This document shows positions 1 to 64,000 of a stretch of DNA of 64,000 nt, piece after piece; within the stretch, counting starts at the first letter, position 1, and every line of letters starts with the position of its first letter. Below the pieces are notes generated by a model. It made no database searches. It was given only the letters and a program-made list of their open reading frames with translations, and was not told where the DNA came from. The position numbers and the translations under genes are program-made. The DNA is from Chenggangzhangella methanolivorans (lineage in GTDB: Bacteria; Pseudomonadota; Alphaproteobacteria; Rhizobiales; Methylopilaceae), in the NCBI RefSeq assembly GCF_019797865.1, contig NZ_CP081869.1:4602501-4666500 (forward strand). Direction: 5' to 3'.

Positions 1-84
1 GCCGGTGTCGGTGATGGCGACGTCGAGGAGGCGGGCGAGCGCCCCATAGGCCTCGACGCCCGAGGGGAAAAGCGCCGCGCTCAC
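1..84 (-). CDS. partial hypothetical protein of the leftward early operon
   Basis: An open frame starts at a GTG at 84 and leaves the window on the left, giving about 28 residues (VSAALFPSGVEAYG...). The start overlaps the stop of the upstream 80-aa gene by four bases (GTGA), the same coupling used throughout this prophage. Too little is present to assign a family; it is supported only by the overlap and by GC-rich third codon positions. Confidence 0.35.
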   Translation of the reverse strand, partial: MSAALFPSGVEAYGALARLLDVAITDTG

Positions 85-323
85 GCGTCGAGCCTCCGGG
101 CCTCGCGGCGCAGGCGCGCCAGCACGGTCTCGCGGTGCTCGGCGATCTCGGCCTTGGTGAAGCCGGCGAGCTCGAGGTCGGACTCGTGCAGCTCGCCGCG
201 CCGGAAGATCGTTTTGCGGGCGGCCTCGACCATGTCGGCGAGGGTGACGGCGCGGGAGCCGGGCGCGCGGACTTCCTTGGCGCGCGGCGCGGGCGACAGG
301 CAAAGAGACATCGGCGGCTCCAT
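81..323 (-). CDS. hypothetical 80-aa protein, first gene of the leftward early operon
   Basis: Small protein, helical and charged in its second half (residues ~30-80, rich in Glu, Arg, Ala). I do not recognise the family. An internal Met (residue 5) is an alternative start. It lies immediately downstream of a leftward promoter whose spacer holds a repressor operator (344-360), so it is in the position of the first gene of a lambda-type pL operon and should be silent in the lysogen. It is followed by a GTGA-overlapped gene running out of the window. Confidence 0.55.
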   Translation of the reverse strand: MEPPMSLCLSPAPRAKEVRAPGSRAVTLADMVEAARKTIFRRGELHESDLELAGFTKAEIAEHRETVLARLRREARRLDA

Positions 324-343
324 CAGCGGTTGATGGAGAAAGC

Positions 344-394
344 ATGTCGATATCAGACATAATCGTCAAGAGAGAAAATGTCTAAATTCGACAT
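344..394 (-). promoter_or_regulatory. left early promoter with paired repressor operators (OL-like)
   Basis: Two 17-bp near-palindromes, ATGTCGATATCAGACAT (344-360) and ATGTCTAAATTCGACAT (378-394), have centres 34 bp apart. On the minus strand TTGACG (369-364) forms a -35 box, and the first palindrome fills the spacer up to a -10-like CATGCT/ATGCTT (346-340). The right early promoter at 2499 has the same arrangement and the same operator sequence. Inference: the CI-like repressor blocks leftward transcription here. Confidence 0.75.
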
Positions 395-529
395 ATCGTC
401 GCGGGGTGGATCGCGCTTGGCGGCTCAGTCTGTCCGAATCAGCCATGGCCGGCGGGTATGGCTGTGCCACTCTCGCGTGCGCGCGGGCGGCTCGGGGGTT
501 AGCGACGCGCGAAGTCTTCGGGGCGAGCG

Positions 530-1270
530 ATGGATCACGACGAGGCGCGGGACTGGCTGGCGGCGCGGTGCGGTGAAAATCTTGGGCCGCCGCCGGGCTT
601 CTTCAGCAATGCAGGGATCGGTGATCCTGTTTCGATGATGCTGCGCGGCGCTCCGGCGTCCGCGGTCAGGCTCAGCCCGCTCGCCTGCGCGCTGATCTAT
701 GAGGGCGAATCCGAGGTGACGAAGCGGATCGTCCGCTTCAGCCGCGGCTGGTTCGATCGCGAGGTCTGCTATGTCAGCGCGTTCTGCACGCTGCGGTTTG
801 AGCCGCGGCTGTTCCGCGCCGACCGCATGGTCGAGCTGATCGATCTTGGGACCGGCGAGATCATCGCCGACGCCGTCACCTTCTTCGAAGGCTTCGGCCT
901 TTCGCGGAAAGACGATCCGATGCGGGCCACCTTGCGAAGGGCCAAGGACGGGCTCGCGGTGCTGGCCGCGATCGCCGCGTCCGACGGGGTGGTGCATGAC
1001 GAGATCGAGTCCATGCTGCGCTTTGTAGACCGTGTCGCCGAGCTGGACGGCGTCATGCTGGGCGACGCCGATTTCGCGCGCATCGGGGTGGCGCTGACCG
1101 CGCTGCGGCCCTCGGCCGGCCATGCGGCCCACGCTTATGATCGGCTCGCCGCCGACCCCGCGGTCCTGCGGCTGCTTGGGCCTGCGATCGAGGATCTCGT
1201 GGCGGCCGACGACCGGCTCTCGTTCGAGGAGCGGCGCGCGATCGAAGCGCTTTACGGGGTGGCGGCATGA
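530..1270 (+). CDS. WYL-domain protein with C-terminal TerB-like helical domain
   Basis: 246 aa. Residues ~45-110 fit a WYL domain: a beta-rich segment with CYVSAFCTLRFEPRLFRADR, which matches the family pattern of aromatic-x-x-A-x-C-x-L-R followed by R-x-F-R-x-D-R. Residues ~135-246 are helical and resemble TerB-type domains (repeated ASDG and EE motifs). WYL proteins are ligand-sensing regulators common in defence and DNA-damage loci. The gene lies between the left operators and the repressor and points toward the repressor, a location comparable to lambda rex. RBS-like GGGGCGAG precedes the ATG. Family call from motifs only; role inferred. Confidence 0.68.
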   Translation: MDHDEARDWLAARCGENLGPPPGFFSNAGIGDPVSMMLRGAPASAVRLSPLACALIYEGESEVTKRIVRFSRGWFDREVCYVSAFCTLRFEPRLFRADRMVELIDLGTGEIIADAVTFFEGFGLSRKDDPMRATLRRAKDGLAVLAAIAASDGVVHDEIESMLRFVDRVAELDGVMLGDADFARIGVALTALRPSAGHAAHAYDRLAADPAVLRLLGPAIEDLVAADDRLSFEERRAIEALYGVAA

Positions 1271-1703
1271 GGCGCGCGCTTCTCGCCGCGCTCCTGCTCG
1301 CGGTCGCCCTTGCGCCGGCGGTCGCGCAGACGCCCGAGATGGTGGCGCCGGCCTCGGAATGTCCCCAGCCCGACGCGTATCGCTCCTGCGAGCAGACCCG
1401 CGAGACGTTGCCGGCGACATCGCGCGCGCCTGGAAGGGGGACTATCAGGGGCAGCGCAACGTCGCGTTCTGCCTGCTGACGGGCTGCGACGACTCGATCC
1501 GGGTCGATCGGCTCACCGGCTGCGCCTGGCGCATCGTCATCGTGCAGAGCGGCGCGAGCGAGGTCGACCAGTCCGACACGCTCAATCTCGACGTGAACTG
1601 CGCCGCCAAGCTCAGCCGGACCGAAAAGCAAGCCGCCGTGGCGAAGGCCGCGACGATCTACAAAAAGGTCTACGGGCGGGCCGCGCCGAAATTCGCCTGG
1701 TAG
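1267..1703 (+). CDS. secreted Cys-containing protein, frameshifted in this assembly
   Basis: The ATG overlaps the WYL gene stop (ATGA). It encodes a clear Sec signal peptide (MRRALLAALLLAVALAPAVA, then QT). The frame breaks near 1400-1410: the signal-peptide frame runs out, while the +1-base frame carries the mature domain (RDVAGDIARAWKGDYQGQRN, FCLLTGCDD, TGCAWRIVIV) to the stop at 1703. One missing base restores about 145 aa. The mature part has several Cys residues and resembles small secreted proteins common in Rhizobiales; no function known. It overlaps the convergent repressor gene by 34 bp. Confidence 0.6.
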
Positions 1704-2442
1704 TCGGGCGTCTCCCGCTTCACCGACCACATCACGCGGCCTATCGCCTGGACGAGCTCGCCGTTCTCGAAGGCGTCGTCGTCGAGCGGGATCGGCTGGA
1801 ACGAGCGGTCGAAGGACTCCGGGATGAGCCAGCGCCGGCCGGCGGCGTCGATCTCGAACAGCTTGCAGGTGCCCTCGCGCTCGCCGTCGGGCCGGATGCG
1901 CTCGACGACGTAGCGCGCGCCCGAGACCAGCTGCTCGCGGCTCGAGAAGATCGAGGCGACGACCACGACCGATCCTTCCGGATATACCTTGTTCATCGAC
2001 GGGCCGCGGATCTCGTAGCCCTCGAGGCGGATGTCGGCGAGTTCCGGCGCGTCCGGGACAGCGACCTCATAGACGTCGTCGGGGTGGGGCCAGTGGATCG
2101 CCTCGACGAACACGCCGGCCTGGACCGCGCCCACGACCTTGACGCGGCGCATCTTCGGCTGCGCGAACAGGATCTCGATCGGGTCGACCCGGAGCGCGTC
2201 GGCCAGCCGCTTCATCCAGCGCGTGTTGACGAGCGTGTCGCCCTTTTCGAGCTTGTTGATGGTCGAGGCCTCGACGTCGCCATGCGCGCGCCGAGTTGCG
2301 CCATCGACAGTCCCTCGGCCTCGCGCAACTCGCGAATGCGGTTCGGCAGGTCGCCGTGATCGGCGGCGCGAGGCTTGGCGGCGCGACCGCGCTTCTTCGG
2401 CATGAGGATCGGGGCGGACCCGCCAGGGGTTTTCGCTTTCAT
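1670..2442 (-). CDS. CI-like phage repressor (XRE HTH + LexA/S24-type domain), frameshifted
   Basis: The N-terminal part has a helix-turn-helix (RIRELREAEGLSMAQLGARM). It continues, after a one-base shift at ~2279-2284, as VEASTINKLEKGD and then the C-terminal domain (residues ~100-250) with GPSMNKVYPEGSVVVV, a LexA/S24-type fold carrying the serine (PSM). Restoring one base in ATGGCGAC joins both halves into ~258 aa of normal CI layout. I chose ATG 2442 because the longer frame would translate the operator at 2452-2468. It should bind the ATGTC...GACAT operators. Either the repressor is genuinely broken, or this is one of many assembly indels; I favour the latter. Confidence 0.85.
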
Positions 2443-2451
2443 AGCAATGAT

Positions 2452-2528
2452 ATGTCGGAATTCGACATCGTCGGCCATTGCTGATCCCGACATGACGCTT
2501 GACAGGTTATGTCGAAATTGGACATGTT
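2452..2528 (+). promoter_or_regulatory. right early promoter with operators (OR-like)
   Basis: The palindromes ATGTCGGAATTCGACAT (2452-2468) and ATGTCGAAATTGGACAT (2509-2525) match the left operators. TTGACA (2499-2504) is a consensus -35, and the second palindrome fills the 17-bp spacer to a -10-like ACATGT/CATGTT (2522-2528). Transcription would run right into the Cro-like gene. The first palindrome lies just upstream of the repressor ATG (2442) and may serve autoregulation. Confidence 0.8.
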
Positions 2529-2549
2529 TTGCGCGAAGGAGCTTCGCGC

Positions 2550-2807
2550 ATGGACCTCACGCTCGAGCAGTGGCGGATTTCGGAAGGGCTGACCTATGAG
2601 CAGCTCGCCGAGCGCCTCTGCGTCGCGACCGCGACGCAGGCGCGCCGTTACGCGCTCGGCCTCGCCGAGGCTCCGGCCGCGCTGAAGGAGCGGGCCCGCG
2701 CCGCGAGCGGCGGCAAGGTCACGCCGGAGGGGTTTCATCGGGCGCGGCTCGAAGCGGCGAAGCCGGAGGACGCGACCCTAGCGCCCGAACCGGAGCCGGT
2801 CGGATGA
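2550..2807 (+). CDS. Cro-like HTH regulator
   Basis: 85 aa from ATG 2550, preceded by GAAGGA at 2535-2540. The HTH is near the N terminus (EGLTYEQLAERLCVATATQARR), the typical layout of phage Cro-type proteins; the C terminus is acidic and Pro-rich. The gene is divergent from the repressor and sits directly downstream of the operator-bearing right promoter, so it is expected to be the first product of the lytic early operon. A longer frame from 2499 is rejected because it would start inside the promoter. Confidence 0.75.
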   Translation: MDLTLEQWRISEGLTYEQLAERLCVATATQARRYALGLAEAPAALKERARAASGGKVTPEGFHRARLEAAKPEDATLAPEPEPVG

Positions 2808-2902
2808 GCGTCGCGGATGTCTGCCTCGCTCTGGCGCTCGTGACGCTCGGCTGTTGCGCCGTGGCGCTCGTCGTGGCCTGGCCGCGGGAGCCGCAGCCGT
2901 GA
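2804..2902 (+). CDS. 32-aa single-pass membrane peptide
   Basis: Starts with an ATGA overlap on the Cro-like stop and ends with a GTGA overlap on the next gene. The product is 32 aa with one hydrophobic helix (CLALALVTLGCCAVALVVAW) and a short polar tail. Coupled overlaps at both ends and membrane-helix composition support a real gene; function unknown. Confidence 0.5.
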   Translation: MSVADVCLALALVTLGCCAVALVVAWPREPQP

Positions 2903-3708
2903 TCCGCAACGCCAACTCCCGCCGCGACGCGCCGCATGAGCGCGCCGAATTGATCGACGCGATCGCGGCCGCGATCGGGACCCGCGAGATCCCGGTCTCG
3001 ATCGACGGCCGGGCCTACGCCATCACGCTCGAGGCCTATCTCGCCCATCTCTCCAACGTCGCGCTGGTCGAGGCCGGTCATGCGGCCTCAGCCGCGGCCT
3101 TGTGCGTGACGCGCCTTGTGGCGAGCCAGGACGGCCTCGGCGTCGCCGGGCCGCTCGGCGATGTCGACGAGATCGCCAAGAAGATCCTTGGCCGCGCCGC
3201 GGACCTCGTCCGTCTGGAGGCGCTCGGCCTCGACGCGGCCGTGGATGCGCAGGACCTCGCGGAGCTCCCGCGCGCGGCCGGCGGCGATGAGCGTCGCGGC
3301 GAGCGCCAGGCAGAGCCGGACGGCGAGGCGGGCGAAGAAGCGCCAGTCGGCGGCGGCGCGGTCGCGGGCGAGGATCAAGAAGCTGCTCCCGGGGCTGATC
3401 TCAATGTCGTGCTCTATGACCGCGCGGGCCTGAGCCCGCGGATGTTCTCGCTCGCGGACTTCGCCGCGATGCTGGACCGCGCCCGCCACTACGCCCGCGC
3501 AGCCGCGCCGCTGAAGCGCGGCGACGTCCTGCGCCGGAGCGGCGCCGGCGCCGTGGCGGGGGTCGACGACGTCCTCGTGATGGTGAAGGCGGCCGACGCG
3601 CTCGCCAAGCTGGAGCGTCAGGGACTTAACAGCCTCGGCGTGACCGAGCGGCATCAGCTGAACGAGCTTGCCCGCCGCGTCGCGGCCGTTCGGCAGGCGA
3701 CGCCATGA
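2899..3708 (+). CDS. hypothetical early protein; open frame may be composite
   Basis: GTG start overlaps the previous stop (GTGA) and the end overlaps the next ATG (ATGA). The N-terminal ~65 residues (RAELIDAIAAAIGTREIPVS) and the last ~95 (DDVLVMVKAADALAKLERQG) have good codon use. The middle (3100-3405) is Glu/Gly/Ala-rich and uses rare codons (CAA, GCA, CCA, GAA runs), while the opposite strand there has excellent codon use. It may therefore be two plus-strand genes (the second from GTG 3409) around a leftward gene, or one gene with indels. No family recognised. Confidence 0.4.
   Translation: MIRNANSRRDAPHERAELIDAIAAAIGTREIPVSIDGRAYAITLEAYLAHLSNVALVEAGHAASAAALCVTRLVASQDGLGVAGPLGDVDEIAKKILGRAADLVRLEALGLDAAVDAQDLAELPRAAGGDERRGERQAEPDGEAGEEAPVGGGAVAGEDQEAAPGADLNVVLYDRAGLSPRMFSLADFAAMLDRARHYARAAAPLKRGDVLRRSGAGAVAGVDDVLVMVKAADALAKLERQGLNSLGVTERHQLNELARRVAAVRQATP
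3088..3378 (-). CDS. possible leftward 96-aa membrane protein nested in the early operon
   Basis: A minus-strand frame from TTG 3378, preceded by GGGAG with a 7-nt gap. It encodes a basic N terminus, a hydrophobic stretch (LAVRLCLALAATLIAAG) and a charged helical tail. Its codons (CTC, GCC, CGC, GAC, GAG) are better than those of the plus strand across the same bases. Against it: mirrored codon phase often makes good-looking shadows at this GC content, and there is no clear promoter. Mutually exclusive with the middle of the 2899-3708 frame. Confidence 0.3.
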   Translation of the reverse strand: MILARDRAAADWRFFARLAVRLCLALAATLIAAGRARELREVLRIHGRVEAERLQTDEVRGAAKDLLGDLVDIAERPGDAEAVLARHKARHAQGRG

Positions 3709-3982
3709 GCGCGGCGGTCCAAAACCAATTCTTCGCGGCGGCGCGTCCCCCGACGCCGCCTCGGACGCGCGGGCGTATTTCCGCGCGCGCGGCCGGTCCG
3801 GTTTTCGCCTGCCGGGTCGGCCGCACCCCATTCGCGCGCTCGCCGCGCGCGTCCTCGAGCCTCTCGGCCGTCTCTCGTTCTCCCTGGACGGCGGCAGGCG
3901 TTTCCTCGACTGCCGGCGCGCGAATGCGCCGGGCTTTTCTCAACCGATCTTACTTCCGCGCGCTCCGGGTTGCCGCCCATGA
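3705..3982 (+). CDS. hypothetical ~92-aa protein, frameshift at a C run
   Basis: ATG overlaps the previous stop. The frame starts MSAAVQNQFFAAARPP and must lose register at the CCCCC run at ~3747-3752. One extra C continues as DAASDARAYFRARGRSG..., ending at TGA 3980-3982, which overlaps the next ATG. The repaired product is Arg/Gly-rich and basic. Both ends fit the operon's coupling pattern. No family recognised. Confidence 0.52.
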
Positions 3983-4434
3983 CCGCGCTTGTCTCCAGCA
4001 TGCGTTCCTCCTCTCCGACGCGGGCCCGGGGGGCCGTCGCGAGGGCTCCGATGCGCAAAGCATCGGAGATCGACATGCAACATGCATTGGGATTTCGCCG
4101 ACTTTCGTGGGCGAACGTCCAACATCTGTCGGCGGGCGAGCGGGTCTGCGCGTTCCTGCGCGCGCTTCACCCGGCGCGCACGGCGCAGAACGTCCACGCC
4201 GACACGCGCGGACGGATCGCCGTGAAGACGATCGAGCGGATGCTGGAGCGCGAGAGCGCGCCCTCGCTCGACAACTTCATCCACCTGTCCGAGGCCTACG
4301 GCTCGGCGCTGCTGGTGGCGACCTTCGGGCCGCACGCGCCCGACGGACTTGAGGCGCTCGCGCGCGAACAGCAGCGCAGCGGCCTCGACGACGAGATCGC
4401 GGCGCTTGTCGCGCTTCGGGACGAGCTCGCGTGA
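3979..4434 (+). CDS. hypothetical early protein, possible helical DNA-binding fold
   Basis: 151 aa from the overlapping ATG 3979 (an alternative start, MQHALGF, lies at 4075). Residues ~45-120 are helical, with AVKTIERMLERESAPSLDNF reminiscent of an XRE-like recognition region (conditional start, marker for an ordered list of residues such as SLDNFIHLSEAYGS). The end overlaps the next GTG. Likely an early regulatory or accessory factor; not assigned. Confidence 0.6.
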   Translation: MTALVSSMRSSSPTRARGAVARAPMRKASEIDMQHALGFRRLSWANVQHLSAGERVCAFLRALHPARTAQNVHADTRGRIAVKTIERMLERESAPSLDNFIHLSEAYGSALLVATFGPHAPDGLEALAREQQRSGLDDEIAALVALRDELA

Positions 4435-4634
4435 GCCCCCGCCGCGGCCTTCGAGAGATCTGGCTGTTCTGGCGCGCGCACCGCCTGCGCGAGCGCGGCC
4501 GCCGCATCGTGCGCGAGGCGCTCGCGCGCGGCCGCGCCTTGCGGGAGCGCGCCGACCGGTACGACGCCGAAGCGAAGTCGATCGCCGAGACGCGGGAGGC
4601 CGAGGACCGCGCGGCCGAGGAGGCGGCGCGATGA
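4431..4634 (+). CDS. short Arg/Glu-rich helical protein
   Basis: 67 aa from GTG, overlapping the previous stop (GTGA) and followed by an overlapping ATG. Almost entirely helical and charged (RERGRRIVREALARGRALRE then DRAAEEAAR), compatible with a short coiled coil. Function unknown. Confidence 0.55.
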   Translation: MSPRRGLREIWLFWRAHRLRERGRRIVREALARGRALRERADRYDAEAKSIAETREAEDRAAEEAAR

Positions 4635-4996
4635 CGACCAGAAATTCGAACGGCGCGCTGGAGCGTTCGCCGGAGACGGCGGCGAGGACGGGGATGGGGA
4701 TCGCCAGCCTCGCCGCCGTCGCCCCTGCGGCTCTTGCGCCTCTGAACGGCGCGCAGGCGCCCGCGCCGGAGGCTGCGGCGGGGCAGGGGTTGGGCGCTCC
4801 CGGCTTCTCTCCCGTCCAGCCGTCCGAGCTCGCGCCCCTGCTGCGCGGCGAGGCGCGCGCCTGCGACGGCGCAGCGCTCGTCCTCGCTCGCCGCCTCGGC
4901 CTGCCGCCGCTCGGCGTGCTCGCCGCCCTTCCCCAAGCGCGGGCCTTGGCCCGCCAGAACGCGCGGGCGCTCGCCCGCCAGACCGCCGGAGCCTGA
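4631..4996 (+). CDS. Ala/Pro-rich hypothetical protein
   Basis: 121 aa from an ATG overlapping the previous stop. Low-complexity Ala/Pro/Gly N-terminal half (AALAPLNGAQAPAPEAAAG) and a helical C-terminal tail with ARALARQNARALARQTAGA. No family recognised. Support comes from operon phasing; long opposite-strand frames over it are shadows. Confidence 0.5.
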   Translation: MTTRNSNGALERSPETAARTGMGIASLAAVAPAALAPLNGAQAPAPEAAAGQGLGAPGFSPVQPSELAPLLRGEARACDGAALVLARRLGLPPLGVLAALPQARALARQNARALARQTAGA

Positions 4997-5001
4997 CGCA
5001 G

Positions 5002-5352
5002 ATGGCCAAGACGATCCGCAAGTTCTTCCAGCTGCTCGGGCTGATCGAGCGCAACCGCTTCGAGCAGGCCTGCGACGAGGCGCTCGCCAAGTCGATCGAG
5101 GCGCTGCAGGTCGCGCCGGAAGGCAAGGGCAAGGCGACGATCACGCTCACCGTCGAGATCGCGGTGCAGAAAGAGATGATCAACGTCGTCCCGAAGATCG
5201 TCGTGAAGCTTCCCGACGACAAAGCTTTCCGCGGGACGCCGTTCTTCCTCTGGGAAGGCGAGATCACCACGCAGCACCCGAACCAGATGGACATGCTCGA
5301 GCCGCGCGAGGTCGGCGCCTCACGCCACGAGCCCGCGCACGAGCGCGCCTGA
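5002..5352 (+). CDS. conserved-looking 116-aa early protein
   Basis: Starts MAKTIRKFFQLLGLIERNRF. It has an alternating-hydrophobicity segment (ATITLTVEIAVQKEMINVV) and a beta strand (PKIVVKLPDDKAF), suggesting a small alpha/beta protein. It lies directly upstream of the DUF2303 gene, so a shared role in phage DNA metabolism is possible. Not identified. Confidence 0.65.
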   Translation: MAKTIRKFFQLLGLIERNRFEQACDEALAKSIEALQVAPEGKGKATITLTVEIAVQKEMINVVPKIVVKLPDDKAFRGTPFFLWEGEITTQHPNQMDMLEPREVGASRHEPAHERA

Positions 5353-5415
5353 CGCTTGCCGCCGGTTTCGGCCGGCCGCCGCTTCTCTCCCCCGCCAGCC
5401 TGAAAGGAGCGCCCG

Positions 5416-6351
5416 ATGGCGCAGCATTCTTCGAACGACCTGCCGACCTCGTCGGCCGTGAAGGACATCGCGCATCTCGCCCAGGCGGCGGTCGATGCGC
5501 AGATCATCGGCGTGAAAACCGACGGGCTTGGCCCCGGCCTGCCGGCCGAGGTTCCGGTGCTCTACGACCCGAAGCTGCACACGGCCTCGGCGATCGACCA
5601 TGTGATCGAGGCCTATCGGCAGGCGCCGCGGGCCCGCGAGGGAACGGCGCGGATCCTGACCGCCCAGTCCTTCGTCGACCTCGTGAACCGCCACAAGGAC
5701 GAAGGCTCGGCGATCTTCGCCGAGACGCGCTGGCCGAACCCGAAGCTTCTCGCCGTGCTCGACTATCACGACGTCGACGGCGCGCCGCGACACGGCCGCC
5801 ATCGCGTCGAATACGCCTTCCCGATCTCGGAGGAGTTCCGGGCCTGGCACGGGCAGAACGGCAAGCCGATGGAGCAGGCGGCGTTCGCGGCGTTCCTTGA
5901 GGAGCACGCCGCCGAGCTCGCCTCTCCGGAGGACGGCGAGAAGTCCGAATATGAGCGGATCTTCAAGGCGACCTTCGGCAATCCGAACGAGATCCTGACG
6001 CTCTCGCGCGAGCTCGAGGTGACGGCGAGCTACCAGGTCAAAAACAAGGTCCGCCTCCAGACCGGCGAGACCGAGCTCAACTTCGTCGAGGAGCACAACG
6101 ACCGCACCGGCAAGCCCGTGGTGGTGCCGGGCATCTTCATGGTGTCGGTGCCGGCGTTCCTCGACGGCGATCCGGTGCGCATCCCGGCGCGGCTGCGGTA
6201 CCGTCTCGAGGGCGCGATCAAGTGGTCGTTCCATCTCTATCGCTGGGAATACTGGCTGCGCGAGCGCGTGCAGCACGACCTTGAGCGGGTTTCGAAGGAC
6301 ACCGGTCTGCCGGCCTTCGAGGGCCTGCCGGAAGCCGCGACGGGTCTCTGA
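5416..6351 (+). CDS. DUF2303 (YfdQ-family) phage protein
   Basis: 311 aa, matching the DUF2303/YfdQ layout: an N-terminal helical part, the WPNPKLLAVLDYHD region with PRHGRHRV, and the late FMVSVPAFLDGDPVRIPARL segment followed by aromatic LYRWEYWLRE. RBS AAAGGAG lies about 9 nt upstream of ATG. The family is common in early operons of temperate phages, often near recombination genes; its biochemical role is unknown. Confidence 0.85.
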   Translation: MAQHSSNDLPTSSAVKDIAHLAQAAVDAQIIGVKTDGLGPGLPAEVPVLYDPKLHTASAIDHVIEAYRQAPRAREGTARILTAQSFVDLVNRHKDEGSAIFAETRWPNPKLLAVLDYHDVDGAPRHGRHRVEYAFPISEEFRAWHGQNGKPMEQAAFAAFLEEHAAELASPEDGEKSEYERIFKATFGNPNEILTLSRELEVTASYQVKNKVRLQTGETELNFVEEHNDRTGKPVVVPGIFMVSVPAFLDGDPVRIPARLRYRLEGAIKWSFHLYRWEYWLRERVQHDLERVSKDTGLPAFEGLPEAATGL

Positions 6352-6353
6352 CC

Positions 6354-6920
6354 ATGTCGGCGGCCGAGGGCTTTTCCGCCGGTCAGCGCGCCAAGCTCGG
6401 CGCGCTGACCGAGAGGCTGGCGCCCAACGACGCGGCGGCGCGGGCGGTGTGCCTCGTCGACGGCATCGGCGTGCGCCACCTCGCCCGCGCGATCGCTCGG
6501 CGGGCGCTCTCGGCCGACCCGCATCTCGCGCTCTGCGCCGTGCTGAAGGTCGACCCCGTCAGCCTCGCGCCGCTCCGCGAGCTCGCCCGGCCGCCGCGCG
6601 CGGTCGCCGGGCCCGTGGCCTGGTGGCATCTCGCCGTCGGCCTCGTGATCAAGCGCGAGGTCGACCGCATCGCGATCCGGGACGCGGCGGCCCGCGTCCA
6701 TCTCTCGCCCGCCACCTTCGTGCGCGCCGAGCAGGGGCGGGCGGTCTCGACCGACGCGTTCTTCCGGCTCTGCGGCTTTCTCGACCTTCACCCGCATGAC
6801 GCGACCGCGCGCGTGGGCGCCGACCCCTACGAGGTCGCGGCCGCGAACGTCGCCGTCACCAGCCATGTGCGGACCGCAGCGGCTGCGGGGCCGGATTGTT
6901 TCACGGGAGACATTCGGTGA
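6354..6920 (+). CDS. hypothetical protein with C-terminal HTH-like region
   Basis: 188 aa. The N-terminal 60 residues are helical (LARAIARRALSADPH). Residues ~105-150 (IRDAAARVHLSPATFVRAEQ) look like an XRE-type helix-turn-helix followed by RLCGFLDLHP, the usual third-helix region. The stop lies inside a parS-like inverted repeat (6897-6924). Probably a transcriptional or accessory regulator; family not certain. Confidence 0.6.
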   Translation: MSAAEGFSAGQRAKLGALTERLAPNDAAARAVCLVDGIGVRHLARAIARRALSADPHLALCAVLKVDPVSLAPLRELARPPRAVAGPVAWWHLAVGLVIKREVDRIAIRDAAARVHLSPATFVRAEQGRAVSTDAFFRLCGFLDLHPHDATARVGADPYEVAAANVAVTSHVRTAAAAGPDCFTGDIR

Positions 6921-6924
6921 AACA
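6897..6924. promoter_or_regulatory. inverted repeat resembling split parS half-sites
   Basis: TGTTTCAC (6897-6904) and its exact reverse complement GTGAAACA (6917-6924) are separated by 12 bases. These are the two halves of the ParB site TGTTTCACGTGAAACA, but not abutting. The first 16 bases (TGTTTCACGGGAGACA) match that consensus at 14 of 16 positions. It spans a gene end and an adjacent start, so a hairpin or an operator is equally possible. Confidence 0.4.
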
Positions 6925-6991
6925 CGTTGATATCGCTGATCTTTCAAAAAATGCAGCGACGCTGGTAGCGGCGATCTGGGGGCGGCGATGA
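6917..6991 (+). CDS. possible 24-aa peptide
   Basis: GTG overlaps the previous stop and TGA overlaps the ATG of the next gene, filling the gap exactly. The peptide is MKHVDIADLSKNAATLVAAI plus a short basic end. It is more AT-rich than its neighbours. Coupling supports it, length argues against; unknown. Confidence 0.35.
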   Translation: MKHVDIADLSKNAATLVAAIWGRR

Positions 6992-7746
6992 GCGTCCACT
7001 CGATCCTATTCAAGGGCCCGATGGTCCGCGCGCTGCTCGACGGGACCAAGACGCAGACGCGGCGGGCGCTCAGCCGCGCGAACACGCTGTGGAACGGCGG
7101 CAGCTGGCCATTCGGACGGGCTTTCGACGATCTCAACCGGCATCGCGCGTGGGTGGACGGCGGCCCGTCGCCTTCCGGTCATCCCGGCCCGTATCTGAAA
7201 GCGCCGTGGGCCGGCGAAGAGGAAGGCTCATGGGCGCGGATCTATCCCAAGGTCCAGCCCGGCGACCTGCTCTGGGTGCGCGAGACCTGGGCGATCGGCT
7301 CGATCTATGACGGCTGCCGGCCGCGCGACCTCAATCCCGAGCGCATTCCGCTGTGGTGCGGGATCCGCTACGCGGCGACGCAGGAGCGGCTGGGGATCAA
7401 GGACCGCGCCGCGATCCACATGCCGCGATGGGCGAGCCGGCTCACGCTCGAGGTGACGGACGTCCGCGTCGAGCGGCTGCAGGACATCAGCGAAGACGAC
7501 GCGATCGCGGAGGGCTGCGGCCAGTACGCCAGCAGCTCCAAGCTGGCGAGCGCGTTCGAGCCGGAACGCAAAGGCTCCTACCGCGAGGGCTATCGCGAGC
7601 TTTGGAACGTCATCAACGGCGCGGGCGCCTGGGACGCGAACCGTGGGTCGCGGTCTACGGTTTCGCGGTCCAGCGCGCAACGTCGACCAGCCGAAGCCGA
7701 GCCCGACCCGGCCGACTGCTTCGACATCGAAGAGGTCGACTCGTGA
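6988..7746 (+). CDS. ASCH-like phage protein (morphogenesis/YqfB-related type)
   Basis: 252 aa. The N terminus ILFKGPMVRALLDGTKTQTRR is the hallmark of a phage ASCH-superfamily protein, followed by YPKVQPGDLLWVRETW and RLTLEVTDVRVERLQDIS. ASCH folds bind RNA or modified nucleotides. The expected end WDANPWV is broken here: the frame reads DANRGSRS, while one extra C at ~7640 gives DANPWVAVYGF, so the last ~35 residues as written are unreliable. Overlaps both neighbours by 4 bp. Confidence 0.7.
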   Translation: MSVHSILFKGPMVRALLDGTKTQTRRALSRANTLWNGGSWPFGRAFDDLNRHRAWVDGGPSPSGHPGPYLKAPWAGEEEGSWARIYPKVQPGDLLWVRETWAIGSIYDGCRPRDLNPERIPLWCGIRYAATQERLGIKDRAAIHMPRWASRLTLEVTDVRVERLQDISEDDAIAEGCGQYASSSKLASAFEPERKGSYREGYRELWNVINGAGAWDANRGSRSTVSRSSAQRRPAEAEPDPADCFDIEEVDS

Positions 7747-8055
7747 GCGCGGCGCTCGACGCGGCGGCGCGGGCGCTCGGCGAGGCCCGCAAGGTCCATG
7801 AACGGCGGCCCGGCGACCTTCGCGCCGAACTCGTGTTCGAGCGGGCGCGGGCGGATTTCGAGGCTGCGCGCGCGGCGGAAGCCGAGGCGCGGGCGGCAAC
7901 CGCGGACGCCAGGCGCGCGAGCCTGCGGACCGAGATGGCCCGGCTCAAGCGGGAGTTCGAGGACCGGGCGCGGGCGCTGGTGGCGCGCGCCCGGCCGAAG
8001 CGCCGCCGCGCGCAGGCGCAGGCTCTCGGGCCGCTGTTCGAGGGGGCCGTTTTGA
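7743..8055 (+). CDS. Ala/Arg-rich coiled-coil protein
   Basis: GTG overlaps the previous stop. Residues ~1-95 are a continuous coiled coil (ARALGEARKVHERRPGD, EARAATADARRASLRTEM) ending in a basic stretch. The frame fails to stop where codon use stops; removing one G from the run at ~8042-8046 gives a TGA at 8053-8055, so I end it there. The next feature is a leftward gene that interrupts the operon. Confidence 0.48.
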
Positions 8056-8069
8056 GCGCGATCTTAAAT

Positions 8070-8765
8070 CTACGCCTTAATTGCAATTTTCGTGAGCGCA
8101 TCAGTGCGAATGACAATCTCATCGAGATCATCAAGCGCAGCGATTTTGTGCGTTTCAACATATTGGAATGCAGCTTCGAAGGTAAATTTGACCTTATCAG
8201 CGCTAGCTCTTGTCACAATGGTCGTGAACTCGCCTTCGTCTTCAACAATTTCGAGGCCATCTCGAATAAATTGAGACACTTGCATGATTGCTTTTTCAGC
8301 AGCCACGCGCGTGATGTTGAGTCCAATGCCGTGCGGCTCTTCGAGCGCCACGTCCGCAAGCCGGCTCCGAATGTCGTCGAGCCGATCTGCGTAATTTGCG
8401 CCTCTTTCCGCCAGCAGTCTGCCGGTTATTCCTGTTGCGAAAACTTGGCGCATCTCGTCAAATATTGGCTTTACGTCTGCAATCGCCTTCGCCTCAGCAA
8501 GTCGACGTCTGTAAACCGGCTGAAGAGCCTGCAGAGCTGTGGCGGCCGACTGCCTGCGCATCTCCGACAGTTGGCCCTTGATGCCCGACAGGGAGAACCA
8601 CGCGGCGCCAAGAGCGGCGTAGACGCCGAGCAAAGTCGCGATCGCGCCGAGCGCCTCGCCGGCGAACTCGTCATTCGCGAGGATGTGGGCGACGCACACA
8701 TAGAGCAGCACGAAGGTCAGCGCGAAGCCGACGGTCAGGAAACAGAAAGCGGTTTTCGGGCCCAT
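8070..8765 (-). CDS. two-TM membrane protein with helical cytoplasmic domain (moron-like)
   Basis: 231 aa from ATG 8765 (MGPKTAFCF). TM1 is FCFLTVGFALTFVLLYVCV; TM2 is GAIATLLGVYAALGAAWFSL. A helical ~170-aa domain follows (RQSAATALQALQPVYRRR, ADRLDDIRSRLADV). It runs against the early operon, is visibly more AT-rich than its neighbours, and resembles the layout of the leftward gene at 11249. These are signs of a separately acquired lysogenic-conversion gene, possibly superinfection exclusion; function not shown by sequence. A longer start at 8822 is possible. Confidence 0.75.
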   Translation of the reverse strand: MGPKTAFCFLTVGFALTFVLLYVCVAHILANDEFAGEALGAIATLLGVYAALGAAWFSLSGIKGQLSEMRRQSAATALQALQPVYRRRLAEAKAIADVKPIFDEMRQVFATGITGRLLAERGANYADRLDDIRSRLADVALEEPHGIGLNITRVAAEKAIMQVSQFIRDGLEIVEDEGEFTTIVTRASADKVKFTFEAAFQYVETHKIAALDDLDEIVIRTDALTKIAIKA

Positions 8766-8833
8766 TGCCAAAGCCTGAGACCGCGACGGCGTTCCGTCGA
8801 GAGCGGCGCTCGCTTTGTGCACAGGCGGTGCGC

Positions 8834-9628
8834 ATGACGCGACTCAGCGGCACGCCCTATGACCGGCTGGCGGCGCCGGGATCGCTTTCGGAGACGCAGG
8901 CTCGCGCCAAGGACCGCGCGGCGCGGATGGCGGCCGGCGGCGAGATGGTTCCGGCTGCGCGGCTTGCCACGGCCGAGGCGAAGGCGGCGGAGCGCTTGCG
9001 CGATCTCTCGGCCACAATCACGCGGCTCGAGGCGGCGCTCGCGCTGAAAAGCGCCCCGAAGGTCGACCCGGCGCAGGGCAGGCGGATCGCCGATCTCGAA
9101 GCCGCGCTCGGCCAGAGCAAGGCGGCGCTGGTGGCGGCCGAGACCGAGACCGCGCGGCTCAACGGCGAGGTTCTGGCGCTGCGCCGGCAGGCGAGCGAGG
9201 CCGAAACCTCCGAGGCGCTGATCAAGCGCAACGCGCAGGCCCGGCACGAGCGGCGCGTGGCGGCGCTCGAGGCGACGATCTCCGACCTCAAGACCCGGCT
9301 CGCCGCGGCGGCGTCCACGCCCGGGCGCGAGAGCGAGGTTCTGGGCGAGGTGACGCGGCTCGAGGCCGAGCTCGCGGCGGCGCGGCGGAGCGCGAGCGAG
9401 GCGATCGCCGACCGCGATCACGCGAGGCGCGAGCGCGACCTTGCGGTCGACCGGCTGGCGCAGGACCTCGTCGCGCGCGCGGCCGAGGCGCTGGCGCGGC
9501 TTGGCGGGGTGAAGGTCGAGGCCGCGCCGAAGGCCAAGCGCGCGTCGTCTAAGAGCCGTTCGGCGAAGCCCGCGACGGCGGCGCCGAAGGGCAAGCCCTA
9601 TGTCTGGCCGGCGGGGTACGGCAAGTGA
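8834..9628 (+). CDS. long coiled-coil protein with basic tail
   Basis: 264 aa from ATG 8834. Residues ~35-215 form a near-continuous coiled coil with heptad-like Leu/Ala/Glu spacing (LEAALALKSAPKVDP, RIADLEAALGQSKAALVAA). The C-terminal 45 residues are Lys/Ala/Ser-rich, then KPYVWPAGYGK. The tail suggests nucleic-acid contact; no family recognised. Its GTGA overlap with the PAPS-reductase-like gene marks it as part of the early operon. Confidence 0.6.
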   Translation: MTRLSGTPYDRLAAPGSLSETQARAKDRAARMAAGGEMVPAARLATAEAKAAERLRDLSATITRLEAALALKSAPKVDPAQGRRIADLEAALGQSKAALVAAETETARLNGEVLALRRQASEAETSEALIKRNAQARHERRVAALEATISDLKTRLAAAASTPGRESEVLGEVTRLEAELAAARRSASEAIADRDHARRERDLAVDRLAQDLVARAAEALARLGGVKVEAAPKAKRASSKSRSAKPATAAPKGKPYVWPAGYGK

Positions 9629-10548
9629 GCGCGCCTCATCCCGCCTACCGGATTAAGGGGCCGGCGCTCATCAGCTTCAGCGGTGGGCGCACGTCGGCCT
9701 TCATGCTGCACGAGATCTTGCGCGCGCATGACGGGCAGCTGCCGGAAGACGTTGTCGTGGCGTTCGCGAACACCGGCAGGGAGCGGGCCGAAACGCTGCG
9801 TTTTGTCCATGAATGCGGCGTTCGTTGGAGCGTTCGAATTCACTGGCTGGAGTATCGGCCAGCAGGGTTCGAGAAGGTTAGCTTCAACAGCGCGAGCCGC
9901 AACGGCGAGCCTTTCGAAGCTCTGATCGCAGCCAAGGGCTATCTGCCGAACGCGGTCACGCGGTTTTGCACGTCGGAGCTCAAGGTTCGTCCGATGAAGC
10001 ACTTCGCCATGTCGCTCGGTTGGGAGCGGTGGGCGAACGTGATCGGGCTTCGCTACGACGAAGGCCACCGGATCATCAAGCAGCACGTCGCCAATGAGCG
10101 CCGAAAGGAGCGCTGGACGACGTTGATGCCGATGGCGCGGGCGCGTCACACCAAGCGAGCGGACGTCATGCCGTTCTGGCTTGGCGAGAACACCGACCCG
10201 CTGGCGCCCTTGATGCCGTTGCCGCAGGGTTTTGACCTTGGGCTGCGCGATTACGAAGGCAACTGCGACCTCTGCATGCTGAAGTCGCGTGGCGCCTTGA
10301 AGCGCTTGATCCGCGACAATCCCGGAATGGCGGACTGGTGGAAAGCCCGCGAGGCTTCGATCTCCGCCAGATCGGCTAAGGCGACGGCGACCGGCCGCCG
10401 CTTCGTCACCGAATACAGCTACGCCGATCTAGAGCGTGAGGTTACGACGCAGCCCTTTATGCCCGGCTTGCTGGGCGACGACGATGATCTCGAGTTTGAC
10501 GTCGAATGCGGGCTGATCTGCGCGCCATCGCTCGAGGCCGCGGAATGA
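9625..10548 (+). CDS. PAPS-reductase-like (PP-loop) phage protein
   Basis: 307 aa. The PP-loop SFSGGRTSAFML (residues ~17-28) and FANTGRERAETLRFV are typical of the phosphoadenosine-phosphosulfate reductase/DndC superfamily, and NCDLCMLKS (~213-221) supplies a CxxC pair. Phage members are widespread in early regions; their reaction is unproven, with nucleotide or DNA modification proposed. It directly precedes and overlaps a methyltransferase gene, which is consistent with a DNA-modification role. Starts at a GTG coupled to the previous stop. Confidence 0.8.
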   Translation: MSAPHPAYRIKGPALISFSGGRTSAFMLHEILRAHDGQLPEDVVVAFANTGRERAETLRFVHECGVRWSVRIHWLEYRPAGFEKVSFNSASRNGEPFEALIAAKGYLPNAVTRFCTSELKVRPMKHFAMSLGWERWANVIGLRYDEGHRIIKQHVANERRKERWTTLMPMARARHTKRADVMPFWLGENTDPLAPLMPLPQGFDLGLRDYEGNCDLCMLKSRGALKRLIRDNPGMADWWKAREASISARSAKATATGRRFVTEYSYADLEREVTTQPFMPGLLGDDDDLEFDVECGLICAPSLEAAE

Positions 10549-11225
10549 AGGCCCCCTCCGCCCGCGGGCTGTTCCGCGCGACCGGCAAGACGGCGAAGCC
10601 CGTCGCAGTGCGCGACGAAGAGACCGGTGCCTATGCCAAGGTGGCGGAGCGCCCGCGCAAAAAGGACGGGTTCGAGCCGACGCCGGCCGAGGCCACGGAA
10701 GCCTTTTGCGCGGCCGAGATCGACCGGTTGCGTGGCCGGACAATCTGGGAGCCGGCGGCGGGCGACGGCGCGATGCTGCGCGTGTTCGCGGCTTTCGGCC
10801 TCGACGTGGTGGCGAGCGACCTCGTCGACCGCGGCTGCGGCGCGACCGTGCGCTCGTTCTTCGACTTCGCCGCGCCGCCGGCGGGCGCGATCGTCACCAA
10901 TCCGCCGTTTCACGAAAGCTCGTGGGGCCACGGCAAGGCGCGCTGGATCGCCCATGCGCTCGACGGGCTCGGCGTCGACTACATGGCGCTGCTGATGCCG
11001 CTGAACTGGTGCGGCGCGGGCGGGCTCGGCCCGACCTGGTCGCGGCGGCCGCCCGCGCGCGTCTACCTGATGCGCTGGCGGCTCGACTTCACCGGGCAGG
11101 GCGCGCAGCCGGCGCTGCACGCCTGGTACGTCTGGGACGGGCCGACGCGCGAGGGAGACACGCGCCTGCTGATGCTCGACCGCGTGACGATCGGGCAAAG
11201 CGACATGTTCGGGGGCGCGGCATGA
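10545..11225 (+). CDS. phage DNA methyltransferase (N6-adenine-type motifs)
   Basis: 226 aa from an ATG overlapping the previous stop. Motif I WEPAAGDGAML (residues ~67-77) would bind AdoMet, and TNPPF (~115-119) is the NPP[FY] catalytic motif of amino-methyltransferases. The protein is short, with no target-recognition insert visible, and no cognate nuclease is nearby, so it looks like an orphan phage methylase. The next plus-strand start is interrupted by a leftward gene. Confidence 0.75.
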   Translation: MKAPSARGLFRATGKTAKPVAVRDEETGAYAKVAERPRKKDGFEPTPAEATEAFCAAEIDRLRGRTIWEPAAGDGAMLRVFAAFGLDVVASDLVDRGCGATVRSFFDFAAPPAGAIVTNPPFHESSWGHGKARWIAHALDGLGVDYMALLMPLNWCGAGGLGPTWSRRPPARVYLMRWRLDFTGQGAQPALHAWYVWDGPTREGDTRLLMLDRVTIGQSDMFGGAA

Positions 11226-11248
11226 GCGCGATCCGCCGCTCAGCCGCG

Positions 11249-11998
11249 TTAACGCGCGTCGTCGACTTCGCCGATCACCTGCGCCGAGAGCTCGTCGCGA
11301 CGCTTAAACAAACTTACGAGGCGTCTGCCGACAGCTGCAATCCAGAGGCCGCGGTCACGGTTGTAGATGTTCATCGCCTCGAAAAGGGCACGACGCGCAT
11401 CTTCCCGACTTTGAATGGCCGGTTTGACGCGAGGATCGTCAGGTTTGGCCCCTTCATCAAGTTCCTTTGCAAATCTGTCGGCGTACTCAGCAGTTTTCAA
11501 CGCCTCAACGAGAGATGGAAGCGCTACGAAATCTATTGCTTCGAGGAGATTCCAGACAGTGCCTTCAGTCGGCTTACGGAAGCGAAATTTTCGTATGGAT
11601 TCGCGGAGCATTTCGATATCAGTCGAAAGCTGCAAATACTCTCCATTGGAGTATTCGCGTCGTCTCAGGGCATTGGCCGCCGCTTCGTAGGACTGACCAA
11701 TTGGGCCATGTCCGGCCGCGAAGCTGATCTCTTCCTGCAATTCGGCGATCTGCTTGTCGACGCGGTCGAGCGCAGCGTTGGCGTTTTGCCGAATGAGTTG
11801 GTCGAGCGACTTCTGCGCTGGCTCGATTGCATAGATCGCAGCGACCACAGCCGCGCCGCCTGCCGCAAGCGTGGCCAGAGCGCCGAGCGAGCCGCTCACC
11901 TCGAAACCCTTGGCGAGGTTGCTGACGGACCGGACGAGCGCGATCACGCCGCTGACGGCCGACACCACCAAGAGAATCCAGAACAGAACGTCGCTCAT
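11249..11998 (-). CDS. second leftward two-TM membrane protein (moron-like)
   Basis: 249 aa. TM1 is FWILLVVSAVSGVIALV and TM2 is LATLAAGGAAVVAAIYAI, followed by a long helical domain with KSLDQLIRQNANAALDRVDK and an amphipathic C terminus. The layout matches the 8070-8765 protein (two N-terminal TMs, ~170-aa helical domain, similar length), but I see little direct sequence identity. It runs against the early operon and is AT-richer. Likely expressed in the lysogen; an exclusion or abortive-infection role is inference. Confidence 0.75.
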   Translation of the reverse strand: MSDVLFWILLVVSAVSGVIALVRSVSNLAKGFEVSGSLGALATLAAGGAAVVAAIYAIEPAQKSLDQLIRQNANAALDRVDKQIAELQEEISFAAGHGPIGQSYEAAANALRRREYSNGEYLQLSTDIEMLRESIRKFRFRKPTEGTVWNLLEAIDFVALPSLVEALKTAEYADRFAKELDEGAKPDDPRVKPAIQSREDARRALFEAMNIYNRDRGLWIAAVGRRLVSLFKRRDELSAQVIGEVDDAR

Positions 11999-12048
11999 CG
12001 GCGGACTATCGCCGGGCGGTTGTGTTTCGTCGAGCGGAGGGCCGCGGC

Positions 12049-12492
12049 ATGAGCGCGCCAGCTTACGCCGGCTATTCGCTCGACGGGCCGACGACCCATG
12101 CCGAGATGGCGGCGCGTCGCAAGGCTGCGCGCGCCCGCATGGCGGCGGGGCGGCCGAAGCCGATCGCGCCGCCGGCCGAGGCCCGCGCGGGCGCGGAAGC
12201 GGCGCTGCCGGACTTCGCCGTGCTGGCCGCGGGCGGCGGGCCTTACGCGCCCTCCGACGTCACGGCCGTCGTGGCGCGCGCGATCGCGCGGCCCGGCACG
12301 CAAGGCTTCGTCGACGCCGGCGCCTATTGGCTGCTCGGCCTCACCAGGATGACGCCCGAAAGCGTCGCCGAGCTGCTCGGCCTCGTGGACGGGGAGGGCG
12401 CGCGCCGCGCGGCGGCGGCCTACGCCGAGGCCGCGGGACTGCCGGCGGTGCTGATCGCGCCGGACGATTTCAGACGCAGGGGACGAGCATGA
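12049..12492 (+). CDS. hypothetical early protein
   Basis: 147 aa from ATG 12049. N-terminal 45 residues are basic and helical (HAEMAARRKAARARMAAGR); the rest is Ala-rich, with GAYWLLGLTRMTPESVAELL. The end overlaps the next ATG (ATGA), tying it to the replication gene. Not identified. Confidence 0.55.
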   Translation: MSAPAYAGYSLDGPTTHAEMAARRKAARARMAAGRPKPIAPPAEARAGAEAALPDFAVLAAGGGPYAPSDVTAVVARAIARPGTQGFVDAGAYWLLGLTRMTPESVAELLGLVDGEGARRAAAAYAEAAGLPAVLIAPDDFRRRGRA

Positions 12493-13603
12493 GCGGGCCG
12501 CGTTATTCGGTGATTCCGGCGGGCGCGATCTGCGACCCGAGGCTGGACGGCCGTTATGATCTCAAGGTGCTGGGGCTGCTCGGCACGCACAGCGACAACA
12601 GCGGCTGGTGTTATCGCAGCCAGGCCACCATGGCCGAGCAGCTCGGATGCGGCCGCGCGACGGTGCAGCGCGCGCTCGACCGGCTGGAGGAGTTCGGCTG
12701 GATCGAGCGGCTGGCGCAGCTGCGCGACGACGGCGCGACCTCGGTCAACGCCTATCGCGTCGTGCTCGACGTGGAGGACGCCGACCCCCCCGCCTCACCG
12801 GTGAGGCGGGCCCGCCGCCCTATGAGCGGGCGGGGGCCCGCCCGTTCCATGGGCGGGCGGGCATAAGAACGTCCCCTAAAAAAACGAATGGGAGAGAGAG
12901 CGCGGGCTGGCGGCAGGACAGGCAAGGGGCTGGGCGAGAGGACGAGGGCGACGCCGAAGCGCGGCGCGAGGCGGCCGAGGCCGACGAGCGGGACGTGGAG
13001 GCGCGGCTCGCCGCGTTCCGGCCGATCTGGCCGACGACGCCGACCGACGACGCGATGTCGGTCGAGGCGGCGATGCGGGCGCTCGACGCCGAGAGCCGGG
13101 CCGCGGCGGTGGCGGGCGCGCCGGTGTTTCTCGCCGCGCTGAAGGCCGACCGCCGCAAGATCACGATCAGCGGCGAGACCTTCCTGCGGCGGCGGCGCTG
13201 GGAGCCGGCGGTCGAGGCCGCGAAGGCGCAGGCGGCCGGGGGAGGCGCGGCGCGGCCCGGCGCGACGGCGGCCGTGTTCGACCCGCTGACCAAGATCTGG
13301 TGGGCCGGGCAGCTGATGCGCGCCAAGGCCGGCGTGACGGGCTTCGAGCTTCGCAAGACCATCACGCTGGCGCAGAGCCGCGTGGGCTGGCGGCCGGCGA
13401 ACCCCGAAGCGCGCGAGGCGGCAGAGACGCTGGCCGACACCCTGCGGCCGACGCCGAGCGACAGCGAGCGGGCGGGGCGCTGGTTCGCCTGGTTCCGGGA
13501 GCGAGGGGCCGATTTCGGCGTGCTTCTCAGCGGCAAGGCGATGTTCGTGTTCCTGCCGGACCACGACCCGCCGGACGAGGGCGAAGACGAACTGGTGGCG
13601 TGA
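12489..13603 (+). CDS. O-like replication initiation protein (N-terminal HTH), frameshift at a C run
   Basis: The N-terminal ~95 aa are a winged/helix-turn-helix domain (LKVLGLLGTHSDNSGWCYRS, AEQLGCGRATVQRALDRLEE), as in lambda O and related initiators. At the seven-C run (12785-12791) the reading register changes; one extra C joins it to RLTGEAGPPPYERAG and then a ~240-aa C-terminal domain (ITISGETFLRRRRWE, FELRKTITLAQSRVGW) ending at 13603. Total ~370 aa. The linker DNA holds a 22-bp palindrome and GC-rich repeats, the place where lambda keeps its origin inside gene O. Initiator role inferred from layout. Confidence 0.65.
12785..12890. other. candidate replication origin inside the O-like gene
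   Basis: 12789-12810 is a perfect 22-bp palindrome centred on ACCGGT. It is followed by overlapping GGGCGGGC/GCCCGCC repeats to ~12862 and then an A-rich stretch (CCCCTAAAAAAACG, ~12872-12886). Repeats followed by an A/T-rich element, within an initiator gene, is the lambda-type origin pattern. Direct iterons are short, so this is tentative. Confidence 0.35.
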
Positions 13604-13641
13604 CGGCGGCGAGACCGCGGGCAGGGTGAGCGGGGACGGCG

Positions 13642-14562
13642 ATGACCAAGAAGCGGATGACGATCGAGCAGGCGCTTGGCTGGGCCTATCGGCAGGAACT
13701 GCCGAAGGCGCACACGATCGGCGGGGGCGAGGCGGCGCTCGCCTCCAGCTGGGGGGCGGTCTCGGCCTTCGGGGCGCTGCTCGCGAGCGTCGACGCGCAG
13801 CCGCCGGTGAACGGGTTCGGCTGCGTGATCGACATGAGGGCGTGGGACGCGCCCCACCCCGACGCCGTGCGGATCGGGGAGGCGGTGGAGCGGCTCGACG
13901 CGTTCGAGGTGGCGCTGCCGGCCGGCTGGGATCCGCTCGGCGACTTCGGCGGGACCGGCGACGGGCTCGACGGCCTTGGCGAGCTCGGCCGCGAGGCCGT
14001 GCGGCGGGGGCTCGCGGCGATCTGCGCGGAGGAGACCGACGCCGAGACCGGCGAGGTCCGGCTCGTCCCGCGCACGCGGCTCTCGCGGCTCGTCGCGGTG
14101 CGGGCCTCGCTCGGCGGCGCGCCGGACTGGCGGGGCGAAAAGCCAGCGGCGCGGCTCGTGAGCGGGCCGAAGGGCCGGGCGCTCTGGTTCCGGCGCATGA
14201 GCGTGGCGGTCGCCTCGCCGGTGCCGAGCGCGGCGGCGTGGGAGGTGGAGGCCGACGGCTGGGACGAGAAGCGCCGGCGGCCGTTTCCGGGCGCCTATCA
14301 GAAATGGCGGCTCGATCCGGACCCTGCAGGGCTGGTGGCGGCGCGGGGAGAATATGAGTTGTGGCGAGCTGGCTTGGACATGGTTCTTGAGACGGTGCGT
14401 GAGGGCGGCGGGCTCGACAGCGTGGAGCTGTGCGAGAGCGGCGCGCCGCTGCGGCCATGGGAGACGGGCGAGGCGGCGGTCCCGAGGGTTTTGCGCGCGA
14501 TTCGGAGCCCGGAGCCGGAGCCCGTGAGCGGGCGTCGAAAAAGGCGCGCGAGAGGCTCTTGA
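13642..14562 (+). CDS. hypothetical late-early protein
   Basis: 306 aa. Begins TKKRMTIEQALGWAYRQELP; residues ~150-230 carry RGEKPAARLVSGPKGRALWF, and the C terminus has EYELWRAGLDMVLETV. It is the last gene before the early terminator at 14621. The family is unknown to me; its position just before HNH and terminase resembles antitermination or DnaC-like slots, but no ATPase or HTH motif is visible. Confidence 0.55.
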   Translation: MTKKRMTIEQALGWAYRQELPKAHTIGGGEAALASSWGAVSAFGALLASVDAQPPVNGFGCVIDMRAWDAPHPDAVRIGEAVERLDAFEVALPAGWDPLGDFGGTGDGLDGLGELGREAVRRGLAAICAEETDAETGEVRLVPRTRLSRLVAVRASLGGAPDWRGEKPAARLVSGPKGRALWFRRMSVAVASPVPSAAAWEVEADGWDEKRRRPFPGAYQKWRLDPDPAGLVAARGEYELWRAGLDMVLETVREGGGLDSVELCESGAPLRPWETGEAAVPRVLRAIRSPEPEPVSGRRKRRARGS

Positions 14563-14620
14563 CGCGCGACATAAATTTGGCCACCTTCCGAAGCGTTCCA
14601 GTAGATGGACGAACCGAAGA

Positions 14621-14650
14621 CCCGCCCGGGAGACCCGAGGCGGGTTTTTC
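14621..14650 (+). terminator. rho-independent terminator of the early operon
   Basis: Stem CCCGCC (14621-14626)/GGCGGG (14639-14644), with an inner CGGG/CCCG stem, is followed directly by TTTTTCTTT. It separates the early operon from the HNH/terminase module, so late transcription presumably needs antitermination or a new promoter. Confidence 0.8.
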
Positions 14651-14682
14651 TTTGCGCGGAGCGCGACAGGCGAGGGGTACGC

Positions 14683-15063
14683 GTGGCGTCTCGGATCAGC
14701 GTCGCGAAGCCAAGAATCGCCACGATCGACACGCGGCGGGTAAGGCCTCCTGCGAAAATCGCGGAGGCCGAACTGCAGACGCCCGAGCATCGTGCGTGGG
14801 CGGAAGAGGTGAAGCGGCGCGCCGGCTATCGCTGTGAGGCGATCCACGACGGCCGGCGCTGCGGCAAGGCTGCTCCCGCGCATCGGATGTTCGCTGACCA
14901 CATCCGAGAGCGCCGGGACGGCGGCGAGCCGCTCGACCCGAAAAACGGACAATGCCTCTGCGGCTCGGATCACAGCCTCAAGACGGCGAAGGCGAGAGCC
15001 GCAAGATTTAAGGCTTGGACAGGCGCCGCGCGTTCGCGCGCACCTTACGGCGATAGCCGCTGA
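14683..15063 (+). CDS. HNH endonuclease
   Basis: 126 aa from GTG 14683, chosen because AGGGG lies 6 nt upstream and because the longer frame would include the terminator. HNH/zinc features: YRCEAIHDGRRCG, then HRMFADHIRERRDGG, then NGQCLCGSDH, with paired Cys and the central D-H. HNH nucleases immediately upstream of terminase in HK97-type phages are needed for DNA packaging and cos cleavage. Convergent with the small gene at 15008. Confidence 0.85.
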   Translation: MASRISVAKPRIATIDTRRVRPPAKIAEAELQTPEHRAWAEEVKRRAGYRCEAIHDGRRCGKAAPAHRMFADHIRERRDGGEPLDPKNGQCLCGSDHSLKTAKARAARFKAWTGAARSRAPYGDSR

Positions 15064-15268
15064 TCACCGCTTCCTGGCTCGCCCCGGTCGCGATCTGGAA
15101 GCCGGCGTGCGCCGCAGCCAACAGCTTCTCGCTCACCATACGGTTCATTTCGGCCTGAACCTTTGGGCCCCCGAGACCGACCAGCATCATTCGCTGAGCG
15201 ATGACGCCTTGGGCCTCAAACGCAAGCATGGCGACGCTCATGCTGTTCTTCCACCAGGTGCCGTACAT
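15008..15268 (-). CDS. phasin-like small protein
   Basis: 86 aa from ATG 15268. An amphipathic helix runs from SMSVAMLAFEAQGVIAQRMM through KLLAAAHAGFQIATG, and the end is RRKVRANARRLSK. This pattern recurs in short alphaproteobacterial proteins annotated phasin-like. It overlaps the HNH 3' end on the opposite strand, so it may be chromosomal-type cargo. Moderate confidence in family only. Confidence 0.55.
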   Translation of the reverse strand: MYGTWWKNSMSVAMLAFEAQGVIAQRMMLVGLGGPKVQAEMNRMVSEKLLAAAHAGFQIATGASQEAVISGYRRKVRANARRLSKP

Positions 15269-15515
15269 CGTATCCGCCCTCCGCTGTCCCTCCGAAACTT
15301 CCCGCGCTGCACAAAGGATCCATTGTGGGGGTGGGGGGGTGAAGTCTGGGGGCGACAGGGGCCGGCACCGCATCGGGTCGCATTCGCAGATTTTTTTCGG
15401 GGTCGCCGAAATTTGGGAGCGAGTAGGTCCTTTGGGTCAACTCAATATGCTCAGAATTGAACGATCTCGGACTTAAGATTAGGGCTGAAGAGCGATTATT
15501 TTTCGGGACGACCAG
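15269..15515 (+). promoter_or_regulatory. intergenic region before terminase with a G-run cluster
   Basis: No gene seen. At 15327-15361 the plus strand has four G runs (5, 7, 5, 4) separated by 1, 8 and 5 bases, a potential G-quadruplex. The following ~130 bases are AT-richer and end with TCGGGACGACCAG before the terminase start. This is where a cos or pac site would be expected, but I cannot identify one. Confidence 0.4.
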
Positions 15516-15995
15516 ATGAGCGGGTCAGTAGTAGATCGGGACATCTTCGGCAATCCGATCGAGCAGGCTGGCGAGCGCCGCGGTCGTCCGAAGCACAAGC
15601 CGACCGAGCAGAGTCGGATGGTTGTCCAAGTCATGTCGGCCGTGAACAAGCGGAACGGGGAGATCGCTGAGGCGATCGGAATTTCAGAGCCGACGCTGCG
15701 AAAGGCCTACAAGTCTGAGCTCCACAATGGCCGGGCTCAGATCCGTGCGGAGGTTCTGTTCCGAATGATGGAACAGGTGCGCGCGGGCAACGTCTCGGCG
15801 ATGAACCTGATCCTCCGCCAGTTCGACCAGGCGGACGTGACCGAGGCCGCGCGGTACTTCGACGGCGCGGAACCGCCGCAGCCGCGGCAGACGCAGATCG
15901 GCAAGAAGGAGGCCGCCGCCGAGGCGGCGACCACTGCCGGCGTCGGAACGGACTGGGGCGACGACCTTCATCCTGGCGGATTGAAGCTCAACTGA
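15516..15995 (+). CDS. terminase small subunit
   Basis: 159 aa. It has an HTH-like segment (NGEIAEAIGISEPTLRKAY, residues ~50-68) and an oligomerisation helix (RAEVLFRMMEQVRAGNVSAM). The layout is typical of DNA-recognising small terminases, and it sits directly upstream of the large subunit. The C-terminal tail is acidic and Ala-rich. It would bind packaging DNA and hand it to TerL. Confidence 0.8.
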   Translation: MSGSVVDRDIFGNPIEQAGERRGRPKHKPTEQSRMVVQVMSAVNKRNGEIAEAIGISEPTLRKAYKSELHNGRAQIRAEVLFRMMEQVRAGNVSAMNLILRQFDQADVTEAARYFDGAEPPQPRQTQIGKKEAAAEAATTAGVGTDWGDDLHPGGLKLN

Positions 15996-15996
15996 C

Positions 15997-17684
15997 ATGA
16001 CGGCAACGGCTTGGGACACGTCTTGCCCTGATTGGGAAAGGCGGATCCGCGAGCGCGACTCTCTCGTTCCTTCGCTTCCGTTGATCGTCTCGGAAGCGGA
16101 CCGGGCGCTGCGCATCTTCTGTCGACTGCGGGTGCCCGACGTCGAGGGCACGCCGACCTACGGCGAACTCTGCGACGCTTGGGTGTTGGACATCGTTCGA
16201 GCCGTGTTCGGCTCATACGACCCCAGCATCCGTCGGCGGATGATCCGCGAGTTCTTCCTGCTGATCCCGAAGAAGAACGGGAAGAGCTCGATCGCCGCCG
16301 CCTTGATGGTGACCGCCGCCATCATGAACCGGCGGCCGGAAGCCGAACTGCTGCTGATCGCGCCGACCAAGAAGATCGCCGACATCGCCTACAAACAGGC
16401 GGCGGGGATCATCCGGCTCGATACCGAACTGCGAAAGCTGTTCCATCCTCAGACGCATCAACGGACGATCACGCACCGGGTCACCGGCGCCGCGCTCATT
16501 ATCAAGGCCGCGGACACCGACGTCATCACGGGATCGAAGGCGACGTTCATCCTCGTCGACGAGACGCACGTCTTCGCCAAGAAGCCGAAGGCCGCTGATG
16601 TCTTCGTGGAGATCCGTGGCGCGCTGGCGGCGCGCTCGGAAGGGTTCATGATCCAGATCACGACCCAGTCGAAGGAGCCGCCCGCCGGCGTGTTCAAGTC
16701 GGAGCTTGCCAACGCTCGGGACGTGCGCGACGGCAAGTTGAAGCTGCCGCTCCTTCCAATCCTCTATGAGCTTCCTCGAGATCTCACGGTCGAGAACGGT
16801 TGGAAGGATCCAGCGACCTGGTCGATGGTCAACCCGAACCTCGGGCGCTCGGTCGACGAAGCCTTTCTTACAGACGAACTGACGAAAGCCGAACGCGAAG
16901 GCGCTTCAGCGCTCGCTTTGCTCGCCTCGCAGCATTTTAACGTTGAGATCGGGCTCGGGCTTCGCACCGACGGCTGGGTCGGAGCAGAGTTCTGGCTAAA
17001 GCGCGCAGACCCTTCGATCACGCTTGAAACTCTGCTCGAACGCTGTGAGGTGGCGACGGTCGGAATTGACGGCGGAGGCCGCGACGACCTTTACGGCATC
17101 TGCGTTCTCGGGCGCGAGCGTGAAACAAAGAACTGGCTGGCCTGGTCGTTCGCCACCTGTCACGAGATCGTCCTTGAGCGCCGCAAGTCGATCGCTTCGA
17201 CGCTTCGTGATTTTGAGAGCGCCAAGGAACTATTGATCCTTAGCGACGAGGTCGACGACGTTCCCTTCGCGGTGGAGATCATTCAGCGCGTGAAAGACGC
17301 CGGGATCCTCGCCCAGGTCGGCGTCGATCCGGCAGGTATTGGCGAGCTCGTCGATGCGCTTGCTGAAATTGAGGTCACGCAGGAGAACAAGCTTCTCGGC
17401 GGCATTCGTCAGGGTGCGGACATGATGAACGCCATCAAGACCGCTGAGCGAAAGCTTGCGAGCGGAAAGCTACTTCACTGTGGTTCTGGACTGTTCCGAT
17501 GGTGCGTCGAGAACGTGAAGATTGAGCCGTTGGCGACCATGATCCGCGCCACGAAAGTGAACGCTGGCGACGCCAAGATCGACGTCGCCATGGCTTTGTT
17601 CGATGCCGTCCGCCCATGTCGCTCAACCCAGAGCCGATCAAGATCGGGTCCGTCTACGAGCGTCGTGGCCTCAGGATGCTTTGA
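15997..17684 (+). CDS. terL: terminase large subunit, frameshift near the 3' end
   Basis: About 563 aa. ATPase domain: Walker A LIPKKNGKSS (residues ~88-97) and Walker B ATFILVDETHV (~184-194). Nuclease-domain acidic residues follow (VGIDGGGRDDLYG, LSDEVDD). The frame as read runs on into the portal gene, a false 984-aa fusion. At the CCC run 17613-17615 one extra C gives AVRPMSLNPEPIKIG...RGLRML and a stop at 17682-17684. It cuts concatemers and drives DNA into proheads. Confidence 0.92.
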
Positions 17685-17694
17685 GGCCGACCGC

Positions 17695-18951
17695 GTGGGC
17701 ATTTTGGACGTCTTCCTTGGCCGAGCTTCAGCGCCGGCCAGCCGGCCCCGCCGTGCCGGCCCGCGCGCGGATGCAGGCCAGTTCATATCGCTCGACGACG
17801 AGCGCCTTCGGGAGTTCTTGAGCCTCGGGACGATGACGCCATCGGGCGTCTCGGTCACGACTGAAAAGGCGATGAAAGTACCCGCGGTCTTCCGGTCGGT
17901 CAGCCTGATCGCCTACTCGGTCGGCATGCTCCCTCTGCACCTGATGGAGGAGAGCACAAAGAAGAAGGCGAAAGCGCACCCGCTGTTCAAGCTGCTGCAC
18001 CGGGAGCCGAACAATTACCAGTCGGCCTTCGATTTCCGCACGCTGCTGCAGCGCTGGGCGCTCACCGAAGGCAACGGCTACGCGATCGTGGTCCGATCGC
18101 CGACGGACAAGCGCAAGATCCTGCGGCTGATCCCGGTCAACCCGAAGCACATGAAGCCGGTCCAGCAGAAGGACTGGTCGGTCATCTATCGACACACGCC
18201 GAGCGATCGCGGCGCCCGCGATTACGATGCCTCGGAGATCCTGCACATCCGCGGGATGACCGATGACGGCATCAACGGCGTCTCGCTCGTCAAGCAGGCC
18301 GCGGATGCGATCGCGCTCGCGATTTCGGCGGATCTTGCCGTAGGCCGGCTTTTCAAGAACGGCTCGTTCTCGAACATCTATCTCGCGGCTCCAGAGGGGC
18401 TGAGCGACGAGGCGTTCGATCGACTTCGGTCGGACTGGGACAGCTACTACTCGGGCGCGGACAACGCGGGCCGGTCGCCGATCTTCGAGGAAGGCGTCGA
18501 GCCGAAGTCCATGGCGCCGAGCGCCAAGGACGCGCAGTCGAACGAGACCCGCGGCCGCCAGGTTGAAGAAATCGCCCGAATCTTCGGGACGCCCCGGCCG
18601 CTTCTGATGATGGACGACACGTCCTGGGGCTCGGGCATCGACGTGCTCGGCCAGTTCTTCGTCCGCTACGGCCTCAATCCATGGTTCGAGGCCTGGCAGC
18701 AGGCGATCAGCCGGACGCTTCTCGTCGACGAGGACAAGGATCTGTTCTCGCCGAAGTTCAATCCGGGCGGACTGCTGCGCGGGTCAATGCAGCAGCAGGG
18801 TGAGTTCTTCGCGAAAGCGCTCGGCGCCGGCGGGCATCAGCCGTGGATGCACTGGGACGAGGTGCGCGACGTCTTCGATCTTCCGGTCCGCGAGCGGCCG
18901 GAGAACGCAATGATGGGCCACAACGGCGGCCCGCCCCTGAACGACAACTGA
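17695..18951 (+). CDS. HK97-type portal protein
   Basis: 418 aa from GTG 17695 (VGILDVFLGRAS, the usual M-G-x-L-D-x-F-x-R portal start). Diagnostic region KVPAVFRSVSLIAYSVGMLP (~residues 62-81), then HRPEPN-like LLHREPNNYQSAF and the C-terminal FGTPRPLLMMDDTSWG. Forms the dodecameric DNA channel at the capsid vertex. The adjoining protease and capsid genes give the standard HK97 order. Confidence 0.93.
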   Translation: MGILDVFLGRASAPASRPRRAGPRADAGQFISLDDERLREFLSLGTMTPSGVSVTTEKAMKVPAVFRSVSLIAYSVGMLPLHLMEESTKKKAKAHPLFKLLHREPNNYQSAFDFRTLLQRWALTEGNGYAIVVRSPTDKRKILRLIPVNPKHMKPVQQKDWSVIYRHTPSDRGARDYDASEILHIRGMTDDGINGVSLVKQAADAIALAISADLAVGRLFKNGSFSNIYLAAPEGLSDEAFDRLRSDWDSYYSGADNAGRSPIFEEGVEPKSMAPSAKDAQSNETRGRQVEEIARIFGTPRPLLMMDDTSWGSGIDVLGQFFVRYGLNPWFEAWQQAISRTLLVDEDKDLFSPKFNPGGLLRGSMQQQGEFFAKALGAGGHQPWMHWDEVRDVFDLPVRERPENAMMGHNGGPPLNDN

Positions 18952-18961
18952 GGAGGCCGGA

Positions 18962-19987
18962 ATGGCTGACGACCGCGACCGGGAAGCCCCGGCCGAGGCG
19001 GACCGCACGCGGCCGCCTGCGATCAATCCAGAAGCTCAGGACTCGAAGCCCGAGGCGGTTGAACGCGGTGACGCGGCGCGCAAGCCCGGCGAAGCGAAGC
19101 GTCCGCGCGGCGTGGTGGGCAAGATCATGGCGCGAGAACGCCCTGGCGCGCTGCCTGAGCCTGCCAGGCGCGACGTCGCCGCTTTGACGCCTCAGCCCGT
19201 GCTCGACAAATGGACCGTCGAGGCGGCGGGCGTCCGGGCAGTCGAAGCCGACGACAACGTCATCACCATGTTCGACGTGATCGGCGAGGACTTTTGGGGC
19301 GGCGGCGGCATCACCGCCAAGCGTGTAACCGCGCAGCTCCGCGCCATCGGCGACCGTCCGGTCGAGGTCCAGATCAATTCGCCCGGCGGCGACATGTTCG
19401 AGGGGATTGCGATCTACAACGTGCTGCGCGAGCACCCGCAGCAGATCACCGTAAAGGTCATGGGGATGGCGGCTTCGGCCGCCTCAATCATCGCTATGGC
19501 GGCCGACAGGCTCGAGATCGGCGCCGCATCGTTCCTGATGATCCACAACTGCTGGGTCGTCGCGATCGGCAACCGGCACGACATGGCCGAGACAGCCGCG
19601 TTCCTCGAACCCTTCGACAAGGCGATGGCCGACGTCTACGTGGCCCGTTCCGGGTCGGACGCGGCTGTGGTCGCGAAGTGGATGGACGACGAAACGTACA
19701 TGTCTGGTTCGGTCGCGATCGAGCGAGGTTTCGCCGACGCGCTGTTGCCGGCCGACAAGCTGACGAAGGACGACGACGCCAAGGAGAAGGCGAAGCAGAC
19801 CAACGATCTGCGCGCCATGGAGCTCCAGCTCGTCTCCGCGGGGCTTACGCGCTCTGACGCGCGAGACCGCATCAACCGCATCAAGGGCACGCCAGGCGCT
19901 GCCCCTGAAGACGACACGCCAGGCGCTGTCGACGACCTCAGCCTGATCGGCGCTCTCGCCGGTCTTCGAGACATCCTGAAGTCCTGA
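18962..19987 (+). CDS. ClpP-type prohead protease
   Basis: 341 aa. After an 85-residue charged, Pro-rich N terminus comes an S14 (ClpP) fold: VQINSPGGDMFEGIAIYN, then GMAASAASIIAMA with the nucleophilic Ser, then FLMIHNCW with the catalytic His. In HK97-like phages the ClpP-type enzyme processes the capsid scaffold domain. The gene lies between portal and capsid as expected. Confidence 0.9.
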   Translation: MADDRDREAPAEADRTRPPAINPEAQDSKPEAVERGDAARKPGEAKRPRGVVGKIMARERPGALPEPARRDVAALTPQPVLDKWTVEAAGVRAVEADDNVITMFDVIGEDFWGGGGITAKRVTAQLRAIGDRPVEVQINSPGGDMFEGIAIYNVLREHPQQITVKVMGMAASAASIIAMAADRLEIGAASFLMIHNCWVVAIGNRHDMAETAAFLEPFDKAMADVYVARSGSDAAVVAKWMDDETYMSGSVAIERGFADALLPADKLTKDDDAKEKAKQTNDLRAMELQLVSAGLTRSDARDRINRIKGTPGAAPEDDTPGAVDDLSLIGALAGLRDILKS

Positions 19988-19999
19988 AGGGACACCCCC

Positions 20000-20293
20000 A
20001 TGCGAACCTCCTGGCTCGCGGCGCTCGGCGTCGCGATCGCGGTCGCGTGTGTCGTCGCGCTCTCGCCTGACGCTCACGCCGCCGTCCACACCGCGTCGCC
20101 GTACATGGCGATGCTGGCCCTGCCGGCCTCCGCCGGCCTCCAGATGCCGCGCGCTATCGCCGGCGGCCTCGTGCGCGCCGACGCCTCGGGCGCTCTCGCC
20201 CGCGCGGCGAGGATGCACGCGGCGTCGCCTCTGCTCCTGTCTTCGGTCGCCGCGGCGCCTCGTGCTCTGGCGCACGCCATCGTTCGGGCGGAC
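20000..20293 (+). CDS. 98-codon signal-peptide-like segment fused in frame to the capsid gene
   Basis: The capsid frame is open upstream to ATG 20000 and encodes a Sec-like leader (TSWLAALGVAIAVACVVAL, then SPDAHA|AVH) and an Ala/Leu-rich tract. A capsid protein has no reason to carry a Sec signal, and a good capsid start exists at 20294. Either a small exported protein precedes the capsid gene and its stop has been lost to an indel, or the capsid really has this extension. Unresolved. Confidence 0.35.
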
Positions 20294-21469
20294 ATGTCCG
20301 ATCCGAAGAAGGTGATCGCCGAGCTGCAGGTCGCCTTCGAGGAGTTCAAGTCGGAGCACGACAAGAGCCTGAAGGCGAAGGTCGACGACGTCGTGATCAA
20401 CGAGAAGGTCGACCGCATCAACGCGGTGATCTCCGACCTTCAGAAGGCGTGCGACGACCTCGCGCTGAAGATCGCGGCCGAAAAGGCGGGGCCGGGTTCG
20501 ATCATCGGCGATCTGCCGCCCACCTCTCCCGAGGCGGTCTCCGCCTTCAAGGCGCACATGCGCAAGGGCGAGGTCAGCGCCGCGCTCACCAAGAGCTCGG
20601 ACGCCGAGGGCGGCTACCTCGCTCCGATCGAGTGGGACCGCACGATCACGAGCAAGCTCAAGCGGATCTCCAAGATCCGCGAGTTCGCGCGTGTCGTGTC
20701 CATCACCGGAGCCGGCTTCAAGAAGTATTTCAACGACCGAGCCGTCGGTTCCGGCTGGGTCGGCGAAACCGCTTCGCGTCCCGCCACCACCACGCCGCAG
20801 CTCGGCGCGCTGGAATTCACTCCGGGCGAGCTCTACGCGAACCCCGCAATCTCGATGCAGCTGCTGCAGGACGCGGCGATCGACCTCGAGCAGTGGCTCT
20901 CCGACGAGGTCGAGGTCGAGTTCGCCCGTCAGGAGGGCATCGCCTTCCTGTCCGGCGACGGCATCAACAAGCCGCACGGGATCCTGACCTATGTGACCGG
21001 CGCCGCGAATGCCGCCCGTCACCCCTGGGGCGCGATCGAGGTCACCAACTCGGGTCAGGCGGCCGCTCTCACCGGCGACGGCTTCATCGACCTGATGTAC
21101 TCGCTGCCGTCGGAGTTCGCCGCGGACGCCAAGCTCTACATCAACCGTCTCTCGGTCGGCGCGACGCGCAAACTCAAGGACGGGCAGGGCAACTACCTCT
21201 GGCAGCCGTCCTATGTCGCTGGCGAGCCGTCGACGCTGAACGGAGCGCCGATCGTCGAGGTCCCCGGCATGCCGGGCGTGGCGGCGAACAACATCGTCGC
21301 CCTCTACGGCGACATGGCCCAGACCTACCTGGTGATCGACCGTATCGGCATCTTCGTGCTGCGCGACCCGTTCACCAACAAGCCCTTCGTCCACTTCTAC
21401 ACGACGAAGCGCGTCGGCGGCGGCGTGTTCAACCCCGAGCCCATGCGGGCGCTGAAGGTCGCGGCCTGA
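20294..21469 (+). CDS. HK97-family major capsid protein
   Basis: 391 aa from ATG 20294 (MSDPKKVIAELQVAFEEFKS). The first ~95 residues are a charged coiled coil, the delta/scaffold domain to be removed by the protease. The mature part begins near EGGYLAPIEWDRTIT, continues with GWVGETASRPATTTPQLG and ends FNPEPMRALKVAA, typical of the HK97 fold. The upstream in-frame extension is listed separately. Confidence 0.9.
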   Translation: MSDPKKVIAELQVAFEEFKSEHDKSLKAKVDDVVINEKVDRINAVISDLQKACDDLALKIAAEKAGPGSIIGDLPPTSPEAVSAFKAHMRKGEVSAALTKSSDAEGGYLAPIEWDRTITSKLKRISKIREFARVVSITGAGFKKYFNDRAVGSGWVGETASRPATTTPQLGALEFTPGELYANPAISMQLLQDAAIDLEQWLSDEVEVEFARQEGIAFLSGDGINKPHGILTYVTGAANAARHPWGAIEVTNSGQAAALTGDGFIDLMYSLPSEFAADAKLYINRLSVGATRKLKDGQGNYLWQPSYVAGEPSTLNGAPIVEVPGMPGVAANNIVALYGDMAQTYLVIDRIGIFVLRDPFTNKPFVHFYTTKRVGGGVFNPEPMRALKVAA

Positions 21470-21549
21470 ACTAGCGGCCAGCCAACAGACGAGACAACCG
21501 CGGCGGACCCTTGGGCCCGCCGCCAGCCCCTCACGCCATGGAGGCCGAG

Positions 21550-21843
21550 ATGGCCCAGACGAAAATCTCGACGGCGAAGCCGGGCGAGAAGGACGACGCC
21601 GGCAAGGCGCCGGCGAACATCCCCGCCGCAACCGACTTCTCGACCTCGGGCGCGCCGCGACAGGTTACCGACTTCGACCCGTCGCACCCGGCCGTGGACG
21701 ACAACCCGCGGAAGGACACCACGCTCGACCAGAACCGGATCGACTTCAACGACCCGACGCTGAGCGAGAGCGAGGCCGTCGCGAAGGCGATGGCGGAGCA
21801 GGGGTCGGGCGACATCGCCAAGATCCCGGACGCCGACAAGTAA
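21550..21843 (+). CDS. small hydrophilic head-module protein
   Basis: 97 aa from ATG 21550, selected because GGAGG lies 5 nt upstream. The sequence is Asp/Pro/Lys-rich and probably disordered (DFDPSHPAVDDNPRKDTTLD). It is located between capsid and head-tail connector; comparable phages carry short head-decoration or unknown proteins here. Not identified. Confidence 0.55.
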   Translation: MAQTKISTAKPGEKDDAGKAPANIPAATDFSTSGAPRQVTDFDPSHPAVDDNPRKDTTLDQNRIDFNDPTLSESEAVAKAMAEQGSGDIAKIPDADK

Positions 21844-21852
21844 GGCAGACCC

Positions 21853-22479
21853 ATGCTGACCGTCGTCACTCCCGCGGCCTTGCGAAGGCTGACGACGGTC
21901 GAGCACGTTCGCAACGACCTCGGCCTGACCGAGGGCGACGCCGACGACACAAAGGTCGAGCGCCTGATCGACCAGGCGACCGCAGTGGCTGAACGGTTCT
22001 GCCGCCGAGCCTTCGCGATTGAGACGGTGCGCGAGACGATCCGTGGCTGCGCAATCGATCACGTGATGCGGCTCGAGCGCGCTCCCGCCTTCGCCGTCCG
22101 GTCGGTCGCGCTGAACGGCGGAACCGTCGACGCTCTGGAGTACGAGCTCGACGGCGTTTCGCTTTATCGGCTGAGCGCCAGCGGCTCACGCTTCGCGTGG
22201 CGCGGCTCGATGTTGGTCGTCGAATACGACGCCGGCTTCGTGCTCCCCGGCGATGAGCCGGTCGCGGGAGCACAGGACTTGCCAGCGGACGTCGAGCTCG
22301 CGGCCATCCGCCTGGTCGGCGCGATCTTCTCGGCTTCAAGCCGCGACCAGCTGATCAAGAGCGAGGACGTCGACGGCGTGAGCTCGGTCTCCTACTGGGT
22401 TCCCGGGACGAAAAGCTCTCTCGCGTCGCCGGAAGCCGAGGCCCTGCTGAAGCCCTATAGGACCGTGAGGATCCGATGA
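21853..22479 (+). CDS. head-tail connector (gp6-like)
   Basis: 208 aa. The N-terminal VEHVRNDLGLTEGDADDTKV followed by LIDQATAVAERFCRRAF matches the phage gp6-like head-tail connector helical pattern (HK97 gp6/phiE125 gp8 type), with a beta-rich middle. It would form the ring below the portal. The end overlaps the next gene. Confidence 0.8.
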   Translation: MLTVVTPAALRRLTTVEHVRNDLGLTEGDADDTKVERLIDQATAVAERFCRRAFAIETVRETIRGCAIDHVMRLERAPAFAVRSVALNGGTVDALEYELDGVSLYRLSASGSRFAWRGSMLVVEYDAGFVLPGDEPVAGAQDLPADVELAAIRLVGAIFSASSRDQLIKSEDVDGVSSVSYWVPGTKSSLASPEAEALLKPYRTVRIR

Positions 22480-22853
22480 AGCCGGCCGCCGCGCGTGCAG
22501 CTTACCGCCGGCAGCTGAAGGCCCACGGCGAAATCGTCTCACTGCGCCGCGAAGTGCCCGGAGGCCTGAAAGTGGCTGAGGGCCTTCGCGCCCGCGTGAT
22601 GGGCTTCGACGCCGAGGAGATCGCCAGCGGCCTCAACCAGGGCGGCCGCAAGATCATCTTGCTCGCCGAAGACGTCGAGGCCGCGGTCGCGGCGGGAAAC
22701 TGGCCGGCTCCAGCCGCGGGCGCAGTGGCCGTGCTGAGGAACGACAGGATCGTTGTCCGTGGTCGCGCTTGGGTCGTGCAGACCGCCGACGACAGCACGC
22801 GGCGGGTCGCCGGCGTCCTGATCGCCTACGAGGTCGCGGCGACCGGCCTCTAG
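22476..22853 (+). CDS. head closure / head-tail joining protein
   Basis: 125 aa, ATG overlapping the connector stop. A small beta-rich protein with RRKIILLAEDVEAAV-like strands (GGRKIILLAEDVEAAVAAG) and DRIVVRGRAWVVQTAD. Length and position fit SPP1 gp16-type head-closure proteins. Assigned mainly by synteny. Confidence 0.65.
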   Translation: MKPAAARAAYRRQLKAHGEIVSLRREVPGGLKVAEGLRARVMGFDAEEIASGLNQGGRKIILLAEDVEAAVAAGNWPAPAAGAVAVLRNDRIVVRGRAWVVQTADDSTRRVAGVLIAYEVAATGL

Positions 22854-22886
22854 TCCGCCTTCCACCTGAGAAGCAGGGGTTCAGCG

Positions 22887-23376
22887 ATGATCAATCTTGA
22901 TCGTCCTGTCGGCGATCGCGCTCACGTCTGCAGCGACGGCGCAGTCATACACGCCGTGGAAGCAGCCCGACGGATCGAACATGTCGGGCTCTGTCCTCAA
23001 CTGCGCGATGGGGGCAGGCCGCCTCGCAACTCCTTGTGGCACTCCGTCCGCGCCGATCACCAGCGCCCCGGCCGTGCCGACGTGGATCGCAGCCTCGACG
23101 AATACTGTGAGCTCGGCAAACACCTACCAGCAGCTCTTCGCCGCCGGCCAGGCGCTTCGCGGCGGCTATATCGTCAACACGAGCGACCCGGGCGACGAGC
23201 CGATCTGGGTCGACATCACGGGCGCGACAGGCGCGACGCTCGGCAACGGCGCGATGCCGGTTTATCCGGCGGCGGCGGCCGGCACTGCGCCCGGCGCTTG
23301 GCGCATCCCGCCCACCACCTCGGCCGTGACGATCTACGGCCCTGCCGGCGCGACTTTCCGGGCGGTGCGCGGATGA
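22887..23376 (+). CDS. exported-looking structural protein, start frameshifted
   Basis: A good RBS (AGGGG, 7 nt) precedes ATG 22887, but that frame is poor. A +1-shifted frame from ~22897 gives a signal-peptide-like [19 protein letters not shown] and ~145 residues ending [12 protein letters not shown]. The likely explanation is an indel in the first ten bases. The mature part is Thr/Ala/Gly-rich. The end overlaps the collagen-like gene, so the two are probably made together. Confidence 0.5.
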
Positions 23377-24104
23377 TCCGCCGCGCTGTAGTCCTCGCCG
23401 CCCTTCTCGTCGCCGCGTCGGCGGCCGCGCAGGACGCCGGCCCGCCGTCAGCGCCCGCGACGCCCGGCGCCATGCAGCACGGCTCGCAGTGGGGCTACGG
23501 CGCGCTGCGCTGCGGCGCGAATGTCGAGTGCGCCGACGGCGTCATCAGCGTCGCGCCGCCCGGTGCTGGCCCCGCAGGCCCTCAAGGGCCGCGTGGTGAC
23601 GTTGGCCCCTCTGGTCCGACTGGTCCCGTGGGCCCAGCTGGTCCGCGCGGTGCCCAAGGCGTCGGCGAGACCGGGCCGGCCGGCCCGGCTGGCGTTTCAG
23701 GCCCCGTCGGACCCGTTGGTCCGCAGGGCGAGCGCGGACTGCTTGGTCCGGCTGGCGCAGTGGGCGCGAAAGGCGATGCAGGTTCGTCCGGACCGAAGGG
23801 TGACGTGGGCCCGGCAGGACCTGCGGGCGCTGCCGGCGCGCCGAAGCGCGTCGAGCGCTACACGGCGACCACGAACGCTGCCGGCGTCGCCGTCTTCAGC
23901 TGGACGGCTTGCGCGGCCCCTCCGGACGTTCAGGTCCTCGAGACGTGGTCGGGAGACGCGCAGATCGGCGGCTCGATCACGGCGCAGAGCCTCGGCGGCG
24001 CGACGGTGCTGGCCAAGGTCTCGCGCGGCACGCTCTTGCTGAGCGCCGGGCCGTTCCAGACGGCCGCCGCCGGCGTTGCCGTGACCGTGCGGGTCATCTG
24101 CTGA
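23373..24104 (+). CDS. collagen-like protein with signal peptide
   Basis: 243 aa. Signal peptide-like [20 protein letters not shown], then a ~40-residue linker containing two Cys. A collagen-like Gly-X-Y tract follows, broken in a few places, from about residue 60 to 155 ([20 protein letters not shown] is its start). The C-terminal ~85-residue beta-rich domain ([19 protein letters not shown]) could be the trimeric head. Phage collagen-like proteins are usually tail or capsid fibres; a Sec leader is unusual for a virion protein. ATGA-type overlaps join it to both neighbours. Confidence 0.8.
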
Positions 24105-24781
24105 TGAGCCTGCGCAGCCGCCTCGATCCGATCGACCGGGACATCGACGCGATCCTCGCCGAAGATCTGTCGCCGCAGGCGCGATCGTCAGCGCTCGCCG
24201 ACGTCGCCCGGGGCGAGCTTCGAGCCGCGCAGGACGTCAACGCCCGCGCCATGGGCGGCCGCACGCCGCCGCACGACACCTTTGTGGACGGCCGCCGCGG
24301 CGCGATCGAGGACAGCGTCTCGCCGCAGGGCGTCATCGCCTACGAGTTCACGCTCCTCGAGGAGCTGTTCGCTTGGATCGCCGATCAGCTCGTCACGCAT
24401 GCCCCGGTGCTCACCGGCAAGTTCTCGCGGTCCTTCGCCTTCTTCGCCGATGGCGTCGAGGTGTCCGAAGGCGCGCCTGCGCCCCAGGCTTCGGAATACG
24501 TCTTTCTGAACCTGCAGCCCTACGCCCGGAAGATCGAGCGCGGGCTGTCCTCGCAGGCCCCCGACGGCGTCTTCGAGGTGCTTGCCGCGATGGCGGCGGC
24601 CCGCTTCGGCAACGTCGCGCGCATCCGCTTCGGCTTCCGCTCCGTCCCGGCTGGCGCGGTCGGCGAATGGGCGGCGCGCACGAACCTTCAGTCGAGGGCG
24701 TCGTCTCGTAACCGGCCCGGCGCTCAGCGCACGGACTGGCTGACGCGCCAGCCCGCGATCGTCATCACCACGGGGCGATAA
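24104..24781 (+). CDS. HK97 gp10-like tail/neck protein
   Basis: 225 aa; its ATG shares one base with the collagen-like stop. Contains HAPVLTGKFSRSFAFFADG, the VxTGxLRxS-like motif of gp10/neck proteins, and YVFLNLQPYARKIERG (the YA..xExG motif). Such proteins join head and tail. An N-terminal ~90-residue helical extension is present before the conserved core. Confidence 0.7.
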   Translation: MSLRSRLDPIDRDIDAILAEDLSPQARSSALADVARGELRAAQDVNARAMGGRTPPHDTFVDGRRGAIEDSVSPQGVIAYEFTLLEELFAWIADQLVTHAPVLTGKFSRSFAFFADGVEVSEGAPAPQASEYVFLNLQPYARKIERGLSSQAPDGVFEVLAAMAAARFGNVARIRFGFRSVPAGAVGEWAARTNLQSRASSRNRPGAQRTDWLTRQPAIVITTGR

Positions 24782-24793
24782 GGGGCCCGGACC

Positions 24794-25156
24794 TTAGCTC
24801 ACCTTCGCCTTACGAGCCGGCGCAGCGGCGCCGCAGTTCTTCTTCATCCCGGCCTTGCGGACCGCCTCCTGCTCACCCTTAAGACGGGCGATCTCGGGGG
24901 CGATGTTGTCGCCGGACATCGACGAAACCGGCAGGCCGATGAGGATCACGCCGACTGTATCGTTGGCGCGGGCCTTCTCCTGCTGAGCCGACGCATGCGC
25001 CAGCGCGGTGCTCAGGCGCGAGCCTTCTTCGCCCAGCTGGACGCATGTGTAGCTCTGATAGCCGACCTCGCTGACATAGGCCGGGGCGATGCTTTCGGGG
25101 GACTTGGCGCAGGCGGCGAGGCTGACGCAGGCCAGGGCGACGAGGACGAGACGCAT
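24794..25156 (-). CDS. small lipoprotein, leftward moron in the tail module
   Basis: 120 aa from ATG 25156. Lipobox LAAC (VALACVSLAACAKSPE), then VGYQSYTCVQLGEEGSRLST and a helical region, ending MKKNCGAAAPARKAKVS. Short lipoproteins with a Y-x-S-Y-T-C motif recur in Rhizobiales genomes and prophages. It is the only leftward gene between neck and tail-terminator genes, as expected for an independently expressed lysogeny gene; prophage lipoproteins often block superinfection, but here that is inference. Confidence 0.7.
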   Translation of the reverse strand: MRLVLVALACVSLAACAKSPESIAPAYVSEVGYQSYTCVQLGEEGSRLSTALAHASAQQEKARANDTVGVILIGLPVSSMSGDNIAPEIARLKGEQEAVRKAGMKKNCGAAAPARKAKVS

Positions 25157-25308
25157 AATTTCATGATCCGCTGGAGTCGAACTCAGGCGGATGTCGCACA
25201 ACGCAAGATCGTCTCGCATCCGGGTTTCTACGTACCTCCTCGCATTCTGGAGAGGTATGGTTTCGGTGCCATGGCGGGTCGATCGATCGCTTCCCCCGGA
25301 GCTCGGAC

Positions 25309-25713
25309 ATGGTCGCGAAAGTCGTCGCCGAGGCGATCGAAACCCGCCTCGCCGCCATCGGCCTGCCGGTCGTCGGCCAGAACGTTCAGGACGGCGCGCC
25401 GGCCGACGGGAGCGCCTTCCTTCTCGTCCAGTATCCGGTCACGAACGCCGAGCCGATCAGCGTCGGGGCACCGGGCGAAAACCTCTACCGCGACGAGGGC
25501 GGCGCGCGCGTCGTCATCAGCGTGCCGTCGGGATCGGGCCGCGACCAGGCGCTCGACTGGTCGGATGAGATCATCGCGCTCTTTCGCGGCCACACTGACG
25601 GCCATCTGGAGTTCCTCGCCCCGGCCGGCGGCCCGATCGACGATCGGAACGACAACGGCGCTTATTTCCAGCTGACCGTCGCCCTCCCGTATCGGTTTGA
25701 CCAATTCGGATAG
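25309..25713 (+). CDS. tail terminator/completion protein
   Basis: 134 aa. Starts AKVVAEAIETRLAAIGLPVV and ends QLTVALPYRFDQFG. Size, alpha/beta pattern and position between the neck protein and the tail tube fit phage tail-terminator proteins. Its last 21 bases recur as an inverted copy just downstream (25735-25755). Confidence 0.72.
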   Translation: MVAKVVAEAIETRLAAIGLPVVGQNVQDGAPADGSAFLLVQYPVTNAEPISVGAPGENLYRDEGGARVVISVPSGSGRDQALDWSDEIIALFRGHTDGHLEFLAPAGGPIDDRNDNGAYFQLTVALPYRFDQFG

Positions 25714-25755
25714 GTCGATAGGCTCTTTTGCTCAGCCGAACTGGTCGAAGCGGTA
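25690..25755. repeat. imperfect 21-bp inverted repeat duplicating the end of the preceding gene
   Basis: Left arm 25690-25710 encodes the final YRFDQFG. The right arm 25735-25755, read on the minus strand, encodes the same YRFDQFG, and there it is followed by TGA. 16 of 21 positions pair and two more are G:U, with a 24-nt loop. It could fold in mRNA after the stop codon. A second pair of 10-base arms (TCAGCCGAAC at ~25732, GTTCGGCTGA at ~25844) lies in the same gap. Confidence 0.6.
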
Positions 25756-25936
25756 GTTGCTGGCAGACCATCGCGATCTCTGAGGATCGACCTCCAAACA
25801 TCTCGACAGAGAGGCTCTCGACATAGTCGCGGGCCTCTCTTCGTTCGGCTGACCTTCGGGGTCAGGCCGGACCGTTACGCCTGCGCGTCAGACAGGTTTC
25901 GCCGGCCCGCGCCGGTTTTCAGCCGTGGAGACCCCG
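25714..25936 (+). promoter_or_regulatory. 223-bp gap before the tail tube gene
   Basis: No coding sequence seen. The gap contains the inverted repeats noted at 25690-25755 and several short GC-rich dyads. A usable RBS (GGAG, 25927-25930) precedes the tube gene. An additional promoter or processing site for the abundantly needed tube protein is plausible but no clear -35/-10 is visible. Confidence 0.3.
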
Positions 25937-26860
25937 ATGGCCGACCATTCCAGCACCCGCACCGCCTACATTAAGGAGGTGACGCCCGGCGTGACGCCGG
26001 CGACCCCCGTCTTCAAGATCCTGCGCGCCACGCGCGCCGGCGGTCTCCGCACCAACAAGGAGACGGCGGAGAGCGAGGAAATCCGCGAGGACGGCAACCT
26101 CGCGGCGCTTATCCAGACCGGTCAGGCTGTTTCGGGCCCCTATCCGTTCGAGCTTTCCTACGGTCTGCTCGACGACTGGCTCGAAAGCGTGATGTGCGGG
26201 ACGTGGAGCACAAACCAGCTCCGCAACGGGCGGGTCGTGAACTCCTACACGGTCGAGGAGACCCGGCGCATCGGGACAAATTCGTTCTCGCGCTTCACCA
26301 ACGTGATGGCGTCGCAGCTCGACCTCGAGGTGACGGCCAAGCAGAAGATCACCGGCACTCTGCAGCTGATGGGCGTGCGTGAGACGCTCGCGGCCGCGAT
26401 CGTCACCGGAGCGACCTATGGCTCGGCCTCGACCGAACCGATCATGTCGGCGGGCGCGAGCGTCGGCGCCATCACCTTCCCCGGCCTTCCGGCCGGCGGC
26501 AAGATCCGCTCGTTCAAGCTCTCCATCGCCAACGGCCTGCGCGACCAGCCCTACATTGGCTCGCTCTACTCGGACGGCTTCGGCCTTGGGCAGGTCAAGG
26601 TCACAGGCGAGGCGGAGGTCTATTTCTCCGACCAGGCGATTTACAACGCCAGCCTGCAGCACACCGCCGGCCTCGTCTCGCTGATCCTAGGAAGCGCGGC
26701 GAACAAGAAGTACAAATTCGACGTCGGTCAGGCGCAGATCGGAGACGGCGAGATCGTCGCCGGCGGCAACACCGACGACATCATGGCGCGCATGCCGTTC
26801 ACCGGCGTCTTCGACTCGTCGACGAGCGCGACGCTGTCGGTCGCCCGCGCGGTCACCTGA
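25937..26860 (+). CDS. major tail tube protein
   Basis: 307 aa from ATG 25937. Begins ADHSSTRTAYIKEVTPGVTP and contains KETAESEEIREDGNLAALIQ, typical of the siphovirus tail tube/TP901-like families, with a beta-rich body and AEVYFSDQAIYNASLQHTAG. It polymerises around the tape measure. The upstream gap may reflect separate expression control. Confidence 0.85.
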   Translation: MADHSSTRTAYIKEVTPGVTPATPVFKILRATRAGGLRTNKETAESEEIREDGNLAALIQTGQAVSGPYPFELSYGLLDDWLESVMCGTWSTNQLRNGRVVNSYTVEETRRIGTNSFSRFTNVMASQLDLEVTAKQKITGTLQLMGVRETLAAAIVTGATYGSASTEPIMSAGASVGAITFPGLPAGGKIRSFKLSIANGLRDQPYIGSLYSDGFGLGQVKVTGEAEVYFSDQAIYNASLQHTAGLVSLILGSAANKKYKFDVGQAQIGDGEIVAGGNTDDIMARMPFTGVFDSSTSATLSVARAVT

Positions 26861-26903
26861 CGCAGCTTCGACCGCGCCTGCCCCCTCAAATCTGGAGACC
26901 TCC

Positions 26904-27203
26904 ATGCCCAAGGACGTCATCATCGTCGCGGCCTTCACCGGCTATCCGGACGGTCAGACGGAGCGCGTCTTCACGCCTTCGCCCGAGCCCGTCAGCGTCC
27001 CGAACGAGTTCGCGGACATCATCGTCGGCAACGGTCAAGCCAGGTGGCCCAATGCCGCGAAGGCGCCGGCGAAGAAGCCTTCGGCGACCCGCGCGAAACC
27101 GCCGGCCGAGGACAAGCCTGCGGACGCCAAGCCGCCGGCCAACGACACCCCCGAACCCAAGCCCGCCAAACCCGGCGAGGCGTCCGAAGGAGACGACGCT
27201 TGA
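26904..27203 (+). CDS. Pro/Lys-rich tail-module protein
   Basis: 99 aa. The N-terminal 45 residues look folded (DVIIVAAFTGYPDGQTERVF); the rest is a disordered Lys/Pro/Ala/Glu tract. It sits between tube and chaperone genes and overlaps the latter's TTG start. Function unknown. Confidence 0.5.
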   Translation: MPKDVIIVAAFTGYPDGQTERVFTPSPEPVSVPNEFADIIVGNGQARWPNAAKAPAKKPSATRAKPPAEDKPADAKPPANDTPEPKPAKPGEASEGDDA

Positions 27204-27631
27204 AACTGTCCGCCATCCGCAGCAGCGGCAAGAAGGCTGAGAAGGGCGCATGGGTCGACGGCCTGCCCGGCGCCGGCGATCTCGCGCTGCAGGTCCGCGC
27301 CTTTGGCAACAGCGACTATGCCCGTCGCCGCCTCGCGCTTTACGAGGCCGAGCCCGCCGAGAACCGCCCGCGCGGCGTGCTTCTCCCCGATATCCAGAAG
27401 CGCCACGAAGACATCCTGCTCGTCGAGACCATCCTGACGGGCTGGCGTAACCTCGAGGATGACGAAGGCCCGATCACCTATTCGTCCGAGCGCGCCGCGG
27501 AGCTGATCGGCGAGCCTGACAGCGACTTCCGCCTTCTCGTCGTGACCGCCGCCAATTCGGTGAGGGACGCTGGCAAGCTCGACCTCGAGGAAGCCGCGGG
27601 AAACTCGAAGAAGCGCTCCGCTGGCGACTGA
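27200..27631 (+). CDS. tail assembly chaperone G
   Basis: 143 aa from TTG 27200, overlapping the previous stop, with AGGAG about 9 nt upstream. Short form of the chaperone pair located before the tape measure. It terminates at 27629-27631 after GNSKKRSAGD. In lambda-like phages G coats the tape measure during tail assembly. The last codons contain a slippery heptamer that lets some ribosomes continue in the -1 frame. Confidence 0.75.
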   Translation: MKLSAIRSSGKKAEKGAWVDGLPGAGDLALQVRAFGNSDYARRRLALYEAEPAENRPRGVLLPDIQKRHEDILLVETILTGWRNLEDDEGPITYSSERAAELIGEPDSDFRLLVVTAANSVRDAGKLDLEEAAGNSKKRSAGD

Positions 27632-27963
27632 CCTGGGGCAGCCGGGCCGGCTGGCTGCTTGAAAGCTGGGAGGAAGAGCGCGCCCAGCTGCCGCCCGACG
27701 AGGCGGTGCGCCATCCGATGCCCGCGGCTCTCATCGCAGAGCCGCGGCTGCCGGACGCCCTGCTGTTCTACCTCGAGGCGTTCTTCGACCTGACGAATGA
27801 CCGGGCCGTCGGCATGGGCGGCGCGGGCGCGATCCCGTTCGGGGCGATCGACGCTTGGGCGCGGCGCTACAACGTCTCGGGCGACGCCTTCGATAGGCTG
27901 AAGGATCTGATCGGCCGGATGGACAGGGTCTGGTCGGATCTCCGTCAGGTCGAGGCGAGCTGA
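27200..27963 (+). CDS. tail assembly chaperone GT (-1 frameshift product)
   Basis: Ribosomes slipping back one base at 27598-27604 read on as LEEALRWRLTWGSRAGWLLE and a ~115-residue T domain ending DRVWSDLRQVEAS. The T frame has no plausible start of its own except an internal ATG at 27718, well inside the domain. In lambda GT recruits the tube protein to the G-coated tape measure. The long form should be a few per cent of G. Confidence 0.75.
27598..27604 (+). promoter_or_regulatory. -1 programmed frameshift slippery site G GGA AAC
   Basis: The heptamer GGGAAAC is in exact phase (codons GCG|GGA|AAC of the G frame), fits X XXY YYZ, and is followed 25 bases later by the zero-frame stop and by a long -1 frame. 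Lambda uses G GGA AAG at the equivalent place. Confidence 0.82.
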
Positions 27964-28417
27964 GGCTCGTCAGGGCTCGAACCGGAATAGGCGCGCTTGA
28001 GGTCGTCGGCGTCGCGATAATGCGTGACGCCGTTCGAGGACAGCACGTCGACCGAATTGTCCGAAAGAGCGTCGCCGGAATGCCGTCGACGACGATCTCG
28101 CGCACCCTCTCCCGGTTACGCTTCGGCTGGTAGGGATCGGCCGGCAAAGAATAGGGATTAGGGGCGTGCGTCATCCCCAATGACGCGCTGTCCCGAAGAT
28201 AACTCTTCAGATTATCAATCCCGTTCTGGATGATGCCGCCGATGATCATGGCGTAACCGCCAAGAATAACGTTGTTGGCCATGGCAATCGCATGGACGTT
28301 TGCGACTTCGCGAACGCCGCCGAAATCGCCGTAAGAGCCGACGCGAACCGTCACGCCGGCGGCCAAGAACAGCCAGCCGGCTCCAGTGGCAAGAATACCC
28401 ATCCAGACCAAAAACAT
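27945..28417 (-). CDS. two-TM membrane protein, leftward moron, frameshifted
   Basis: ATG 28417 with GGAG about 8 nt upstream. TM1 MGILATGAGWLFLAAGVTV; TM2 region NNVILGGYAMIIGGIIQNG. The frame breaks near 28075: one extra G gives DALSDNSVDVLSSNGVTHYR and an acidic end with stop at 27945-27947, about 157 aa. It is convergent with GT and divergent from the tape measure, wedged between two genes that normally adjoin. A third leftward membrane protein of this prophage; probably lysogeny-expressed. Confidence 0.6.
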
Positions 28418-28428
28418 TCGGGCGCTCC

Positions 28429-31400
28429 ATGGCCAACATTAACGTCATCCGGACGGTGACCGTTCGCGGTCGGCCGGAGGGCCTCGATACCCTTGGCGCG
28501 GCCATGGACCGCGTCAAGCGCGGCTATGGCGAGGTCGCCTCGGCAGCCGCCGCCGCCGGCGGCGCGACAGAGACGTCCGCTCGCCGCTCGCTGAGCGCCA
28601 GCCAGGCCTGGGACCGGCTGGAGGCGCGCACGGACCCCGTCGCCCGGGTCTATCGCCAGCTGACGCGCGACATCAGTGTCGCCGACCGGGCGCTCGGCCA
28701 GGGCGTCATCAGCCTCGACGCCTATGGGGCCGCGGTCGAGCGCATGAAGCGCGGGATCGAGAGCGCGGGCGTCGTCAACCTGCCGGCCGTCGACCAGAGC
28801 GCCCTGAACGCGAGCCTTGGCGTCTTGCCGGACAGCATGCGCGCCTCCGCCCGTGAAAGCGCTTCGGCGTTCGAGGCCGAGTTCGCGCGGCTCGACGACA
28901 TCGCTCGCATGCGCGCCGAACAGGCAGGCCGCGCCTTCCGCGACAGCTTCGACAGATCGATCGGCATCGGTGCCCCCTCGGCCACGAGCGCCGGCGCAAC
29001 CTTCGGCGCGCTCGACGAGCTCGCGCAGCGCGAGGCCGAGATCGAGGCGGCTCGACGCGCGCAGGCTGCCGCGACAGCCCAAGCGTCATATGCGGACAGC
29101 TTTGGGATCGGCCGCGTTGCGCCGTCCGCCCGCGCATCCGCCGGCGTATTCGAGGACGCGCTCGCAGAGACTGAGCGCATGGAAGCAGCGGCTTCGGCGC
29201 TCCGCGCGCAGCTAGATCCCCTCTCGGTCGCACAAGCGCGCCTGAACGCCGAGATCGCGGAGTATCGTGGGCTCGCAGCTGCGGGCGTCATCACCACGCG
29301 CGAACTCGACGGCGCGACCGCCATGGCGCAGGGCCGCTTTAACGAGACCGCGCAGCGCATTGATCGGATGGGCAAGGCGGCCGGCGGGCAGGCGTTTCAG
29401 TGGGGAAACCTCTCCTATCAGATCAATGATGCGGCCACGATGGCGCTGTCGGGCTCGGGAGCTTTCCAAATCCTGGCGACGCAGGGTGGCCAAGTCTTCC
29501 AGATCCTGCAGGATGCGCCGGGCGGGGTTGTCGGTGGCCTGAAAGAGATCGGATCGGCGGCGCTTGGCCTGCTGACGCCCGTTAACATGATCGGCGTCGG
29601 TATGGTCGCCGCGACGGCCGGGATCGCCGCTTGGAGCCTCAGCGGCGGCCGCGCCGTCGAGTCTCTCGACGACAGCTTCAAGCGCCATGCGGACACGATC
29701 CGCGAGGTCAACGATCTCTATGGCGTCACAGGCGCGAAGCTCGACGAACTCGCGGACCGCGCCCCGAACGTTCTCGACGCGCTCGCGCAGATCAATCTGT
29801 CGAAGCTCCGGGCCCAGATCGAGGAGCAGACCGCGGCCGCGCTGCGCGCGATGGGTTCCGGCTCCGACCAGCAGCCAGCCCTCGACCCGATGGGCTTCGG
29901 TACGGGTTTCAACGACCAGCCTGTGTTCTCGGTCGACGGTCGGTTCGGTCGGTTTCGCGCCGAAATCGAGACGCTTCGCGAAAGCTTCCGGCAGGGAACG
30001 CCCGATGTTCTCGGGTTCGTGGCCGCGATCTCCGACCGCCGAAACCAGAGCCGGTTCGAGGACGAAAAGCAGGACGCTGAGGCGCTGCTCGGCGTCGTCA
30101 AGGACCTCGAAGCGACGGCGCGTCGCCTTCCCTCCGCGCTCGACGCGACGCGGGGACAAGACGCGGTCGACGAGCGCGACTTCTTTAACTTTCAGGATCG
30201 CCAGCGCGATCTTGACTTCTCTCGAGCGCTCGACCGACAGAACGCCGACGACCTCGCTCAGACGGCGATGGCCTTCGATCTTCGCGCCATCACGGCGCGG
30301 ACGACGGCCCAGCGTGCGGCGCTTGCGGCCGATCGCGCTTATGCGGAGGCGATCGGCGACGTGACGCAGGCGCACCGCGCCGACGCCGCTGCGGCGGACG
30401 CCAGCCGCCTTGTCTATGCGCAGGCGGCCCGCGAGCAGGCCGACTTTACGGCGGGTCGGAACGAGGCCGCGCGCCAGCGAACCGCCGGCGCCGAGCTTGA
30501 ACTCGCCTCGATCGGCGCGAGCGCCGCGGCGAGCGACAATCTGCGCTTCACGCTCGACGCGGTCGCCGAAGCGCGCCGCCGCGCCTACGACCAGACCGGC
30601 TCGTTCGAGATCGGTGCGGCGGAGCTTGAGCGTATCCGCCGCGAGGCCGACGTCTGGTCGGGTCTCCAGCAGATTATCCGCGAGACCAAGCTCGCCTACG
30701 ACCTCGCGAACGAGGCCCGCCGCGCCGGCATGACGCGCAGCGAGCGTTCGGTCTATGACCAGCTCGATCGGGCCGGCATGTTGACCGCCGGCGAGATCGC
30801 GACGCCCGAAGCGCGCGCGATGGCGGACCGCATCCGCGCGACCGAGACCTATGCGGCGCAGACGCAGCTTGTCCGCGAGCTCACCTTCGAGACGCAGCAG
30901 CTTCAGCGCACCGAGACTGAGCGCGCGGTCTACGCCCGGATGAACGGCGCGGGACTGCTCGACCAGTACGGCGAAATCAGCGGCGCGACCAACAAGGCGA
31001 TCGCCGACCAGATCCGGCTGAACGAGACGCTTGGGCAGGTCCAGCAGGCCTACCGCGGCATCGGCCGCGAGGCGATCGAAGCGCTCGCGAGCGGCGACTT
31101 CGGCGGGCTCGCGCAGAGCTTCCTCGACCGCACCAAGAACCTGATGCTCGACCGCGCCGGCGAGCAGCTCGACAACATGCTGATGTCGTCGGTCAGCAGT
31201 ATGTTCGGCGGCAGCACGACGACGATCGGAAGCCTCTTCGCGGGCAAGCCGGACGGCTCGTCGGCGGCTCGGGCGCTGTTCGTGCAGATGGTGGGGTCGA
31301 TCCCCGGCCTTCCGGGCGCTGGCGGCCTGCCGTTCGGGATCGGCGGCGTCCCGTCGTTCGCCGGCCTTGCGGCCAACAACAACTACATCTCGCGTTACAC

Positions 31401-32692
31401 CGGCCTGACGGCCGGCCCGATGGCGACGTCGATCACGCCCAACTCGCGCGTGTCCAGCGCTTTCGGCGCGATGGACTGGCTCACCTACGCCAACCAGGGC
31501 GCGACGCGCAGCCAGCCGCTCGACCCGAAGCTCGTCAACGCCTTCTCGTTCCTGCAGGATCGCGGGATCCAGATGGAGGTTTTTTCCGGCGGGCAGCCGG
31601 GGATCGGGTCCGGCCTCCCGCGCGTCGGGTCGACGCGCCACGATCATGGCATGGCGGCCGACGTCTTCTTCTCACAGAACGGCCGTCGGCTCGACTGGGC
31701 GAACCCGCAGGATCAGCCGATCTTTCAGGACATCGTCAGCCAGGCGCGCGCGAACGGCGTTACCGGCTTCGGCGCCGGGCCGGGCTACATGCAGCCGGGA
31801 TCGATGCATGTCGGCTACGGCTCGCCCGGCGTCTGGGGCGCGGGCGGCCGCGGCGCGACCGCTCCGAGCTGGCTCCGCAACGCCTACAACTCGCCGGCAC
31901 CGACCCAGAGCATCGATCCCGGCGCCGTCAACGCCGCCAACCAGAACGTCCAGCAGTTCGGCGCGAGCGTCGGCCAGGCGACGCCGCAGGTCAGCACGCT
32001 CGGCGGCAACCTCGGCCAGCTGACGCAGTCGATCGGCCAGACGCAGTCGAGCCTCACCTCGGGCGGCGGCGGCCTTGCGGGCGGCCTCGAACCTGACGAC
32101 GTCGAGCGCGCAGGTCGGCCAGGCCTCGACGGGCTTCGCCGGCGGGCTTCAGCAAGGGTTCGGTTCGATCTTGACCGGCCTCGGTTCGATCGGGTCGAGC
32201 CTCGGCGGCCTCTTCGGCGGCGGCGGCGGGGGCGGTCTGCTGGGCGGTCTGCTCATCCCCGGCATCCTGCATTCGGGCGGCACCCACGCGGACGCGTTCT
32301 ATGGCCGGGCCTATCCCGCCTCGGCTTTCCGCGGAGCGCCCCGCTATCACACCGGCTTCGGCTCGAACGAGTTCCCGGCCGTGCTCGAGCGCAGCGAGCG
32401 CGTCCTTACCGGCGCGATGGACCGCCGCGCGACGCGCGCGATGGCGGGGCTCAGCGAGGTCGCCCGCCGCGGCGCGCCTGCGGCCGCGAATGATCGTGGC
32501 GGCGGCGGCCGTCAGGAGATGGTCGTCCGCGTGATGGTCGATCCCTCGGGCGAGTTCGATGCCCGGGTCGAAGAGGTCTCGAAGAAGACCACCGCGCGCG
32601 GGATCCGCCAGTTCAGCGATGGGCCGGACTTCACGGCGAAGGTCGAGCGCGCGCAGCGCCGCAACAAGACCCGCCGGGTCTCGGGGACGTAA
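28429..32692 (+). CDS. tail tape-measure protein with M15-like peptidase domain, frameshifted
   Basis: About 1420 aa from ATG 28429. Long helical coiled regions (residues ~50-350 and 600-900) flank hydrophobic segments (AALGLLTPVNMIGVGMVAAT). Near residue 1000-1140 comes a peptidoglycan-peptidase-like domain with TRHDHGMAADVFFSQ (the H-x-x-G-x-A-x-D zinc motif of M15) and SMHVGYG. The register changes at ~32072-32078 (one G too many), joining to ASNLTTSSAQVGQASTGF and the conserved end with FPAVLERSERVLTG. Sets tail length; the peptidase would open the cell wall. Confidence 0.9.
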
Positions 32693-32698
32693 ACGCCC

Positions 32699-33810
32699 AT
32701 GGCGCTCACCAACGTCCGGTCGGATCTGCTCTCGCAGATCGGGCTTCAGCCGCCGTTCGCCTTTGACCTCATGCGGCGCGACGAGGTCTCGCGCACGCCG
32801 AACGGCCAGTCGATCACGACCGAGCTCGGCTGGCCGCTCTGGAAGCTCGCCTTCACGACGTCCGAGCGCAACTTCGGTGACGTCGTGCGCCAACAGGCGA
32901 TCCTGAACCACCTCGCGAGCGTCGGGAACCTGTTCTACGCACATGACGTCCGGCGGCCGTTTCCCGGCGCCTATCCATCCGGCTTCGACCTCGCGAACCC
33001 GATCTATAATCCTGAATTTGAGGACGGGCTCACCGGTTGGGTGGTGTCCGCCGATTGCCAGATCACCAATGACGGCCGCGGCGGATCCAAGTGCGTGCAG
33101 CTCGACAAGCTGCTGGCGAGCGGCGGTTCAGATCGCCGGGTTCAGAATGATGCCGGGTTCTACGTCAACGTCACCGCTAACGAACCCTACGATTTTTCAG
33201 TCTACATAAAAAGCAATGTCGAGACGACGACAGGTATTCGTCTCGCGGTCAACTTCTACGACGTTTCCGGACATACATTAGCCAGAGTGGCAACTCAGCC
33301 ACAGCCGCCACGCCAGATTATGTGCAGAAGGTTCGGCGCGTGACCACGCCTCCGAACGCAGCGCTTGCCCAAGTTATCGTCGCGCTCACTGCATCGGCAT
33401 CTTGTCGTTACCTCTACGTCGATAGCATCTCGTACCTGCCGACTTATGCAGGCTTCAGCGGTGTCGCCAAGATCCACACGCTCGACGCCAACAACAAGTC
33501 GCTCCGGCTCAAAAACACGATCTCGGGCTACAAGGTCAGCGTCGGCGATTACCTCGCCTTCAATTACGGCGGCGGCAGGCGAGCGCTCCATCAGGCGCTC
33601 GAGGATGTGGTCGCCGACAGCAACGGCACGACCCCGTTTTTCGACGTCATGCCCTTCATCCGGCCCGGCGCGGCGGTCGACGCCAATGTCGACCTCGTCA
33701 AGGCGACGGCGCTCTTCCGGATGGACCCCGGCTCCTTGCAGTCGCAGCTCGCGACCAAGATGTCCGGCAACCATTCGTTCTCCGCGACGCAGTTCGTAGG
33801 CCAGCCCTGA
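32699..33810 (+). CDS. distal-tail-type protein with inserted carbohydrate-binding-like domain, frameshifted
   Basis: N terminus ALTNVRSDLLSQIGLQPPFA and a C-terminal part (GVAKIHTLDANNKSLRLKNT, SFSATQFVGQP) frame a central insert (residues ~100-220) beginning NPEFEDGLTGWVVSADCQ, a CBM4/9-like jelly-roll signature. The frame shifts by a missing base at ~33275 (GHTLARVAT versus SQSGNSATAATPDYVQK); repaired length ~371 aa. The insert is AT-richer than its surroundings, suggesting separate acquisition. Likely binds cell-surface glycans at the tail tip. Confidence 0.72.
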
Positions 33811-34484
33811 TGCTTCAGTATTCGGCGGACCGTCTCGCGGTGCTCGCGAGCGGCGCCCTCGTCATGCGCGACGTCATTCGCGTCGAGGCGCGCAACCGCA
33901 CGTCCGGCGCGGTCGAGACGCTCGCCTTCTGGTCCGACGACCATGACGTGACGCTGCCCGTGCTCGACCCGCTGACGGGCGCGACCGTCCAGCTCGCCTG
34001 CATCGGCGCCGGCGGGCTCGCGGAATACGGCGCGATCCCGGCGACCTGCGACCTCTCGGTCGAGGAGCTCAGCATCCACCTCGATCCGAACTCGCCGGCG
34101 ATCCAGCTGCTGCGCACCTACGACGTGAAGTTCAGGCCCATCACGGTCTGGAGCGCGCTGTTCTCGGTCGAGAACCGCCAGATCGTCGAGGCCGCCGAGG
34201 TCGACTTCTACGGCCTGATCGACAATGTCGAGATCCGCACGCCGACGGAAAACGACGAGGGCGCGGCGGTGATCTCCTGCGTGAGCGACGCGCAGGAGAT
34301 GTCGCGCGAAGAACCGGCCAAGCGCTCCGACGCCGACCAGAAGAAGAACCGCGACCCCGACGACGACTTCTACCAGTACGCAAACGTCGCCGGGAAATGG
34401 GAGATCTTCTGGGGCAAGGAAGGCGGCCGCCACCACGGCAAGGACATCAACTTCGAGCCGAACCCGTTCCGGGGCCGCCGATGA
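33810..34484 (+). CDS. tail hub/baseplate protein
   Basis: 224 aa, adjacent to and overlapping the distal-tail gene by one base. Features VIRVEARNRTSGAVETLAFW, a beta-rich body and an acidic Lys/Asp-rich C-terminal region (QKKNRDPDDDFYQYANVAG). Similar in layout to DUF2163-like hub proteins of alphaproteobacterial siphoviruses. Assigned by position and pattern. Confidence 0.62.
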   Translation: MLQYSADRLAVLASGALVMRDVIRVEARNRTSGAVETLAFWSDDHDVTLPVLDPLTGATVQLACIGAGGLAEYGAIPATCDLSVEELSIHLDPNSPAIQLLRTYDVKFRPITVWSALFSVENRQIVEAAEVDFYGLIDNVEIRTPTENDEGAAVISCVSDAQEMSREEPAKRSDADQKKNRDPDDDFYQYANVAGKWEIFWGKEGGRHHGKDINFEPNPFRGRR

Positions 34485-34924
34485 TCGTTCGCCCCGCCGC
34501 CCTCTCGGACCTCGGGCCCGCGATCCTGATGTCGCGCCATTTCCACAAGGCGTCGGGCGTCGAATGGCGCTTCGAAACCGAGAAGACGCGCGCCTTCCTG
34601 CGCCAGTTCATCGCCTCGCCCGACACGCTCTGTCTCGTGGTCGAGCGCGACGGCGTGGCGCTCGGCATGTTCGGCGCGAGCTTCAACGACCACATGTTCT
34701 TCACCGGCAAGGTCGCGATGGTCTGGGGCCTCTGGCTTGAGCCCGAGATCCGCAAGACGTCGGCGTTCCGCGAGATCCTGCGCGCCTTCGAGGCCGAGTG
34801 CGGCCGCCGTCAGGTCCGCATGGCGGTGTTCGCTGCGCAGGTGAAGACCCCGCGGATCGGACGCCTGTTCGAGCGCCTCGGCTTCAGGCCCGCTGAAACC
34901 CACTACGTCCGGATGTTCGGCTGA
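34481..34924 (+). CDS. GNAT-like acetyltransferase in the tail module
   Basis: 147 aa, ATG overlapping the hub stop. IVRPAALSDLGPAILMSRHF, CLVVERDGVALGMFGASFND and RIGRLFERLGFRPAETHYVR give the N-terminal strand/helix, core strands and C-terminal N-G-F-type end of GNAT folds. The acetyl-CoA loop (Q/RxxGxG/A) is weak. GNAT-like genes at this position occur in other phages of alphaproteobacteria; substrate unknown. Confidence 0.68.
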   Translation: MIVRPAALSDLGPAILMSRHFHKASGVEWRFETEKTRAFLRQFIASPDTLCLVVERDGVALGMFGASFNDHMFFTGKVAMVWGLWLEPEIRKTSAFREILRAFEAECGRRQVRMAVFAAQVKTPRIGRLFERLGFRPAETHYVRMFG

Positions 34925-37900
34925 TGGCGGTTTTCAGCGTTCTCGGCGCGGCGCTGACGGCCGGCTCCTTCGCCACCGCCATCGGGCAGGTCGCGCTGGC
35001 GGTGGGCTTGAGCCTCGGCTCGCAGCTGCTGCGCCAGGCGCTCGCGCCCGATCCCGAAAAGCCGCAAACCGGCATCCAGGGAAAGATCCAGACCGACGGC
35101 GACAGCGTCGGGCGGTCCTTCCTGCTCGGAACGTCGTTCACGTCCGGCTCTCTGGTCTATGCCGGGACCTTCGGCACCGACGGCGATCAGGACAATCTCT
35201 ATCTCGCGCAGGTCATTCAGCTCAGCGACCTGCCGATCCGCTCGCTCGACCGGATCTACGTTTCCGAGGACTGGCACGACATCCAGTGGAACGACACCAG
35301 CTGGCCCTTCGGCGCGCCGGTCAAGGACATGGGCAACATCCGCGACGACGGCACGGTCGCGACGCAGTGCATGTGGGTCCGCTTTTACGACGGCACCCAG
35401 ACGACCGCCGACCCGAAGATGGTCAACTGGTTCGGCGCGCCCGGCCCGCGGCGGTGGACCAACAAGCACATCGGCAAGGGCTGCGCCTACGTCGTCGTCA
35501 TCAGCCGCTGGAAGTCGAGCGTCTTCTCGAGCTTTCCGCAGCTCGGCTTCGAGTGTCAGGGCCTCAAACTCTACAACCCGGCGAATGACGGCTCGGTCGG
35601 CGGGTCGGGCTCGCAGCGCTTCGACAATCAGTCGACCTGGGGCGGCGTCACCGGCGACACGCTGAGCGCCGTCCAGATCTACAACATCATGCGCGGCCTG
35701 AAGTGGAACGGGTCGCACTTCTACGGCATGCAGAAGATGACGGCGCGCCGGTTGCCGGCTGAGCACTGGATCGCCCAGATCCAGAAATGCGCCGAGCTCG
35801 TGCCGGTCTCCAACTCGAACGACAAGGACGACGCGGCCGACACCGGAGCCGAGACGGAGCCGCGCTATCGCTCGGGCGCCGAGGTTCTGCTCGAGAACCC
35901 GGTCGCCGACACCATCAAGGATCTGATGAGCGCGTGCACCGGCCGGATGGCCGAGATGGGCGGTCTCTACAAGCTCCACGTCGGCAAGCCCGGCGACCCG
36001 GTGTTCTCGATCACCGACGAGGACATCCTCGTCACGTCCGAGCAGTCCTTCACGCCGTTCTTCGGGCTGGCCGACACCGTCAACGGCATCGTGGCGCGCT
36101 TCCCGAACCGTCGGGAAGGCTGGGCCATGAAGGACAGCAACCCGCTGACCACGCCCGCCTATGAGGCGGAGGACGGCGGGCGGCGGCTGCTGAAGGACGT
36201 GCAGCTGCCGATGGTCCCCTACAGGGGCCAGGTGTTCCGGCTGAAGCGCGAGGCGCTGAAGGTCCACCGCAACACGCGCCAGCATTCGTTCACGCTCGGG
36301 CCTCGCGCGCAGGTGCTCGAACCTGCCGACGTCATCTCGTGGTCGTCGGACCGCAACGGCTATGCGGCCAAGCGTTTCTCGGTCGACCGTCGCCGGCGCT
36401 TGCCGAACGGCAACGTCATGGTCGACGTGACCGAGTGCAACTTCTCGGACTACGACCCGCCCGCGCGGAACGAGTATCCGAAGCTCGTCGACGGGCCGCT
36501 CGTCCCCAAGCTCCCGCCCAAGAAGGTCGTCACCAACCTCGTCGCATCGCCCGCGACGGTGACGCAGGGCGGCAAGAAGCGGCCGGCGATCCGGCTCACC
36601 TACGCGGCCGGCAACCTCGTCGAGGACATGGACGGGCTCCTCTGGGAGCTGCGGATACCGGGCCAGAACGACAGGATCGCCGACGGCTACACCAAGGACC
36701 TCGACGGCGACGTCAAGATCCACCCGCAGGTGCTCGTCTCAGAGCAGGCCTACGAGGTCCGCGCGAAGTTCGACCCGAGCACGGGGCGGCGCGAAGCGCT
36801 GTGGTCCGACTGGATCGCGGTCACGACGCCGAAGGCCCGTCTTTCCGACGACGATCTCGACGACGACACCCGGCCGCTCACCCCGAACGCGCCGACCATC
36901 ACCTCGAGCTTCGACCAGAAGGCCCGCGGCGCGCTTCGCACGCTCGTGTCGGTGTCGTGGATCGACAAGCCGAACGATCGCTTCGTCGATTACGAGGTGT
37001 TCTGGCGGCTGAACGCGGGGCAATGGGAGTCGAAGCGCACGGCGAGCAGCGACCGCCGCGTGCGCTTCCGCTGCAAGCCGGGCGACACGGTCGAAGCCTA
37101 TATCCTCTCGCGCAACCGGCTCTGCAACGCCTCTGCGCCTTCTGCGACCGCGACCCATGTCGCCGCGTCGAAGTCGTCCAACGCCTCCGCGCCGAGCGGC
37201 TGGGATGTCGTCGGCACGTTTCGCGGTTTCCGGATCACGGGCAACAAGCCGACCGCGGACGACCACGACTTCTTCGAGGTCTTCTATCAGGACGCCGCAA
37301 CCCCGGCGCCGGTCGGCGCGACGCCCGCGACCGTCACGGAAATCCGCAAGCCTCGCGTCGATCTGACGGGCTTCAACACGAACGATCTGCGGTTCTTCTG
37401 GGTTCGAGCCGTCGACACCTCGGGCAACCCGACCAACTGGTTCTATTTTGGCTCGGCGCGAGCTGACAAGAAGGTCGCCGACGACGACATAGACGACGTC
37501 ACGGCTCCGCTGCAGCCCGACCCGCCGACGATCTCCTCGACGTTCCAGCAGAAGGGCCGGCGGGCGCTCCGCTCGCTCGTCACCGTCTCCTGGGTCGACA
37601 AGCCGGGCGACAAGTTCTCGGATTACGAGGTCTTCTGGCGCATCAACGGCGGCGCCTGGGAGTCGAAGCGCACCAAGAGCGACGAGCGGACGCTCCGCTT
37701 CCGCTGCGCGCCGGCGGACGCGGTCCAGGCGCGCATCATGGCGCGCAGTCGTCTCGGCAACGAGAGCGTCAAGTCGACGATCACGAGCCACACCGCGGCG
37801 GCGAAGAGCGCGAACACGACGCTCCCGACCGGCTGGGCGGCCGTCGGCGTCCTGAAGGGCTTTCGCCTCAAGGGCGACCGCGTCACGGTCGAGGACCACG

Positions 37901-40900
37901 ACTTCTTCGAGGTCTACTACCAGGCGGCCTCGACGCCGGCGCCGACCGCCGCCACGGTTGCGACCGAGACCGAGATCCGGAAACCGCGGCTCGACCTCAG
38001 TGGGTTCGACACCGGCGACGTACGGTCGTTTTGGGTCCGCACCGTCGACACGAGCGGCTTCGCCTCAACGTGGGTGTCGCTCGGCTCCGCGACCGTCGCG
38101 ACCAAGATCAAAGACAACGACGTCGACGACGTCGAGAAGCCGCTCCAGCCGAACGCGCCGGTTATCACGTCGGGCTTCCAGCAGAAGGGGCGCGGCGCTC
38201 TCCGGACGCTGGTGCAGATCTCGTGGACCGACAAGGCGAACGACAAGTTCTCGGACTACGAGCTCTCCTACCGGGTCAATGCGGGCTCCTGGCGCTCGAC
38301 CCGCACGAAGAGCGCGGACCGAACCTTCTTCTTCCGATGCCAGCCCGGCGACGTCGTCCAGGCGCAGCTGATCTCGCGCAACCGGCTCGGAAACGAGAGC
38401 CCGCCGTCGGCGACGACCACGCACACGGCCGCCGCGAAGTCGAGCAACACCGACACGCCGAGTGGCTGGAACGCAGTCGGGACACTGAAAGGGTTCAGGC
38501 TCAAGGGCGACAAGCCGGCGGCCGACGACTTCGACTATTTCGAGCTGTTCTACCAGGCGGCGTCGAGCCCGGCGCCGACGCTGGCGACCGTGGCGACCGA
38601 GACCTTCATCCGAAAGCCACGCGTCGATCTCACCGGCTTCGAAACGGGCGACGTCCGGAGCTTTTGGATCCGCTCGGTCGACACCTCGGGATACATCTCG
38701 GCCTGGGTTTCGCTCGGGGCCGCGACCGCCGGCACGAAGATCAAGGATGTCGACCTCGACGACACGGCGCTCGCGACGCCTGCCGCGCCGACCATCACCT
38801 CGGTCTTCGCGCAGAAGGCCAAGGGTGGCCTGCGCTCACAGGTGACGATCGCCTTCGCGGCGAGCGCAGGCGCGGCCGACTACGAGGTCGAGTGGCGGAT
38901 CGGCGCGTCGGGCGAATGGACGTCGCAGCGCACCAAGAGCGCCGACCTCAAGGTCAAGTTCAGAGCCTCGCCGGGCGATCAGGTTCAGGCGCGCGTCTGG
39001 GCCCGCAACAAGGTCCAGACAGAGTCCTCGAAGTCGGCGACCGCGACCCACACGGTCGTCGGCAAGGGCGGCGTGCCGGCGGCCCCAAGCGGTTCGGTCG
39101 AGGCCGCGTTCAAGGGCGCCAAGGTCACGCTCGCGAAGTCGACCGACGACGACTTCGACAGCTTCGAGCTCTTAGACCAGGCGACGCAGACGCCGGCGCC
39201 TACGGCTGCGAGCACGCCGACCGTCTTCGGCGTCACGACCACCCGCGTCGACCTCACGGCGCTCGCCAACGGCCAAGCCCGCCACTTCTGGGCCCGCCGG
39301 CGGGACACCTCGGACGGGGTCTCGGCGTGGACCTACCTCGGTCAGTCGACCGCCACGGGCGTCCAGAACAGCGATTTGACGGGCGTCATCGACGACACGT
39401 CAGCCGCGAGCGGCTTCACGTTCCCCGGCATCGTGGCGAACGCCGCGGCGCTGCCGGCGATCGGCGCGCGGACGCCGAAATTCATCTGGGCGATCGCGGA
39501 AAACAGGATCTATCAGCAGAATGCTGCCGGTACGGGCTGGACGGCGACGAACGACGCGACGCTGATCCTCGGGCAGCTGGTCGCCGCGCAGATCGCGGTC
39601 GGGACGCTGACCGCCGACCGCTTTGCCGTCGGCGCGCAGTTCGGCGCGAACCTTGTGGCGAACCCAAGCGCCGACAGCGGGTCCACGAACGGATGGGGGC
39701 GCGTTGAAGGCAACAACCGGGTTCTGACGACCACGGGCCCGGCTGGGCGCGGCGGGTCGGCCTCGTTTCGCATTACTGGCTCGGCCGGAGCAACGGCCTA
39801 CGGCTGTCGCGCCTTCCCGGTCCAGGCGGGCAAGGTCTATTCGGTTCGTGCAGCCCTCCAGGCCTCGTCCGGCGTGGCGAACGGCGTCTTCGTGCGCATG
39901 TCCTACCTCAACAGCCGTCCGACCAACGAGAGCCTGTTGATCGGCAGCGGCGTCACGGGCGTCGACGCCCGGAGCGGGTCGGACGATCTCGACGGGTGGA
40001 ACGGATCGAAGGCGCTCGCCGGCGACGTCTGGACTGATGTCTCGACGACATGGACGGCCCCGACGGGCGCGCAATGGGCGAGCCTCTCGTTCTATCGCTG
40101 GACCAACATGGGCGCGGTCGAGCTCTTCTTCGACGCGATTGAGGTCCGCGAGCAGCTGACCGGCGTCTCGATCGCCGACAACACAATCACGGCCGCCAAG
40201 GCGAACATCAACGACCTGATCGTCAGCGGCCTAGCGCTCTTCAACGGCGCCGCGTGGATCAAGAGCGCCTTCGTCGAAAGCCTTTCAGGCGACAAGGTCG
40301 AGCTGAACACGCTCCGCGTCGGCAAGCAGATCATCCTCGAGGACTTCGCCAACCTCATCCCCGACAACTATTTCCGATCGGTCGCGCCCTCTGGCGCGAT
40401 GTGGGCGGCGGGCGGCTCGAACGTGCCGGTCGCCGCATCTCTCCCGCTGCAGGCGGACGGCGGCCGGGCTCTGGCCTTCGGCGGCGCGGTCGCTGCGCCC
40501 GCGGGCGACACGCTGCTCGGCTACGTCAATGCGACGCCGTTCCCCGTGAAGGCCGGTAAGAAATACAAGTGGAGCTGGTCGGCCCGCTATGACAACGCGG
40601 CCGGCACCGGCACCGCTCGGATGATGGTCTACTGGTACGACGTCAACGGCGCGGGCGTCGGCGCCAACACGATCGGGATCTGGAGCGCTGCGACCGAGGG
40701 CGTCAGCGTCCTGCCGTCGGCCGATGCGGGCGGATCCGACACAGTCACGGCCCCGGCCGGCGCGGTGTCCGCCGTCGTCCAGTTCCGGCGCGATGCGGCG
40801 GCGAACGGCGGGACCGACAGCGGCCTCGTCTACGTCTTCGACGCGATCTTCAAGCGGCCGGGCGACGAGACAATCATCAACCGCGGCGTGCTTACCCGCA

Positions 40901-41304
40901 TGATCGAAGACAACGCGATCAGCGACTACGCCCAGGCGACGACCGGCGCGAACGCGCTCGCGCAGACGACATGGGTCGACCGTTCGGCCGCCGGCGTCGT
41001 CTATCCGGGCGGCACGGCGCGCGTTCAGGTCTCGGGCATGATCAGCCTCTCGGCGCTCGCGAGCGGGACCGTCACCGGCCAGTGCTCGGTCGAGATCCGG
41101 GCTTCGGCGCCCGGCGTGGCGACGGCGGTTGTGAAGTCGTGGACGCTGCCCGTCTTCGACAAGGCCGCCGCTTGGGGCTTCTCGTTCCTTCACAACCCCG
41201 GCCCGGCGGCGACGCTCACCTACACGATCTCGCTTCGGCGAGACACGACGCCCTCCTTCACCGTCGTCGAGAGCAACATCGTGGTCGGGAACGTGAAGAA
41301 ATGA
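34924..41304 (+). CDS. tail tip / host-specificity protein (J-like) with tandem repeats
   Basis: 2126 aa. The hydrophobic N terminus (SFATAIGQVALAVGLSLGSQ) and QTGIQGKIQTDGDSVGRSFL are typical of siphovirus tip proteins; residues ~1-540 form the hub/tip core. Residues ~641-1484 consist of four fibronectin-III-like repeat pairs of 211 aa. Then come a linker with SDLTGVIDDTSAASGF, a galactose-binding-like domain (GANLVANPSADSGSTNGWGR) and a second (DNYFRSVAPSGAMWAAGG). It would bind the receptor. The frame is intact over 6.4 kb. Confidence 0.87.
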   Translation: MAVFSVLGAALTAGSFATAIGQVALAVGLSLGSQLLRQALAPDPEKPQTGIQGKIQTDGDSVGRSFLLGTSFTSGSLVYAGTFGTDGDQDNLYLAQVIQLSDLPIRSLDRIYVSEDWHDIQWNDTSWPFGAPVKDMGNIRDDGTVATQCMWVRFYDGTQTTADPKMVNWFGAPGPRRWTNKHIGKGCAYVVVISRWKSSVFSSFPQLGFECQGLKLYNPANDGSVGGSGSQRFDNQSTWGGVTGDTLSAVQIYNIMRGLKWNGSHFYGMQKMTARRLPAEHWIAQIQKCAELVPVSNSNDKDDAADTGAETEPRYRSGAEVLLENPVADTIKDLMSACTGRMAEMGGLYKLHVGKPGDPVFSITDEDILVTSEQSFTPFFGLADTVNGIVARFPNRREGWAMKDSNPLTTPAYEAEDGGRRLLKDVQLPMVPYRGQVFRLKREALKVHRNTRQHSFTLGPRAQVLEPADVISWSSDRNGYAAKRFSVDRRRRLPNGNVMVDVTECNFSDYDPPARNEYPKLVDGPLVPKLPPKKVVTNLVASPATVTQGGKKRPAIRLTYAAGNLVEDMDGLLWELRIPGQNDRIADGYTKDLDGDVKIHPQVLVSEQAYEVRAKFDPSTGRREALWSDWIAVTTPKARLSDDDLDDDTRPLTPNAPTITSSFDQKARGALRTLVSVSWIDKPNDRFVDYEVFWRLNAGQWESKRTASSDRRVRFRCKPGDTVEAYILSRNRLCNASAPSATATHVAASKSSNASAPSGWDVVGTFRGFRITGNKPTADDHDFFEVFYQDAATPAPVGATPATVTEIRKPRVDLTGFNTNDLRFFWVRAVDTSGNPTNWFYFGSARADKKVADDDIDDVTAPLQPDPPTISSTFQQKGRRALRSLVTVSWVDKPGDKFSDYEVFWRINGGAWESKRTKSDERTLRFRCAPADAVQARIMARSRLGNESVKSTITSHTAAAKSANTTLPTGWAAVGVLKGFRLKGDRVTVEDHDFFEVYYQAASTPAPTAATVATETEIRKPRLDLSGFDTGDVRSFWVRTVDTSGFASTWVSLGSATVATKIKDNDVDDVEKPLQPNAPVITSGFQQKGRGALRTLVQISWTDKANDKFSDYELSYRVNAGSWRSTRTKSADRTFFFRCQPGDVVQAQLISRNRLGNESPPSATTTHTAAAKSSNTDTPSGWNAVGTLKGFRLKGDKPAADDFDYFELFYQAASSPAPTLATVATETFIRKPRVDLTGFETGDVRSFWIRSVDTSGYISAWVSLGAATAGTKIKDVDLDDTALATPAAPTITSVFAQKAKGGLRSQVTIAFAASAGAADYEVEWRIGASGEWTSQRTKSADLKVKFRASPGDQVQARVWARNKVQTESSKSATATHTVVGKGGVPAAPSGSVEAAFKGAKVTLAKSTDDDFDSFELLDQATQTPAPTAASTPTVFGVTTTRVDLTALANGQARHFWARRRDTSDGVSAWTYLGQSTATGVQNSDLTGVIDDTSAASGFTFPGIVANAAALPAIGARTPKFIWAIAENRIYQQNAAGTGWTATNDATLILGQLVAAQIAVGTLTADRFAVGAQFGANLVANPSADSGSTNGWGRVEGNNRVLTTTGPAGRGGSASFRITGSAGATAYGCRAFPVQAGKVYSVRAALQASSGVANGVFVRMSYLNSRPTNESLLIGSGVTGVDARSGSDDLDGWNGSKALAGDVWTDVSTTWTAPTGAQWASLSFYRWTNMGAVELFFDAIEVREQLTGVSIADNTITAAKANINDLIVSGLALFNGAAWIKSAFVESLSGDKVELNTLRVGKQIILEDFANLIPDNYFRSVAPSGAMWAAGGSNVPVAASLPLQADGGRALAFGGAVAAPAGDTLLGYVNATPFPVKAGKKYKWSWSARYDNAAGTGTARMMVYWYDVNGAGVGANTIGIWSAATEGVSVLPSADAGGSDTVTAPAGAVSAVVQFRRDAAANGGTDSGLVYVFDAIFKRPGDETIINRGVLTRMIEDNAISDYAQATTGANALAQTTWVDRSAAGVVYPGGTARVQVSGMISLSALASGTVTGQCSVEIRASAPGVATAVVKSWTLPVFDKAAAWGFSFLHNPGPAATLTYTISLRRDTTPSFTVVESNIVVGNVKK
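36844..39376 (+). repeat. 633-bp tandem repeats within the tail tip gene (3 close copies + 1 diverged)
   Basis: Equivalent codons recur at 36844, 37477, 38110 and 38743, an exact 633-bp (211-aa) period. Each unit contains D-D-x-D-D, ...S-x-F-x-Q-K, SDYEVFWR-like, RTxRFRC, ESxxSxxTxHTAAAKS and a second half with DFFEVxYQxAxxPAP. Copies 2 and 3 are the most alike; copy 4 is degenerate. Such repeats invite unequal recombination and fibre-length variation. Confidence 0.9.
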
Positions 41305-41699
41305 CGATCTATTTCGGCTTCCACGACGCCAAGGGCGAGTTCCTGTCCTGGGGCGAATGCTCGGCCGAGCAGCTCGAGGCGCAGGTGAGCGCCGAAGGCC
41401 TGCGGCGCTACGCCTCCGACCAGCCGTTCTCGGCGGCGACGCATTACATGGACGAGCTCACGCTCGCGCCCCGACCCGAGATCGAGCCGCCGGCGACCCT
41501 CGCGGTCGCGGCCGACGGCGTCGACGAGGCGATCTGCTTCGCGCCGACAGGCTCGCTCGTCGTGATCGACGGGCAAGAGTTCGGCGTGATCGACGACGAC
41601 GCCTTCGCGTTCACGTCCGAGGAGCCCGGCGCCTACGCGATCGAGCTTCGCCCGCCGTTCCCGTGGCGGCCCCTCGCCTTCGAGGTCGTGGCGTCGTGA
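41301..41699 (+). CDS. small tail-fibre-associated protein
   Basis: 132 aa, ATG overlapping the tip gene stop. Starts TIYFGFHDAKGEFLSWGECS and ends in a beta-rich section. Position and size fit a fibre accessory or assembly protein. Not recognised by motif. Confidence 0.55.
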   Translation: MTIYFGFHDAKGEFLSWGECSAEQLEAQVSAEGLRRYASDQPFSAATHYMDELTLAPRPEIEPPATLAVAADGVDEAICFAPTGSLVVIDGQEFGVIDDDAFAFTSEEPGAYAIELRPPFPWRPLAFEVVAS

Positions 41700-42082
41700 C
41701 CGCGTTCTCGGCTCGCAAACTCACCGACGCCCGCCGGGCGGAGGCCTGCGCGCGGATCGATGCGGCCGCTGAGGTCGCGCGCCTCGCCTTCATCACACCG
41801 GGCGCCGGTCAGATGCTCGTCTACGAGCAGAAGCTGCGCGAGGCCGAAGCCTTCTTGGCTGACGACACGATCGCCGAAGACCTCATTCCACACGTCGTCG
41901 CCGAGGTCGGCGTCACCGCCGAGACCAAGCACCAGGTGGCGACCGTCATCGTCTGGATGCGCGACGCCTGGCTGCAGGTGAGCCCGATGATCGAGCGCCG
42001 CCGCCTCGAGGCGAAGGCCGCCGCCATGAGCGCCATGACGCTCGCCGAGCTCGAGGCGGCAGAAGCCGCCCCGATGATCTGA
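41696..42082 (+). CDS. helical tail-fibre-associated protein
   Basis: 128 aa from GTG 41696 (GTGA overlap). Mostly helical (YEQKLREAEAFLADDTIAED, MSAMTLAELEAAEAAPMI); resembles the helical tail-fibre assembly/DUF4376-like slot. Assigned by position. Confidence 0.55.
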   Translation: MTAFSARKLTDARRAEACARIDAAAEVARLAFITPGAGQMLVYEQKLREAEAFLADDTIAEDLIPHVVAEVGVTAETKHQVATVIVWMRDAWLQVSPMIERRRLEAKAAAMSAMTLAELEAAEAAPMI

Positions 42083-42118
42083 CCCCGCGGCCGTGGCCGC
42101 AACGAAGGAGACGACCCC

Positions 42119-42322
42119 GTGAAGTTTCAGCACAACTCCACCACGCGCCAGAGCGGCCGGCTCACCATGACGCTCGTCAACGACAACGGCGGCGACCCGA
42201 CTAAGGCGCCGACGGACGAGGGCAACACCATCACGATCTACATCGGCGACCCCGACCAGTTCGGAGACCCGCGCCCGGCCGTGAAGGACGCGCTGAAGGC
42301 CGCGCTCGCAGCGATCGGCTGA
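42119..42322 (+). CDS. small hypothetical protein ending the tail operon
   Basis: 67 aa from GTG 42119 with GAAGGAG about 10 nt upstream. Beta-like N-terminal half (SGRLTMTLVNDNGG, NTITIYIGDPDQ) and a short C-terminal helix. Unknown function. Confidence 0.5.
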   Translation: MKFQHNSTTRQSGRLTMTLVNDNGGDPTKAPTDEGNTITIYIGDPDQFGDPRPAVKDALKAALAAIG

Positions 42323-42337
42323 GCTGCCGGGCGAGCG

Positions 42338-42583
42338 TCAGATCGCCACGAAGTTTTCGAGGAGACGTCCTCCTCGAAAGATCTCTAAGTGCTCCACGAT
42401 CTCATCAGTTTCAGTATCGATCGTGCGCTTTGACGCTACGGCCACATTTCCGCGTCGAACAGCCGATCGCGCCCGTGCGACGGCTTGCTGCGCCGTGGCG
42501 AATCCGCAGGGGCGCCGGGCCTTCAGTCGGCCGCCTGCGTCCATGCGCCAGATGAGCACCACATAGACTGTGCTTTGGATCAT
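42338..42583 (-). CDS. hypothetical 81-aa protein
   Basis: Leftward gene convergent with the tail operon. MIQSTVYVVLIWRMDAGGRL, then ATAQQAVARARSAVRRGN, then TDEIVEHLEIFRGGRLLENF. Strand-helix-strand pattern; not identified. The minus orientation groups it with other cargo genes at the right end of the prophage. Confidence 0.5.
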   Translation of the reverse strand: MIQSTVYVVLIWRMDAGGRLKARRPCGFATAQQAVARARSAVRRGNVAVASKRTIDTETDEIVEHLEIFRGGRLLENFVAI

Positions 42584-42693
42584 GACTGCCGACTCACGCG
42601 AAACGCAGTATTCGACCGATGTCTGCAGTCACCCGTCCAGTCCGCATATCGCACTAGACATTTTACACTGGTGCGCTCGTAGCGATCGGCTGA

Positions 42694-42948
42694 TCAGTCG
42701 GCGTTCGCCTTCGGGAGATGAGGCTTCTCTGCGTGCCGATCGACGACTGGAACAGCCGCCATTCGCGGCCGCTCTACCTCGCGGGCTGCTCTCAACGCGA
42801 GATTCCGGATCGCATCAGGCCGAGATAATCCCGGAGCACACGTAGCGATCCACAAGTCGATCACCTTCCATTCGTGATCGGCGAAGGTCGCATTCACGCT
42901 GCCGCGCATTGCGCGCGCCGCGCGACCGTTTCGTCTCGATGCTGACAT
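42694..42948 (-). CDS. ribbon-helix-helix-like protein
   Basis: 84 aa from ATG 42948. Contains VNATFADHEWKVIDLWIATC followed by PGLSRPDAIRNLALRAAREV. This has the pattern of an RHH/Arc-type domain (strand, I-D-x-W, S-R-x-x-A-I-R, helix). No partner toxin gene is adjacent, so a lone regulator is the simplest reading. Confidence 0.5.
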   Translation of the reverse strand: MSASRRNGRAARAMRGSVNATFADHEWKVIDLWIATCAPGLSRPDAIRNLALRAAREVERPRMAAVPVVDRHAEKPHLPKANAD

Positions 42949-42957
42949 CCTGATCTC

Positions 42958-42986
42958 AAAAAGGGCCGGCGCATTCGCGCGCCGGC
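42958..42986 (-). terminator. hairpin with T run in leftward sense
   Basis: GCCGGCGC (42965-42972)/GCGCCGGC (42979-42986), followed on the minus strand by CCCTTTTT. It could stop leftward transcripts entering from the lysis genes. Confidence 0.4.
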
Positions 42987-43063
42987 AGTCATGGACTTGG
43001 AGTTCGGCGACGAGGTGCAAGTCGCCGACCGCCGATAAATGCCCAACCCCAATGATCGTTCCC

Positions 43064-43087
43064 GCCCGCTCACGCTGCGGGCTTTTT
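43064..43087 (+). terminator. rho-independent terminator before the endolysin
   Basis: GCCCGC (43064-43069)/GCGGGC (43077-43082), 7-nt loop, then TTTTT. It would end rightward transcripts just before the endolysin ATG at 43106, so that gene needs read-through or its own promoter. Confidence 0.75.
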
Positions 43088-43105
43088 CATGCTCGGAGAA
43101 CCCCT

Positions 43106-43822
43106 ATGAACGTGCTGGCTATCCAGCAGCGGTTGAAGGCGCTCGGCTTCGATCCCGGCGCGCTCGACGGGATCTGGGGCCGCCAGACCATGGCGGCGGT
43201 CAAGCGCTTCCAGACGGCCCATGGTCTTCATGTCGACGGCATCGTCGGTCAGGCGACGACCGCCGCGCTCAACGCAGCGGCGGTTCAGGGCGGCCCCGGC
43301 AAGGCCGTGCCGCCGATCCTCGAACAGGGTCAGGTCGATCCCGTCTGGCTGGTCGAGGCGCGGCGCTGGATGGGTTTGCGCGAGATCGTCGGCGCGGCCT
43401 CGAACCCGAAGATCCTCGAATGGGGCAAGGCGGCCGCCGACTGGTTCGTGAACGACGACATTCCGTGGTGCGGCGCCTTCGTGTTCGGCCAGTTCGCCGC
43501 CGTGCTGCCCGACGAAAAGCTGCCGACGAACCCGCTCTGGGCTCGCGGCTGGGCGGTGTTCGGTCGGGGGCTGAGCAAACCGTCGCCTGGCGCGGTGCTG
43601 GTGTTCGAGCGCGGCCCGAACGCTGGCCATGTCGGCTTCTACGTCGGCGAGGACAAGACACGCTATCGCGTGCTTGGCGGCAATCAGTCGAACGCGGTCA
43701 CTGAGACGTGGATCGAGAAAAAGCGGCTGCTCGCCATCCGCTGGCCGTCGACCGTAGCGCTGCCAGTCCCGCAGACCGTCGTCGTCAAGGGCGGCGGCCC
43801 GACCAGCACGAATGAGGCGTAA
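43106..43822 (+). CDS. endolysin: peptidoglycan-binding domain + NlpC/CHAP-like TIGR02594 domain
   Basis: 238 aa from ATG 43106 (GGAG 8 nt upstream). Residues 1-58 are a PG_binding_1 domain (IQQRLKALGFDPGALDGIWG, AVKRFQTAHGLHVDGIVG). Residues ~85-215 are a cysteine peptidase of the TIGR02594 type: IPWCGAFVFGQFA with the nucleophile Cys and NAGHVGFYVGE with the His. No signal peptide, so release needs a holin. Degrades murein at lysis. Confidence 0.85.
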   Translation: MNVLAIQQRLKALGFDPGALDGIWGRQTMAAVKRFQTAHGLHVDGIVGQATTAALNAAAVQGGPGKAVPPILEQGQVDPVWLVEARRWMGLREIVGAASNPKILEWGKAAADWFVNDDIPWCGAFVFGQFAAVLPDEKLPTNPLWARGWAVFGRGLSKPSPGAVLVFERGPNAGHVGFYVGEDKTRYRVLGGNQSNAVTETWIEKKRLLAIRWPSTVALPVPQTVVVKGGGPTSTNEA

Positions 43823-43831
43823 CGGTTGAAG

Positions 43832-43941
43832 TTAAAGGCCGCTGAGCTTGAAGCCGACGTAGACGATCGCAACGCCGATCAACAGCGCCGCGATCATCGT
43901 CCATCCCGCGCGCAATGCTTATTTCCGCTACCGAACGCCAT
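43832..43941 (-). CDS. ~36-aa single-TM protein, one base missing
   Basis: RBS GAGGG is 7 nt from ATG 43941 (MAFGSGNK); after one missing base the frame reads LRAGWTMIAALLIGVAIVYV and GFKLSGL to TAA at 43832. Alone, the frame from TTG 43915 gives 27 aa. Small hydrophobic peptide antisense-adjacent to lysis genes; perhaps holin-related, otherwise unknown. Confidence 0.42.
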
Positions 43942-44047
43942 GCGTGCACCCTCGCTGTTGCACGATCACAGCGCTAATTGCGCTCTAACGTTCCGACGCT
44001 GTGAGCACATTCGTCTTTGCGGCATGATTTGCCGTCGACGACCTATT

Positions 44048-44251
44048 TTAGGTCGGCGACTGAGCCTCCTCAGCATCTTCTGGGCGCGCCACGTCGCCTT
44101 CGATCGTGTCGGCGCCGCTTGGGATAGCATCGGCGTCGGCTTCCTTCTTGGAGTCGTCACCCGGCGTAACGAGATCCTTCATGTTCTCGCCTGCAGGCGG
44201 CTTTGGCGTTGCAGCCGTTTCGGTTGACGGGCGGTCATTGTCGTTCTGCAT
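44048..44251 (-). CDS. small acidic disordered protein
   Basis: 67 aa, MQNDNDRPSTETAATPKPPA to EDAEEAQSPT; highly acidic and low complexity. GGAG is 6 nt upstream of the ATG. Unknown. Confidence 0.5.
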   Translation of the reverse strand: MQNDNDRPSTETAATPKPPAGENMKDLVTPGDDSKKEADADAIPSGADTIEGDVARPEDAEEAQSPT

Positions 44252-44379
44252 CGCAATCTCCTTCGGTTCTGGGCTTAACCGCTCTCAATGAGCTGCGTTC
44301 CGCGGCTGATCTCCATTCGTCTGACAAACGAACCGCGCTCGGCCGGTCGCCGGACATCCAATCCATCATGGTGATGATC

Positions 44380-44877
44380 ATGAACCTGCTCACGCGGACG
44401 GCCCTGTGCTGCCTCGCCGCCATCTCACTCGCCGGCTGCGCTGCGCTTTCGAACGAAGCCACGCGCCTTGTCGGCGACGTCTGGGCCGACGCCCGCCCGC
44501 AGCTCATCCCGATCCTGTCGGCCGCCATCCTCGGCGCGGCCGGCGTCACCGTCACGGCGGCGGGCGCGTGGGGCGCCGCGGCCTTCAAGGCGATCCAGCG
44601 CCGCGAGCTCTTCGCCGCGCTCTATCGCGGGATGGACAACGGGCTGAAAGCCGCCTTCGCGCGCAAGCTGGCGAGCGGCGTCCCGCTGCCGGTGAACCCG
44701 GCCCCCGGCGACGTGGTCAAGCAGGCGCTCGACTACGTGAAGGAGAACGGCGCGCGTGAGATCGTCAAGCTCGGTCAGTCCGACGCGACGCTGGTCGAAA
44801 AGCTGGTCGCGCGAGCGCCAGAGGCGAAGGCTGCTGTCGTGACGGCTGACAGGGCGGCCAAGGCCGCGGTCCACTGA
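44380..44877 (+). CDS. holin-like membrane protein (LLH-type pattern) with lipobox
   Basis: 165 aa from ATG 44380 (in-frame ATGs at 44368 and 44374 are alternatives). Leader TALCCLAAISLAGCAALS has a lipobox-like LAGC; then one strong TM (ILSAAILGAAGVTVTAAGAW). The C-terminal helix region has ALDYVKENGAREIVKLGQSD, like the V-D-Y-V...L-G-x-S-D segment of LLH-superfamily holins. Adjacent to the endolysin. Holin function inferred; if the lipobox is real it could instead be spanin-like. Confidence 0.58.
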   Translation: MNLLTRTALCCLAAISLAGCAALSNEATRLVGDVWADARPQLIPILSAAILGAAGVTVTAAGAWGAAAFKAIQRRELFAALYRGMDNGLKAAFARKLASGVPLPVNPAPGDVVKQALDYVKENGAREIVKLGQSDATLVEKLVARAPEAKAAVVTADRAAKAAVH

Positions 44878-44889
44878 GGGCGCACGCGC

Positions 44890-45648
44890 ATGCCCGATCG
44901 CCTGACCACGCCCGAGGGCGTCGACAAGCTCACCGACGACATCGCGGCGAAGCTTGCAAAGCTTCGCATGTCGACGGACAAGACGCCCGCAAACGGCAAT
45001 GGCAACGGCCAGCGCTACTCGCTGTTCAAGGACTGGAACATCACCCCGGCGACGGCGCTCGTGCTGCTGAGCCTTGTGTCTGCCGGCGGCTTTTGGGTCT
45101 GGGACGTTACGGCGAAGGTCGCCAAGGTCGAAAAGCTCCGCAGCGATTTCGACGAGGCGAAGCGGGCGAGCGAGAGCGAGCGTAACGACCTGAAGAACCG
45201 CGTGGCGGCGCTCGAGGCGCAGAACTTTCAGTACAAGGAAGATCGGGTCAAATATCGCGAGGGGATCGCCGGGCAGCTCCAGATCATGAAAGACGACATC
45301 GGCGAGCTGAAGTCGAAGGGCGGCGGCAGCGAGTACCGCATTGCGCGGCTCGAGGAGGGCCAGTCGGCCATCAACGCCAGGATGGACCGAGCATTCGACA
45401 TCTACAACAAGCGGTTCGACGACGCGAAGTCGGCACAGGCCGACATGTCGGGCGACATCAAGGTGCTGCGCGAGCAGTCCCAGCGCATCATCAACTGGCT
45501 GGAGGCGAGGGATCGGGGTCCGAGCGGCCCTTTCGCCCCAAATCAGACTTGGAGAGGCTTCCCGGCTTCCCGGGCTCCGTTCATCCTAAGAGCGAGCCCC
45601 TCACCCCGAAGCGCGGTTCAAATCCGGGTCGCTGAGCATTTGCGATGA
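44890..45648 (+). CDS. membrane-anchored coiled-coil lysis-region protein
   Basis: N-terminal 50 residues cytoplasmic-looking, one TM (ALVLLSLVSAGGFWVWDV), then a ~130-residue coiled coil (LRSDFDEAKRASESERNDLK, RVAALEAQNFQYKED, ARLEEGQSAINARMDRAF). This is the layout of an inner-membrane spanin-like or phage-encoded membrane linker. The last ~45 residues (after NWLEARDRG) are low-quality sequence and probably read-through from an indel near 45520, so the real end is uncertain. Confidence 0.58.
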   Translation: MPDRLTTPEGVDKLTDDIAAKLAKLRMSTDKTPANGNGNGQRYSLFKDWNITPATALVLLSLVSAGGFWVWDVTAKVAKVEKLRSDFDEAKRASESERNDLKNRVAALEAQNFQYKEDRVKYREGIAGQLQIMKDDIGELKSKGGGSEYRIARLEEGQSAINARMDRAFDIYNKRFDDAKSAQADMSGDIKVLREQSQRIINWLEARDRGPSGPFAPNQTWRGFPASRAPFILRASPSPRSAVQIRVAEHLR

Positions 45649-45852
45649 GCCGCCTTGTCCCTTTTTCGAAGCACATAGGTCGCAAAAAGCAGATCCACAA
45701 TCGGATCGCACGTCCGTGAACATTCCGAAATGTTCTAGACCTTTTGCGCGCAATGTAACTGAACAAAACATTTACCACGAACCTAAGGCCGTCAATTGCC
45801 TGTCAGGTAACTCGCACTACGTGCAACTGAAGCGGCATTCGGGAGCGTTTTC
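45649..45852. promoter_or_regulatory. intergenic region with an 18-bp dyad
   Basis: AT-richer than surroundings and without a gene. GAACATT (45718-45724) and AATGTTC (45729-45735) form a perfect 7-bp dyad around CCGA, a likely operator for the downstream gene at 45853. It is not spaced like the alphaproteobacterial LexA box (GTTC-N7-GTTC). Confidence 0.4.
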
Positions 45853-46152
45853 ATGGCGTCCGGTTCAGTCGATCATCTTGAGTTTCTGGTCGAGAAGATC
45901 GCGATAACGCTCGACGCAATGTCATCGCTAATGGAGACGATTTACAGGCTTGATTACCGAGGCTTCGATACGACTGACGCGCGAGGCAGGCTCGTTACGC
46001 TTCACCGTGAGCTTGTGGCATGGCGACAAACGCATGATGCGATGGCAGCTCTTCTAATTCGGTGCAGCCAGGCAAAAGAAAACCCGGCGCTTTGGGGCTT
46101 CGCGCCGGGTTCTCCACTAAGCGGTGTTCACTGGGCCGCGCCACCGCATTAG
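45853..46152 (+). CDS. hypothetical protein; C-terminal end uncertain
   Basis: ATG 45853 with GGGAG 7 nt upstream. ASGSVDHLEFLVEKIAITLD and a helical body to ~residue 75 look genuine. The last ~25 residues run through a terminator hairpin (46081-46111), so the true stop may lie earlier with an indel. Unknown function. Confidence 0.5.
   Translation: MASGSVDHLEFLVEKIAITLDAMSSLMETIYRLDYRGFDTTDARGRLVTLHRELVAWRQTHDAMAALLIRCSQAKENPALWGFAPGSPLSGVHWAAPPH
46074..46111 (-). terminator. rho-independent terminator for leftward gene
   Basis: AACCCGGCGC (46081-46090)/GCGCCGGGTT (46102-46111), 11-nt loop, followed on the minus strand by TTTTCTTTT. It would terminate the transcript of the gene at 46243-46533. 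Confidence 0.75.
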
Positions 46153-46242
46153 CTAGACGCACGAGCAGCGGAAGAGTTCCAACTGCGAGTAGCCCGACGC
46201 TTCGGGGAAGGGCGCCGGGCATCCCGAAAGACCCCCCGGACC

Positions 46243-46533
46243 TTACCCCTCGCTTCCCGGCCAATCCAAATAGGCATGCTCAGCGGCGGCCTGGGCCTCT
46301 TCCTTGGTCGCGCAGAACCCATCGTGGTTCGACGGCCAGCGCTTGCCGTCATCGCCGGCTGGCTTAAGCCGCGCGCTCACCCAGTACCAGAGCCCGTTCT
46401 GCGGGCCGCCGATAATCTGGAATACGCGAAGGACGTCGCATTCGGTGTCGAGAAGGCGCGCCGGGACGTGGCCGTCCTCGACCCGGTTCTTGTCGTTCGG
46501 CCAGGTGCGGGTCCAGACAAAGCGCGTCGGCAT
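46243..46533 (-). CDS. conserved-looking hypothetical protein
   Basis: 96 aa: PTRFVWTRTWPNDKNRVEDG, QIIGGPQNGLWYWVSARLKP, then TKEEAQAAAEHAYLDWPG. Small mixed alpha/beta protein rich in Trp; its C-terminal helix pattern recurs in alphaproteobacterial cargo genes. Own terminator downstream (46074-46111). Confidence 0.6.
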   Translation of the reverse strand: MPTRFVWTRTWPNDKNRVEDGHVPARLLDTECDVLRVFQIIGGPQNGLWYWVSARLKPAGDDGKRWPSNHDGFCATKEEAQAAAEHAYLDWPGSEG

Positions 46534-46568
46534 GGCGCGAGGATAGCGCCTCGAGGCAGGCTCGCCAG

Positions 46569-46690
46569 CTACCCCGCGACCAGCCCGCCATAGACCGGAT
46601 CATGCGCCCGGCATTTCCAGACCGTCTGTCCGGTCGCCTGGCCCGGGCGTCCGAACGAGCCCCATGCGGAGCAGCCGGGAGTTCAAGGGC
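46569..46690 (-). pseudogene. truncated copy of the zinc-ribbon gene at 52525
   Basis: Reads PGCSAWGSFGRPGQATGQTV, WKCRAHDPVYGGLVAG, then stop. It parallels PGCTAWGSFGRPGQ...VWKCRAHDPVYG of the intact gene ~5.95 kb away in the same orientation, with high DNA identity over ~100 bp. The N-terminal part with the first Cys is missing or out of frame (in-frame TGA upstream of the PGC). Either a decayed paralogue or an indel-broken one. Confidence 0.5.
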
Positions 46691-46847
46691 GCCGCCAATC
46701 TGGTTTGGAACCGATTGGAGCAAGGGGCTCTTAGAGTGCTGTGAACCAGCCGGGGTCGCAACGCAGCCTATCGGCGAAAGCGTGCTCGTGCTCTACAACG
46801 AGCGGGCCCTGCTCAAAAATAGCGAGTTCGATAGGTCGGTGGCTGTT

Positions 46848-47151
46848 TTACCGTGGAACCGGGTTAAGAGCTTGGCGGCGCTTCTTCGCTTCTTTGCGTC
46901 GAATGTCTCTCGCCTTAGGCTTGCGTTCAGCCTTGTTTTTAACAGTCGCTTTTTTGTCGCCACCAACTTCTTGTGGATTACCGTCTGCGTTTTTATCTCT
47001 ATGTACTTTGGACTTTTTGACAAATTCACTCTCAAAGCGGCTTTGCTCAAGCCTTTGAGAATATCTTCTAATAGTTTTCTGATTTTTGGTTGGGATTTTG
47101 TTGGGCTTGCTGCATCGTAAATTGGTCTTGCCGTCGCTGAATTTCCGCCAT
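46848..47151 (-). CDS. Lys/Gln-rich small protein, one shift
   Basis: ATG 47151 gives AEIQRRQDQFTMQQAQQNPN; after one missing base (~47080) it continues KTIRRYSQRLEQSRFESEFV and a Lys-rich tail (KNKAERKPKARDIRRKEAKK). It is AT-rich compared with the prophage average. It lies just downstream of the beta-helix-like gene on the same strand. Unknown. Confidence 0.42.
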
Positions 47152-47164
47152 TTCGAGATCAAGT

Positions 47165-47872
47165 TTATACGACCCGATTGCGGGCGACTGAGGCTAAGGC
47201 GGTAAGCGAAGTCAGCGCTATCTTGAAGCCATTACGAAGCAAGCTGCCAATTTTGGAGTTTGTCTTAGATACATTTTCTATGTAACTCTGCGGAGTTGTT
47301 TCGCCCCTTAAAAAGGCCAAGCTTTCCGCATTAATCTCACGCAGATTGGCTCTTGTTGTCGTTTCCCTAGATAGCTCTCTGACAATTTCGAGTGAAGTAT
47401 CATAGAGGCCGTCAGCCACTTTTGCGTGCGGATACCTACACCGCGGGTTTTGGCAGGTTTCCTCGTTATCTCGGTTCCAGAACCGGGGACTTGAAACGTC
47501 GTAATTACGAGAGGGGAAAATTGATCCGCATCGGACATTGGGCCTGGACTCGGGGTCCCTTGCGGCCAGTCCAACCAAACTTGAGTGCGACTTGAAGCCG
47601 CCCCTTCCACTAGGGCGTTCGGATCCTGATTTATTCGCGTGCCTTCAATATTCACCTCATCAGAAGTTCGAATATCGAACGGCTTATAAACGTTATCAAA
47701 TGTTGCATTACTGATTGATACGCCGGCGTCTCGTGCGTGTATTCCCACATCGTACCCGGATATTCTTGCATCTGTAATTCGGACGTTTTAGCGCCGTTTA
47801 TAACTATCGCTTTGGAAACCACTAGATGCTCCGCCGCCCGCCTAACGAGAATTAATCGGTTGTACGAAGCAT
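47165..47872 (-). pseudogene. beta-helix-like protein gene, several frame breaks
   Basis: Segments in successive frames join into VINGAKNVRITDARISGYDV, GIHARDAGVSISNATFDNVY, VNIEGTRINQDPNALVE and, after a break near 47425, VADGLYDTSLEIVRELSRET to the stop at 47165. The first ~70 residues have the short repeated strand pattern of parallel beta-helix (pectate-lyase-like) proteins; the tail ends in a hydrophobic stretch. At least three indels (A run ~47790, ~47865, ~47425) interrupt it. AT-rich, so probably acquired separately. True decay or assembly errors cannot be separated here. Confidence 0.48.
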
Positions 47873-48218
47873 AATCCGGTGTAGGCGCGTACGGGATCGC
47901 AAACCTAGATCATGACCGTTAAGCACAAGCGCGTTCGACCTTGAGCGCATCCCCAAGCGACCGGGCCGAAGTGTGCGATGCACGTCCTTGCTGAAAATGC
48001 CTCCAAGATGAAATGAAGTGGGCCGACCGTTGAACGGACGGCCCAAGTATCAAACGCTTACCACTGACTTTCAAGCTGATGGTTGCCGCCGAGGCGCTGC
48101 CGGCGATATCGCGCTGCGTTCAATCGCAGGGGCTGCGCGCTCCTGTCCGTAGTTTCACGAACTCGACGTCACCAGTGCGAGTGAGATGAATTTACCTCTG
48201 CAACCGTAGGGGCATCTC
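47873..48218. other. 346-bp stretch without a supported gene
   Basis: Minus-strand frames here have poor codon use and may be the broken 5' end of the beta-helix-like gene. AGGGG just before 48219 is the RBS of the next gene. Nothing else recognised. Confidence 0.4.
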
Positions 48219-48506
48219 ATGATCGTAGCAAAGCTCGTCGTCGCGGCCGGCCTTATCCACGCGCAAGCGACCACCACCAACATCGACATCCCTCATGACA
48301 GCGCCGTGCGGGCGCTCGCGATCGCGGATCAATGCGATCCCGATAAGATCTATACGGACGTCATTCGGGTGGTAGCGCTCTCTGTCGGCCTCAACTTCGA
48401 CAAGCCAAGCGAAGCCGACGCAGACATCATCGCCGCCACCCGAGCGCAATACAAACGCTTTCGAAAGACGGACGGAAGCTGGCCTGTAAGCTCGTCACCC
48501 GCCTGA
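48219..48506 (+). CDS. hypothetical 95-aa protein
   Basis: ATG 48219 after GTAGGGGCATCTC. IVAKLVVAAGLIHAQATTTN resembles a weak leader; then DQCDPDKIYTDVIRVVALSV and a helical C terminus. Own terminator follows at 48547. Unknown. Confidence 0.52.
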   Translation: MIVAKLVVAAGLIHAQATTTNIDIPHDSAVRALAIADQCDPDKIYTDVIRVVALSVGLNFDKPSEADADIIAATRAQYKRFRKTDGSWPVSSSPA

Positions 48507-48546
48507 TGAAGAAGGCGGCGAAGGAAATTTCAGAATAGAAGACGAC

Positions 48547-48593
48547 CGCAAAGCGCTCCGCCTCGGCCTCGGCCGGTCGGGGCGCTTTGCGTT
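48547..48593 (+). terminator. strong hairpin terminator
   Basis: GCAAAGCGC (48548-48556) pairs with GCGCTTTGC (48582-48590), with additional CCG/CGG pairing inside, then GTTTC. It lies between the plus-strand gene ending 48506 and the convergent gene ending 48661. Confidence 0.6.
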
Positions 48594-48660
48594 TCAGGCT
48601 CGCGCGCCGGCGGCGAAGCGCACGCCGCCGGGTTGTGCTTGTCACGGTCTTTGGTGGGTC

Positions 48661-50145
48661 TCAGCGAATGCGCTGAAAGCTGTTCGGAAATGATCCCCTG
48701 GTGGCGCCTGGGGCAATGTCTAAAAGCTGCGTTAGCGTCTGGTCCTTGGGCGTGAAGAACCAAGGCTCATAGTTCGGAATGATGGAGCCTGAGACCTCGC
48801 AGGGCTCGGCCGTCTTGTACTGGCCCCAACGGTCGCTCATCCGAAGAATGAGGCCGTCGCCGATTGGGAGCATCTCGGATGCGTAGATACCGATATAGGT
48901 CGGAGCGCCCTGGTAATTATCAAAACAACCGTCCTTAAGATCGAACGAGGCCGTCGTTGTCTTACCATTCTTCAGATTGGTGGCGTTCAGCGTGACCTTG
49001 ACGTATTTCTTGCCGCGCTCGTCATAAGGGGCGGTTTCGCTCTGAAAAATCAGGCGGTCGCCGACGATCGCAAGATCTGGGTTGCCGGGAATGTAGTGAT
49101 AGGTCAACCGGGTAGACGGGGCGACCAAGGCCTGGGTCCCGCTCGGGGTGCCGTCCGTCGACCAGATGTCGGAATAGTGGACAAAGTCTCGGCGGAATAG
49201 AGGCGACCGCCATAGGCGGCCAATGCCCCTTGAACATTGACGAGCGCGCCAGAGGCATCAATCAGCTGTCGAGTTCCGTTTGATGCGCCGTCGGAGATCC
49301 AAAGCTGAGCAACCTGGCCTCTTGTGGCCCGAAAGCCGACCTTATCGCCAAACACCACGTAGCCACCGGGGTTGCCGCCTTCTTCACGAAAGCCAATATC
49401 TTTGAGGATCTGTCCCTTCAGCGGTGCCGTCCGACACCCAAGGCTCGTAACCTGACGCGTCTGTGCGCCGGGTAAGAATGAGCTTGTCGCCAAAAAGCGT
49501 CGGCGGTTCGGAGTAGGAGCCCCTGCCGCCCTGTCGCGGCATTAAGAACAAAACGCTCGACGACGCCGTGGCCTCGTCGATGATTTGAAAGGCTTCCGTC
49601 GTGTTCATCAGGCTGCTGATGAAAGACGTGCGGCCGTTGAACTCGAAGACACTCGTAACACTGTAAAATGGCGCAGCCGAAATTTCTCGCGTGCCCTTTT
49701 GCGTCCCGTCGGTCGAAATAAGCTTTCCGTTGTTCACGACGTAAAGACGTCCGCGTACCGGCGCGAAAGCCCTTGCTTCTGTAAGATTTTCAATAAGAGG
49801 ATGATTCAGCTTCTGAAGTTTTCCGGATCGCGTCAGAACGTAAAGGCCTGTTTGATCGCTGACGCGGAGAGCGTCGTTTGTCACAAGCAAAAGAGATTTG
49901 TCACCGACCGGATAGGCGCTAAGCCTCAGCATTTCCTTAGAGCCAGCGATCAGCTCACTGGTGCCGGCCGACGTGCCGTCGCTGACGTAGACGCCCCAAC
50001 CGCTCTTCGGCGATTGCGCAATAAAGGCGGTGAGGGCAACGCTCTTCTTCGCCGCTACTGGTTGGGGGATGGCGGCTGCGCCAAGCACGGCGACAGCGAG
50101 CGCTGACATCAAATTCCGAACGCTCATGAGACTGCGAATGCGCAT
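48661..50145 (-). CDS. secreted beta-propeller-like protein with W-x-x-DGT-x-GT repeats, frameshifted
   Basis: Start ATG 50145 gives a signal peptide (RNLMSALAVAVLGAAAIPQP|VAA). Repeats of the ELWxxDGTxxGT type follow: GVYVSDGTSAGTSELI, KLISTDGTQKGTREI, PWVSDGTAEGT, LWISDGASNGTRQLI and, across breaks near 49430 and 49190, DIWSTDGTPSGTQALV. Repaired length ~495 aa. Such repeats are typical of extracellular propeller-like proteins of unknown ligand. It is leftward and monocistronic, unlike phage structural genes, so it is prophage cargo or adjacent island DNA. Confidence 0.7.
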
Positions 50146-50234
50146 GCGATTGCCCCGACAGGAATACCGCACGCTGAATAGCGTAAGAGTTGCAGAAAAT
50201 CGCTATCTCACGCCGGCTCTAACAGAATTTTTGC

Positions 50235-50412
50235 CTAAAGCGTCATCTCGTGCCGCTCGATCAATGCGACCATGAGGGTCGACCGGGCCGACACGAGAAA
50301 CGGCACCGGCCGCGCGCCGGTGAGCATCTCGCGCACCTTTCCGGCGTAATGCCGAACGGTCTCATCGCCGGGCTCCAGATGTTCGAGGGGCAACGAGCTC
50401 GCCCGGTTCCAT
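50235..50412 (-). CDS. small hypothetical protein, one base in excess
   Basis: ATG 50412 (MEPGELVA) leads, after removing one C from the run at ~50390, to LEHLEPGDETVRHYAGKVRE, MLTGARPVPFLVSARS and RHEMTL stop. About 58 aa. It follows the single-TM gene at 50418 in the same orientation. Unknown. Confidence 0.4.
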
Positions 50413-50417
50413 GGCGC

Positions 50418-50624
50418 TTACCTCAGCCATGAGGCCAGCAGCGCGACCGGAGCGAGCCAGTAGAGCGCGCAGAGCGCGATCACAGCTGCGCCAAGAACTG
50501 CGCGCCAGGCTGGGCGGGAGAGCGCTGCGTCGATCTTCTCGGCTCCGCGCAGCAGCCAGTCCTTCGGCTCGTAAGGCGGCGGCGAGGCGCCCCGATTTCC
50601 CGCTTGTTCCATTTTCGTTCTCAT
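50418..50624 (-). CDS. single-TM small protein
   Basis: 68 aa from ATG 50624: RTKMEQAGNRGASPPPYEPK, then helix, then TM VLGAAVIALCALYWLAPVAL and LASWLR end. Proline-rich N-terminal cytoplasmic part. Unknown. Confidence 0.52.
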   Translation of the reverse strand: MRTKMEQAGNRGASPPPYEPKDWLLRGAEKIDAALSRPAWRAVLGAAVIALCALYWLAPVALLASWLR

Positions 50625-50656
50625 GGAATCGATGGGGCTCAAACGGAGCGGCGAAC

Positions 50657-50872
50657 ATGGGTGAAGCGGCCGAGAACCCCTTCGAAGATGAGAGACTAGC
50701 GGCCGACGAGGCGGCCGTCGACGAGGCGATTCTCAGGGCCGGCGGCGAGCGCCAGGCGGTGCGGGCACTGCTCGTCGAGATCGGCGAGCGTGAAGTGGCC
50801 CTCGTCGCCTTAAGGTCGCGCGTCTCGCTCGGCTTTGAGCGAGGGCGGCAGCCGGCCCGGCCGGTGCGGTGA
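50657..50872 (+). CDS. small helical hypothetical protein
   Basis: 71 aa from ATG 50657 after GGAG. Acidic helical N terminus (ENPFEDERLAADEAAVDEAI) and ALLVEIGEREVALVALRSRV. The end overlaps the next GTG (GTGA), so the two genes are coupled. Unknown. Confidence 0.55.
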   Translation: MGEAAENPFEDERLAADEAAVDEAILRAGGERQAVRALLVEIGEREVALVALRSRVSLGFERGRQPARPVR

Positions 50873-51441
50873 CGATCGAGACCCTCGGCGACGCTCTGCG
50901 ATCTGGCTGGCGCGTCCGCGTGCGCTGCGCGTTCGGCAACCGTGCAGGCCTGAAGTCGATCCGCGAATGCCAGGAGGCGAAGGAACTCGACCTGCCGTCT
51001 CTGGTTTGGACGCGCGGCCGCAACTTCCCGCTGGCGCGCCTCGGCGAACGCATGATGTGTCCGGCCTGCGGCTCGCTGAAGGTCACCGTGATGTTCGACC
51101 CGCCGGCGGGGGGAGGGCTCGCGGTACAGGTCGCGGCCGCACCGTCGATGGATCGCAATGCGGGGCTCAAGGCGACCGTCGACCATTTCGGCGCGAACGG
51201 CAGCATCAGGCGCCGGCTCGCTGCTGCGGTTCATACGGAGATTGCTCGAGGGGCCTTCGAGGTCGCCATCCGAGAGGTCGAGCTGGACGAAGGCGAGCAG
51301 ATTATTCTTCGGCAGGGCTCTAGCTTGATCAAGGCCTACCCAGAGCTCACGCGAGCGCCGCACGACGCAGCAGCCGTTAACGCCGAATATGCGAAGCTCC
51401 GAGAGGGGCTTCCGAAGGGCCGGACGCGCCGGTGGAAGTAG
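50869..51441 (+). CDS. zinc-ribbon-containing hypothetical protein
   Basis: 190 aa from GTG. TLGDALRSGWRVRVRCAFGN, then RGRNFPLARLGERMMCPACG with a CxxC pair (residues ~63-66). A similar N-terminal motif recurs in Rhizobiales small proteins. The C-terminal ~95 aa (EVAIREVELDEGEQIILRQG) look like a separate alpha/beta part. Immediately upstream of the SRAP gene. No function known. Confidence 0.58.
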   Translation: MTIETLGDALRSGWRVRVRCAFGNRAGLKSIRECQEAKELDLPSLVWTRGRNFPLARLGERMMCPACGSLKVTVMFDPPAGGGLAVQVAAAPSMDRNAGLKATVDHFGANGSIRRRLAAAVHTEIARGAFEVAIREVELDEGEQIILRQGSSLIKAYPELTRAPHDAAAVNAEYAKLREGLPKGRTRRWK

Positions 51442-51478
51442 CGAGACAGCCAATCGGCGGCAGGGCAGAGTAGGGCGC

Positions 51479-52202
51479 ATGTGCAACCTCTACTCGCTCA
51501 CCAAGGGTCAGGCCGCAATCCGCGAGCTCACCCGCGCGATGGTCGACCGAACCGGCAACCTGCCGCCGATGCCGGGCATCTTTCCGGACTACGCCGCTCC
51601 GATCGTTCGGAACGGCGCCGATGGTCGCGAGCTCGCGCTCGCGCGCTGGGGCATGCCGTCGAGCCAGAAGGCGTTGTTCGACGCCGCGTCGAAGCGCGCC
51701 GACAAGCTCCGGGCCAAGGGCAAGGATGTCGACTTCGACGAGCTGCTGAAAATGGAGCCGGACAGCGGGACCACGAACATCCGCAACGTCGCGTCGAAGC
51801 ACTGGATGCGCTCGGCGTCGAGCACCGCTGCGTCGTGCCATGACGAGCTTCAGCGAGTTCAACCGCGACGCCGGCGGCGACGTCTGGTTCGCCCTGTCGG
51901 AGGAGCGGCCCCTCTGCGTCTTCGCCGGGCTTTGGACGACCTGGTCTAGCGTCAGGAAGATCAAGAACGGCTGGGAAGCTGAAATGGAGCTCTATGGGTT
52001 CCTGACGACCGAACCGAACGCGGTTGTCGCGCCGATCCACCCGAAGGCGATGCCGGTCATCCTGACCACTGAGGAGGAGATCGACCTCTGGATGCGAGCG
52101 CCCTGGGAGGAGGCGAGGGCGCTTCAGCGGCCGCTGGCAAATGATGCGCTGGTGATCGTGGCTCGAGGTGTGAAGAAGGACGGCGTCGAACAAGCGGCAT
52201 AG
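51479..52202 (+). CDS. SRAP (YedK/HMCES-family) abasic-site-shielding protein, two frameshifts
   Basis: Starts [17 protein letters not shown]: Cys2 is the residue that crosslinks to abasic DNA after Met removal. Further family motifs are [33 protein letters not shown] and [19 protein letters not shown] with the active-site His. Two missing bases (~51808 and ~51840) join the frames into 241 aa, the usual size. SRAP proteins protect single-stranded DNA and are SOS-associated; prophages and defence islands often carry them. Confidence 0.85.
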
Positions 52203-52256
52203 CCCGGGATGCCTGCCGGATGCATCGCCCGACCGGGTCGCGGCCGGGCGCGCAGA

Positions 52257-52415
52257 CTAGTCAGGCTGGCTCATGTAGACGAGCGACGCGCCCATTGCGC
52301 TCGCCTCGTCGGGCTTCAGCAGGATCTTCACCTGAACCAGGCCGGGATCGTAGATTTCGAGCACGATCTCGCCATCCACGACAGCAAGCGACCACCTTCG
52401 GGCTTCTTCTTCCAT
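52257..52415 (-). CDS. 52-aa conserved-looking small protein
   Basis: ATG 52415 with a near-ideal GGAGAAAG SD. EEEARRWSLAVVDGEIVLEI, YDPGLVQVKILLKPDEASAM, ending SQPD. Strand-rich compact protein; similar short ORFs occur in alphaproteobacterial islands. Function unknown. Confidence 0.6.
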   Translation of the reverse strand: MEEEARRWSLAVVDGEIVLEIYDPGLVQVKILLKPDEASAMGASLVYMSQPD

Positions 52416-52524
52416 AACTTTCTCCTGCCCGCTTTATTGCGGGTCGAGGAGCGTTCCATCCGTGATGACGGCCGGTATCCGGGCGCCGGTTTGTCAACAA
52501 AATTTGCTTAAAATGATCGATTGG

Positions 52525-52725
52525 TCAGTAACTTGTCGTCCTGATTTGGGACGCGGCGACTTCCAGGACCCCATAGACGGGATCGTGCGCCCGACATTTC
52601 CAGACGGTCTGTCCGGTCTGGCCCGGCCGTCCGAACGAGCCCCATGCGGTGCAGCCTGGATGCTCGCAGCGATGATCGACGTGAACGGCCGTTTCAGCGG
52701 GCGGGGTAGGCTGGGGCGTTTCCAT
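52525..52725 (-). CDS. 66-aa zinc-ribbon-like protein
   Basis: METPQPTPPAETAVHVDHRC then EHPGCTAWGSFGRPG and TVWKCRAHDPVYG: three Cys plus His in a compact C-x4-C...C-x2-H arrangement. A broken copy lies at 46569-46690. Function unknown. Confidence 0.6.
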   Translation of the reverse strand: METPQPTPPAETAVHVDHRCEHPGCTAWGSFGRPGQTGQTVWKCRAHDPVYGVLEVAASQIRTTSY

Positions 52726-52912
52726 GGGCCGTCGTTTACGGGGTAGCGGGGGATTCTAGAAGGTGATCGACGCGGCCTCCCGGCAGCTTATAGAGGCTCG
52801 TTGGAAGCGGCCTCCTGGAGCGCCAACTGTCGGTCACGCCGTCGATGGCCGGGACGGGCCGATAGCGCTCACCGCGTCAAAATCTAATCGCTGGAGACCG
52901 GGCTGTCGGTCG
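52726..52912. other. 187-bp gap without a supported gene
   Basis: No frame with convincing codon use or RBS on either strand. Confidence 0.35.
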
Positions 52913-53050
52913 TTAGCGTCGTTCCCACAGCCGGTCGCGTCGGGGATAGAGAACCGTCTCGTCTTCCTCGCCAGTGGCGATCCGAATGATCTTGATGGCG
53001 TTGCCGATCACGTTGGTGGGGCGCTTCTCGCCTTTAGGTCCGATCGGCAT
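52913..53050 (-). CDS. 45-aa protein, short member of a Rhizobiales RNA/DNA-binding-like family
   Basis: MPIGPKGEKRPTNVIGNAIK then IIRIATGEEDETVLYPRR. The KGxKRPxxVIGNAxxxxRIATGE pattern is shared by longer (~75 aa) small proteins of Rhizobiales, of which this lacks the Ala/Lys-rich C-terminal half. It overlaps the upstream gene by 17 bp. Confidence 0.55.
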   Translation of the reverse strand: MPIGPKGEKRPTNVIGNAIKIIRIATGEEDETVLYPRRDRLWERR

Positions 53051-53324
53051 CGGTCACCTCCACAACCGCAATTTGTTCAGATGAGGAGAAGCGTGCTTGA
53101 AATCTTGCAACAATACGCTCGTCTTCGCCAACCAAATCTGCCGTATGCGGTTTATTTTTTCTGTTAACCCTGCTCCTGTCTTGAGCAAAAGAAAGCAACC
53201 GCGCTTTCGCATTTTCTTTCGCTAGATGGAGAGATTCGGGAGTAGCGACGACATCCAGGACGTCGCAGTCACCATATTCAGTGCGATAACATCGTATAAC
53301 AAGAACTTCAGGTCGGCACATCAT
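53034..53324 (-). CDS. hypothetical 96-aa protein
   Basis: MCRPEVLVIRCYRTEYGDCD, ESLHLAKENAKARLLSFAQD, then EQIAVVEVTDADRT. Lower GC than most of the window. Overlaps the following small gene, so probably co-transcribed. Unknown. Confidence 0.5.
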   Translation of the reverse strand: MMCRPEVLVIRCYRTEYGDCDVLDVVATPESLHLAKENAKARLLSFAQDRSRVNRKNKPHTADLVGEDERIVARFQARFSSSEQIAVVEVTDADRT

Positions 53325-53354
53325 TGCCTCCCGTGCTTTCCGCTCCCCAGAGCG

Positions 53355-53603
53355 CTAGTAGTCCAGCGGACCGAACCCGGACGGCACTTTTTCGGAGAAT
53401 CTGACACGCTGATGGCCGGCGATCGATGGACCGACGAAGTCGACGTAAAAAGCGTCTCCGCGCCAGATCCACCGATCTCCGCGCTCAGTTGAGATATAAT
53501 CCGGAAGCTCGAAGGTCCCGGGCAGAGCCGCCTCCTCGAACGCGAAGCCGGCGAGGGTATGGCGGCTCACGCTTAAGCGTTGGCATTCTACGGTTATTGG
53601 CAT
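53355..53603 (-). CDS. hypothetical 82-aa protein
   Basis: ATG 53603 (GGGAAG upstream): PITVECQRLSVSRHTLAGFA, then FELPDYISTERGDRWIWRGD and SEKVPSGFGPLDY. Beta-rich small protein; not recognised. Confidence 0.52.
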   Translation of the reverse strand: MPITVECQRLSVSRHTLAGFAFEEAALPGTFELPDYISTERGDRWIWRGDAFYVDFVGPSIAGHQRVRFSEKVPSGFGPLDY

Positions 53604-53684
53604 TTTCTTCCCTTCTCGTCGCCCCGCCGCCAACGAATCGTGGCTGAGGCATCGGGATCGGTCAAGACGGGCAGACCCGGCCGG

Positions 53685-54091
53685 CTAAGGCGCGCACCAA
53701 TCCGGCTTGTTCTTCTTGAACGGCCGCGGCCATGGCCGCGCGTGGCCCTCGCGCACGAGGATCGCCGCGAGATCCTCGCCCTCGACATAGACGACCGCGA
53801 GCGAGCGGTTGTGGCTGTCGCGGCCGCCGAGCCGGTCGATCGACCAATCTCCCGACGCCATCAACTCCACGACCCGCCGGCGCGCCGCCTTGGCGCGCTC
53901 GATCTCGCGCGCGCATTTGGCCGGAGCGAAGCCGTCTGCGTGAATCTCGGGCGCGTCGATCGGCCCGGTCTCGGACGTCACGCGGATTTTCTCGCGGCCG
54001 AGATAGATCGTGTCGCCGTCGACGACATAGAGGTCGGCGGCGAAAGCGGGGGAGGCGAGGAGCGCGGCGGCGAGCGTGAGACTTTTCCCAA
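53685..54091 (-). CDS. secreted thermonuclease-family (SNase-like) protein, start unresolved
   Basis: Leader SLTLAAALLASPAFA|ADLY precedes an SNase core: VVDGDTIYLGREKIRV (active-site Arg), DAPEI (Glu) and DSHNRSLAVVYV (second Arg position), ending REGHARPW. The raw frame extends upstream into a tRNA-Leu fragment and there reads MAKPVDARDLKSL, an artefact of tRNA sequence, so I reject that start. A TTG at 54091 becomes in-frame if one A is missing from the AAAA run. Degrades nucleic acid outside the cytoplasm; phage or host origin undecided. Confidence 0.72.
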
Positions 54092-54152
54092 AACCAGCCC
54101 GAAACCGAAGTCGGTGAGACGGCGAAAACGTTGATTTTCTAGATGCCGACAA

Positions 54153-54194
54153 AGATTTTAAGTCTCGTGCGTCTACCGGTTTCGCCACGTCCGC
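54153..54194 (-). tRNA. 5' fragment of tRNA-Leu(UAA), probable integration scar
   Basis: From 54194 leftward: acceptor 5' strand GCGGACG, TGGCGAAACCGGTAGACGC (D-arm), then CGAGA-CTTAAAA-TCT with anticodon TAA (54160-54158). After three bases of the 3' anticodon stem the sequence diverges (TTGTCGG...), and no T-arm or matching CGTCCGC acceptor strand follows within 150 bases. This is what remains when a tyrosine recombinase crosses over in an anticodon loop. It marks the right prophage junction. Confidence 0.72.
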
Positions 54195-54260
54195 GCAGCA
54201 CCGGGCATCGCCGAAAACGCGGCGCGCCGCAAGACGGCGCAGGCCCGCGCACTGGCACGC

Positions 54261-55079
54261 TCATTCCAGACAGCGCTTCATCACGCGACGCCCGAGCGTG
54301 CGCACGCTCGTCGCGTCGAAATGCACGTTGTCGCGCTTCGCAAGATCGTCGACGTCGACGAGACGCACGCGGAGCGCCGGATCGCCAGCGATGCGGGTCT
54401 GCATCGCGCGGAAGTTCTCGGTCGCGACGCGCGCGGTCTCCGTATTGTCGCGCCTCTGCGACAGGCGCGGCCAAACGATCGTCATCTCGGTTTGTCCGAG
54501 CGCAGTCTCGACGCCCGCGATCAGGCGGCGGAAGGCGGCTTCGTAGAGATCCCCGTCCTTCGCGCGGTCGGCTTCGCCCTGTACCCACACGAAACAACTC
54601 GCGACATGGCCTTCGGCCGCGATGGTCCGGAGATGGGCGCGCATCTGGCCGTAGAGATTGGTCGACGGGCCGTCGGGAGACCAATGATCCGGGTTCAGGA
54701 GGCTGGTCTTGCCGCGGGCGAATTTGAAGAACCTGGCGCCGTCGCCCTCGAAGGTCTCGACGTAGCGCTCGGCCATTCCCCATTCCGGTCCGAAATTGAC
54801 GTGCTGGTGCTGCAGCGCCGGATATTGGACGGTGTTCTGCCCAAGTCTCATGATGACGAACGACGGTTCGGCGGCGTCGTTCTTCCAGATTTTGACATTG
54901 GGTAGGGTCGCGCCGGCGTCGAGGTCGGGAGCCATGTCGAGGACGCCGCCGGCCGCTACGGCGTTCGACTGTCCCGCGATCACGAACAGCCGCGTTTCGG
55001 CGGCGATAGACGGCGTCGTCGCACAGGCGACAATGCCGAGCAAAGCGGCGCGCAGAACGGCGCGCCCGGTCGCAATCAT
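54261..55079 (-). CDS. secreted SGNH hydrolase, sialate-O-acetylesterase-like (SASA)
   Basis: 272 aa. Signal peptide (VLRAALLGIVACATTPSIAA). Block I VIAGQSNAVAAG with the catalytic Ser, block III CFVWVQGEADRAKDGD, and block V DLAKRDNVHFDAT with the Asp/His pair. This matches the SASA carbohydrate-esterase family, which removes acetyl groups from sugars. Outside the tRNA scar, so a host gene. Confidence 0.8.
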   Translation of the reverse strand: MIATGRAVLRAALLGIVACATTPSIAAETRLFVIAGQSNAVAAGGVLDMAPDLDAGATLPNVKIWKNDAAEPSFVIMRLGQNTVQYPALQHQHVNFGPEWGMAERYVETFEGDGARFFKFARGKTSLLNPDHWSPDGPSTNLYGQMRAHLRTIAAEGHVASCFVWVQGEADRAKDGDLYEAAFRRLIAGVETALGQTEMTIVWPRLSQRRDNTETARVATENFRAMQTRIAGDPALRVRLVDVDDLAKRDNVHFDATSVRTLGRRVMKRCLE

Positions 55080-55416
55080 GGAGTGCCTCGCGCCGGTGAT
55101 TGAACGAAGACAGGCGACGGACCCGACCAGCGGTTCCGATGGGCGCTAAATTCTACAAAATCGATAGACATATAAATGCGACCAAGCGTCCGGTGCCGGG
55201 CGCGGTCGATTTTTCCGGCGGCGCCTGACCACGACTCGCGCGCCGGGGCCTTTCCATTGTGCGGCGCACAAAAAGAAAAGGCGCGCCCTTGGGACGCGCC
55301 TTTTCCAGTATGCCGCGCGGGGGCGGCGCGGCGGATAAATTGTCCGGCGAGGTCAGCCGAGCGCGCCCGGCCTCAGCCGGAGCGGCGGCTCGAAAGCGGA
55401 GCCGCCGGGCCGGTCG
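55080..55416. other. 337-bp host intergenic region
   Basis: AT-rich around 55145-55185 (probable promoter of the esterase gene), then a strong terminator (55276-55304). No gene supported. Confidence 0.45.
55276..55304. terminator. bidirectional rho-independent terminator
   Basis: AAAAGGCGCG (55276-55285)/CGCGCCTTTT (55295-55304) with a 9-nt loop; U-tract in both directions. It would end the leftward transcript of the 55417 gene. Confidence 0.78.
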
Positions 55417-55632
55417 TCAGAACCGGAAGGGGCCGCGGAGAGCGTTGAGACTCTCCAGACCGGTCGTCTTGAGGTCGTCCTGCGAGGGCGACTGGCGCGC
55501 CTCGACGGCCGCGCCGACCCGGCCCGCGGCGGCGATCAGGGCGATGGTCTCGAGGACCCCGCCGACCATCTCGCGGACGCCAAGGGACGGCGAAGCGGGC
55601 CGGCCGATGGCGAGGGACAGATTGCGTGCCAC
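55417..55632 (-). CDS. hypothetical 71-aa protein
   Basis: GTG 55632 (VARNLSLAIGRPASPSLGVR) then MVGGVLETIALIAAAGRVGA and a short polar end with SLNALRGPFRF. Helical, Ala-rich. Own terminator downstream. Longer frame from 55752 has poor codon use. Unknown. Confidence 0.5.
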   Translation of the reverse strand: MARNLSLAIGRPASPSLGVREMVGGVLETIALIAAAGRVGAAVEARQSPSQDDLKTTGLESLNALRGPFRF

Positions 55633-55790
55633 TTTCAGTCTCCAATCAGTTGTGAGGCGGTCGCCTCGTGTGACTGAAGGTAATCCCGATGCCGCAGCGC
55701 ACAATGTGCTAAAGTCTAAGATGAGCCATGCGTGCATCGCATGTCTCCACAACCGTAGATTCGTAAAATTGTAAGGAGTCGTTCCGCGGC

Positions 55791-56546
55791 TCAGCCGGCG
55801 GCGGCGCCGGAGCGCATATCTGACAGCATGGCTTCGACCGCGGCCTTGGCGTTCGCCAGCGCCCGCTCGTCTCGCGATCGCAACACGAGATTGGTGTTGA
55901 AGCGGTCTCCGTCGGTGAACGGATAGCTGCCGATCGAGACAGAGGGATGGGCCTTCTGGACCTCGCCCAGCGCCATCGCGATGTCGCCTTCCTTGGCGTC
56001 GGCGCGCAACGTCGCGCTCGCGACGGGGACGCCGGTCTTGAGCTCAGGGATCACCACGTCGAGCATCGCCCGCATGATCGAGGGCACGCCCGCCATGACG
56101 AAGACGTTCTCGAGCCGGAAGCCCGGCGCCTTCGAGACGCTGTTGGCGATGAGGTCGGCGCCGAAGGGAATGCGGGCCATTCGCAGGCGGCCTTCGTTGA
56201 GATCGGCCGGGTTCGGGAATCGCTCGCGCAGCATCGCGACGGCGCGCGGGTCGTGGTCGACGGCGACGCCGAACGCCGCTCCGATCGCGTCGGCGGTCTT
56301 GTCGTCATGCGTCGGGCCGATTCCGCCGGTGGTGAACACGTAGGTGTTGCGCGCCCGGAGCGCGTTCACCGCCTCGACGATCGCGGGCTGGTCGTCCGAG
56401 ACCACGCGCACCTCCATGAGGTCGACGCCGATCGCGCCGAGCGCCAGAGCGATGTGGTTGGAGTTGGTGTCCCGCGTGCGGCCCGAGAGGATTTCATCCC
56501 CGATCACGACGATGGCGGCGGTGACGGGGGCGGGCTGATCGGACAT
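55791..56546 (-). CDS. CinA-N / molybdopterin-binding (MoCF) domain protein
   Basis: 251 aa from ATG 56546. AAIVVIGDEILSGRTRDTNS and FTTGGIGPTHDDKTADAIGA are the MoCF_biosynth/CinA N-terminal signatures. The C-terminal amidase half of full CinA is absent, as in the stand-alone alphaproteobacterial form. The family includes ADP-ribose pyrophosphatase-type activity; exact role of the short form is unsettled. Its start is divergent from the MoxR gene. Confidence 0.85.
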   Translation of the reverse strand: MSDQPAPVTAAIVVIGDEILSGRTRDTNSNHIALALGAIGVDLMEVRVVSDDQPAIVEAVNALRARNTYVFTTGGIGPTHDDKTADAIGAAFGVAVDHDPRAVAMLRERFPNPADLNEGRLRMARIPFGADLIANSVSKAPGFRLENVFVMAGVPSIMRAMLDVVIPELKTGVPVASATLRADAKEGDIAMALGEVQKAHPSVSIGSYPFTDGDRFNTNLVLRSRDERALANAKAAVEAMLSDMRSGAAAG

Positions 56547-56674
56547 GGAACGCTCGGAGGCTCGACGGATCGGGCAGGCTATCGGAAGACGCGCGGCGAG
56601 CAAGCGGCGCGCCGCTTGGCGATCGGGCCGCCCGCGCGATAGACGAGATCGGACGGCGAGCCGAAAGGGACAGG

Positions 56675-57520
<846 letters not shown>

Positions 57521-57607
57521 GCCCTTGATTTCAGCGATTGATCACCCGCGTCGGCTGTAGCGCGGCGTCGACCTGCGCTCCATAATGGCGCGGCGGCGAG
57601 AGGCCAA

Positions 57608-58279
57608 TTGACCGAACTCGGGAAAGCCGCGGACAAGGCGACGGAGAGCGCCTTGTCTCTTTCTGCGTTCTGCGGCCATCTCTTCGACGGCGCCGTCACT
57701 CCTTTCTGGCGGGCGCGCATGGCGGCGCAGCCGTCGGCGTCATGGCCGAAGGACAAGACCGACTGTCAGGCCAGGATCGCGGGCCAGGAGCTGCTGTCGG
57801 GGGTCATGACGACGTTCAACGGCGTGCTGGCGCCTGCGGCCCGCGCGCTCGGGGCGGCGGACGCGCCGGTTCTCGCGATCGAAGCGCAGAAGCCTTACTT
57901 GGCGGACGGCGGTCGCCTCGTGGACGCGCGGTTTCGAATGTCGGCGAGCCGCTACATGCTCATGAAGGACCGGCTCGCCGGCAAAGTGCTGGTGATCGAC
58001 GAGGCCATGAGCTTCGGCTACGCGAACAACGGTCAGCTGGTCGGCTACGTGTATGACGCGGCGGCGTTCAGGAAACGCAAAGCCGGAAATCGCGTCTTCA
58101 ACGCGCTCGTCGATCCGGTCACCGACGAGATCGGCGACGTCGCCGAGAAATGCGGCCTCAAGGACAAGGCGCTCTGCTTCGGGCAGATCGTCGTCTACCA
58201 GAAGATGCTGTTCACGCAGGCCTTCGCATATCTGCAAGGCGTGCAGATCCGCGACCGCGTGAAGGTGCTGATCGACTGA
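57608..58279 (+). CDS. hypothetical host protein
   Basis: 223 aa from TTG 57608. TELGKAADKATESALSLSAF, KVLVIDEAMSFGYANNGQLV and GQIVVYQKMLFTQAFAYLQG. No known motif; globular alpha/beta, cytosolic. Follows moxR in the same direction with an 87-bp gap, so co-transcription is possible. Confidence 0.6.
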   Translation: MTELGKAADKATESALSLSAFCGHLFDGAVTPFWRARMAAQPSASWPKDKTDCQARIAGQELLSGVMTTFNGVLAPAARALGAADAPVLAIEAQKPYLADGGRLVDARFRMSASRYMLMKDRLAGKVLVIDEAMSFGYANNGQLVGYVYDAAAFRKRKAGNRVFNALVDPVTDEIGDVAEKCGLKDKALCFGQIVVYQKMLFTQAFAYLQGVQIRDRVKVLID

Positions 58280-58333
58280 GACGGACGGCGCGGCGTGGGA
58301 AACTCCCCGCCGCGCCTGATCCGGATCTCAGGT

Positions 58334-59835
58334 TCAGCTGCGCTCGCCGCCTTCGCGACGCTGCCCCTGCGGGCGCGGGCGGTTTCCGCCCGGCCGGCCG
58401 CCGCGGCGGGGCTTCTGCATGAAGGAGGCGGTCTTCAGCTCGCCGTCGCCGCGCGCGGCGGGGCGCTCGCCGCCCTGCGGCTGCGGGCGGCCGCCATGGC
58501 CGTGGGACCGGCGTTCGCCCTGGGCCTGCTCGCCCTGGGGCTGGCCGCCGTGACGGCGTTCGCCGCCGCCGTGGCGCTGCGGACGGCCGCCCTGGCGCTG
58601 CTCGCCGCCGCCGTGGCCCTGAGGGCGCCCGCCGCCGCGATTGCCGCCGCGGTTCTGCTGGCTCTTGGTCGAGGCCGCGCCTGCGCCCTCCGGCTCGGCC
58701 TTGCCGGCCTCGGAGCGGCGGTCGGTCGCCGGGATCGACTGCTTGATGAGGCGCTCGATGTCGCGGAGATAGGCGCGCTCATCGTTCGCCACCAGCGACA
58801 CCGCGATGCCGGCCGCGCCCGCGCGGGCCGTGCGGCCGATGCGGTGGACATAGGATTCCGGCACGTTCGGCACGTCGTGGTTCACGACGTGGCTGACGCC
58901 GTCGACGTCGATGCCGCGCGCCGCGATGTCGGTCGCGACCAGCACCTTGATGTGGCCGGTGCGGAACGAGCCGAGCGCGCGCTCGCGCTGCGGCTGGCTC
59001 TTGTTGCCGTGGATCGCGGCGGCGTTGACGCCGTCCTGCTCGAGCTGGCGCACGACCTTGTCGGCGCCGTGCTTGGTGCGGGTGAAGACGAGCGCGCGGT
59101 CCATGTCCGGGCCCTTGAGGATCTCGGCCAGCACGACGCGCTTGCCGGCCTGCTCGACGAACACGACCGACTGCTCGACGCGGTCGGCGGTCTTGGCCAC
59201 AGGCGTCACCGCCACCATGGCCGGGTCGGTCAGCATGGTGTCGGCGAGGTCCTTGATCGTCTTCGGCATGGTGGCCGAGAAGAACAGGGTCTGGCGGCGA
59301 TGCGGCAGCATCGGCACGACACGGCGGATCGAATGGATGAAGCCGAGGTCGAGCATCTGGTCGGCCTCGTCGAGCACGAAATGCTCGACCTGGTCGAGGC
59401 GCAGCATCTTGCCGTCGACATGGTCGAGCAGGCGCCCCGGGTCGCGACGAGGATGTCGACGCCGTTGGCGAGCTTGCGGACCTGCGGGCCGGCGGCGACG
59501 CCGCCGAACACGACCGCGATCGTGAAGTTGAGATGCGCCGAGTACGCCTTGAAGCTCTCCGCGATCTGGCTCGCGAGCTCGCGGGTCGGCGACAGCACCA
59601 GCGCGCGGCAGCCGCGGCGCACGGGCTGGCGCGGGTTCTTGAGCATGCGCTCGATGATCGGCAGCGCGAAGGCCGCCGTCTTGCCGGTGCCGGTCTGGGC
59701 GATGCCCATCAGGTCGCGGCCGGCGAGCACGGCGGGGATCGCCTGTGCCTGGATGGGAGTGGGGGTCTCGTAGCCATGCTCGGAGAGCGCCTTGAGGACG
59801 GGCGCCGAGAGGCCGAGATCGGTGAAATTGGTCAA
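58334..59835 (-). CDS. rhlE: DEAD-box RNA helicase, RhlE type, frameshifted
   Basis: ~500 aa. Q-motif region FTDLGLSAPVLKALSEHGYE, motif I AQTGTGKTAAF, Ia PTRELASQ, Ib then broken (VATRGAC instead of VATPGRL), motif II VLDEADQML, III FSATMP, IV-VI including TDIAARGIDV and HRIGRTARAG. One G is missing at the GGG run 59439-59441. The C-terminal ~120 residues are Gly/Gln/Arg-rich low complexity, an RNA-binding tail. Role in ribosome assembly or mRNA decay. Confidence 0.92.
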
Positions 59836-60179
59836 GTTTCAGGTCTTCCGGATACAGCCATAGGGCCGCGCAAGCGTCCATGCGGGCGCGCGGCTACAGC
59901 GGGTGCGTTAAGACGCGCCCCGCGTGATCTGGGCTGTCGATGATGGTTCGTAGGCGCTCGGCAGGTCCTGAAGGTCAGGCGTCACGCGGCCGCAGCGCGG
60001 GTGGTCGCTCGCAAGCGATGCGTAAGATGTGCGGGCGAACCCCGAGAAAGTCAAGCTTCGCCGCGATTTCGGGATCGTTTCCCAACGGGCGCGGGGCGCC
60101 CGCCACCTAGGCGTGCTCCCAGTTGTGCGCAAATCTTAAAGTTGCATTAACCATCTCCTCACAACCATGAGGTGATGGA
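59836..60179 (+). promoter_or_regulatory. intergenic region upstream of the AHL synthase, with SD-masking hairpin
   Basis: No gene. A plausible weak promoter for the synthase is TTGTGC (60123-60128), 16 bp, CATTAA (60145-60150). CATCTCCTCA (60152-60161) and TGAGGTGATG (60168-60177) pair at 9 of 10 positions around a 6-base loop; the right arm contains the GAGGTGAT Shine-Dalgarno of ATG 60180. The dyad could also be a LuxR-type operator. Confidence 0.55.
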
Positions 60180-60810
60180 ATGATCGAAGCGTTTTCCTGG
60201 CGCGCCGCGCATCTGGCGAAGGATGGGCTCGCCGCGCAGGCCCGTTTGCGACACAGGGTGTTCGTGGAGCGCAGGGCGCTGCCGCACGCCACTTTCGACG
60301 GCATGGAGTACGACCGGTTCGACACGCCGGCCGCCGTCTATCTCGTCTGGCGCGACGGCGGCGGCGAGGCCCGCGGGCTCATCCGGCTGCTGCCGACGAC
60401 GCGCCCCTACATGATGCAGACGTTCTGGCCCGAGATGGTGGCGGAGGGCGCGCCGCCGGTCTCGCCGAAGATCTGGGAGATCACCCGCGTCTGCGTCGAC
60501 AAGGCCGCGATCCCGCGCGAGCGCCGCGTCATTCTCCCGGAGCTGCTCTGCGGAGTCGCGGAGTTCTTCGAACTCAACGGGATTTCGGCGATGGTCGGCG
60601 TCGCGCGAGCCCATCTCGTCGAGCACTACATCCCGCAGGAAGGCATCCGCTGGCTTGGCGCGGCGGCGGAGGTCGAGGGCGAGGTCGAGGGCGTTCCTCG
60701 TTCCGACGCGCTTCATCCGGCCGACGGCCCATCTCGAAAAGCTCGGCGTGACGGGCCGGGTGCTGAATCTGTTCGGCGACGAAGACATGGCCGAGAGGTC
60801 CGCGGCGTGA
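60180..60810 (+). CDS. LuxI-type acyl-homoserine-lactone synthase, frameshifted near C terminus
   Basis: ~210 aa. Invariant LuxI positions are present: Arg24 and Phe28 (LRHRVFVE), Asp45 and Asp48 (YDRFD), Arg69 (GLIRLLPTTRPYM), Glu100 and Arg103 (WEITRVCV). Trp34 is replaced by Leu. A missing base at ~60695 joins to AFLVPTRFIRPTAHLEKLG and stop at 60810. It makes a diffusible quorum signal from AdoMet and an acyl donor. No luxR is visible in the window. The stop overlaps the next GTG. Confidence 0.9.
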
Positions 60811-62078
60811 GGGCGGACCAAGAACTGGAGTCGAGCGTCCGTTATTACGGGCCTCGCTTTCCCGCGAGCTTCGCCAGCGCGCGCGGCAGCGAAATCGTCG
60901 CCGAGGACGGCCGCAGGATCATCGATTTCCTTTCGGCCTGCGGCGCGCTCAACTACGGGCACAATCATCCGCGGCTGAAGCGGGCGGTGGCGGATCATCT
61001 CGAGGGCGACGGCCTGCTCGCCCGCGCTCGACCTCGTACGCGCCCGCACGCGATTTCATGCGCGCCTTCGAGCGCGTCGTGCTGGCGCCGCGCGGGCTCG
61101 ACCACCGCATCCAGTTCACCGGGCCCACGGGGACCAACGCGGTCGAGGCGGCGCTGAAGCTCGCGCGCAAGGTCACCGGGCGTACGACCGTGGTCGCGTT
61201 CTCGAACGCGTTCCACGGCGTGACGCTCGGCGCGCTTGCGATGAGCGGCGGACGGGGCGTGCGGGCGGCGAGCCGGGCGCTGCTGCATGGCGTCCATCGG
61301 CTGCCGTTCGAAGGCTATCAGGGCGCGAGCGCCGAAGATCTGCTGCGCTACGAGCGACAGGTCGCGGACCCCTCCGGCGGCCTCGAGCCGCCTGCGGCCT
61401 TCATCGTCGAGACGGTTCAGGGCGAGGGCGGGCTCAACGTCGCCTCGACGCGCTGGCTGCGCGCCCTGGCGGAGGTCGCGAAGCGGCTCGGCGCGCTGCT
61501 GATCGTCGACGACGTGCAGGCGGGTTGCGGTCGCACGGGTCGCTTCTTCAGCTTCGAGCGGGCGGGGATCGAGCCGGACATCGTGTGTCTCGCCAAATCT
61601 CAGCGGAATCGGCCTGCCGATGGCGATCGCGCTTGTCCGTCCCGGCATCGATCTCTGGGCTCCGGGCGAGCACAACGGCACCTTTCGCGGCAACGCGCTC
61701 GCCTTTGTGGCCGCGACCGAGGCGCTCGCGCTCTGGGAGGAGGGGCTGGTGGAGGACGCCGCGGCGCGCCGCGCGGAGGAGATCGCGGACTGGACCCGGC
61801 GCCTGCTCGCGCGCTGGCCCGGACGGGGCCTCTCGGCGCGCGGGCTCGGCATGATGTCGGGCGTCGCCTTCGCCGAGCCCGGCATGGCGGACGCCGTCGC
61901 GCGGCGGGCCTTCGAACTCGGCGTCATGATCGAGACCGCGGGCCCGAACGACGAGGTGCTGAAGCTCTTTCCGGCGCTCACCATCGATCCGGCGACGCTC
62001 GCCGACGGCCTCGGCCGGATCGCGGCCGCGGTCGCGGACGTGCTGACGGCCGGCGAGGAGGTCGGGCTGGTGGCTTGA
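60807..62078 (+). CDS. EctB-like class III aminotransferase (diaminobutyrate-2-oxoglutarate type), two frameshifts
   Basis: GTG overlaps the synthase stop (GTGA). ACGALNYGHNHPRLKRAV, QFTGPTGTNAVEAALKLARK (PLP phosphate site), FSNAFHGVTLGALAMSG, IVETVQGEGGLNVAS, LLIVDDVQAGCGRTGRFF, the Lys in CLAKS, and GEHNGTFRGNALAF closely follow EctB. Indels at ~61015-61045 and ~61600 break the frame; repaired ~424 aa. EctB makes 2,4-diaminobutyrate from aspartate semialdehyde. ectA and ectC are not adjacent, so the product may not be ectoine. Confidence 0.88.
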
Positions 62079-62262
62079 CGGTCACGCTCTCAGAGGGGGC
62101 CGCGGGTTAGGCGGCCGTCATCCCGGCCGTAGCGCCGGGATCCATGAACGCCGCCGAGGCGAATGTTTCGGCGTCTGTGTTCTTGGGTCCCAGGACAAGC
62201 CCGGGACGACGGCTTGGGGTTCGCGCGCCCTTCAAGCCGAGGATGGCGCTTTGCGCTGAAGC

Positions 62263-63090
62263 TCAATCCGCCCGCATCTCGTCGATGAAGGCGAGCGCGA
62301 GGGCCGCGAAACGCTCGGGCGCACTCCAGTGCGGGGCGTGCCCGAGCCCTCCTAGCCACTGGATGGCGCCGCGCCACAGGTGGTCGGCCGGTAAGGCTTT
62401 GAGATAGTCCATCGACAGGAACACGTCGGCGTCGCCCTGGACGATGGCGAGCCGCGTCGGGCCGGAGCGGAGCAGGGCGGTCTCGTCCGCGCCCTGTCCG
62501 GCGACGCCGTTTTCGATCATCAGCCGCCGGGCGCGGCCGTCTGTCCGAATCGCCGTCTCGACCGACTGAGGCGTAAGGTGCTCTTCGCCGTCGAGCATCG
62601 CGGCCGCATAGGCGCGGGCGTCGGCCTCGGAAAACTGCTCCTTGCCCGCCAGACCCATGACGGGCGTGGCCGCGAACGCGCTCTGGAGCGCCTCAAGCGA
62701 TGGTCGGATCGGCGGCGCGCCGGTGACGAGCGCCGCGGCGATGCGGGGCTCAGTCGCGAGCAGCTCCATGGCGACATGGCCCCCGAGAGACCAGCCGATC
62801 GCGATCGCTCGTTCGATCCCGATCGCGTCGAGCAGCCCGCAGATCGCCGCGGCGTAGCCCGGAAAGCTGTAGGTCCGCTCAGGTTCGGTCGCGTCGTCGG
62901 ACGCGCCATGTCCCGGAAAGTCCGGCGCGATGACCGGGAGGCCCGCTTGGGCGAGCAGCGGGATGAGCCGCCCGTAGGCTCCGGAGGACGACGAGTTGCC
63001 GTGGAGCAGGAGGACGGGCATGCCCGTGCCCTCGACAGCCCGGAAGGCGAGGCGGCCCGAAGCGAGCTCGACCGCGCGGTCGGAACTCAC
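62263..63090 (-). CDS. alpha/beta hydrolase
   Basis: 275 aa from GTG 63090, overlapping the pgi stop (GTGA), which fixes the start. [20 protein letters not shown] (oxyanion region), [13 protein letters not shown] (Ser nucleophile elbow), [11 protein letters not shown] (Asp) and [12 protein letters not shown] (His) complete the triad. Cytosolic. Substrate unknown. Coupled to pgi. Confidence 0.85.
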
Positions 63091-64000
63091 TCGGCGGCCC
63101 GGAGCTTCGCCAGATGCTCCACAAGCCCCTTGGTCGAGCCGTCGAGGCCGTCCGCGCCGGCCTCGCCCTTCACCACCGGGATCAGGCGGTTGGCGAGCTC
63201 CTTGCCGAGCTCGACGCCCCACTGGTCGAATGAGTTGATCGCCCAGATCGTCCCTTGCACGAACACCTTGTGCTCGTAGAGCGCGATGAGACGCCCCAGC
63301 GTCCTCGGATCGAGGATGCGATAGGCGATGGCGCAGGTCGGGCGCGAGCCCGGAAAGGTCTTGTGGGGCGCGAGCGTCGCGGCGTCGTCGGCGGATTTGC
63401 CGGCCTTGGTCAGGATCTCGGCCGCCTCAGCCGTGGTGCGCCCGCGCATGAAGGCTTCGCCCTGGGCGAGGGCGTTGGCGAGCAGCATCGCGTGCTGGTC
63501 GCCGACCGTCTCATGCGGCGTCGCGGCCATGAGGATGTCGGCCGGAATCACGTTCGTGCCCTGATGCATCAGCTGGTAGAAGGCGTGCTGACCGTTAGTG
63601 CCGGGCTCGCCCCAGACCATCGGGCCGGTCGCGAGCGTCACGGGCTCGCCGGCGAGCGTCACCGACTTGCCGTTCGACTCCATGTCGAGCTGCTGGAGAT
63701 AGGCCGGGAAGCGCGCGAGGCGCTGGTCGTAAGGGCACGGCGTGGGTGGCGTAGCCGCAGACGTTGCGGTGCCACACGCCGATGAGGCCCATCAGCACGG
63801 GAATGTTCCTGTCGATCGGCGCCTCGCGAAAATGCGCGTCGATCTCATGCGCGCCGTCGAGGAAGGCCTGGAAGTTTTCCGCGCCGATCAGGATCTCGAC
63901 CGAGAGCCCGATCACCGACCAGAGCGAATAGCGCCCGCCGACCCAGTCCCAGAACTGGAACATGCGGCGGTTGTCCATGCCGAAGGCGGCGACGGCTTCG
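63087..64000 (-). CDS. pgi: glucose-6-phosphate isomerase, C-terminal part, frameshifted, cut by the window edge
   Basis: Both PGI signatures are present: [17 protein letters not shown] near the right edge, and [18 protein letters not shown] with the catalytic Lys. [20 protein letters not shown] carries the base Glu. The register changes at ~63735 (ATHAV|PYDQRL). Interconverts glucose-6-P and fructose-6-P. About 300 C-terminal residues are in the window; the N terminus lies beyond 64000. Confidence 0.95.

Follow-up and report, generated by a model that had tools for sequence, protein, structure and literature searches.

In bacteria that communicate through LuxI/LuxR systems, the signals are generally taken to be acyl-homoserine lactones (AHLs). 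In Chenggangzhangella methanolivorans, a gene for a LuxI-type synthase is directly followed by one for an aminotransferase resembling EctB, which raises the question of whether the signal made at this locus is an ordinary AHL or one with a different head group. We analyzed a stretch of 64,000 nucleotides around this pair (contig NZ_CP081869.1, hereafter the window) together with related loci from other genomes. Collectively, these data establish the module as genuine and conserved, and show that the LuxI/aminotransferase/AidH-type system is rare among the sampled genomes. They further suggest, with slightly less than even confidence, a rare quorum-sensing system of the LuxI/LuxR family which would have its own metabolic enzymes and an altered signal head group, possibly derived from diaminobutyrate. 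In the open literature, we recognized no paper describing this cluster.

The luxI–aminotransferase pair and its conservation

The synthase gene (60180..60810, forward strand) encodes an acyl synthase of the LuxI family, in which positions 34 and 36 are Leu and His, and is the sole PF00765 match of the genome at E 0.001 (53 bits, above the cut-off). Downstream, on the same strand, lies the gene of an EctB-like diaminobutyrate--2-oxoglutarate aminotransferase (60807..62078), of which three open pieces match the NCBIfam model NF006733 with E-values of 4.9e-21, 2e-83 and 7.5e-46. The TGA stop codon of luxI (60808-60810) and the GTG start codon of the aminotransferase gene (60807-60809) share a GTGA overlap at 60807-60810. 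The GTGA overlap of the two genes, pointed out in an earlier note made from the DNA letters alone, is confirmed, with the qualification that both genes are frame-broken as assembled and that the overlap is peculiar to the window genome. Indeed, in all eight aminotransferase-bearing relatives, a small ORF of a single family is inserted between luxI and the aminotransferase gene, and the profile of this family lists none in the window.

An earlier search with LuxI queries in 101 genomes returned an aminotransferase match within ~1.5 kb in none of the 29 non-window loci, and the pair seemed absent; a wider scan of named genomes, performed with a four-sequence LuxI alignment and yielding 332 relatives, revealed it. 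Among the best 80 of these 332 loci, an EctB-like aminotransferase adjoins luxI in eight (L043-L048, L052 and L054), which belong to Afipia massiliensis, five Bradyrhizobium records (one of them a MAG) and two Hyphomicrobiales/Hyphomicrobiaceae MAGs. A weak aminotransferase match in L075 (29%, opposite strand) was left uncounted. The window LuxI is 55-59% identical to the synthases of these eight clusters and 47-50% identical to those of three loci devoid of a linked aminotransferase (L049-L051). Two of the eight aminotransferases are imperfect: the L044 protein, apparently truncated, matches in its C-terminal part only, and the frame of the L054 gene is broken at the N-terminal end. In a tree of 35 EctB-family sequences, comprising eight luxI-linked enzymes (window included, truncated L044 protein excluded), 17 from ectABC operons and 10 others, the luxI-linked aminotransferases, including that of the window, form one clade with a support of 100/99. 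The earlier note had named a lack of conservation in relatives as a ground for abandoning its reading; the pair proves to be conserved, and the idea of chance neighbors was rejected since the luxI–aminotransferase pair and the AidH-type gene recur across loci.

This conservation is restricted to few genomes. A profile built from the 12 LuxI sequences of the clade retrieved, from 397 genomes sampled from the order, four clear members (293-367 bits, the next match scoring 163 bits), which are the window and the already known L045, L052 and L054, and thus zero new loci. In 385 genomes sampled from the class, the window alone was found at E 1e-55.

In the relatives, the cluster is made up of luxR, luxI, the genes for the AidH-like hydrolase and the EctB-like aminotransferase, and a small GinA-like gene. 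LuxI/LuxR systems of the GinI/GinR/GinA type, among the closest known ones, occur in acetic acid bacteria. The designation "GinA-like" reflects the small post-luxI ORFs of Gluconacetobacter and Komagataeibacter, found in the same scan, whose products fall in the small-ORF profile of the clade, GinA itself being outside the comparison. These Gluconacetobacter and Komagataeibacter loci differ from the clade in that they keep Trp34 in LuxI and Trp57 in LuxR and show no AidH-type hydrolase or EctB-like aminotransferase of this kind. GinA is mentioned in PMC5908849.

Synthase, receptor and hydrolase

The 12 LuxI proteins of the clade group together with a support of 97/92 (the tree and the residue counts leave aside the short LuxI of L097 and three duplicate window loci). 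At position 34, they have Leu (nine sequences) or Ile (three sequences), whereas all 96 other synthases have Trp (84) or Tyr (12). Similarly, His36 is found in 12/12 clade members and in 0/96 others, and positions 21, 82, 143 and 170 likewise separate the clade from the others. The absence of the usual Trp34, noticed from the window alone, thus holds, Leu occupying this position. R24, F28, E43, D45, D48, R69, E100 and R103, which we take to be the LuxI residues usually counted as catalytic or conserved, are invariant in the 12 clade sequences; with the presumed catalytic residues conserved, the clade synthases may make ordinary AHLs. On the LuxI and LuxR trees, we also observed that the luxI and luxR genes of L073, a contig labelled Stygiobacter (Ignavibacteriota), are very close to those of Magnetospirillum, possibly through a binning error.

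In LuxR receptors, W57 contacts the lactone carbonyl. All 11 receptors of the clade have Tyr at this position, while 66 of the 69 others have Trp, and four of the five residues of the ligand-pocket set are kept in the clade (Y61, D70, P71 and W85), W57 being the one lost. The three exceptions with Tyr57 outside the clade (L022, L028 and L031) are each paired with a Trp34 synthase, so that W57Y alone is no proof of a new ligand. Several further LuxR positions differ in the clade, as expected of any long branch, and the argument therefore rests on the location of LuxI 34 and LuxR 57.

PMC4338825 includes W57 in a set of nine residues considered invariant across quorum-sensing LuxRs. For CepI/TofI, PMC5007513 describes Trp33 as likely involved in stabilizing both substrates and calls the loop 33-47 critical for SAM stabilization, and Trp33/34 appears in an active-site residue table for LasI/TraI (PMC9654057). 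Against this stands a docking of ExpI (PMC9784377) in which SAM meets the backbone of Trp34, so that loss of the side chain need not abolish SAM binding. From this literature and known structures, the LuxI 34/36 and LuxR 57 sites would both connect with the SAM/homoserine-lactone part of the system. The model of the Afipia LuxI homolog (pLDDT 89.9) has BjaI as its best structure match (TM 0.81), followed by RpaI, MesI, TofI and LasI; in contrast to BjaI, RpaI, TofI and LasI, the clade is without Trp34. BjaI also carries a two-Trp "indole platform", W142-W143 (described in PMC8188788), and the clade alignment has none at that place.

Convergent with the aminotransferase gene, an AidH-type alpha/beta hydrolase of the AHL-lactonase family is encoded on the reverse strand (62263..63090). 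Its start was set by eye at 63090, where it overlaps the stop of the upstream gene, the query used in phmmer being the ORF 62263-63222. The protein matches the AidH structures 4g5x/4g9e with an E-value of 3.3e-55 over residues 8-267 of 279; it is thus homologous to AidH along the chain, with the nucleophile motif and the catalytic His aligned, and the nucleophile serine motif GWSLGG and the catalytic His motif GHA occur in the clade hydrolases whose aligned sequence reaches these motifs. Among the best 80 of the 332 loci, an AidH-type homolog occurs in 11, namely the eight with an aminotransferase and L049-L051, all of which have the closest LuxI proteins. In other words, it is present in 11/11 relatives having an L/I34-H36 LuxI and in 0/69 of the remaining loci of the 80, some of which have short flanks. 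While AidH is a quorum-quenching enzyme, its window-type homolog is a constant luxI neighbor. AidH is a lactonase, an activity that fits an AHL better than a lactam. The hydrolase reaction may be of the lactonase or of the acylase type, since the AHL acylase AiiO and the related lactonase JydB share 45% identity (PMC9728292).

From these parallel changes, we infer that the signal head group is altered. A more specific version, which is possible but doubtful, is a LuxI/LuxR pair operating without homoserine lactone, the synthase acylating diaminobutyrate from its own EctB-type aminotransferase into an acyl-diaminobutyrate or acyl-lactam signal. In the most likely mechanism for an altered head group, the aminotransferase would convert aspartate semialdehyde and glutamate into L-2,4-diaminobutyrate, and the LuxI-like GNAT would acylate diaminobutyrate (or a related amine), either in place of SAM or in addition to it. 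Acylation of diaminobutyrate by LuxI is suggested because no EctA was found and a LuxI-family GNAT stands beside the EctB-like aminotransferase. The product would be N-acyl-diaminobutyrate or the five-membered lactam thereof; it would be sensed by the Tyr57 LuxR, which would drive luxI and the aminotransferase gene from the promoter box, and the AidH-like hydrolase would open, close or degrade it. The putative acylated diaminobutyrate-type signal envisaged in the earlier note gains support from the parallel changes of LuxI (W34 to L/I, H36) and LuxR (W57 to Y).

Nearly as likely as the altered head group, and likewise short of an even chance, is an ordinary AHL system with the aminotransferase as a regulated side gene. 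LuxI would then make a normal acyl-homoserine lactone, maybe with an unusual acyl chain, which the AidH-type enzyme would turn over; the aminotransferase would be quorum-controlled and its diaminobutyrate used elsewhere. The intact catalytic residues of LuxI agree with this possibility, as does the lactonase family of the hydrolase, members of the AidH family being AHL lactonases (PMC9728292), and both would speak against an altered head group. So would L049-L051, in which LuxI and LuxR are changed yet no aminotransferase is linked, a point against the diaminobutyrate reading in particular. EctB-like genes also occur in other settings, such as an Agrobacterium plasmid, where one precedes a gene for a monooxygenase of the SidA/IucD/PvdA family. 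What an ordinary AHL leaves unexplained is why LuxI 34/36 and LuxR W57 changed in one and the same clade, and why the AidH-type gene co-occurs with these residue changes in 11/11 relatives.

An unlikely third possibility places the aminotransferase on the breakdown or supply side of an AHL, where it would recycle or divert aspartate semialdehyde/homoserine after opening of the lactone by the AidH-type enzyme, creating a self-limiting circuit. The AidH-like gene and the aminotransferase gene are both in the cluster, and aspartate semialdehyde, the usual substrate of EctB, is a homoserine precursor. However, gene-family clustering of 17 loci (whose genes are unannotated) revealed, beyond luxI, luxR, the hydrolase and the aminotransferase, no family common to more than three loci, and the pocket changes would again be unexplained.

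Promoter box, remote luxR and broken frames

The earlier note overlooked the broken frames and the promoter box, and also three genes: that of the AidH-type hydrolase, the distant cognate luxR and, in the relatives, the GinA-like one. It had reported no luxR nearby. This is correct locally, but not for the genome as a whole, where the sole PF03472 match (ORF C1:1276749-1277453, ~3.4 Mb from luxI on the contig) belongs to this cluster type. In a tree of 80 LuxRs, from which two matches outside 190-300 aa were left out, it nests inside the LuxRs of the aminotransferase clusters with a support of 100/99. Among the 11 relatives, a LuxR was found in the fetched stretches of ten, and none in that of L046. 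The profile of the small post-luxI proteins also detected a GinA-like ORF (E 1.1e-5) in the 3.4-kb stretch around the remote luxR. Since this LuxR nests with those of the aminotransferase clusters and has a GinA-like ORF beside it, the cluster was apparently whole in an ancestor and later divided in the window genome, luxI, the aminotransferase gene and the hydrolase gene lying in the window and luxR and the GinA-like ORF ~3.4 Mb away.

The two parts share a promoter element. Searching for a lux box as a strict palindrome gave no site at luxI; aligning six Bradyrhizobium and Afipia luxI promoters then brought out an inverted repeat, 71-75 nt ahead of luxI. A position weight matrix (PWM) built from those six promoters only gives a score of 12.2 to a lux-box-like inverted repeat at 60105..60124, 75 nt upstream of the luxI start, which makes it the second-best site of the 64 kb. 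As two window sites score at least 12 and about two are expected at the background rate, it is the position of the box, and not the count, that is the evidence. The top site of the window (43090-43109, score 13.8) is far from the luxI–aminotransferase pair. In the relatives, the boxes lie 71-83 nt upstream of luxI, those of L045 (19.9) and L052 (17.9) both at -83. In the 3.4 kb around luxR, three sites score ~12 or more against 0.1 expected (21 in 717 kb of background loci), one of them inside luxR and a second within the GinA-like ORF in its longest form. The box at the window luxI and that at the remote luxR locus are thus of the same type. L049-L051 are devoid of this luxI promoter box (best PWM scores 1.5-4.9) and have in common a classical-looking lux box at ~-77. 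A consensus box pattern, with one match against 0.05 expected, was composed once the window site was known and is circular, a problem avoided by the PWM; over the whole genome, this pattern occurs 6 times and its reversed control 8 times, without enrichment. One of the 6 pattern sites, upstream of a gene which by eye is argD-like, was judged to be due to chance.

As assembled, neither luxI nor the aminotransferase gene has a single open frame. Judged by eye and from the NCBIfam matches, there is one frame change in luxI, at ~60690, and two in the aminotransferase gene, at ~61020-61035 and ~61600; the luxI ORF extends, in its assembled frame, to 61157. With three frame changes in two genes and a split cluster, the system could be a relic decaying in this genome, luxI and the aminotransferase gene being broken and luxR separated from them, but this is improbable. 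Core-like genes nearby are also split between frames (a DEAD-box-type helicase at 58334-59881 and a glucose-6-phosphate-isomerase-like gene at 63087-63999, both named by eye), and completeness of the genome is put at only 88.4% (contamination 4.1%), so that assembly indels are the likeliest cause; the catalytic residues and the promoter box are moreover kept.

The aminotransferase family and the meaning of the system

The substrate of the aminotransferase, presumed to be that of EctB, is deduced from its family alone. The luxI-linked enzymes are homologous to EctB over the chain and keep most family-conserved residues, including Lys274 (numbering of L137). Against the TIGR02407 equivalog cut-off of 552.2 bits, three relatives score above (564.3, 560.5 and 556.5), three just under (527.2, 522.8 and 514.6) and two incomplete ones at 427.3 and 291.4; the window enzyme was scored in pieces. 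EctB position 82, which is His in 17/17 EctBs from ectABC operons and Ala, Thr or Asn in the luxI-linked enzymes, was considered as a specificity change and dropped, as other EctB-like proteins vary there too. Unlike the EctB of the ectoine pathway, the luxI-linked aminotransferases form a separate clade, stand beside luxI and have no EctA partner that we could find.

EctB-like aminotransferases also occur apart from luxI. At E 1e-140 or better, they were found in 20 of 289 sampled genomes of the class, and an unlinked one scores above the TIGR02407 cut-off in two of the three clade genomes that lack a linked enzyme. Being closely related, these two genomes represent a single event. In both (the genomes of L049 and L050), the gene stands as a solo EctB-like gene (L134/L135) beside ABC-transporter genes, liv-like by eye, and neither ectA nor ectC has a match in the stretch. 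The third genome, that of L051 (a MAG of 3.0 Mb), shows no EctB-like match at E 1e-70. No CTG-N10-CAG box lies close before the unlinked ectB-like genes, that of L135 being 2.35 kb past the gene start, and this absence of a nearby lux box is a further point against the diaminobutyrate reading.

A coupling of signaling to ectoine synthesis or to compatible solutes, suggested in the earlier note and in keeping with the closeness of the aminotransferase to EctB (the best solved matches of the Afipia homolog are the EctB structures 9s1q and 6rl5), is already largely refuted and very improbable: EctA has a match in 0/12 genomes (about half of them MAGs, the window genome being error-prone, so that absence is not absolute), EctC, the ectoine synthase, is found in 2/12, which makes use of diaminobutyrate for ectoine unlikely, and Vibrio queries detected no ectA or ectC beside the luxI-linked aminotransferases. 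Ectoine synthase homologs (L169, L170 and L171) were observed in the genomes of L047 and L045, both without an EctA match; in that of L045, two such matches are in tandem in a single 325-codon open frame.

The altered head group, tentative as it is, bears on how LuxI/LuxR signals are searched for. A clade in which both synthase and receptor are changed at sites linked to the head group, and in which an aminotransferase and a hydrolase are retained alongside, offers a cheap and concrete test of head-group switching. If the signal does depart from homoserine lactone, signals of this type in Bradyrhizobium and related bacteria might escape standard AHL biosensors and searches based on the lactone.
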